From assembly GCA_003818285.1 (NCBI GenBank), contig RPRB01000027.1, forward strand, positions 1 through 36,456: a stretch of DNA of 36,456 nt, in the 5' to 3' direction. The notes beneath the pieces were generated by a model. That model did not search any database, had not been told where the DNA came from, and saw only the letters and a program-made list of their open reading frames with translations. Source of the stretch: Myxococcaceae bacterium. GTDB lineage: Bacteria > Myxococcota > Myxococcia > Myxococcales > Myxococcaceae. A program made the position numbers and the translations under genes. Shown piece after piece: positions 1 to 36,456 of this stretch. Each line of letters opens with the position of its first letter. The first letter of the stretch is position 1.

Positions 1-1
1 C

Positions 2-1411
2 AGTTCCGCCCCCGCGGCGTCCCCCGGCCTGCGGCCGGCCCGCGACCTGACCCCCCGGGCCATCGTCGAGGAGCTGGACCGTTACATCGTCGGCCAGCGC
101 GCCGCCAAGCGGGCGGTGGCCGTGGCCCTGCGCAACCGCTGGCGGCGGCAGCAGGTGCCGGTCGAGCTGCGCAATGAAATTGCGCCCAAGAACATCATCC
201 TGATCGGGCCGACCGGGGTCGGCAAGACCGAAATCGCCCGCCGGCTGTCGATGCTCACGGAGTCTCCCTTTCACAAGGTGGAGGCCTCCAAGTTCACCGA
301 GGTGGGCTACGTCGGCCGGGATGTCGAATCGATGGTGCGGGAGCTGCTCGAGATGACCATCACGCTCGACAAGGCCCGCGCGCACGAGGCCGTGCAGGAA
401 AAGGCCCGCCTGATGGCCGAGGAGCGCATGCTGGACCTGCTATTGCCCAAGGCCGGGCGTGCCCCGGAGCCCGGCGAGAACCAGATCGAGCTGGTCACCG
501 CGGCCGCGTCCGAGCCCCCCTCCACCCGGGAAAAACTGCGCAGTCTCCTGCGCCAGGGCAAGCTCGACCAGCGCTACGTCGACTTGGAAATCCAGGATCG
601 CGGCGGCGGGCCGATGGTGGAGATCTTTTCGAACGCCGGCATGGAGGAGATGGGGATCAATTTCAAGGACATGCTCGGCGGGCTTTTCCCGAAGGGCATC
701 AAGCGGCGCAAGCTGAAGGTGCCGGAGGCCATGGATGCGCTCGCCCATGAAGAGGCTCAGGGCTTGGTGGACATGGAAAAGGTCGTCAAGTGCGCGATCG
801 AAAAAGTCGAGCAGGCCGGGATCATCTTCATCGACGAGATCGACAAGATCGCCAGCCGCGAGGGCGCCGCCCGGGGCGGCGGTCCGGACGTCAGCCGCGA
901 GGGCGTGCAGCGCGACATCCTCCCCATCGTCGAGGGAAGCACCGTCACCACCAAGTACGGCCCGGTGAAGACCGACCACGTCCTGTTCATCGCCGCCGGC
1001 GCCTTTCACGTCAGCAAGCCCGCGGACCTGATCCCCGAGCTCCAGGGCCGCTTCCCCATCCGGGTGGAGCTCGAGCCGCTGCGGCAGGAGGACCTGGTCC
1101 GCATCCTCCGCGAGCCGCGCAACTCGCTCGTCCGCCAGTACACCGCTCTGCTCGAGACCGAGGGCGTGTCGCTGCACTTCACGGACGACGCGGTGGCGGA
1201 GGTCGCGCGCATCGCCGCCCTGGTGAACTCGCGCACCCAGGACATCGGCGCCCGTCGGCTGCACACCATCCTCGAGCGGCTGCTCGACCCGGTGTCCTTC
1301 GAGGCCAGCGATCCTGGCCGCTCGCGGGACGAGGTCGTCGACGCGGCGGTGGTCCGGGCCAGGCTGAAGGAGGTCGTCGAGGACGAGGACCTCTCTCGCT
1401 ATATTCTCTGA
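2..1411 (+). CDS. hslU: ATP-dependent protease ATPase subunit HslU (5' end truncated by window edge)
   Basis: HslU (ClpY) is the AAA+ unfoldase that feeds substrates to the HslV peptidase in the cytoplasm. The frame is open from base 2. Its first residues include [17 protein letters not shown], which matches the usual HslU N-terminus, so the true start lies at or just left of the window and the ATG-free first 100 bases are coding. Visible motifs are Walker [10 protein letters not shown], Walker [12 protein letters not shown], the central I-domain stretch, the sensor/arginine-finger region around [13 protein letters not shown], the sensor-2 segment [10 protein letters not shown], and the C-terminal tail LSRYIL that docks into HslV. 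The partner hslV is normally just upstream and would be outside the window. argD follows after 12 bp, which suggests co-transcription. Confidence 0.96.
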
Positions 1412-1423
1412 CACAAGCGACCC

Positions 1424-2686
1424 ATGCCCATCCCGCTGACCGCCACCCCCGGTGTCGAGCGCCCGCTGCCGTCCAGGAACCGCGCGGTGATGGACCGCGC
1501 GCGCGCCCACCTCCTCCAGAACTACCGGCAGCAGCCCATCGTGCTCGAGCGCGGACAGGGCACCAGGGTCTGGGACGCGGACGGCAACGTCTACCTCGAC
1601 CTCCTGGGCGGCATCGCGACGCTCCCCTTCGGCCACTGCCACCCGGAGATCACCGCCGCGGCGAAGGCGCAGCTCGAGCGGCTGTGGCACACCTCCAACG
1701 TCTTCTACACCGAGCCCCAGGTCACTCTCGCCGAGCTGCTGACCTCGCTCTCCGGGCTCGACCGGGCGTTCTTCTGCAACTCCGGCGCGGAGGCCAACGA
1801 GGCGCTGCTCAAGCTCGCGCGCAAGGCGCAGCACGCGCGTGGGCAGCCGGGACGCTTCGAGTTCGTCTGCTTCGAGACCAGCTTCCACGGCCGCACCCTG
1901 GCCACCGTCACCGCCACCGGGCAGACCAAGTACCAGAAGGGCTTCGAGCCGCTCCTGCCCGGCGTGGTGCACGTCCCCTACGGAGACCTCGGGGCGGTGC
2001 GGAAGGCGGTGGGCCAGAGGACCGCCGCCATCCTAGTCGAGCCGGTGCAGGGCGAGGGTGGGGTGCGCACCGCCCCGGAGGGATTTCTTCGTGCGCTGCG
2101 CACCCTCGCCGACGAGACCGGCGTGCTGCTCCTCGTGGACGAGGTGCAGACCGGGATGGGGCGGACCGGAAAGATGTTCGCCTTCCAGCACGAGGGCATC
2201 CGGCCCGACGGCTTCAGCCTCGCGAAGGGCCTGGCCAACGGGCTCCCCATCGGGGCGATGGTCTGCACCGAGGAGGCGGGGAAGGCGCTCTCGCCCGGCA
2301 CCCACGGCTCCACCTTCGGCGGCAACCCGGTGGCGGCCGCGGCGGCCATCGCCACCGTGCGCCTGGCCAGCGACCCGCAGGTGCTCTCCGCAAACCTGGA
2401 AAAAGGCGAACACGTCGTCAGGCGAGGCCGCGAGATGCAGGCGCGGCACCCGTCCCTGGTGAAGGACGTGCGCGGGCGGGGACTGCTGCTCGGCATCGAG
2501 CTGTCGTTCGACGCGGGTCCGGCGGTCACTCGCTGCCGCGAGCGCGGGATGCTCTGCAACCTCGCCGGCGAGCGCACCGTCCGGCTCGCCCCGCCTTACG
2601 TGGTGACCCGCGAGGAGCTGGACGAGGGGCTGCGGATCCTGGAGGAGTCCGTGGTCGCGCTCGCCCCAGCCCCGTCGCAGGTTTGA
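1424..2686 (+). CDS. argD: Acetylornithine aminotransferase (class III PLP aminotransferase)
   Basis: This 420-residue class III aminotransferase most likely converts N-acetylglutamate semialdehyde and glutamate to N-acetylornithine and 2-oxoglutarate in arginine synthesis. It shows the pyruvoyl/PLP fold landmarks FCNSGAEANEALLKLAR, LVDEVQTGMGRTGKMFAF and the Schiff-base lysine K268 in LAKGLANGLPIGA, then HGSTFGGNP near the phosphate-binding site. Length is slightly above the usual ~400. The family also contains succinylornithine, ornithine and 4-aminobutyrate aminotransferases, which sequence reading alone cannot fully separate. The ATG lies 12 bp after the hslU stop, and the stop overlaps a possible TTG of the next gene. 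Confidence 0.85.
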   Translation: MPIPLTATPGVERPLPSRNRAVMDRARAHLLQNYRQQPIVLERGQGTRVWDADGNVYLDLLGGIATLPFGHCHPEITAAAKAQLERLWHTSNVFYTEPQVTLAELLTSLSGLDRAFFCNSGAEANEALLKLARKAQHARGQPGRFEFVCFETSFHGRTLATVTATGQTKYQKGFEPLLPGVVHVPYGDLGAVRKAVGQRTAAILVEPVQGEGGVRTAPEGFLRALRTLADETGVLLLVDEVQTGMGRTGKMFAFQHEGIRPDGFSLAKGLANGLPIGAMVCTEEAGKALSPGTHGSTFGGNPVAAAAAIATVRLASDPQVLSANLEKGEHVVRRGREMQARHPSLVKDVRGRGLLLGIELSFDAGPAVTRCRERGMLCNLAGERTVRLAPPYVVTREELDEGLRILEESVVALAPAPSQV

Positions 2687-2730
2687 CCACCCGCGATACC
2701 GACGCTAGCGTCGAGGGGCTCTCGTCCAGT

Positions 2731-2748
2731 GGGGGAGCAAAGCTCTTG
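2731..2748 (+). promoter_or_regulatory. Ribosome binding site deciding a TTG start
   Basis: GGGGGAG (2731-2737) is followed by an 8-nt spacer and TTG at 2746. It favours this start for the J-domain gene over the upstream in-frame TTG at 2683, which has no comparable purine run before it. Confidence 0.5.
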
Positions 2749-3687
2749 CCCAGCGGCACCCACGACCCCCTCACCGAAGCGGTCGATCTCGACCTGGACC
2801 GCAAGCGGGAGATCCTCGCCCGCGAGGCGCAGCTCGAGCGTGACGACTGGACGGTGCTCGGACTCAAGCCGGGCGCGACCGCCGAGGCGGTGAAGCTCGC
2901 GTACTTCGAGGCCAGCCGCGTCTTCCATCCCGACCGCTACTTCGGGAAGAACCTGGGCAGCTACCGCGCCCGCCTGGAGCGCATCTTCCACCGCCTGAGC
3001 GAGGCCCACGAGACGCTCACCCAGGCGCTGCGCCGCGCCCCGCCGCCGCGCCCCGCCGGCCCGCGCCGCCCGGCCACGGCCCGGACCAGCCCGAAGGGGA
3101 GCACTCCCGAGGCGGACCCGCGGGCCGAGGAGCGGCGGGCGCGCCTCGCCCGACATCCCTACCTCGCCTCGAAGGCCCGCGCCGGCGCGCTGGTCGAGGA
3201 GGCCCAGCGGCAGGCCCGGAGCGCTCCGGAGAAGGCCCTTCACCTGCTCGACCAGGCCAGGGCGCTGGGCGGGGGCCAATCGGGGAAGGGGCGCGGGCCA
3301 GCGGTGGAGGCAGAGGCCAAGCAGCAGCTGGCCAGCCAGCGTGCCGAGGGCGAGATGCAATCGGGGAACGAGGCCGCTCGGGCCGCAGACGCGGAGTGGG
3401 CGGCGAAGGCCTACTGCCGCGCCTCCGAGCTCGACCCCACCCGCGCGGATGCCGCGTACGAGGCGGCCCGCTGGCTCCTCAAGGCCGGCCACCCGCTGGC
3501 TGAGGCCCGGGGGTTCGCCCAGCGCGCGGTGTCACTCCGGACTGACCACGTCCCGTCACAGCTGGTGCTGGCGGAGATTTGCCTCCGGATGGGGATGGGC
3601 TCGGTGGCGCGCCGACATCTCGAGGCGGCGCTGAAGCTGGACCCCCGGAACGCGGAGGCAAAGGCGCTGCTCCGTCAGGTACGCTAA
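2746..3687 (+). CDS. J-domain co-chaperone with C-terminal TPR repeats
   Basis: An Hsp40-type (class III) protein that probably stimulates the ATPase of the DnaK encoded 9 bp downstream. The J domain spans about residues 30-95 and begins DDWTVLGLKPGATAEAVK; the invariant HPD motif is at residues 61-63 (FHPDRYF). A proline/arginine-rich linker follows, then TPR-like helices from roughly residue 200 (CRASELDPTRADAAYEAAR, RRHLEAALKLDPRNAEAKAL). There is no Gly/Phe region or zinc finger, so it is not a canonical DnaJ. I chose TTG at 2746 because a GGGGGAG ribosome-binding site sits 8 nt upstream. A TTG at 2683, overlapping the argD stop, would add 21 residues. Which client it serves cannot be told. 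Confidence 0.8.
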   Translation: MPSGTHDPLTEAVDLDLDRKREILAREAQLERDDWTVLGLKPGATAEAVKLAYFEASRVFHPDRYFGKNLGSYRARLERIFHRLSEAHETLTQALRRAPPPRPAGPRRPATARTSPKGSTPEADPRAEERRARLARHPYLASKARAGALVEEAQRQARSAPEKALHLLDQARALGGGQSGKGRGPAVEAEAKQQLASQRAEGEMQSGNEAARAADAEWAAKAYCRASELDPTRADAAYEAARWLLKAGHPLAEARGFAQRAVSLRTDHVPSQLVLAEICLRMGMGSVARRHLEAALKLDPRNAEAKALLRQVR

Positions 3688-3696
3688 GCCCCGGAG

Positions 3697-5541
3697 ATGG
3701 CAGAACAAGAGCCCGTCATCGGTATCGACCTCGGCACCACCAACAGCGTGGTGGGCATCGTCCAGGGCGGGCAGCCGCACGTCATCCCCAACCGCACCGG
3801 GCAGAACCTGACCCCGTCGATCGTGGCGATCACCAACGCCGGGAAGCGGCTGGTGGGCCAGCTCGCCAAGCGCCAGGCGATCACGAATCCAGAAAACACG
3901 GTCTACGCCGCCAAGCGGCTCATCGGCCGGAAGTTCAGCTCGGACCAGGTGCGGCGCGCGCGCGAGTCGCTCCCCTACCGCATCGTCGCCGGCGAGCACG
4001 ACGACGTGCGAGTGCAGATGGGGGAGAAGGCGGTCTCGCTGCCGGAGATCTCCGCGGCGGTGCTACGCGAGCTCAAGCTCGACGCCGAGGCGGCTCTCGG
4101 CCGATCGGTGAGCAAGGCGGTGGTGACCGTTCCCGCCTACTTCAACGACGGTCAGCGTCAGGCCACCAAGGACGCAGGGCGGATCGCCGGCCTGGACGTG
4201 CTCCGCATCGTCAACGAGCCCACCGCGGCGGCGCTGGCCTACGGCTTCGGCAAGCAGGTCACCGGGAAGATCGCCGTCTTCGACCTCGGCGGGGGCACGC
4301 TCGACGTCAGCGTGCTCGAGGTGGCTCGGGGCGTGTTCGACGTGGTGGCCACCGGCGGCGACACCTACCTGGGCGGAGAGGACTTCGACAACCGGATCAT
4401 CGAGATGCTGGTGATGAACTTCGCCAAGGAGCACGGCGTCGACCTGCGCAAGGAGCGCATGGCGCTGCAGCGGCTCAAGGACGCCGCGGAGCGGGCGAAG
4501 ATCGAGCTCTCGGAGCTGAACGAGACCAACATCAATCTCCCCTTCCTCTACACCCCGCCCGGCGGCACCTCGGCGATCCACCTCCAGGCCACGCTCACCC
4601 GTGCCCGGTTCGAGGAGCTGACCCAGGACCTGGTGGAGCGCACGGTGGAGATCGCCGACAAGGTGCTCAGGGAAGCCGACGTGCACCCCGACGAACTCCG
4701 GGAGATCGTCCTGGTCGGCGGGATGACGCGGATGCCCGCGGTGCAGAAGGCGGTGCGCCGTCACTTCCAGCGGGACCCCTCCAAGGGGGTGCATCCGGAA
4801 GAGGTGGTGGCCCTCGGTGCGGCCCTCCAGGCCGACGCGCTGATGCAGCCGTCCAACCAGGTGCTCCTCCTGGACGTCACGCCCCAGAGCCTCGGAGTGG
4901 CCATCGCCGGTGGCTACAACCGGGTGCTCATCCCCAAGAACACCACCGTCCCCACCTCGGTGACGGAGCTGTTCCACACCAGCCGCGACGGGCAGACCAC
5001 GGTGAAGATCATGGTCCTGCAGGGGGAGAGCGAGCTGGCCCACCAGAACGAGCTCCTCGGGGAGTTCATCCTCTCTGGTCTCCGACTGGCGCCGCGGGGG
5101 GACGTGGAGATCGAGGTCACCTTCGAGATCAACTCCGAGGGCATCGTCTCGGTGTCGGCCCGGGACAAGGAGACCGGCCTCGAGCAATCGATCACCGTCA
5201 CCGCCTCGGGCGGCCTCACCCCGGAGGAGCTCAAGAACATCCTCGAGCAGCAGGCGGACAGCATGCTCGAGGCGCGCATCTCCTCCGAGGTCGAGCAGAA
5301 GCGAAGCGCGCTCACCAGCGCGGCGGCGGAGGTCGCGGCCCTCATACCCCGGGTGCGGCAGCTCACCGGAAGCAGCGAGTTCGGTCGCGAGGCGCTCCGC
5401 CGGGCGGAGGAGGTCATCGCCTCGGCGCGCGCAGCGGCGGAGGGTGAGGACCTCGGCGCGCTCACCGACTGGGTGGACCAGCTGGAGCGGACCCGGGTGC
5501 TGTTCGTGGGCGTGCTCGAGCGGCTGGGAGCCAGGCAGTGA
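3697..5541 (+). CDS. dnaK: Hsp70-family chaperone DnaK (non-canonical, shortened lid)
   Basis: Hsp70 ATPase/substrate-binding chaperone of 614 residues. The nucleotide-binding domain shows the phosphate-1 motif IGIDLGTTNSVVGIV, PAYFNDGQRQATKDAGRIAG, IVNEPTAAALAYG, the phosphate-2 motif FDLGGGTLDVSVL and the adenosine motif IVLVGGMTRMPAVQ. The beta-sandwich substrate domain is marked by LLDVTPQSLGVAI and ITVTASGGLTPEELKN. After about residue 515 the helical lid is divergent, and the acidic disordered tail of canonical DnaK (about 638 residues) is missing. No grpE or classical dnaJ adjoins it. Its neighbours are a J-domain/TPR protein upstream and a TPR protein that overlaps it by 4 nt downstream. 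I infer a specialised paralogue; the housekeeping dnaK is probably elsewhere. Confidence 0.9.
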   Translation: MAEQEPVIGIDLGTTNSVVGIVQGGQPHVIPNRTGQNLTPSIVAITNAGKRLVGQLAKRQAITNPENTVYAAKRLIGRKFSSDQVRRARESLPYRIVAGEHDDVRVQMGEKAVSLPEISAAVLRELKLDAEAALGRSVSKAVVTVPAYFNDGQRQATKDAGRIAGLDVLRIVNEPTAAALAYGFGKQVTGKIAVFDLGGGTLDVSVLEVARGVFDVVATGGDTYLGGEDFDNRIIEMLVMNFAKEHGVDLRKERMALQRLKDAAERAKIELSELNETNINLPFLYTPPGGTSAIHLQATLTRARFEELTQDLVERTVEIADKVLREADVHPDELREIVLVGGMTRMPAVQKAVRRHFQRDPSKGVHPEEVVALGAALQADALMQPSNQVLLLDVTPQSLGVAIAGGYNRVLIPKNTTVPTSVTELFHTSRDGQTTVKIMVLQGESELAHQNELLGEFILSGLRLAPRGDVEIEVTFEINSEGIVSVSARDKETGLEQSITVTASGGLTPEELKNILEQQADSMLEARISSEVEQKRSALTSAAAEVAALIPRVRQLTGSSEFGREALRRAEEVIASARAAAEGEDLGALTDWVDQLERTRVLFVGVLERLGARQ

Positions 5542-7301
5542 GCGCACGGGCGAACCAGCTGGTCGAGGCCGGCCTGTGGCTCAAGATGAGCGGTGACCTC
5601 GAGGGAGCGCGCCGGCTCTTCGAGCAAGCGCTGAAGCTCGATCCGGACAGCATCCGCGCCCGGGAGCTCCTGGGCCGTTCGGTCCCCGGATCGGAGGCGG
5701 TGCCGGAGGAGCTCCGGGACGTCCCCGTCACCCGGACCGATCTCTTCTCGGTGCCGCTCCCCCGCCTCTTCCAGGACGAGGCTCCGGCCTCCATTCCCGA
5801 GGAGTGGTGGAACGCTCCGCCGTCCGACGGGATGGGCAACACCGCGCGCTTCTTCGTCCGTCCATCGTCGGCCTCCGGTTCCGCCGAGGCGCCCGGCCCG
5901 AGCCACACCATCCCCTGGGGACCCTCTCCGCTCTCGAACGACGGCCGAGCCTCCGCGAAGGCCGCCCGAGAAGGGGACTTCCAGGGGGACGACCTGGGGG
6001 AGAGCGGCGACGACTTCGGGCTCGAGCTGTCGGAGAGCACGCCGGCGCCGCTCGCCCGGTCCGGTCCGAAGCCCGTCCCCGTGCTCTCCCCGGCGGAGCT
6101 GCTCTCGCCCGCGGCCGCCGGCTCGTCGCTGACCACCGGCGCCATCCCGCTCCCTCCGGAGCTCGGCGCCCTGAGCCCGCTCCCCGGTCCGCCGCCCGCC
6201 CTCTTCCAGGAGCAGACGGTCGTCACCGGCCCGCCCCGGGACACGGGACCGAATCCCTTCTCGGCGGCGTCCGCCTCCGCAGCCGGCAGCCCCGTTCCCG
6301 GCTCGCTGCGCCCCGCCACGACCGGGGCCATCCCGCTCCCTCCCTTCGGCACGCCCGCCCCGGCGCCCCGAGCGACCTCCTTCAAGGTTCCGGCGCCGGA
6401 CCCCGAGTCGCCCCGGAGCACCGGACCGGTCCCGCTTCCTCCTGCCGTGCCGCCCGTCCGGACGACCCCCGCGCCGGCACCCCCCTGGCATCCGCCGGGG
6501 CCCGCGCCCCGGGGTGCGACCACCCTGGAGACGCACGTCGTCGTGCCGCTCCCGGCGAAGGGCGGTCCAGGTCACCCTTCGCCGGATCCGTCCCCGTCGC
6601 TCGAGCCGCTTCCGTGGGCCATGCCCGCGAGCCCGCCGCCGGGGGCGGCCATCGCTCCCTCGAAGCCGTCGGGGCCGGTTCCACTCCCGTCCGGCAGGGG
6701 GAGCACCTTCTCCCCGCCCCGGGGATCGCCCGCCGCCGCGCCGCCGCCACCGTCCTTTCCGTCCCCGTCGGCGCGCATCGAGCTCCCCAGCGACGCCTGG
6801 GGCGGAGAGGGGGATGGACCGACGCTGCTCGCCCCCGAGGAGCCGGCGGCCGCGCTCGAGCTGCTGGCCGAGCCCCGCACCGTGTCCGGGCTCACGCCGC
6901 TCCCGGCCCCCCGCGACCCGCGCTCGGAGGCGGTGCGGTTGTTCGAGCGCGCGCGAGAGCTGCAGAACCTGGACGACCACAGCGGAGCGCGGGAGCTGCT
7001 CCTCCAGGCCCAGAGCTTCTACCCGGAGCTGACCGGCCTGACCGAAGCGCTGGCCCGCAGCGAGACCAAGCTCCAGACCATCTACGAGTCGAAGATCGGC
7101 AAGCTCAGCGCCGTCCCCCGGGTGCGGCTCAAGGAGGACGAGGTCATCTGGCTCAACCTCGACCACCGCGCCGGCTTCATGCTCGCGCAGATCGACGGGA
7201 CGCTGAGCTTCGAGGACCTCTTCTCCGTCTCCGGCATGTCGCGGCTGGACACGGCCCGCATCCTGGCCCAGCTCCTGGACCAGCGGGTCATCGTGAGCTG
7301 A
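5538..7301 (+). CDS. TPR protein with long proline-rich repeat linker
   Basis: Not a named family that I recognise. The 587-residue product has three parts. An N-terminal TPR-like hairpin (about residues 1-45, LEGARRLFEQALKLDPDS) is followed by a proline/serine/glycine-rich, probably disordered stretch (about 60-455) carrying repeated TGxxPLPP elements. The C-terminal region (about 460-587) has a second TPR-like segment (AVRLFERARELQNLDDHSGA) and a compact alpha/beta end with AGFMLAQIDGTLSFEDL and DTARILAQLLDQRVI. From memory, such an end recurs in myxobacterial regulatory proteins. GTG at 5538 overlaps the dnaK stop (GTGA) and has GGGAG 7 nt upstream, so translation is probably coupled to the chaperone. 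I infer an adaptor or scaffold of the Hsp70 module, with moderate certainty for the gene and low certainty for the role. Confidence 0.75.
   Translation: MSARANQLVEAGLWLKMSGDLEGARRLFEQALKLDPDSIRARELLGRSVPGSEAVPEELRDVPVTRTDLFSVPLPRLFQDEAPASIPEEWWNAPPSDGMGNTARFFVRPSSASGSAEAPGPSHTIPWGPSPLSNDGRASAKAAREGDFQGDDLGESGDDFGLELSESTPAPLARSGPKPVPVLSPAELLSPAAAGSSLTTGAIPLPPELGALSPLPGPPPALFQEQTVVTGPPRDTGPNPFSAASASAAGSPVPGSLRPATTGAIPLPPFGTPAPAPRATSFKVPAPDPESPRSTGPVPLPPAVPPVRTTPAPAPPWHPPGPAPRGATTLETHVVVPLPAKGGPGHPSPDPSPSLEPLPWAMPASPPPGAAIAPSKPSGPVPLPSGRGSTFSPPRGSPAAAPPPPSFPSPSARIELPSDAWGGEGDGPTLLAPEEPAAALELLAEPRTVSGLTPLPAPRDPRSEAVRLFERARELQNLDDHSGARELLLQAQSFYPELTGLTEALARSETKLQTIYESKIGKLSAVPRVRLKEDEVIWLNLDHRAGFMLAQIDGTLSFEDLFSVSGMSRLDTARILAQLLDQRVIVS
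6132..6692 (+). repeat. Degenerate coding repeats, TGxxPLPP
   Basis: Four copies of a 9-residue element with consensus [ST]-G-[AP]-[IV]-P-L-P-P lie in the linker of the TPR protein, at 6132-6158, 6318-6344, 6417-6443 and 6666-6692. Looser forms occur at VVVPLPAK and SGLTPLPAP. The DNA is also similar between the first two copies (GCCATCCCGCTCCCTCC). Spacing is irregular, so this is a motif array and not a tandem repeat. Confidence 0.7.
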
Positions 7302-7336
7302 GCCGCGACCTCGAGGTCGGCAGTAGTCTGGCGGCC

Positions 7337-9964
7337 GTGCGCCTCCGTCCTGGACTCTGGGTCGGACCCTACGAGGTGCTGGCGCCCCTGGGGGCCGGCG
7401 GGATGGCCGAGGTCTACCGAGCGCGCGACAGCCGCCTCGGCCGCGAGATCGCGCTCAAGGTCGTCAACGAGGTGCTTTCCGGCGACTCCGAGCTGGTGCG
7501 CCGCTTCGAGCAGGAGGCGCGCCTTGCGGGCTCGCTGAATCATCCCAACCTCGTCTCGGTCTACGACTTCGGCGAACACGAGGGCACGCCCTACTTCGTC
7601 ACCGAGCTGCTCGAGGGAGAGTCGCTGCGCCACCGCCTCGCCCGTGGCCGGCCTCGCCTCGGCACCGCGCTGGACTGGGCATCCCAGATGGCCGCTGGCC
7701 TCGCTGCCGCCCACGCGCGCGGGGTCATCCACCGGGACGTGAAGCCGGACAACGTCTTCCTCACCGCAGACGGCAAGGTGAAGCTGCTGGACTTCGGCAT
7801 CGCCAAGCTCACGGCCGCGGTCGTCGCCCCGGTGGGGCACCACGACTTGATGGAGGACACGGTCACCCCGACCGGCGGCGCCACCGCCACCGGGGCGGTT
7901 CTCGGAACGCCGGGCTACATGTCACCCGAGCAGGTCCGGGGCGAGCCGCTCGATGCGCGCACCGACATCTTCAGCCTCGGCGCCGTTCTGTACGAGATGC
8001 TCTGCGGCCACCGCGCCTTTCCCGGGGCAACGCCGGTGGAGAGCGGATACGGCATTCTCCACGCGGATCCCGAGCCCCTCCCACCCGACGTGCCGCCCGC
8101 CGTCGCGCAGGTGGTCCAGCACTGCCTGCAGAAGGAGCCGGCGAGACGGTTCCAGTCCGCGAGCGACCTTGCCTTCGCGCTGGAGGTGCTCAGGACCCCG
8201 ATGGGGTCGGCCAGCCAGCCCCCGCTCGAGCCACGCAGGCGCCGGCGTCCGGCACGGTGGATCGTCGGGGCGCTTGCGGCCGGGGCGCTGGTCGTGGCGG
8301 GAGCATTCGCCGCCGGCATGCACGCTCGACCCGCGCCAGGGACTTCGTCCCTCCTTCCTGGAATGGAGCCGGTGACCTTCCGCCTGGGAACCATCCACGG
8401 CGCCCGCTTCCTTCCTGACGGGAGAGTGGTCTTCAGTGCCGCCTTCGAGGGGCTTCCGGAGGAAGTCTTCATCCGGCCTTCGGGAAGCCCGATCGCTCAG
8501 CCGCTCGGACTCCCGAGCGTCAGGCTCCTCGCAGCATCGTCCACGGGCGAGCTGGCCGTGCTCACCCGGCAGAGCGAGCCGTTCGGACAGTTCCCCAGGG
8601 GGACCCTGGCCCGGGTCCCATCCGTCGGCGGGGTACCCCGCGAGCTCACCGAGAACAGCAAGTTCGCCGACTGGTCACCCCGTGGTGAGCTCGTCGTGGC
8701 GCGGGCGGTGGGTGGAAAAGAGGTGCTCGAGTCGCCGCCGGGCCGAACCTTGTTCCGGACCGAGGGGGGGATTTCCCACCCCAGGTTCTCTCCCTCGGGG
8801 GATCGGATCGCCTTTCTCCATCATCCGCAGGCCGAGGACACGATGGCGGAGGTTCTCGTCGTGGATCTCGAGGGACGGACACGGACCCTCTCCAGGCGGT
8901 GGCCGGTGCTCACCGGGCTGGCCTGGACCCCCGACGGTGGTGAGCTGTGGTTCAGCGGAGGCACCAATCGCCCGGACACGCTCTCCGCCGTGAGCCTGGC
9001 CGACGGACGAAGCCGGGAATTCCACCGGAGCCTCTCCGAGCTGAAGCTCCACGACATTGCACCCGACGGTCGAGTGCTGATCAGCACCCAGCTGGCGCGG
9101 GTGGAGATCGTCTCTTCGAGCGGCACTGGCGAACGCGAAACGGTGCTCTCCTGGACGGACTGGAACGATCCCCTGGCCGAGATCTCCGCGGATGGCAAGG
9201 TCCTGTTCTCGACCTCGCAGACCACGGCCGAGGCCGAAGGTTCGCAACCGGTGTGGGTCGTGCTGCGGGCCCTCGACGGGTCTCCGGCGCAGATCCTCGG
9301 CGATGGATTCGCGCTGGATCTGTCGCCCGACGGGCGCTGGGCGCTGGCCCTCCGCTGCCCTGCCAGATGCACCGAGCTGACCGCACTCCCCACCGGAGCG
9401 GGGCAGCCTCGGGCGATCCCGCTCCACGGCATGGAGATGGTGCTTCGCGCCGCGCGCTGGACCGGGGATGGAAGGGCCTTGCTGGGGATCGCCCGAGATC
9501 CTGCGAAGGGACCGGCGCATCTCTATCGACTCGCCGAGGACGGCTCGCCGCCAGCGAGGGTCAGCGACGTCCCATTGAGCCCGTTCGGGTACCTGCAGCT
9601 CTCGCCGGACGGCCGCTGGGCTGCCGCGCTCGATGACCAGCACCGGGTGGTCGTCATTTCACTGGAGCGCGGGACGACCGAGGTGCTGCCACGTCAATCG
9701 AAGGACCCCGTGCCCCGCGGCTGGTCACCCCGGGGAGGGTTGTGGATCACCGAAGCAGCACCGACCGCTGGCGGTCGGACTCGCCTGCTCCGCGTCGAAC
9801 CGCGGACCGGGGCGGTGCTGGAGGAACGGAGCGTCGGCCCCGCCGATCCGGCCGGCGCGGGTCCGCTCCAGGACGTCGTCCTGTCCAGGAACGAGAAGAC
9901 CGTTGCCTTCGAGTTCGCCCGAAACCTCGACACGCTCTTCATCGTCCGAGGCCTCCGGCCCTGA
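7337..9964 (+). CDS. Membrane Ser/Thr protein kinase with C-terminal beta-propeller
   Basis: Eukaryote-like (Hanks-type) kinase of 875 residues. The catalytic domain (about residues 8-275) has the glycine loop LGAGGMAEVYRARD, the ATP lysine in IALKVV, HRDVKPDN (H132), DFG at 152-154, and GTPGYMSPEQ with the glutamate at 198. All residues for activity are present. The DFG-to-SPE segment is about 44 residues, longer than usual, with a Thr/Gly-rich insert. A basic patch RRRRRPARW leads into one membrane helix (about 308-330). The remaining ~540 residues, probably outside the membrane, contain repeated blades such as FSPSGDRIAFL, LSPDGRWALAL and LSPDGRWAAAL, typical of TolB/WD40-like propellers. 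GTG 7337 is the only good start after the preceding stop; the gap to the TPR gene is 35 bp. Confidence 0.9.
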   Translation: MRLRPGLWVGPYEVLAPLGAGGMAEVYRARDSRLGREIALKVVNEVLSGDSELVRRFEQEARLAGSLNHPNLVSVYDFGEHEGTPYFVTELLEGESLRHRLARGRPRLGTALDWASQMAAGLAAAHARGVIHRDVKPDNVFLTADGKVKLLDFGIAKLTAAVVAPVGHHDLMEDTVTPTGGATATGAVLGTPGYMSPEQVRGEPLDARTDIFSLGAVLYEMLCGHRAFPGATPVESGYGILHADPEPLPPDVPPAVAQVVQHCLQKEPARRFQSASDLAFALEVLRTPMGSASQPPLEPRRRRRPARWIVGALAAGALVVAGAFAAGMHARPAPGTSSLLPGMEPVTFRLGTIHGARFLPDGRVVFSAAFEGLPEEVFIRPSGSPIAQPLGLPSVRLLAASSTGELAVLTRQSEPFGQFPRGTLARVPSVGGVPRELTENSKFADWSPRGELVVARAVGGKEVLESPPGRTLFRTEGGISHPRFSPSGDRIAFLHHPQAEDTMAEVLVVDLEGRTRTLSRRWPVLTGLAWTPDGGELWFSGGTNRPDTLSAVSLADGRSREFHRSLSELKLHDIAPDGRVLISTQLARVEIVSSSGTGERETVLSWTDWNDPLAEISADGKVLFSTSQTTAEAEGSQPVWVVLRALDGSPAQILGDGFALDLSPDGRWALALRCPARCTELTALPTGAGQPRAIPLHGMEMVLRAARWTGDGRALLGIARDPAKGPAHLYRLAEDGSPPARVSDVPLSPFGYLQLSPDGRWAAALDDQHRVVVISLERGTTEVLPRQSKDPVPRGWSPRGGLWITEAAPTAGGRTRLLRVEPRTGAVLEERSVGPADPAGAGPLQDVVLSRNEKTVAFEFARNLDTLFIVRGLRP

Positions 9965-10003
9965 ACGATGCATCGGTCCCCGGGCCTGGAGGCGCGGTGT
10001 CCC

Positions 10004-11032
10004 TCAGCCGCGAACGAAGGCGGTGAACCGCCCGCGCACGGCGATGCGCCCGTGCTGGTTCACCGAGTCGGTCCTGATGACGAAGAGCTCGTTGTTCCCC
10101 CGCGTGGAATGCGACTCCAGGGTCCCGGTGGTGAGGAGCACGTCCCCGGGCCGGAGCACCTCGCGGAACTCGAACTCCTGCTCGCCGTGGAGCACGCGGA
10201 ACACGTCCACCTCCATCGCCGGGTCGAGCAGCGCCGCCTGCGCGGGGGTGATGGAGAACAGCACCGCGAACATCGGGAAGGCGATCATCGAGCCCCAGGG
10301 AGAGCGCGCTCCGGCCTCCTCGTCGTGGAGCACGGGATGGAGGTCCTCCGGCAGCCCGGTCGATGCGTACGAGGGCTGTCCGCCGGAAATGGCGACGGCG
10401 TACTCGCGCATCTTCTCGGCCCCCATCACGTAGCGGAACGGCCCCCAGCTCCGGCCAACCGCGGCGCGCCCCGGACCGCGCGCCGGACCCGTGCCTCCGC
10501 CGCTGGGTCCGGGCACCGTCCCTGACGCGGGCGGCAGCCGCGCCTCCTCCAGCAGCTCCGAACGCGACATCCGGAGAACCTCGGCCGCCTGGGCCACCTC
10601 CGCGGTCATCCCCGGCACCGTCGTCGTACCGCGCCGCTCGGGCGGTCGCTCCCGGCCCTCGACCACCACGTTCTTCAGCACCTCGTCGCCGGACTGGTTC
10701 CGTGCCACGACGGCCGCCGTCACCACGCCGGCCGAGACCTCGGAGACGGTGCCCTCGAAGCGCACCGTGTCCTCCGGACGCACCGGTCTGCTGAAGCGCG
10801 CCTTCAGGCCGGTCACCAGCCCCGGGTCCCCCAGGAATCGGGCGAAGGCGTCCACGCCCCAGGCGAGCGTGCAGAGCCCCTGGAGGATGACCCCGCCCAG
10901 CCCCGCCGCCTGGCCCACCTCCGGGTCGATGTGGATGGGATTGAAGTCCCCGCTCGCCCCCGCGTAGTAGAGCGAGCGGTAGCGGTCGCACTCGCGAACC
11001 AGCGAGAAGGTCTGCCCGGCCTGGATGCTCAC
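10004..11032 (-). CDS. Double-hotdog MaoC-like dehydratase
   Basis: The 342-residue product carries two hotdog domains. The N-terminal one has the hydratase-2 signature YAGASGDFNPIHIDPEVG (catalytic Asp and His visible) and resembles MaoC/HadB subunits that hydrate enoyl or dehydrate 3-hydroxyacyl thioesters. The C-terminal half (about residues 210-342; REYAVAISGGQPSYAS, then WGSMIAFPMFAVLF) resembles the N-terminal FAS1-type dehydratase region/HadA subunit, which is usually structural. The domain order is thus B-A. A low-complexity linker (PGPSGGGTGPARGPG) separates them. The GTG at 11032 overlaps the stop of the upstream reductase gene (GTGA), so the two are translationally coupled. Substrate is unknown; acyl-CoA or acyl-ACP is inferred. 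Confidence 0.8.
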   Translation of the reverse strand: MSIQAGQTFSLVRECDRYRSLYYAGASGDFNPIHIDPEVGQAAGLGGVILQGLCTLAWGVDAFARFLGDPGLVTGLKARFSRPVRPEDTVRFEGTVSEVSAGVVTAAVVARNQSGDEVLKNVVVEGRERPPERRGTTTVPGMTAEVAQAAEVLRMSRSELLEEARLPPASGTVPGPSGGGTGPARGPGRAAVGRSWGPFRYVMGAEKMREYAVAISGGQPSYASTGLPEDLHPVLHDEEAGARSPWGSMIAFPMFAVLFSITPAQAALLDPAMEVDVFRVLHGEQEFEFREVLRPGDVLLTTGTLESHSTRGNNELFVIRTDSVNQHGRIAVRGRFTAFVRG

Positions 11033-12153
11033 GCGTTCGCCTTCGCGCCCTCGTCCAGAGGGTCCTCGACCAGCGTCTCTGCCTCGGCAGCCTGCCGGCG
11101 CGCGTAGTCCTCGCGCACGTAGGCGATGAGAGTGTCCAGGTAGGTCGACAGCCGCGGGCAGCGGATGCCGGTGCCCTCCAGCAGCTCGAGGGTGTTGGCG
11201 CTGGTGAACCAGGCCAGCTGGTTGATGTAGCCCAGCGCCGCGCGCTGGGGGCGGGTCACCCGCTCGAGGAGGGGTAGCCGCAGCACCGCCTCGGCCGCGC
11301 GCGCGGGGAAGGTGAGCTTGGGGATGCGGCGGTTGGCGCGCTCGGCGATGAGCTCGTAGACCCGGGCCACGCTCATCGGGCTCGGATCCACCAGGTGGAA
11401 GGTCCGGCCCTTCGCCCGCGGGTCGGAGGCGAGCCGGACCGTGGCCTGCACCACGAAGTCCACCGGGACCACGTTCAGCGGCGCGATGCCGTTGCCGGGA
11501 AGGGGGAGAGGGACCACCAGCGGGCTCGCCACCAGGAGAATGCCCAGCGCGTAGGGCCCCTCGAAGCGGTCGATCTCCCCGGTCCGCGAATCCCCGACCA
11601 CGGTGGAGGGCCGGACGATCGTGACGGGCAGCGCGTCCATCGCCCGCACCACCGCCTTCTCCGCGTGGAACTTGCTCTCCTCCCAGGCGTTGCGGAACTC
11701 CTGGCCCCGGTCCAGCTCGTCCTCGGAGATGACCCCCTCGCGCGCGCCGGCCACGTGGCAGGTGCTGAAGTGCACCAGCCGCTCCAGGCGCCGGCACTCC
11801 CGAGCGAGCTCCAGCACGTTGCGCGTGCCCTCCACGTTGGTGCGGAAGGCCTCCTCCCGGGAGATGGTGAGCTGGTTCAGCGCGGCGAGGTGGAAGATGC
11901 GGGTCACGCTCGCCGCGACGCGCTCCACCTCCTCGCCGGAGAGACCGAGGTGCAGGTCGGTCACGTCGCCGGACAGCACCTCGACCGGAGCGCCGGGCAC
12001 CCGCGCGGCGAGGCCCCGCGCCTCGTCCAGGAAGCGGGGCTGCACCAGGGCGTACACCCCGCCCCGTCCCTGCTGCGCGAGGTGCTCCACCAGCCGCTTC
12101 CCGATGAAGCCCGGGTAGCCGGTGACCAGCGTGGCGCCGTCGCTCGGGGACAT
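11029..12153 (-). CDS. NAD(P)-dependent extended SDR / thioester-reductase-like protein
   Basis: Extended short-chain dehydrogenase-like protein of 374 residues, resembling the male-sterility/thioester reductase (fatty acyl-CoA reductase) group. The Rossmann motif is TGYPGFIGKRL at the N-terminus. NAD-site motifs include VTRIFHLAALNQL, NVEGTRNVLELA and the serine-containing LVHFSTCHVAG, and IVRPSTVVGDS follows the active site. The active-site segment reads FRNAWEESKFHAEKA: Lys161 is present, but the position of the catalytic Tyr (four before the Lys) is Trp157. It therefore may not be a standard SDR reductase. The C-terminal ~110 residues are helical and basic. It lies 12 bp downstream of coaE and overlaps the MaoC gene, consistent with lipid or acyl-CoA work. 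Confidence 0.8.
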   Translation of the reverse strand: MSPSDGATLVTGYPGFIGKRLVEHLAQQGRGGVYALVQPRFLDEARGLAARVPGAPVEVLSGDVTDLHLGLSGEEVERVAASVTRIFHLAALNQLTISREEAFRTNVEGTRNVLELARECRRLERLVHFSTCHVAGAREGVISEDELDRGQEFRNAWEESKFHAEKAVVRAMDALPVTIVRPSTVVGDSRTGEIDRFEGPYALGILLVASPLVVPLPLPGNGIAPLNVVPVDFVVQATVRLASDPRAKGRTFHLVDPSPMSVARVYELIAERANRRIPKLTFPARAAEAVLRLPLLERVTRPQRAALGYINQLAWFTSANTLELLEGTGIRCPRLSTYLDTLIAYVREDYARRQAAEAETLVEDPLDEGAKANA

Positions 12154-12165
12154 GGGCGGAGGACC

Positions 12166-12762
12166 TTATCCGCTCCCGCGAATCTCCTCCCAGATTCGAC
12201 GGACCTGGGCCCGCGTTTCGTCGAGCGAGCCACCGTTGTCCACCACCCAGGTGGCGTGCGCCCGCTTGTCGGCCAGTGGCAGCTGCGCCGCGAGCCGGGC
12301 GGTGATGGCGGCGTCGTCCAGGCCGTCACGCGCCGCGAGGCGGGCCCGCTGGACCGCCTCCGGCGCGGAGACGAGGATCACCCCGTCCATTCCCCGGTGG
12401 AGCCCGTTCTCGATGAGCAGCTCCGCGTCGTAGAGCACCACCGTCACCCCGGCGCGGGCGAGCGCCTCGGTCCTCCGCGCCACCTCCTCGCGGATACGCG
12501 GGTGGAGGATGCCCTCCAGTGCTCGCCGCTCGCCAGGGTCGGCGAACACGCGCCGCCCGAGCGCCGCCCGGTCCAGATGTCCGCTCGGGTCCAGGACTCC
12601 GGGGAACCGGCGGGCCACCTCCTCCAACCCCGGCGTGCCGGGCTCCGCGACGTCGCGGGCCACCTGGTCGGCGTCGATGACCTGGGCGCCGAGCTCGCGG
12701 AACATGGCGGTCACGGTGCTCTTGCCCGAGCCGATGCCACCGGTGAGCCCCACCATCCGCAT
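12166..12762 (-). CDS. coaE: Dephospho-CoA kinase
   Basis: CoaE phosphorylates the 3'-hydroxyl of dephospho-CoA, the last step of coenzyme A synthesis, in the cytoplasm. The 198-residue product has the P-loop GLTGGIGSGKSTV immediately at the N-terminus, then AQVIDADQVARDV, a lid region ILHPRIREEVARRTE and LYDAELLIENG, all typical of the family, and the normal length. ATG 12762 shares its A with the TGA of the upstream gene (TGATG). A second ATG two codons later (12756) is an equally good start. It is placed in front of two acyl-thioester genes, which may explain the pairing. Confidence 0.94.
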   Translation of the reverse strand: MRMVGLTGGIGSGKSTVTAMFRELGAQVIDADQVARDVAEPGTPGLEEVARRFPGVLDPSGHLDRAALGRRVFADPGERRALEGILHPRIREEVARRTEALARAGVTVVLYDAELLIENGLHRGMDGVILVSAPEAVQRARLAARDGLDDAAITARLAAQLPLADKRAHATWVVDNGGSLDETRAQVRRIWEEIRGSG

Positions 12763-13298
12763 CAGCGAGGAGGGGTCGATCCCGCCGGAGCGGCGGTCGC
12801 CGCGGGCGCGGGGGTGGGGGCCGGACGGGGCGCGGTGTAGACGACGGATTGCACCCGGTCCTCGCTCTCCTCGAAGAACACCGCCAGCCCGATGCGGCTG
12901 TAGAGGTAGTAGGTGCGGAAGTCGTCGGTGAGCTTCTTCTGGAAACAGGCCGCCGGCTGGGGTGCCCCCGACTTGGGGCAGGGCGGGCCGAAGGTCGCCT
13001 CCACCGTCTCGTGGTCGATGGCGGTGGCGGGAAACACGTCGATGCGGTCCACCACGCCGGTGGACGGGTCCACCCGGAACTGTGCCTGCGAGGTCCCCTT
13101 CATCGCCGCCGAGTCGGTGTAGGCGAGGACCTCCTTGCCCGAGACGGTGACCGTCTTGCTCGGAGGCCCGAAGCGCTTCACGACGTCGTCTCGCCGCGAC
13201 ACGCCGGGTTCGATGCCGTTCCATGCCTTGGCGCGGGCCACCGCCGCGACCAGGAGCAGCGTGACCAGCAGGGTGCGCCTCGGGCCGGTGCAGCGCAT
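12762..13298 (-). CDS. Small exported protein, possible SmpA/OmlA-like fold
   Basis: I do not recognise a named family. The 178-residue product starts with a signal peptide (basic MRCTGPRR, hydrophobic TLLVTLLLVAAVARAKA), so it is probably periplasmic. The mature part opens with WNGIEPGVSRRDDVVKRFGPP, which resembles the start of SmpA/OmlA (BamE-like) domains where a GxS..dV...lG.P motif recurs. A second, weaker echo is HETVEATFGPPCPKSG. Two cysteines (in GPPCPKSG and PAACFQ) could form a disulphide. The C-terminus is alanine/proline-rich. It is the first gene of the coaE-SDR-MaoC set, and its stop overlaps the coaE start. Functional assignment is uncertain. Confidence 0.75.
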   Translation of the reverse strand: MRCTGPRRTLLVTLLLVAAVARAKAWNGIEPGVSRRDDVVKRFGPPSKTVTVSGKEVLAYTDSAAMKGTSQAQFRVDPSTGVVDRIDVFPATAIDHETVEATFGPPCPKSGAPQPAACFQKKLTDDFRTYYLYSRIGLAVFFEESEDRVQSVVYTAPRPAPTPAPAATAAPAGSTPPR

Positions 13299-13385
13299 CC
13301 CTTCCGTCTACCCCGACCGCCGGGGGCCCTCAACCTCCTGCCGCTTGCCAGAGGGGAGGGCAATCCCGTATCTGCCCGGTGCTCG

Positions 13386-13871
13386 ATGACCCTCCCACGC
13401 TCGACCCGCTGGGTGCTGGCGCTCGCCGTGCTGTGCTCCGCGATGGCCGCGGGCGCGGACTTCCTCGGACCCGAGAGCTGCAAGGGGTGCCACCCCGACG
13501 CGTACGCGGCCTGGAGGTCCTCCAAGCACGCGCGCTCGATGGAGTCCCTCACCGCCGAGCAGCAGCGCGAGGCCCGCTGTACCACCTGCCACGCTCCCAA
13601 CCTCGCCGACCAGTCCATGACCGCGATCAGCTGCGAGACCTGCCACGGCGGCGGCCAGTACTACGCGCCCGCGTACGTGATGAAGGACCCGGAGCTGGCC
13701 CGGCTGGTGGGGCTCCAGGACCCGTCGGAGAAGTCGTGCCGGAGCTGCCACGAGCCGAGCTCGCCGTCTCTCCGCCCCTTCCAGTTCGCGGAGAAGCTGA
13801 AGGCCATGGACCACTGGAGCGTGGAGCGGCAGAAGCGCGGCGCCTCGCCGTCTCCCCGCGCCGACCGGTGA
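13386..13871 (+). CDS. Periplasmic tetrahaem cytochrome c
   Basis: The 161-residue protein has an N-terminal signal peptide (RSTRWVLALAVLCSAMAAGA) and four CXXCH haem-binding sites: CKGCH, CTTCH, CETCH and CRSCH. The first lies in GPESCKGCHPDAYAAWRSSKHA, the typical opening of cytochrome c554/multihaem domains in which the later histidine is a distal ligand. It is probably a periplasmic electron carrier. It stops by GTGA overlap with engB, an unusual partner, so coupling may only reflect gene packing. It is divergent from the small exported-protein gene, with an 87-bp gap. TTGCCA (13345) and TATCTG (13369) with 18-bp spacing could be a promoter, but they would leave almost no leader. Confidence 0.9.
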   Translation: MTLPRSTRWVLALAVLCSAMAAGADFLGPESCKGCHPDAYAAWRSSKHARSMESLTAEQQREARCTTCHAPNLADQSMTAISCETCHGGGQYYAPAYVMKDPELARLVGLQDPSEKSCRSCHEPSSPSLRPFQFAEKLKAMDHWSVERQKRGASPSPRADR

Positions 13872-14473
13872 TCCGCGTCCTCGACGCGCGCTTCCTCACC
13901 ACCGCGGTGGAGGAGAAGGGGTGGCCGCCCGGCGACGCACCGGAGATCGCCTTCGTCGGCCGGAGCAACGTGGGCAAGTCGTCGATGATCAACGCGCTCA
14001 CCGGCCGCCGGAAGCTGGTCCGGGTCTCGAACACGCCGGGCCGCACCCGCACCCTCAACTTCTTCGACGCCGTGCTGGAGAAGGACGGACTTCGCCGCAC
14101 GGTCCGCCTCGCCGACCTTCCAGGGTACGGATTCGCCCGGGTGTCCCACGCGGAGCGCGCCAGCTGGGAGAGGATGATCACCACCTATCTCGAACGACGG
14201 ACGTCGCTGCGCGGCGTGGTGGCGATCGTCGACGCGGAGGTGGGGGCCACCGAGGATGACGTCCGCACACTGGCCTACCTCGTCAACGCGGGACGGCAAG
14301 TGCTGGTCGCGGCGACCAAGCTGGACCGGCTCGGCAAGGCGCACCGGAAGCCACAACTCGCCGCGATCGCCGAGCGCCTGTCGGTCCCGCGTGACACCGT
14401 CCTGGGTTTCTCGGCAACGGACAAGCTGGGGGTGCCTCAAGTGTGGGAGTCGCTCTGGATGGCCACGTCCTGA
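13868..14473 (+). CDS. engB: Ribosome biogenesis GTP-binding protein EngB (YihA/YsxC)
   Basis: EngB is a small GTPase needed for large ribosomal subunit assembly. All G motifs are readable in the 201-residue product: G1 GRSNVGKSS, G2 around NTPGRTRTLNFF, G3 DLPGYG, G4 TKLD and G5 SAT. Length and order match the family. The GTG start at 13868 overlaps the stop of the cytochrome gene. No other ATG/GTG precedes the conserved N-terminal segment DAPEIAFVGRSN as well. Cytoplasmic; no odd residues seen. Confidence 0.95.
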   Translation: MIRVLDARFLTTAVEEKGWPPGDAPEIAFVGRSNVGKSSMINALTGRRKLVRVSNTPGRTRTLNFFDAVLEKDGLRRTVRLADLPGYGFARVSHAERASWERMITTYLERRTSLRGVVAIVDAEVGATEDDVRTLAYLVNAGRQVLVAATKLDRLGKAHRKPQLAAIAERLSVPRDTVLGFSATDKLGVPQVWESLWMATS

Positions 14474-14486
14474 GCGTGCTCGAGTG

Positions 14487-14515
14487 TTGACCGACCGGGG
14501 AGCCCGCCCGATGAT
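14487..14515 (+). promoter_or_regulatory. Candidate sigma-70-type promoter for the propeller lipoprotein
   Basis: TTGACC (14487-14492) and GATGAT (14510-14515) are separated by exactly 17 bp, matching 5/6 and 4/6 consensus bases. This is the best such pair in the 114-bp gap after engB. Initiation near 14522 would leave a ~65-nt leader. Confidence 0.4.
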
Positions 14516-14535
14516 TCCCTGCCTGAAGGCCGAGG

Positions 14536-14554
14536 GTGTGCCCGCCGGGCGCAC
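14536..14554 (+). terminator. Weak hairpin in the gap after engB
   Basis: GTGTGCC (14536-14542) pairs with GGCGCAC (14548-14554) across a 5-nt loop with one G-U pair. There is no T-run after it. It could end engB transcription or sit in the leader of the next gene. Confidence 0.25.
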
Positions 14555-14587
14555 AGGCCCGTGCAGCCTCTCGTGGAGACCGCTCCG

Positions 14588-16561
14588 ATGACCCGCCGGG
14601 CGTTGCCCTTCCTGATGGTCGCCGCGGCGATCACCGCCGCCTCCGGCTGTACGTGCAGCGGCGACGTATCGCGGTTCCCGGTGGTGACCACCCCTCCGGG
14701 CACCGACGGCGGCGGCAACGGGAATCCCGACGGGGGCCCGGACGGTGGGGGCGGGAACGGCACCAACCCCTGCGAGGTCATCGTCTGCGTGCCGGTGGTG
14801 GACGGCGGATTCAGCGGGACCATCGGCTTCCCGCCGGACGGCGGCTTCAACCTCGACGGCGGCGTGGGAACCAGCGGCGACGGCGTCTCCGTCGATCCGC
14901 TCGGGCGCATCACCCTCAACAGCCAGGACATCGAGATCAACTACGCCTGGATTGCCAACTGGAAGATGGGGACGGTCTCGAAGTTCGACACCAAGAACCT
15001 CCTCCCCGACGGCGGGATCCACGAGGTGGGCCGGTACATCAGCGTCTTCCCCCTCGACGGGCGCGGCCGGAGGAACAACAGCTCGTCGGCCAGCGTCTAC
15101 GACCCGAGCCGGACCGCCATCGACGTGAACGGCGACATGTGGGTCGCGAACTTCGCCTCCCATGCCGGGCAGTACTTCAGCGTGACCAAGGTGGCGGGGA
15201 GCCCGTTCAACTGCGTGGACCGCAACGGGAACGGGAAGATCGACACGAGCGTCGACGACCCGGCGGACGTCGCGAACTACGGGATCATCACCCCGAACGA
15301 GTACCTGAACCCCAGCGACCCCAACAACCCTCTGCTCTACGACGAGTGCGTGCTCTTCACCCAGGAGCTGGGGGACAACAATCCCACCGGGAGATTCGGC
15401 GAGGGCTCCATCTCCATCGCCGCGGCGCCCGAGGGCGGCCCGGGCGACGTGTGGGTGGGCACCTGGATCGACCGGCGGATGTGGCGGCTCGATCCGTTCA
15501 CCGGCGTTCCCAAGGCCATCCCCGCCGGGACCAACGTGGGGCAGCTCCCGGACGGCGGCGGGATGTACATCGGCGTGCCCTCCATCGAGCCGTACGGCTC
15601 GGCGGTGGACAGCAAGAACCGACTCTGGGTCGTGCACCGGGTGCAGAACACCGTGGCGGTCATCGACGCCAACACCGCCACCTTGCTGGTCAACGCCATC
15701 TCTCCGCCCTCGGGCTTCCCCCGGGGCGGGTACGGCATCGCGGTGGACAAGCAGGGCCGGGTCTGGGTCCCCAACTGGGGCTCGGGACCGACCGCCACCC
15801 GCTACACGCCGCCGACCAGCGGACCCATCGACGCCGGCACCTGGGACGTCTTCAACTACGGCGGGCTCACCTCGCCGAGCGGGACGCGCATCGGCCAGGG
15901 CCGCGGGGTGACCGTGGACGACGAGGGCATCGTCTGGTTCAGCGGCGACCGGAACAACCTCGGCTCGGCGGCGCTGGTCTGGGGCGCCAGCGTGGACGAC
16001 GGCGGGGTCCGGATCTTCGACGGCGGCACGCCCACCCCGCTCGTCGACGCCACCTCGACCTGGAGCAAGACCAGCATCGGCATCGGCCTCGACCAGAACA
16101 AGAACCTCTGGGTCAACAACTCCACCGGCAACGTGATGCGGATCGACCGGAACACCGGCGGGGTGACCACCTCGTCGAACCAGGCCGGAGCGCTTTACAC
16201 CTACTCCGACTTCACCGGATACCAGCTCCGCCACATCACCCAGAGCCAGGGCGTCTTCCGCCAGACCGTCGCCGGCTGCTCGCGCTACGCCCAGTGGGAC
16301 ACGGTGACCTGGGACGCCATCACCCCGCCGAGCACCGCGGTGGTGCTGTACGTGCGCGGCTCGAACAACACCGACTTCACGGTCTCCCAGAAGTACGGTC
16401 CGTTCACCAGCTCACCCGCGGATCTGCAGGCTGCGCCCGGACCCGTGCCGCAGTTCAAGTTCATCCAGCTCGAGTTCCAGATGAGCTCCCTGGACGGCGT
16501 CGCCCAGCCGTACCTGCTGGGCTTCAGCGTCACCTCGAAGTGCCTGACGCCACTCCAGTAA
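14588..16561 (+). CDS. Lipoprotein with streptogramin-lyase/NHL-type beta-propeller
   Basis: The 657-residue product has a lipoprotein signal (PFLMVAAAITAASGC, lipidated Cys21) followed by a Gly/Asp/Pro-rich tether. The main body has repeated blades of the Vgb/NHL kind: DMWVANFAS, RLWVVHRVQNTVAVID, GRVWVPNWGSG, IVWFSGDRNN and NLWVNNSTGNVMRID. A calcium-loop-like stretch DRNGNGKID begins at residue 211. The ~100 C-terminal residues (after RYAQWDTVTWDAI) look like a separate beta domain. I start at ATG 14588 because GGAG lies 9 nt upstream and the signal peptide begins there; an in-frame ATG at 14561 would add nine residues. Probably exposed at the cell envelope; ligand or substrate unknown. 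Confidence 0.85.
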   Translation: MTRRALPFLMVAAAITAASGCTCSGDVSRFPVVTTPPGTDGGGNGNPDGGPDGGGGNGTNPCEVIVCVPVVDGGFSGTIGFPPDGGFNLDGGVGTSGDGVSVDPLGRITLNSQDIEINYAWIANWKMGTVSKFDTKNLLPDGGIHEVGRYISVFPLDGRGRRNNSSSASVYDPSRTAIDVNGDMWVANFASHAGQYFSVTKVAGSPFNCVDRNGNGKIDTSVDDPADVANYGIITPNEYLNPSDPNNPLLYDECVLFTQELGDNNPTGRFGEGSISIAAAPEGGPGDVWVGTWIDRRMWRLDPFTGVPKAIPAGTNVGQLPDGGGMYIGVPSIEPYGSAVDSKNRLWVVHRVQNTVAVIDANTATLLVNAISPPSGFPRGGYGIAVDKQGRVWVPNWGSGPTATRYTPPTSGPIDAGTWDVFNYGGLTSPSGTRIGQGRGVTVDDEGIVWFSGDRNNLGSAALVWGASVDDGGVRIFDGGTPTPLVDATSTWSKTSIGIGLDQNKNLWVNNSTGNVMRIDRNTGGVTTSSNQAGALYTYSDFTGYQLRHITQSQGVFRQTVAGCSRYAQWDTVTWDAITPPSTAVVLYVRGSNNTDFTVSQKYGPFTSSPADLQAAPGPVPQFKFIQLEFQMSSLDGVAQPYLLGFSVTSKCLTPLQ

Positions 16562-16589
16562 CCTGAAGCGGCCCCTGCGGCGGTCCACG

Positions 16590-16605
16590 GGCACCCCCGG
16601 GTGCC
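16590..16605 (+). terminator. Small hairpin after the propeller lipoprotein
   Basis: GGCACC (16590-16595) and GGTGCC (16600-16605) form a perfect 6-bp stem with a 4-nt loop, 29 bp past the stop. No T-tract follows, as is common in GC-rich genomes, so function is uncertain. Confidence 0.3.
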
Positions 16606-16647
16606 GGGCGCCGAGCGCAGTCCGGGGTTGCGCCGCCGCCACTCGCT

Positions 16648-18303
16648 GTGCAAGGCACCACAGCGACCGTGGCTTCCTCGGGAAACGGAAGGGATGCGGC
16701 CTCGGAGCGGGCCGCGGCGCTCCAGCGCATCTCCGCGCTGCCCGCCCGCGCGCGCCTGGACGCGCTCCTGGCGGCGAAGGACGCCTCCGCCCTGGTGCGG
16801 GCGCTTCCTCCCGAGCAGCTCTACGCCACCGTCGCCGAGGTCGGTCTGGCCGACGCCACCGAGCTCGTCGAGCTGGCCTCGCCCGAGCAGTTCCAGGCGC
16901 TGGTGGACCTCGGTGCCTGGAAGCGGGACACGCTCGACCCGCACGGGCTGCTGGAGTGGCTCCGCGCCGCGCGCGGCGACGACCACGAGGCGCTGCTGCG
17001 GAAGTTGCACGGCCTCGACCTCGAGCTGCTCGAGTCGATGCTCCGCGCCTTCACCGTGGTGCACGACCTCGAGGAGACACCCGACCCTCCGGTGGAGGGC
17101 GTCAGCCTCGACTCGGCGGACGGGCACTACCGGGTGGAGATCAAGGTCGAGGGCCCCGAGCAGGCCGCGCTCCGGGCGCTGCTCCTGGACCTGATGGCCG
17201 AGGACCCCCTCACCTTCAGCCGCCTCCTCGAGGCCATCCGCTGGGAGATGCCCAGCGAGCTCGAGGAGGCGGCGCTGCGCTTCCGCTGGGCACGGCTGGC
17301 AGACCTCGGCTTCCCCGACCCGGAGGCCGCCGCGAGCCTCTACGCCGCGGTCCGGTTGCCGCCGGCACCTTCGCCCGCGCCGGGCGCCGAGCTCGTCCGG
17401 AGCGGGGGACGCCCGGTGGATTTCGTGCAGGCGGCGCTGGAGGGACTCGATGCGGTGGAGGCGGAGAACGCCGCCGAGGAGCTCCGGGGAGTGTTCAACG
17501 CCGCGCTGGTGGCCGACGGCGCCGACCCGGGAGACCTGGAGGCGTTCCGGGCCTCGGCCGAGCGGGCACGGGACACCCTGGGGCTCGGCCTCGAGTACCT
17601 GGCCGGGGGCGACCCGCGTCGCGCGCCGGCGGTGGTCCGGGAGACACCGCTGCGACAGGTGTTCCAGACCGGATTCTCGCTCGCGCTCCGGCTGCGGCAC
17701 CGCGCGGACCGGCTGGCGTCGCGCCCTCTCTCCCGCATCGACGGGCAGTGGCTCCTCTGGCCCGAGCAGGCGGCGGCGGTGGGTGCCCTCCGGCGCGCCC
17801 GGCCGATGCGGGCGCTTCCGGTGGAGGGCGCCGAACCGGTGCCGTTCCGGTCGATGGCGGAGATCCAGCACGCCGAGGGCGAGCTCGATCGCGCCGAGCA
17901 GCAGCAGGCGCTCCTCGCGGCGCTCCTCGGTGGCGGCGAGGAGCCGGCCCGCGCGGCCCTGGACGGGCTGGGTCCGGCATGGCCCGCCGGCGGGACCCCC
18001 GCGGTGCTCGCGGCGGCGGTGTCCCACGCGCTGCTCGACGGCCGGGCCCGGGTCGCTCCGGTCGCCGCCGCGCGGACCCGCGAGCTCGGCCGTGCCTTCC
18101 TCGACCCCGGGCCACCTCCCACGGTGCGCCCGGCTGCTGTGGCTCGGGCCGCCCACGTGTTCGGCGCCGTGGCCGCCGGGGCGGAGGCGGGGCGGCTCGC
18201 CCGCCTGGTCCTCGAGCGACTGGCTGATCAGATCGGTGGAGCGTTGCTCACCGGCCCGCTTCCCGACGAGGTCCGGACGACGCTCCCCTGGTCGGGGCTG
18301 TAG
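16648..18303 (+). CDS. DUF6178-like protein of unknown function
   Basis: This 551-residue, leucine/alanine-rich, mostly helical soluble protein has no signal peptide. Its N-terminal pattern (SALPARARLDALLAAKDASALVRALP, then LYATVAEVGLADATELVEL and ASPEQFQALVDLGAWKRD) matches my recollection of the DUF6178 family found in delta-proteobacteria and myxobacteria. That family has no established biochemical role known to me. No catalytic or metal motif stands out. The start is uncertain: GTG 16648 gives the longest product and GTG 16669 is seven codons later; neither has a strong ribosome-binding site. It precedes an O-antigen-ligase-like gene by 54 bp, but a shared function is only guessed. Confidence 0.75.
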   Translation: MQGTTATVASSGNGRDAASERAAALQRISALPARARLDALLAAKDASALVRALPPEQLYATVAEVGLADATELVELASPEQFQALVDLGAWKRDTLDPHGLLEWLRAARGDDHEALLRKLHGLDLELLESMLRAFTVVHDLEETPDPPVEGVSLDSADGHYRVEIKVEGPEQAALRALLLDLMAEDPLTFSRLLEAIRWEMPSELEEAALRFRWARLADLGFPDPEAAASLYAAVRLPPAPSPAPGAELVRSGGRPVDFVQAALEGLDAVEAENAAEELRGVFNAALVADGADPGDLEAFRASAERARDTLGLGLEYLAGGDPRRAPAVVRETPLRQVFQTGFSLALRLRHRADRLASRPLSRIDGQWLLWPEQAAAVGALRRARPMRALPVEGAEPVPFRSMAEIQHAEGELDRAEQQQALLAALLGGGEEPARAALDGLGPAWPAGGTPAVLAAAVSHALLDGRARVAPVAAARTRELGRAFLDPGPPPTVRPAAVARAAHVFGAVAAGAEAGRLARLVLERLADQIGGALLTGPLPDEVRTTLPWSGL

Positions 18304-18357
18304 AAACGACAGCGATGGCTGCCCGGCCGCCCGGCGTGGGCAAGGAATTCCAAGGGG

Positions 18358-19692
18358 GTGCGTCTGGCACGTCCGCTGCTCCCGCCCGTCCGAGCCATGC
18401 GGACCCGTGCGCCGGAGGGGGAGGGGGAGTCCGGGGCGTGGAGGCTGGCGGGGAGGCGTGACCGCTGGGCGTTCCTGCTCCTGGCGGCGTTCTGCGTGCA
18501 GATCTACGCCGCGCCGGCGGAGTGGATCCCGGCGTTCGTCCCGCTGCGGCTGGCGCTGTCGCTGAGCTTCGGTGCCCTGGGGCTCCTCCTGCTGGAGCAC
18601 GCCGGACGCCGCGTTCCGCTCCACTGGGACGGGACGCGGGGCCTCGCCCTCGTGGCGTTCCTCGCCTGGGCCGCGGCCTCGCACCTGTGGAGCGTGGCGC
18701 CGCGGGTCACCGACGAGTGGCTGGTGATGGTGGTCAAGGTCGCGGTGACCTGGTTCCTGGTCGTGAACCTCGCCACCACGCCGCGCCGGCTGGCAATCCT
18801 CTGCCTCTGCCTCGTCGCCGGCTCCATGGTCACCAGCGTCGGCGGCATCCTCCGGTACGTCTCGGGCGAGGAGCTGAGCCAGGGGTTCCGGACGCTGTGG
18901 CTCGGCGTCTTCGGCGACCCGAACTACCTCGCGGAGTACCTGGCGATGACCGTCCCCCTCGCGGTGGCCTTCATCGCCCGCCCTCGTGCCGGCGTCTGGG
19001 TGCGCCTGCTGTGCGTGGCCTCGGTGCTGCTAGCGGTCACCTGCATCGTCCTGACCTTCTCCCGCGGCGGGTTCCTGGGCCTCGTCTTCGGGGGGCTGGT
19101 CTGGGCCCTCCGGGAGCGGGCCCAGCGGACCAAGGCGCTGGTGCTCTCGGCGGTGCTGGCGGTGGGCGTGGCGATCTTCGCGCCCGCGACCTACTGGGAG
19201 CGCACCGACACGCTCGAGGAGTTCGAGCGGGACCAGTCCGCCCTGGGCCGCGTCAACGCCTGGCACGTGGCCTCGACGGCGAACCTGGACCGTCCGCTGC
19301 GTGGAGTTGGCGGCGGCGCGTTCCGCGATGCCTGGCCTCTCTACGCGCCGCCCGAGGTCCGGGAGACCCCACTGGTGGCGCACAACATCTTCCTCGACAC
19401 GCTGGGCGAGCTGGGCTGGGTGGGCTTCTTCCTCTTCCTCACCTTCGCCGGGAGCGCCACCGGGGCGGTGTTCCGCGCCGGAGGGGACCCGGAGATCGGC
19501 TGGCTGGCACGGGGCATCGGAGCGAGCGTGGCCGGCTTCCTGCTCTGCAACTGCTTCACCGGCTCGCTCGCCGCTCCCCAGCTCTTCGTCCTCTTCGGGC
19601 TGGCGGGCGCGACCGAACGGGTGGCGTCGCGGGAGGACCTGCTCGAGGCCGGAGCGGCCCGGCCGGTGATGGCGCCTTCGTGGGGCGGGTGA
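18358..19692 (+). CDS. O-antigen ligase/polymerase-family membrane protein
   Basis: The 444-residue integral membrane protein has about ten hydrophobic segments, starting with WAFLLLAAFCVQIYAAP. It carries the Wzy_C/WaaL hallmarks: TFSRGGFLGLVFGGLVW before a periplasmic loop, and AHNIFLDTLGELGWVGFFLF with the conserved histidine. Such proteins join or polymerise surface polysaccharide on the periplasmic face of the inner membrane. Whether this one is a ligase (WaaL) or polymerase (Wzy) cannot be told, and no glycosyltransferases adjoin it. GTG 18358 has AAGGA 11 nt upstream. An ATG at 18397 (MRTRAPEGE) is an alternative that loses 13 residues. The stop overlaps the next start by one base. Confidence 0.87.
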   Translation: MRLARPLLPPVRAMRTRAPEGEGESGAWRLAGRRDRWAFLLLAAFCVQIYAAPAEWIPAFVPLRLALSLSFGALGLLLLEHAGRRVPLHWDGTRGLALVAFLAWAAASHLWSVAPRVTDEWLVMVVKVAVTWFLVVNLATTPRRLAILCLCLVAGSMVTSVGGILRYVSGEELSQGFRTLWLGVFGDPNYLAEYLAMTVPLAVAFIARPRAGVWVRLLCVASVLLAVTCIVLTFSRGGFLGLVFGGLVWALRERAQRTKALVLSAVLAVGVAIFAPATYWERTDTLEEFERDQSALGRVNAWHVASTANLDRPLRGVGGGAFRDAWPLYAPPEVRETPLVAHNIFLDTLGELGWVGFFLFLTFAGSATGAVFRAGGDPEIGWLARGIGASVAGFLLCNCFTGSLAAPQLFVLFGLAGATERVASREDLLEAGAARPVMAPSWGG

Positions 19693-20174
19693 TGACGATG
19701 GGTCGACGGTGGAAGGAGCGGGGAGACTCGCTGGTCCCGGCGCTGCTCGCGGGACTGGCGCTGCTGCTGGACATGTCGGTGGACGGGGAGTCGTTCGCCC
19801 ATGCAGTCGCGGTGGCGGCGGTGGCGCTGGCGGCGGCGCTGAGCGGGGCGGCGGCGGTGGTGAGCCTCGGGCGGTTCGGCCCCTCGCGGCTCGGGCGCCG
19901 CTTCGCGATGTGGCGAGCCGGTGGGCTCCTGGCCGCGGCGGGGTGCCTCGCGCTGGAGGTGGTGCAGCGGTTCGCGACGCCGCGTCTCCCCGCCGACGCG
20001 GCGGTGCAGCTCACCGTCCTGGGAGGCGCGTGGGCCCTGCTCACCGGCTGGGTCTGGGGGCGCCGGAGCTGGGAGCGGATGGTGGCCGGGCTGGTCGTTC
20101 CCGGGCCGGAGGACGAGGTGCGCGAGCGCGAGGCCCGGCGCGGGGTGCGCTGGACCGGCCGGGAGATGGCATGA
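19692..20174 (+). CDS. Four-helix membrane protein of unknown function
   Basis: Not recognised. The 160-residue product has four hydrophobic helices: [54 protein letters not shown] and VLGGAWALLTGWVWG. A charged cytoplasmic tail rich in Arg/Glu (DEVREREARRGVRW) follows. ATG 19692 shares one base with the TGA of the ligase-like gene, and an in-frame GTG lies one codon earlier at 19689. This packing argues for co-translation with the polysaccharide gene, so an accessory role there is a reasonable but unproven guess. Confidence 0.72.
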   Translation: MTMGRRWKERGDSLVPALLAGLALLLDMSVDGESFAHAVAVAAVALAAALSGAAAVVSLGRFGPSRLGRRFAMWRAGGLLAAAGCLALEVVQRFATPRLPADAAVQLTVLGGAWALLTGWVWGRRSWERMVAGLVVPGPEDEVREREARRGVRWTGREMA

Positions 20175-20337
20175 GCACGCTCGTGGCGGTCGACGGCATG
20201 CTCTACGATCTCGAGGCTTCCTCCGGGGCGCCCGCCGGCGTCTCGCCGCTGGTCGGCGAGCCTTGCCCGACGACGAGAGGGAGCGCCGCGAGCCCGAGCC
20301 TCCCGACAAGGGGGCGCCGGCGGACGGCCCACCGTAG
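20171..20337 (+). CDS. Small ORF at operon end, possibly frameshifted
   Basis: ATG 20171 overlaps the previous stop as ATGA. The first ~30 codons (MSTLVAVDGMLYDLEASSG...) look genuine. From about 20260 that frame turns Arg/Ser-rich with poorer third-position GC and would run to 20518, into pyrD. The -1 frame instead gives a hydrophilic, GC3-rich tail (ALPDDERERREPEPPDKG, ending ADGPP at the TAG of 20335-20337). A one-base indel near 20262 would join both into a ~55-residue protein. It may be an annotation or sequencing artefact, a decayed gene or a real frameshift; no function assigned. Confidence 0.35.
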
Positions 20338-20367
20338 CCCGGCGGTCGAGAGGGCACATCGATCGAC

Positions 20368-20404
20368 GCGAGGGGCCGTGTGCGGTCCGGAGACCACCCC
20401 TCGC
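20368..20404. terminator. Possible bidirectional hairpin between convergent operons
   Basis: GCGAGGGG (20368-20375) pairs with CCCCTCGC (20397-20404). The 21-nt interior contains a second small stem GGTC/GACC. It lies between the rightward membrane-protein run and the end of pyrD, where a terminator would be expected. No T-run. Confidence 0.35.
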
Positions 20405-20438
20405 TCGGCGGCTTGTTGCCCGGACCCGTCGAGACGGA

Positions 20439-21539
20439 TCAACCGGAGCGGGATCGCGGCTCGCCCTGCGCGGCCGCCCCGTGCGCCCGCGGCAGCGCGT
20501 CGAGCCCGCGGGCGGTGAGCCGGGCGCGCAGCTCCGACACCAGCTTCCGGACGAGGAAGGGCCCCTCGTAGACGAACGCGGTGTACAGCTGGACCAGGTC
20601 CGCCCCGGCCTCGATGCGCTCCAGCACGTCGTCGGCGGTGAAGACGCCGCCGGAAGCCCACAGCGCGAGGCGCCCCCGGGCCCGGGCCGCGGCACGGCGC
20701 AGCGTCCCCAGCGCCAGCGGAGCGAGCGGGGCGCCCGAGAGCCCTCCTGCCTCCGCCGCCACCGGGCCGGTCAACCCGGGGCGGCCAAGGGTGGTGTTGG
20801 TGCAGATGAGGCCGGCGATGCCGACCTCCACCGCGACGTCGACGATGGCGTCGACCTCCTCCGGCGCGAGGTCCGGGGCGATCTTGAGGAACAGCGGCGT
20901 GCCAGGCGAGATCGCCTCCACCCGCGTCTTCACCGCCGAGAGCAGGGCCCGGAGCGGCTCCGCTTGCTGGAGCTGGCGGAGCCCCGGGGTGTTCGGTGAG
21001 CTCGCGTTGATGACCAGGTAGTCGGCCAGCGCGCCGAGCGTCTCCACCCCGGCGACGTAGTCCTCGACCGCGCGCTCGAGCGGTGTGTCCTTGTTCTTTC
21101 CCAGGTTGACGCCCACCGGTCCAGGCCGGCGTCCCAGGGCGCGGAGCCGCGCGGCCATCGCCTCCGCTCCATGGTTGTTGAACCCCATGCGGTTGATGAG
21201 CGCCCGGGCCTCCGGAAGGCGGAACAGCCGGGGCGCCGGGTTCCCGGGCTGGGGCCGCGGCGTCACCGTCCCCACCTCGACCCCCGCGAAGCCCACGCCG
21301 AAGAAGCCGGCCACCGCCTCGGCGTCCTTGTCGAAGCCGGCGGCGAGCACCACCGGGTGGGCGAAGCGCAGGCCCGCGCTGGTCACCGACAGGTCCGGCC
21401 CGCCGGAGGGAAGCGCGGCGCGGGGGCACACCGAGCCCCACGCTCGCAGGGCGGACATCCCCAGCACGTGCGCCCGCTCGGGGGAGAGGAGGAAGAGACC
21501 GCGCTTGACCAGCCCGTACACGCCCCCGGGCAGTACCAC
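20439..21539 (-). CDS. pyrD: Dihydroorotate dehydrogenase (quinone), class 2
   Basis: PyrD oxidises dihydroorotate to orotate with FMN and passes electrons to quinone at the inner membrane. The 366-residue product has the class 2 N-terminal helix (GGVYGLVKRGLFLLSPERAH), LAAGFDKDAEAV, RLFRLPEARALINRMGFNN, VNLGKNKDTPLE and NASSPNTPGLR with the catalytic serine. FMN-binding ends are ICTNTTLGR and LVQLYTAFVYEGP. The C-terminus carries a ~15-residue variable tail. The GTG start at 21539 lies 3 nt after the stop of the deaminase gene, so the two pyrimidine/purine genes are probably one transcript. Confidence 0.94.
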   Translation of the reverse strand: MVLPGGVYGLVKRGLFLLSPERAHVLGMSALRAWGSVCPRAALPSGGPDLSVTSAGLRFAHPVVLAAGFDKDAEAVAGFFGVGFAGVEVGTVTPRPQPGNPAPRLFRLPEARALINRMGFNNHGAEAMAARLRALGRRPGPVGVNLGKNKDTPLERAVEDYVAGVETLGALADYLVINASSPNTPGLRQLQQAEPLRALLSAVKTRVEAISPGTPLFLKIAPDLAPEEVDAIVDVAVEVGIAGLICTNTTLGRPGLTGPVAAEAGGLSGAPLAPLALGTLRRAAARARGRLALWASGGVFTADDVLERIEAGADLVQLYTAFVYEGPFLVRKLVSELRARLTARGLDALPRAHGAAAQGEPRSRSG

Positions 21540-21542
21540 GCT

Positions 21543-22535
21543 TCAGGGGATGAAGGAGTACTCGCGCGCCCAGGCCAGCGCGCGGTCGACCTGGTCGGGT
21601 GACATGATCCCGTACTTCTCCACCAGGGACACCTCCGACCGCATGTCGGTCTCGAGCAGGTAGGGACCGTCGGTGTTCAGCGTCAGCTTCACCCCGCGGT
21701 CGAGGAAGGTCTGGACGATGTGCTTCAGCTCGTCCACGCCGCTCACCGCGTGGGTGTGGAGGTTCGAGGTGGGGCAGAGCTCGAGCACCACGTCCTGCTC
21801 GCGCAGGAGTCGCATCGCCGACTCGTCGTACGCCGCCCGGATCCCGTGGCCGATGCGATGTGGCCTGAGCCAATCCACCACCGCGATGACCCCCTCGGCG
21901 CCCGTGCCGCTCGTCTCCCCGGTGTGGACCGTGGTCTTCAGGCCCGCGTCACGCGCCCGCTGGAACAGGTCCTGGTAGGCGGCCACCTGGTCGGCGTCCA
22001 GCTCCAGGGCGCGGGTCTCGGTTCCGGCGAGATCGATTCCCACCACCCCCCGATGCCGGTACCGGATGGCCTTCTCGAGGATGATCGAGTTGAGCCGGTG
22101 GTCGAACTCGCGGGCCAGGCAGAAGATGAGCCCTGCCCGCACCCCGTACTCGAGCATCGCCCGGTCCATCCCCCGCAGCGCGGCGTGGATGATGTGGTCC
22201 AGGTCCAGCGTCGAGTCCTGGTTGCGCTTCATCGGGTTGAAGCGCAGCTCGATCTGGGTGACCCGGCTTCCGCGGAACTCCTTCCCGATGACCTCGTACA
22301 CGCTCCGCTCGATGGCCATGGGCGAGCTCTGAATCTTCTCGGTCCAGGTGTGCATGATGCGGAGGTAGTCGTCGAGGCTGGAGACGTTGTCCGGCCGCGC
22401 GGTGATCATCTCCACGAACTCGAAGTAGTTCTTCGTCGGGAGCTTGAACCCCTGGCTGTGAGCCAGCGACCAGAGAACGTGCGGCGCCACCGCTCCGCCG
22501 ACGTGGATGTGCAGGTCGATGAGCTCGCGGAACAT
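21543..22535 (-). CDS. add: Adenosine deaminase family protein
   Basis: A 330-residue metal-dependent amidohydrolase of the adenosine/AMP deaminase fold, probably removing the 6-amino group of adenosine or a related nucleoside in the cytoplasm. Metal-site and catalytic segments are visible: DLHIHVGGA (two His), the second-shell [11 protein letters not shown] (His and Glu), HRIGHGIRA (His) and [12 protein letters not shown]. In the last motif the metal Asp289 is present, but the usual second Asp of TDDP is Gly290. The substrate may therefore differ (for example aminodeoxyfutalosine or another adenine nucleoside). ATG 22535 starts immediately before the DLH motif, as usual. It is divergent from folD across 79 bp with no clear promoter seen. 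Confidence 0.85.
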
Positions 22536-22614
22536 GCCCCGAGGCTACAGAGGGACGGTGTCCTCCGTCGAGCAAGGCTTCCGTCACCTGCCGCCTCGTG
22601 TAGTGTGGGCCGCC

Positions 22615-23469
22615 ATGGCAGCGACACTGATCGACGGCAAGGCCATCGCCCAGAAAGTGCGGCAGGAGGTGGCCGAGGGCACCCGCGAGCTGAAGGCACG
22701 CACCGGTCGCGTCCCCGGACTGGCGGTCATCCGGGTGGGCGAGGATCCGGCGAGCAAGATCTACGTCACCGGCAAGCAGAAGGCCGCGGCCGAGGTCGGG
22801 TTCCACGCCACCGAGGACCACTTCCCCGAGACCGCCTCCCACGCCGAGGTCCAGGCAAGGCTGGAGGCGCTCAACACCGACGACTCCGTGCACGGCATCC
22901 TGGTCCAGCTCCCGGTGCCGAAGCAGGTGAGCTCCGACCGGCTCCTCCGCGTGCTCCGACCCGACAAGGACGCCGACGGCCTGCACGCGGTCAACGCCGG
23001 CCTCCTCGCCCAGGGGCGCGAGGCGACGGTGGCCTGCACCCCCTGGGGGGTGATGCGGATGCTCCAGGAGATCGACTGCAAGCCCCGTGGCAAGCGGGCG
23101 GTCGTGGTCGGCCGGAGCATCCTCGTGGGCCGTCCCATGGCGCTGCTGCTGCTCAACGCCGATGCCACGGTGACGATCTGCCACAGCAAGAGCGACCTGG
23201 CCGCAGAGGTGCCCCGGGCGGACATCCTGGTGGCGGCGGTGGGCGTCCCCGAGCTCATCAAGGGCGCCTGGGTCAAGCCCGGCGCGGTGGTCATCGACGT
23301 GGGCATCAACCGGCTCCCCACCGGCAAGCTGGTGGGGGACGTGGAGTTCGCCGCCGCTGCCGAGCGGGCCTCCTACATCACGCCCGTGCCGGGCGGCGTC
23401 GGGCCAATGACCATTGCCATGTTGCTCTCGAACACACTGAGGAACGCCCGGGCGCTGATCGGGCGGTGA
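22615..23469 (+). CDS. folD: Bifunctional methylene-THF dehydrogenase/cyclohydrolase
   Basis: FolD interconverts 5,10-methylene-, methenyl- and 10-formyl-tetrahydrofolate using NADP. The 284-residue length is normal. Conserved segments are [18 protein letters not shown] (the catalytic Tyr and Lys are visible), [24 protein letters not shown], the nucleotide-binding [17 protein letters not shown], and the C-terminal [20 protein letters not shown] chose ATG 22615 because the family N-terminus ([11 protein letters not shown]) begins a few residues later, although the frame is open further upstream. It lies near metF and gcvTHP, so one-carbon functions are clustered. Confidence 0.96.
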
Positions 23470-23476
23470 GTCCCGG

Positions 23477-23514
23477 CAGGGCCGGGTCGGGCCCTGGCGC
23501 CACCGCATGGCGCC
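23477..23514 (+). terminator. Two back-to-back hairpins after folD
   Basis: CAGGGCC (23477-23483)/GGCCCTG (23490-23496) forms a perfect 7-bp stem with a 6-nt loop. GGCGCCA (23496-23502)/TGGCGCC (23508-23514) forms another with a 5-nt loop, sharing one base with the first. Both are in the 74-bp folD-lgt gap. No T-run follows. They may terminate folD or act in the leader of the lgt-like gene. Confidence 0.5.
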
Positions 23515-23543
23515 CCCGGTGCTGTTATGAGAGCGACTAGCAC

Positions 23544-24449
23544 ATGCTCGCGCTCCTGCTCCCTTACGTGGAGCTGACGGACCTCCACCTCTTCGGCCTG
23601 ACCATCCACCCCTTCGGCATCTTCGCCGCGCTGGGGGTCTACGCCGGCGCCGTGCTCACCGTTCGAGCCGGACGGGTGTACGGGCCCGGGGACACGAAGT
23701 CCCTCTCGGAGGTGTTCACCTGGGCGCTGGTGGGAGGCCTGCTCGGCGCCCACCTCCTGCACGTCCTCGGTTACCACCCCGAGCTGCTCCGCACCCAGGG
23801 ACCCCTGGTCCTGCTCAAGGTCTGGGACGGCGTGTCCTCCATGGGCGGCATCCTCGGCGGAATGGCGGGGATCGCCCTCTACTTCCGGCGGAAGGGACTC
23901 CGCATCCACCCGTACTGGGACGCGCTGGCGCTCGGCACGGCGCCCGGCTGGGCAGTGGCCCGGATCGGCTGCGCGGTGGTGCACGACCATCCCGGCGTCC
24001 GGAGCGACGCCTGGTTCGCCGTGGCCTTTCCGGACGGGCCCCGGCTGGACATGGGGCTCGTCGATTGTGTGCTGCTCCTCGTGATCAGCGCCGTGCTCTA
24101 CCTGCTCGCCCGGAAGCCCCGGCCGCAGGGCACGCTCATGGGCGTGCTCGCCATCGGCTACTCGGTGCCACGCTTCTTCCTGGATTTCTTCCGGGCGAGG
24201 GACCTGGCCTTCGTCGACGGGCGCGTCCTCGGCCTCACCCCGGCGCAGTGGATCACCCCGATCCTGGCCGCTCTCGGCGTCTACCTCCTGGTGGTGGCCC
24301 GGCGGATGCCGCTCGCCTCGGTGAGACCGGCCCCGATCGCGGCGGGCCCGGCGGGCGGGGATCCCGACCGACCGGCTCCGGTCAGCGGGTCGGAGGCGGC
24401 GCCCCCGGAGGAGCAGCCGGACCCGCGCCCCGCCCCTTCAGCGCGCTGA
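23544..24449 (+). CDS. lgt: Prolipoprotein diacylglyceryl transferase (Lgt) family protein
   Basis: A polytopic inner-membrane protein of 301 residues with the Lgt fold, the enzyme family that attaches diacylglycerol to the lipobox cysteine. Hydrophobic helices and the sequence order HPFGIFAALGV, WDGVSSMGGILGG, VARIGCAVVHDHPG and GYSVPRFFLDFFRA line up with the Lgt signature. Differences matter: the essential His of the E. coli SFHGG motif is Met100; Arg140 of the GRxGN motif is kept but the Asn is Cys; the YxxxR is kept, and the following Glu is Asp. This could be a divergent clade or a paralogue with another substrate. The last ~60 residues are Pro/Ala-rich and overlap metF. Confidence 0.8.
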   Translation: MLALLLPYVELTDLHLFGLTIHPFGIFAALGVYAGAVLTVRAGRVYGPGDTKSLSEVFTWALVGGLLGAHLLHVLGYHPELLRTQGPLVLLKVWDGVSSMGGILGGMAGIALYFRRKGLRIHPYWDALALGTAPGWAVARIGCAVVHDHPGVRSDAWFAVAFPDGPRLDMGLVDCVLLLVISAVLYLLARKPRPQGTLMGVLAIGYSVPRFFLDFFRARDLAFVDGRVLGLTPAQWITPILAALGVYLLVVARRMPLASVRPAPIAAGPAGGDPDRPAPVSGSEAAPPEEQPDPRPAPSAR

Positions 24450-25293
24450 CGATGAGCCGCGTGGCCGGGCTCTTGTTCAGCGTGTAGAAGTGGATGCCCG
24501 GAACGCCGCGGGCGAGTAGCTCCATGCACTGGACCGTTGCATGGGCCACGCCGAGCTGCACCACCGCGTCCGGGTCGTCGCGGTAGCGCTCGAGCTGGAG
24601 CACCAGCCGCATCGGCACCGTCGCCCCGCACAGCCGGACGAAGCGCTCGAGCTGCTCGATGTTCGTGATGGGCATGATGCCCGGGACGATGGGGACGTTG
24701 ATCCCCAGCCGTCGGGCCCGCTCCACGAAGTCGAAGTAGAAGGCGTTGTCGAAGAAGAGCTGGGTGATCACGAAATCCAGCCCCGCGTCCACCTTGGCCT
24801 TGAGGTTGCGAAGGTCGTCGTCCCGGAGTGGCGTCTCCACGTGGCCCTCCGGATAGCCCGCGCCGCCGAGGCACAGGGTGTGGTCGCGCTCCCGGATGAA
24901 CCGCACCAGCTCCGCCGCGTAGCGGAATCCGCCTGGCAGAGGCTGGAACTCGCGCTGGCCGGAGGGTGGGTCGCCCCGGAGGGCGAGGATGTTCTCCACG
25001 CCCATGGTCAGGAACTGCTCCACCAGCTGGCCGAGCTCCTCGCGGGTGTGGCCGACGCAGGTGAGATGGGCCATGGTCTCCAGGCCGGTGGCCCGGATCT
25101 GCCGGACCAGATCCACGGTCCGCTCCTGCGTGCTGCCCCCCGCCCCGTACGTGACGGAGACGAAGCCCGGCTCGAGCGGCCGCAGGTCCTCGACCGTCCG
25201 GAGGAGCGTGCGCCGGCCCTCCTCGGTCTTGGGAGGGAAGAACTCGAAGGAGAAGCACGGGTCCGAGGGGTTGAGCCGGTTCCTGATCTTCAT
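24382..25293 (-). CDS. metF: 5,10-methylenetetrahydrofolate reductase
   Basis: MetF is an FAD enzyme that reduces methylene-THF to 5-methyl-THF for methionine synthesis. The 303-residue product shows FSFEFFPPKTEEG (catalytic Glu region), VSVTYGAGGST, AHLTCVGHT, ILALRGDPP, DFVITQLFFDNAFY, VPGIMPITN and GIHFYTLNKSPAT in the right order. The final ~15 residues (GPAAPPGAPPPTR) are low-complexity and are encoded in the 68 bp shared with the tail of lgt on the other strand. ATG 25293 diverges from gcvT 98 bp away. A weak AAGG lies 4 nt before the start. Confidence 0.95.
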   Translation of the reverse strand: MKIRNRLNPSDPCFSFEFFPPKTEEGRRTLLRTVEDLRPLEPGFVSVTYGAGGSTQERTVDLVRQIRATGLETMAHLTCVGHTREELGQLVEQFLTMGVENILALRGDPPSGQREFQPLPGGFRYAAELVRFIRERDHTLCLGGAGYPEGHVETPLRDDDLRNLKAKVDAGLDFVITQLFFDNAFYFDFVERARRLGINVPIVPGIMPITNIEQLERFVRLCGATVPMRLVLQLERYRDDPDAVVQLGVAHATVQCMELLARGVPGIHFYTLNKSPATRLIVSALKGRGAGPAAPPGAPPPTR

Positions 25294-25391
25294 CGCGCCT
25301 TGCGGTCACACTCTAGTCAGCGCGCGGCCGGGGTGCTCTCTGGAAGTCTTGATCGCGCTCGGTGGGGTGGGGTAGTCCGGCGGCCACATCC

Positions 25392-26468
<1,077 letters not shown>

Positions 26469-26508
26469 AGCATCGCCCGGCGCTTTCCGAGGAAGGCACG
26501 AGACGACC

Positions 26509-26901
26509 ATGGCCGAGAATCCGAAGAACCTCCGCTACACCAAGGACCACGAGTGGGCCCGCCGCGATGGTGGGGGCGTGGTGGTGGGGGTGACCGCCCA
26601 CGCCCAGGAGGCGCTGGGGGACGTGGTGTACGTCGAGCTCCCGAAGGTGGGGGACGCCGTGACCGCCGGCAGCCCCTTCGGGGTGGTGGAATCCACCAAG
26701 GCAGTCAGCGAGCTGTTCGCGCCCATCTCCGGGAAGGTCACCAAGGTGAACACCGCGCTCGCCGACGAGCCGTCGACCATCAACACCGACCCCTACGGGG
26801 CGGGGTGGATCATCGAGCTGGCGCCGTCGGACCCGTCGCAGCTGGACGGCCTCATGGACGCCGACGGGTACAACGAGCTGCTGGCAAAGACCGCGACCTG
26901 A
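26509..26901 (+). CDS. gcvH: Glycine cleavage system H protein
   Basis: GcvH is the lipoylated carrier that shuttles the aminomethyl intermediate between GcvP, GcvT and the L protein. The 130-residue product has YTKDHEWARR, GVTAHAQEALGDVVYVELP, and VVESTKAVSELFAP, in which Lys64 is the lipoylation site. The C-terminal NTDPYGAGWIIEL is also conserved. It follows gcvT after 40 bp, with GAGGAAGG about 12 nt before the ATG. Length and motifs are normal. Confidence 0.97.
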   Translation: MAENPKNLRYTKDHEWARRDGGGVVVGVTAHAQEALGDVVYVELPKVGDAVTAGSPFGVVESTKAVSELFAPISGKVTKVNTALADEPSTINTDPYGAGWIIELAPSDPSQLDGLMDADGYNELLAKTAT

Positions 26902-26996
26902 CGCTCGCCGGGGCGCGCCGGACCCCGCCCCCGGGATGGGAGCCAGCAGCGGTCCTTCGATCTCCCCCCGAGCCAGCGTGGCCCGGTCCTGTTAAA

Positions 26997-27029
26997 CCGG
27001 CGCCTCCACTGACCGTCGGAGGGCGCCGG
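26997..27029 (+). terminator. Strong GC hairpin between gcvH and gcvP
   Basis: CCGGCGCCTCC (26997-27007) pairs with GGAGGGCGCCGG (27018-27029) across a 10-nt loop, with one bulged G; the inner and outer parts together give 11 pairs. It sits in the 163-bp gap upstream of gcvP, about 35 nt before its ATG. It could reduce read-through, be a processing site or shape gcvP translation. No T-run is present. Confidence 0.45.
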
Positions 27030-27064
27030 CTTGCCCGCCCTCCCACCAGGTAACCATCGACGCG

Positions 27065-29938
<2,874 letters not shown>

Positions 29939-30272
29939 GTCGGGGCGCCCCGCGCCGGACGAGGACCGCCGAACGCGAGCAGTCCCGCGACCGTTCGGAC
30001 GCAGAATTCCTTCCCCCCGAGCGCGGCTCGGACAGACTGGTGCCCTTCAGGCACGGTCGGCAGCCATTGACGCCTACCAGGGCCGTCGATGCGTGCTGGT
30101 GTGGGAAAGCCTCCGCACGCTCACTCCAGGCGAAGCAGATCTTTCGACCTTCGAAGTGCGTGAGGGCGAAACCGACCGCAGACCTTACAGATTATAGATC
30201 CATTTTCTTTGTCCTATTCGATCGCCTGCACCGATCGCCACCTGCTCGTGTCCTCCGATCGAGAGGAGGAAG
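29939..30272. other. 334-bp intergenic region with AT-rich patch
   Basis: I see no gene here. After the gcvP stop there is a perfect palindrome CGGGGCGCCCCG (29941-29952). Most of the gap is GC-rich, but about 30184-30218 is conspicuously AT-rich (contains ATTATAGATCC and ATTTTCTTT) and may hold the promoter of the downstream lipoprotein gene. Three CGATCG hexamers follow (30219, 30232, 30256). No convincing -35/-10 pair with correct spacing was found. No tRNA or known riboswitch shape was seen. Confidence 0.5.
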
Positions 30273-32672
30273 ATGAGTACGACACGAGCATGGTTGTGGT
30301 GGGCCGTCGTCCTGGCGGCTGGCTGCAGTGGTGCGAATCGAGGTTCCTCGGAAGAGTCGGATCCCCTTCGGAGCGATCCGCCGAAGAAGGAGGCGGCTCC
30401 GACGCATTCGAGCCCGATCGCACTGACGAGCGACGATCGCTACGTCTGGAGCGTGAACCCCGACAACGATTCAGTCTCGGTCTTCGAGGTGACGAACGAG
30501 GCGAACAAGAAGCTGGCCGAGATCAAGGTCGGAAGGGAGCCCTGGTGCGTGGCCCTCAAGGAGGAACGGCGCGGCCAGGGGCACGACGAGGTCATCGCCT
30601 ACGTCACCAACATGGCGAGCGGAACGGTCTCGGTGATCGATGGCCAGCGGTGGAAGGTGATCGAGACGATCCAGGTCGGAACCGAGCCCTTCGGCTGCGC
30701 CCTGAGGCCTGACGGCAAGAGGCTGTACGTCTCGAACTTCTCGTCCGACAGCGTCTCGGTGATCGACACCCAGAGCTACCGGGTCATCAGGACCATCGAG
30801 GGTGTAGGAAGCAAGCCTCGGGGGATCGCCATTACTGCCGACGGGAAGAAGGTGTACGTCACCCAGTTCCTGGCCGTTTCTCGGGCAAACGACCCCCGTC
30901 CTCGGACACAGACCGAAGGAGCCGACGACGGCCGGGAGGGCCGGGTGACGGTCATCGATGGCGACTCCAACAAGGTGATCGGAAGCGTCACCCTGAACCC
31001 GTTGCCCGATGTCGGTGCCGCCTTCAAGTCGAACGGGAACACGCTGGCGCGCAGACCGCTCGCGAACCCGGCGGTCTTCGACACCACGACCGGAGCCTTC
31101 CCCAACCTCCTCGAGTCGATCGTCATCCGGGGGAACCTGGCCTACATCAGCAGCACCTGTTCTTCGCCGAACGGGCCGTTCCGCTTCAACGTGAACGTGC
31201 AGGGCTGCCTGGCGGTCATCGACACCACCCGCGACGTCGAGGCTTTTCCCACCCTGAACATGAACGTGGGCGTGAACTTCGAGCCTGCCGGCAAGAAGCT
31301 CTTCAACACCAATCCGTTCATGGTGGCCTTCAAGCGCTCGGCCGCAGAGGGATTCGTCGCCCTGGGCGCCACCAACCGGCTCCTCCGGCTGACGCTGGAC
31401 GGCACGGGGGCAGCCAGCATCAATCCGCCGGCCAGCGCCCAGGACCCCGGCAACATCGCGCGCATCGAGCTCAAGGATCCGCAGGAGATCCTGCAGGACG
31501 ATCCGCAGGACCTCATCGGCGGAAAGAACCCACGCGGCGTGGTGGTGAGCTCCACCGACGCCCGGGCGTACGTGATGGACTTCCTCTCCCGTGACGTGGC
31601 CGTGGTCGACGTCTCTGGCGCCGACCCGACGAAGTACCGCACCCTGGCGCGGCTGCAATCCGCGGATCTGCCGACGGCTGAGCTGGACCGGGTTGCCCTC
31701 CGGGGGAAGTACCTCTTCAACACCGCCATTGGACCGGTCGGGACCCAGCCAAACTCGGTCCGACCCGCGGGCCTGATGTCCGATACCGGTTGGGGCACCT
31801 GCTACAGCTGCCACCCGCAGGCCCTGACCGACAGCGTGACCTGGATGTTCCCGGATGGACCGCGCCAGGCGATCTCGATGGAGAGCACCTTCCCCGCCAG
31901 CGCCGCCGTCATCGTGAACGGCGCACCCGTTCTTCCCGATTCGCACATGCGAGCGCTGAACTGGTCGGGCATCCGTGACGAGGTCCAGGACTTCGAGCGG
32001 AACATCCGCGCCGTCTCGGGTGGCGGAGGCCTCATCCGCGAGCCTGGCCTGCTGGAAGGGGTGGCCGGACTGGCGATGATTCCCGACCTCGCTCCGCTGG
32101 CGAACACCGGTCGCGATCCCGACCTCGACGCCATCGCCACCTACCTGGCCGTGGGCGTCCGGGCGCCGATCTCGCCTCTGGCTGGACAGGACGTCTCCTA
32201 CGGCCGACAGCTGTTCGCGGCCGCGGGATGCCAGCATTGCCACGGCGGCCCCAACTGGACCATCTCCGCCATCGACTTCAAGCCTCCACCGGCAGCGATC
32301 GAGATCGTGGACGCGCAGCTGGTCCGCTTCCTCTGCCGGGTGGGCACCTTCGACCCGACTCTCTTCACCGATGGGGTGAGCAACGAGATCCGGGCCAACA
32401 ACGCGGCCAACGTGCAGGCGCGAGGAGAGCTCGGCTTCAACGTGCCCTCGCTCATCTCGGTCTTCGCCTCGGCGCCCTACCTCCACAGCGGAGCATCCGA
32501 GACCCTGGGCAACGTGCTGGAGAACGTCGCCCACCGGAGCGCGGGGACGGGCGGCATCGACATCCTGACCAGCGCCAGCGATCGGAACGAGCTGGTTCGG
32601 TTCCTCAGCTCCATCGACCGGAGCACGGAGCCCTTCCCGGCTGGAACGGTCCCCGGGCTCTGCGGTCCGTAG
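30273..32672 (+). CDS. Lipoprotein with YVTN-type beta-propeller and di-haem cytochrome domain
   Basis: A 799-residue envelope protein. Its lipoprotein signal (LWWAVVLAAGC, Cys18) is followed by a serine/proline spacer. Residues ~45-470 carry propeller repeats of the YVTN kind: YVWSVNPDNDSVSVFEV, AYVTNMASGTVSVIDG, KRLYVSNFSSDSVSVID, GKKVYVTQF and AYVMDFLSRDVAVVDV. The C-terminal part has two haem sites, CYSCH (510-514) and CQHCH (653-657), with MauG/di-haem-peroxidase-like surroundings such as SYGRQLFAAAGCQHCH and FNVPSLISVFASAPYLHSG. Electron transfer or peroxidase activity at the outer envelope is inferred; substrate unknown. AGGAGG and GAGAGG purine runs stand just before the ATG, so translation should be strong. 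It appears to be a single-gene unit. Confidence 0.9.
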   Translation: MSTTRAWLWWAVVLAAGCSGANRGSSEESDPLRSDPPKKEAAPTHSSPIALTSDDRYVWSVNPDNDSVSVFEVTNEANKKLAEIKVGREPWCVALKEERRGQGHDEVIAYVTNMASGTVSVIDGQRWKVIETIQVGTEPFGCALRPDGKRLYVSNFSSDSVSVIDTQSYRVIRTIEGVGSKPRGIAITADGKKVYVTQFLAVSRANDPRPRTQTEGADDGREGRVTVIDGDSNKVIGSVTLNPLPDVGAAFKSNGNTLARRPLANPAVFDTTTGAFPNLLESIVIRGNLAYISSTCSSPNGPFRFNVNVQGCLAVIDTTRDVEAFPTLNMNVGVNFEPAGKKLFNTNPFMVAFKRSAAEGFVALGATNRLLRLTLDGTGAASINPPASAQDPGNIARIELKDPQEILQDDPQDLIGGKNPRGVVVSSTDARAYVMDFLSRDVAVVDVSGADPTKYRTLARLQSADLPTAELDRVALRGKYLFNTAIGPVGTQPNSVRPAGLMSDTGWGTCYSCHPQALTDSVTWMFPDGPRQAISMESTFPASAAVIVNGAPVLPDSHMRALNWSGIRDEVQDFERNIRAVSGGGGLIREPGLLEGVAGLAMIPDLAPLANTGRDPDLDAIATYLAVGVRAPISPLAGQDVSYGRQLFAAAGCQHCHGGPNWTISAIDFKPPPAAIEIVDAQLVRFLCRVGTFDPTLFTDGVSNEIRANNAANVQARGELGFNVPSLISVFASAPYLHSGASETLGNVLENVAHRSAGTGGIDILTSASDRNELVRFLSSIDRSTEPFPAGTVPGLCGP

Positions 32673-32693
32673 GCGAGGCCTTCAGTGACGCCA

Positions 32694-32723
32694 GCCACCT
32701 GGTCCTTGCGAGGACCAGGTGGC
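32694..32723. terminator. Perfect 12-bp hairpin between convergent genes
   Basis: GCCACCTGGTCC (32694-32705) and GGACCAGGTGGC (32712-32723) are exact inverted repeats with the 6-nt loop TTGCGA. It lies 21 bp after the lipoprotein stop and 62 bp from the end of the opposing TonB-like gene, so it probably terminates both directions. There is no T-run on either side. Confidence 0.7.
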
Positions 32724-32785
32724 GATCGTCGTGCGGGCACGGTGAGGATGCGCCTCATCGCGCCGTCCGGAGCAAGTCGCCCCGA

Positions 32786-34024
32786 TCAGTTGTTCCGGAA
32801 GATCCGCATCAGCGGCCGGCCACCCGTCTCCAGGTAGAACCCGAAGGGGAAGGTGACCGTGCCGTTGGGCCCCATGAGGCCCGGCGGGGGATTCGGGAAC
32901 GGCTGCGCGCGGCGGAAGCTGACGATCGCCGCCTCGTCGAGGAAGTCCACCCCGCTCGAGCGCTGGACCTGGATGTCCTTCACCAGCCCGTCGCTGCTCA
33001 GGGTGATGTTGAGGATCGTGTACCGGTCGCGGCCCCCGTAGATCTCCCCGGTCGGGTCGCGCTGGCGGAGCGGCTCGTTGGGGTCCCAGTTCCGTCCCAC
33101 GGCCTGCTTCACCCGGTTGAAGAAGGTGGCGTACTTCCACTCGCGGGTGTTGAGGAAGGTCCCGTCCCCCTGGTCGACGTCCTGGAGGTGGTCGTTGGGA
33201 GCGGCCCCGATGATCTTGTCCAGCGCGGCGCTGCTCGGCATGAGCTGCGACAGGGTGGGGAGGCCCGCCTTGCCGGCGCTGCCCTGGTCCCCCTCCTCAC
33301 CTGGGCGACCCGGATCGACCCGCAGCCGGTTGGAGTTGCCCTGGAGCGCCGCGCTCTCGCCCTGGTTGCGGACGCTGGCTCCGGGACCCTTGCTGGTCTG
33401 CTCCTTGAGGGCAATCTGGTCGCGCTGCTTGACGTTGGGGAGGTCGAAGACCGGGCGCTGCCCGCCGCCCTTCTGCGCCGGGCGCGCGTCCTGCCCGGCG
33501 CCGCCGTTCCCCTGGACCACCACCTGCGAGGAGTTGTCCTTCCCTGTGGTGTTCCGCTCCTCGGTCGCGGTCTGCCGCGGCATCGCGTTCCGGTAGAACG
33601 GAGTCTGCTCGCGGGCCTTGCTCTCCTTGTCGACCCGGTTGTTCTTCTCCGCCAGGTACTTCGCGTCGGGCGACTCCTGCTCGTTGCCGGGAGCGACGTC
33701 CACCACCTGCCCCTTGGGGTTCTTCTCGTCCTTCGGCTCCGGCTTCTTGGCGGCCTCCGCGCGCCGCTGGGCCTCGGGGCGCTCCTGCTCGCGGGCCTGA
33801 CCGCGGTTCTTCGCCCAGGCGCGAGGGTCGATGTTGCGCAGCGTGACCGCCTGGGGCTTCTGCCGGGGCCGGTCTCCGCCCGGCCACTTCACCGAGACGA
33901 AGTTCATCAGGAGCAGAAGCCCCAGCATGCTGGCGTGGAACAGAAGCGCCAGGAGCGTGGCGATGACCGCGGCGGCTGCCGGACGACGGCGACGTCGGCG
34001 CTGGCTGGGTCCGGACGGGCTCAC
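32786..34024 (-). CDS. TonB C-terminal-domain protein (energy-transducer-like)
   Basis: The 412-residue product has a basic N-terminus (SQRRRRRRPAAAA), one membrane helix (VIATLLALLFHASMLGLLLLM), and a long periplasmic stretch rich in Gln, Asn, Lys, Glu and Arg (about 50-280). The C-terminal ~90 residues match the TonB domain: YTILNITLSSDGLVKDIQVQ, RSSGVDFLDEAAIVSF, FPNPPPGLMGPNGTVTFPFGF. Such proteins couple the proton-motive force to outer-membrane receptors or act as envelope scaffolds. No exbB/exbD or receptor lies nearby, so the partner is unknown. The GTG start at 34024 has AGGA 7 nt upstream. A gap of 161 bp separates it from the SpoIID gene. Confidence 0.82.
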   Translation of the reverse strand: MSPSGPSQRRRRRRPAAAAVIATLLALLFHASMLGLLLLMNFVSVKWPGGDRPRQKPQAVTLRNIDPRAWAKNRGQAREQERPEAQRRAEAAKKPEPKDEKNPKGQVVDVAPGNEQESPDAKYLAEKNNRVDKESKAREQTPFYRNAMPRQTATEERNTTGKDNSSQVVVQGNGGAGQDARPAQKGGGQRPVFDLPNVKQRDQIALKEQTSKGPGASVRNQGESAALQGNSNRLRVDPGRPGEEGDQGSAGKAGLPTLSQLMPSSAALDKIIGAAPNDHLQDVDQGDGTFLNTREWKYATFFNRVKQAVGRNWDPNEPLRQRDPTGEIYGGRDRYTILNITLSSDGLVKDIQVQRSSGVDFLDEAAIVSFRRAQPFPNPPPGLMGPNGTVTFPFGFYLETGGRPLMRIFRNN

Positions 34025-34122
34025 GTGTAAGTCCTACATAACTTGAAGCCGCGGCCCCGACCTACCCGACGCCGGGGGCTCCTCGCCACCGACCGCCGCG
34101 GCCCTGACATAACCCCGGAAAG

Positions 34123-34151
34123 GCAGGCATGTTCCAGCCCGGCAGGCATGC
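34123..34151 (-). repeat. 10-bp direct repeat upstream of the TonB-like gene
   Basis: GGCAGGCATG occurs at 34123-34132 and again at 34142-34151, a 19-bp period (CATGCCTGCC on the coding strand). It lies about 100-130 bp before the GTG of the TonB-like gene, where an activator or repressor could bind. No further copy nearby. Confidence 0.45.
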
Positions 34152-34185
34152 ATCCGCCTCGGGCCAACGCCCCGGGATCCCGGCG

Positions 34186-35910
34186 CTACTCGTAGATGTG
34201 CACGACCTCGGCCCCATTGAAATAATGCCGGAGGATGGCCCGGTAGTCCTGTCCGCTCTCCGCACGGCCGATCGCGCCTGTCTGACACAGGCCCACGCCG
34301 TGCCCCCAGCCGCCGCCCCGGAAGAGGAACGCCACGGGGTTGCCGCGTCCGTCGCGGTCCTCGGTCACGGTGAACAGCGCGCTGTTGAGCATCCCGAACT
34401 GGCGGCGAATGGTGAGCTCGCCCCGCAGCTCGGTGGCTCCGCGGGTGCCGGACACGAGCAGGAGCCGGACCCGTCCCGACGCGCCGCGTTCGAGCGGCTG
34501 GAGGTGGCGAACCGAGCCCACCCCGAGCGGCTCGACCAGCGCATCGAGCTGCTGCGCGGTGAAGCGCTTCTCCCAGCGGTACTTGGTGGGCTGCGCGAAC
34601 CGTCCTCGCCGGCACGCCGCGGGGAGATCGAAGGCCAGGAACCGATCCGGTGCCCGGCGCGGGTCGGGCATGCCTGGCACCGGCTCGAGCACGTCGGGCC
34701 GGCCACGGAGGCTGGGGTCGGGCACGCCGCCCCAGACCACCTCGTTGTCCTCGGTATGGCCGCCGCAGACGGCGCTGTAGACCGAGTCCACCAGCCGGCC
34801 CTCGGTGGAGAAGAGCGCGAGGCCCCGGGTCGCCTCCACCGCGGCGTTGGTGGTGGGAGTCTCCCCGGTGCGGCCGCGGTACACGGCGCAGTGCTGCTCC
34901 GAGCAGAGGAGGTAGGGGTCCGCGAGGTGGCGGGTGCCCACCTTGGCCAGCACCTCGCCGCGGGCGGTGACCGCCTGCGCCTTCAGCGCCTCGGCGGGGG
35001 CGGCGGCGAAGATCTCCGACGGCACGAGGCCGCGGAGGAGGTCCTCCAGCGTCACCAGGTTCACGACGGCGATGGTCCCGGACGCGTCGGCGGAGAAGGC
35101 CAGCCCGCCCCGGTACTCGCGGGTCTCGAAGCCGTGGTTCGGGTACCCGACCGCGAACTCGACCGAGCGCACCTCGAAACCCTCGCCGCCCGGGGTCTCG
35201 GCGCGGATCGGGCCCTCGCTGCTGCCGAGGGGCGTCCCGTCCGCCATGTCCAGCCGCAGGCGTACCCGCGCCGCGGTCCGCACCTCCTCGGCGAGGGTCG
35301 TGCGCGTCCCGAAGCTGCGAACCAGCTCCGTCTGCCGGGCCGTCGCCTCGGCCGAGGTCAGCGCCGGCTCGAGCAGGACCAGCACCTTCCGGTTGTCGAG
35401 GATCTTCCCGGCGATCCCGTAGACCTGGCCGAGCTGCTCCAGCCGCACCTGGAAGCCCCGGCCCTCCCAGCTGGCGCGCTCCGCGGCGATGCCCTCCTTG
35501 TCCGCCCAGGCCAGCTCCGAGGTCTGGACGCGGAAGCGCCGGTCTGCCGGTGTGCCGTCGAGCCAGCGAACCACCAGCGCCGTCCCGCCGGGCGCCTCGA
35601 CCACCTTCTCCGGCTCTCCCTGGAGGAACAGCCGTACCCGCCCGGCGGGGACGAAGGTCACCTCGCGCCGGTTCTCCATCAGCCGGACCGGAACGGTGGG
35701 CTCGCCCGCCCGCACGTCGAGTCGGCGAGTCGACGGTGGGGGTGGGACATCGAGCGGCGGCGGACCCGCCTCGGCGGGCTCCGGGACCGGTGCGACCGTC
35801 ACCACCGGGGCGGGCGGCGGCGGAGGAGGAGGTCGGGGTGCCGCGCACCCGGTGAGGGCGAGGGCGAGGAGCCACGCCCTTCCCACACCTGTCCCGCTGG
35901 GCCGAGTCAC
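34186..35910 (-). CDS. SpoIID/LytB-domain lipoprotein (putative peptidoglycan lytic enzyme)
   Basis: The 574-residue product has a lipobox (AWLLALALTGC, Cys22) and a proline-rich tether (PPPPPPPAPVV...). The SpoIID domain occupies roughly residues 270-574. It includes the catalytic-region motif GLVPSEIFAAAP with Glu299 and KAQAVTARGEVLAKVG. Further motifs are YSAVCGGHTEDNEVVWGG and GWGHGVGLCQTGAIGRA near the end. In spore formers SpoIID is a lytic transglycosylase acting on denuded glycan; LytB-type relatives are common in non-spore formers. A cell-wall remodelling role at the envelope is likely. The GTG start is 11 nt from the 3' end of tRNA-Cys and lacks a clear ribosome-binding site. A GTG at 35886 would shorten the signal peptide too far. 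Confidence 0.87.
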   Translation of the reverse strand: MTRPSGTGVGRAWLLALALTGCAAPRPPPPPPPAPVVTVAPVPEPAEAGPPPLDVPPPPSTRRLDVRAGEPTVPVRLMENRREVTFVPAGRVRLFLQGEPEKVVEAPGGTALVVRWLDGTPADRRFRVQTSELAWADKEGIAAERASWEGRGFQVRLEQLGQVYGIAGKILDNRKVLVLLEPALTSAEATARQTELVRSFGTRTTLAEEVRTAARVRLRLDMADGTPLGSSEGPIRAETPGGEGFEVRSVEFAVGYPNHGFETREYRGGLAFSADASGTIAVVNLVTLEDLLRGLVPSEIFAAAPAEALKAQAVTARGEVLAKVGTRHLADPYLLCSEQHCAVYRGRTGETPTTNAAVEATRGLALFSTEGRLVDSVYSAVCGGHTEDNEVVWGGVPDPSLRGRPDVLEPVPGMPDPRRAPDRFLAFDLPAACRRGRFAQPTKYRWEKRFTAQQLDALVEPLGVGSVRHLQPLERGASGRVRLLLVSGTRGATELRGELTIRRQFGMLNSALFTVTEDRDGRGNPVAFLFRGGGWGHGVGLCQTGAIGRAESGQDYRAILRHYFNGAEVVHIYE

Positions 35911-35921
35911 GTCAGGGAAGA

Positions 35922-35992
35922 GGCGCCACCCGGATTCGAACCGGGGAATGAGGGTTTTGCAGACCCTTGCCTTACCACTTGGCGATGGCGCC
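35922..35992 (-). tRNA. tRNA-Cys (GCA)
   Basis: Reading the minus strand, the 71-nt sequence folds as a cloverleaf. The acceptor stem is GGCGCCA/TGGCGCC, the D arm contains GTGGTAA, the anticodon stem AGGGT/ACCCT carries the loop CTGCAAA (anticodon GCA), and the T arm is CCCGG-TTCGAAT-CCGGG. The CCA end is not encoded. It decodes UGC/UGU. Confidence 0.95.
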
Positions 35993-36007
35993 GGAAGCGA
36001 CCGCGGG

Positions 36008-36037
36008 TTTGTAGGGCACGGCCGCTGTACCGGTCAA
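36008..36037 (-). promoter_or_regulatory. Candidate sigma-70-type promoter of tRNA-Cys
   Basis: On the minus strand TTGACC (36037-36032) and TACAAA (36013-36008) are 18 bp apart, matching 5/6 and 4/6 consensus bases. Initiation near 36001 would begin about 9 nt before the mature tRNA 5' end. Confidence 0.5.
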
Positions 36038-36056
36038 GGAATGGCAGGATAACCCC

Positions 36057-36456
36057 ATGGTCAAGCTTCGCGCCCTGCTGGTGGGTGCCACCGGCATCGC
36101 CGGTCAGCAGTTCGTCTCCGCCCTTCGCGATCACCCCTGGTTCGAGATCGGCGCCATCGCCGCGTCTCCGCGGAACGCCGGCAGGCGCTACGACGAGGCG
36201 GTGGCCGGCGCCTGGTTCCTTCCCGAGCCTCCTCCTCCCGACGTGGCGGCGATGCGGCTCCAGGATCCGGGCGCACCGCCTCGGGGAGTGGACCTGGTCT
36301 TCTCGGCCGTGGAGTCGGACGTCGCCCGTGAGCTCGAGCCGCGGCTCGCCGCCGAGCTTCCCGTGGTCAGCGCGGCGAGCACCTTCCGGATGGAGCCCGA
36401 CGTCCCGCTCCTGATCCCACCGGTGAACGCGGCGCACGCGGGCCTGGTCGCCGCGC
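36057..36456 (+). CDS. asd: Aspartate-semialdehyde dehydrogenase (3' end beyond window)
   Basis: The first 133 codons are present and open to the window edge. The product starts LRALLVGATGIAGQQFVSAL, a Rossmann motif GATGxxGQ, followed by HPWFEIGAIAASPRNAGRRY, DLVFSAVESDVARELEP, PVVSAASTFRM and VPLLIPPVN. This pattern (LAASPRSAG..Y, then SNAS.HRM and LIPEVN) matches the archaeal/fungal-type aspartate-semialdehyde dehydrogenase more closely than the E. coli type. The enzyme makes aspartate semialdehyde for lysine, threonine and methionine. AGGA lies 7 nt before the ATG. The catalytic Cys falls outside the window, so the call rests on the N-terminal domain. Confidence 0.85.
   Translation, partial: MVKLRALLVGATGIAGQQFVSALRDHPWFEIGAIAASPRNAGRRYDEAVAGAWFLPEPPPPDVAAMRLQDPGAPPRGVDLVFSAVESDVARELEPRLAAELPVVSAASTFRMEPDVPLLIPPVNAAHAGLVAA

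Follow-up and report, generated by a model that had tools for sequence, protein, structure and literature searches.

A coaE-linked extended SDR of Myxococcota with tryptophan at the catalytic tyrosine position in one genus

The closest described counterpart of the SDR studied here is the terminal reductase (R) domain of MxaA (PDB 4u7w/4w4t), an extended SDR with the same Rossmann, Ser/Thr, and Lys positions, from which our protein differs in standing alone without a carrier-protein module, in being only 28% identical, and in carrying Trp for Tyr. In NDUFA9, the 39-kDa subunit of complex I, the SDR fold serves a non-catalytic role; the likeness to our protein is weak in both sequence and fold and, unlike NDUFA9, the gene described here sits with coaE and a MaoC dehydratase gene. 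R domains are described with a Ser/Thr-Tyr-Lys triad (PMC8949500), and SDRs without the Tyr are already known. WbpM/PglF (PMC8987622) and CapE (PMC3699295) are, like our protein, extended SDRs in which Tyr is replaced and Lys is kept, but they are described as nucleotide-sugar dehydratases with a fixed Met (MxxxK), whereas Trp is found here, in a single genus of a family that otherwise bears Tyr. In the Tyr-less PglF, Thr395 and Asp396 are reported to take the proton (PMC8987622). SimC7, described as an active extended SDR ketoreductase without the catalytic Tyr, as proposed below for our protein, has Ser-Ile-His and substrate-assisted catalysis on its polyketide (PMC5039031); it also lacks the Lys that is kept here. 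The Y149F variant of UGAepi is reported to stay active, though about 1.2 x 10^3-fold less so than the wild-type enzyme (PMC7984243). Beside these accounts, what is new here is the Trp variant, and a narrow open-access literature search, which is no proof of absence, led us to recognise no paper on Trp at the SDR Tyr position and none on this coaE-linked SDR.

The window, that is, the whole stretch of 36,456 nucleotides analysed (contig RPRB01000027.1 of a Myxococcaceae bacterium), contains the following features.

10004..11032, minus strand: two-domain MaoC/HadAB-like dehydratase with a proposed GTG start, overlapping the SDR stop codon (GTGA)
11029..12153, minus strand: thioester-reductase-like extended SDR of 374 aa (Pfam NAD_binding_4) in which Trp157 occupies the place of the catalytic Tyr
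11551..11553, minus strand: Tyr201, in the loop ahead of helix 200-209
11671..11673, minus strand: Lys161 of the (Y/W)xxxK motif, intact
11683..11685, minus strand: Trp157 codon TGG, where the SDR catalytic Tyr belongs
11755..11757, minus strand: His133, two residues past Thr131, a candidate substitute acid
11761..11766, minus strand: Ser130-Thr131, the invariant Ser and the triad hydroxyl residue
12100..12123, minus strand: Rossmann cofactor motif TGYPGFIG, residues 11-18
12166..12762, minus strand: coaE, encoding dephospho-CoA kinase, which precedes the SDR gene by 12 nt
12762..13298, minus strand: hypothetical protein upstream of coaE and touching it, with no Pfam match at 1e-5

The minus-strand order is, thus, hypothetical (13298-12762), coaE (12762-12166), SDR (12153-11029), and MaoC-like (11032-10004), and the GTGA overlap of the last two genes suggests translational coupling. 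The MaoC-like protein carries Pfam MaoC and FAS1_DH domains and matches the fused HadA/HadB model at 1.8e-30, below its cut-off. On the other strand, an ORF at 12849-13871 (+) with a cytochrome c7/c554-like stretch adjoins an ORF at 13379-14473 with a ribosome-binding GTPase domain.

The SDR reading frame starts with ATG, and its codons 155-161 (11671-11691) read AAC GCC TGG GAG GAG AGC AAG, or NAWEESK. The preliminary description had placed Trp157 (TGG) where the catalytic Tyr should be, and this was borne out both by the codons and by a HMMER alignment that pairs AWEESK with GYAQSK, the YxxxK segment in the reductase domain of MxaA. An AlphaFold2 model puts Trp157 second in helix 156-171, which we take to be where the SDR Tyr sits. 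The same description was right that Lys161 (AAG) is kept and that the Rossmann motif, which has the GxxGxxG pattern of extended SDRs, is intact. It was also right that the serine motif is intact, with the refinement that alignment with MoeE5 and MxaA makes Thr131 more likely than Ser130 to be the triad hydroxyl; among the homologues aligned below, position 130 is Ser in 143/143 and position 131 is Thr in 111/143 and Ser in 32/143. The Ser/Thr-Tyr-Lys triad is, therefore, incomplete, with Thr131 and Lys161 present and Tyr replaced by Trp157.

Assignment of the protein to a family was based on profiles and on the model, which was built with 65 family members taken from 134 eligible rows thinned to <80% identity and which has a mean pLDDT of 92.3. 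Pfam NAD_binding_4 (PF07993) matches residues 10-237 at 1.8e-42 (145.7 bits, above the gathering cut-off of 20.1), and the best sequence-profile match is the MxaA R domain (4.7e-47). MxaA R-domain chains also occupy Foldseek ranks 1-4 (best 7.2e-25) and the top of the VIA-align matches (Z 36.5, rmsd 2.9, 338 residues aligned), followed by rice DPW acyl reductase (Z 34.0), an S. coelicolor PKS thioreductase (33.4), and CAR (31.9). The predicted fold is, thus, closest to thioester-reductase domains. The curated models score below their cut-offs, with 124.6 bits against 213.35 for TIGR01746 (thioester reductase domain) and 239.7 against 549 for NF005539, the best NCBIfam match (PRK07201-type SDR; residues 9-356, 7.7e-71, first 360 of 657 model positions), so that "thioester-reductase-like" is the upper limit of naming. 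PRK07201-type SDRs include acyl-CoA/aldehyde reductases. The myxobacterial ether-lipid gene elbE was considered as a possible namesake (PMC9131029).

A match to the SDR at E <= 1e-50 was found in 157/195 Myxococcota genomes and 68/90 genera, and the 217 loci were reduced to 144 distinct proteins by collapsing copies identical except for 20 residues at each end. A GTDB scan by short exact peptides covered the best 80 of 91 relatives. Position 157 is Tyr in 134 of the 144 proteins, Val in 4, Trp in 3, Phe in 2, and Ile in 1, with Met in none, while position 161 is Lys in 139 and Arg in 4, one row having no letters there. The three Trp rows are the window protein and the two pieces of a single sister gene; with these pieces joined there are 143 rows (Tyr in 134, Val in 4, Trp in 2, Phe in 2, and Ile in 1). 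The preliminary description had asked whether Trp157 is conserved among orthologues, and it is not: Tyr is retained in homologues down to 35% identity, the coaE-linked family as such is not Tyr-less, and Trp as a family trait was rejected. At the level of the family, orthologues with Tyr, which the description had named as refuting its interpretation, are therefore the rule. Nor did the alignment place another, lineage-specific Tyr in the active site; Tyr201 was rejected as a stand-in because it is invariant in all 143 rows, including those that carry Tyr157, and is, thus, no substitute peculiar to the genus. The window genome holds no close paralogue, its next match being 33% identical. The exact pattern FRNxWExx[K] matched in 3/195 Myxococcota genomes, at the window SDR and two unrelated places; it demands the FRN context and missed the sister genome, whose contig begins within the motif.

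The position of the gene is also conserved. Among 139 homologues with >=600 nt of upstream sequence, 126 have a same-strand coaE <=200 nt upstream, and the remaining 13 comprise four with coaE 0.9-2.7 kb upstream, five belonging to an outlying clade of their own, and four without coaE. In the window, 16 nt separate the tblastn matches to coaE and the SDR, the latter lying directly downstream, and the window SDR is the positional orthologue of a Myxococcota-wide SDR directly behind coaE. The order coaE then SDR (window 11029-12762) is, thus, a phylum-wide arrangement, while a MaoC relative lies <=500 nt downstream in 36 of the 132 homologues with room for one. The outlying clade (L211, L212, L213, L214, and L050; 35-41% identical) retains Tyr and is not beside coaE, and three of its genomes also have a coaE-group copy. 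One further locus (L067), from a record titled Comamonas sp. KCTC 72670, clusters with Myxococcus rows, and its label looks wrong.

A sister genome of the same genus also reads TGG at codon 157, with different flanking codons. The sister gene is split over two contigs (end of L128 and start of L119), which overlap by 11 nt at codons 155-157, and TGG is read on both sides of the break. The overlap, the identity of 86-89% to the window on each side, and synteny indicate that the fragments are one gene; their bins are labelled Myxococcaceae (Chersky_276) and Actinomycetales (Chersky_575) and are probably mis-binned parts of one genome. The window and the sister half that spans position 161 both retain Lys161, and the window and the other half both retain Ser130 and Thr131. 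The two proteins share 329/374 residues, and dN/dS between them (Nei-Gojobori) is 0.130 for the SDR, compared to 0.148 for coaE, 0.157 for the upstream hypothetical gene (134 codons), and 0.188 for the MaoC gene. Since both genes already carry Trp, the change from Tyr predates the split of the two species, and constraint acts on the Trp form. That the Trp stems from faulty sequencing or assembly, or from decay of the gene, is accordingly highly improbable. The window assembly consists of 502 contigs, and the break in the sister gene falls exactly at codon 157, as an error would lead one to suspect, but TGG is two base changes away from either Tyr codon and occurs in both species, on both sides of the break, and between differing flanks, and the reading frame is intact and selected; sequencing error was, thus, rejected. 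The genus has, in short, truly lost the catalytic Tyr of this SDR, although the gene is conserved and under selection. As selection has kept it intact, the encoded protein, which is built like a thioester or fatty-acyl reductase, probably continues to function, but in an altered manner.

In a quick ML tree, computed without columns 157 and 161 and with SH-aLRT as its sole support measure, the Trp form arose once, in the window genus. The tree requires five changes between Tyr and non-Tyr, four of them forced by starred branches, and two changes from Lys161 to Arg. The other losses are to Phe (L042, L049), Val (L127, L130, L131, L188), and Ile (L196), and several of these rows are long branches of unsure placement. 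Arg replaces Lys161 of YxxxK in L046, L047, L127, and L130. The Trp and both Phe copies and three of four Val copies are coaE-linked, whereas L131 (Val) and L196 (Ile) are not. Of 63 columns that are >=95% conserved in Tyr-bearing rows, the window protein departs at none and the sister at one (62/63 kept), L042 at 1, L049 at 7, and the Val and Ile rows at 6-15, so that the Trp case does not resemble decay of the kind that the Val and Ile rows suggest. Both Trp rows do depart together at columns 67, 79, 137, 263, 316, and 334, each >=90% conserved in 111 close Tyr-bearing rows; the change at column 137 (D137A) lies in the loop behind Thr131. Columns 89, 15, 151, 137, and others are enriched with Tyr loss in a plain Fisher test, with only 4-5 phylogenetically independent pairs, too few for a claim that any residue co-varies with the loss. 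The stem of the Trp pair, at 0.40, is longer than the tip of the nearest Tyr-bearing relative, at 0.29.

The preliminary description had offered two options, NAD binding without reductase activity and an alternative proton donor. Both stand for the Trp lineage, since the Trp is real, occurs in the two genomes of the genus, and has been subject to purifying selection, whereas the family as such mostly keeps Tyr; sequence evidence cannot decide between them. We tentatively favour, at somewhat less than an even chance, an SDR of thioester/acyl-reductase-like type in which binding of cofactor and substrate persists and putative catalysis does without Tyr. In the genus ancestor, Trp replaced the catalytic Tyr with the other active-site residues unchanged; the SDR would still bind NAD(P)H together with a carbonyl or acyl-thioester substrate. 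Hydride transfer would go on without Tyr, the proton being passed along Thr131, His133, Lys161, and water or the nicotinamide ribose, and either the rate would be slower or the substrate would need less acid catalysis. This reading draws on the constraint on the Trp form, the conserved columns, the retained Lys161, Ser130, and Thr131, the operon position, the absence of a close paralogue, and the MxaA-like fold, and the proton route through Thr131/His133/Lys161 or water is preferred in light of the Tyr-less precedents and of the Thr-Cys-His segment at residues 131-133 of the Trp rows. As judged from the MoeE5 alignment and the published PglF motif, this segment probably occupies the positions of PglF T-D-K, with Cys-His after the Thr instead of Asp-Lys, so that His133 takes the place of the PglF Lys, directly beside the Asp position. 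It counts against the favoured reading that Trp cannot give a proton as Tyr does and that a 10^3-fold loss of activity is usually disabling; the six shared departures including D137A, the long stem, and the presence of His133 in just 13/143 rows, with Tyr in its place in the Phe157 rows, also weigh against it.

The enzyme reading has a rival almost as likely, a non-catalytic NAD(P)-binding protein. Such a pseudoenzyme, doubtful but credible, would keep binding NAD(P)H and substrate without redox chemistry as a structural, sensing, or channelling subunit beside the MaoC dehydratase, like NDUFA9. That the family has lost Tyr on no fewer than four or five occasions, two of them (L127 and L130, both with Val) accompanied by a change of Lys161 to Arg, fits this view, as do the residues without variation in 143 rows (Ser130, Glu165, Arg181, Pro182, Gly192, and Tyr201) and the 39-kDa chains among the sequence and Foldseek matches (ranks 33 and 41); no complex I chain is among the top 50 VIA-align matches listed, which excludes nothing. 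A purely structural role, however, need not demand Lys161 and Thr131, both retained in the window, and the retention of Tyr in 134/144 homologues and the near-intact conserved columns of the Trp rows speak against it. An unlikely further reading is that the family reaction was never strictly dependent on Tyr157, being substrate-assisted or Thr-based in the manner of SimC7 or PglF, so that Tyr was helpful yet dispensable and drift to W/F/V/I was tolerated. Tyr157 is indeed less conserved than its neighbours Glu158 (142/143) and Glu165 (143/143), the losses recur among coaE-linked copies, and SimC7 (PMC5039031) and CapE (PMC3699295) are reported precedents, but the breadth of Tyr retention, down to distant homologues, points to a genuine function of this residue in the majority of lineages, and several of the losing rows are the long, unsure branches noted above.

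Within the favoured reading of a Tyr-independent enzyme, it is possible, though rather unlikely, that Thr131-Cys132-His133 took over the general-acid duty of Tyr, the lineage having passed through an ancestor with both His133 and Tyr157 that made the loss tolerable. His133 is older than Trp157, as it is present in both Trp rows and in L003, the nearest Tyr-bearing row; the Phe157 rows carry Tyr at position 133 instead. If this were true, the coaE-linked family, with its repeated Tyr losses, would offer a series from nature of how SDRs lose their acid catalyst.

In the literature cited here, Tyr-less SDRs are presented with the replacement fixed across a whole subfamily. The present case contrasts with this in being a phylum-wide syntenic orthologue group, mostly with Tyr, in which Tyr has been lost several times, once to Trp with nearly all else unchanged and selection acting. 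The window protein and the Tyr-bearing L003 form a natural before-and-after pair for asking how far the SDR fold works without its acid catalyst, and the finding draws attention to a conserved coaE-linked reductase-like gene of myxobacteria.
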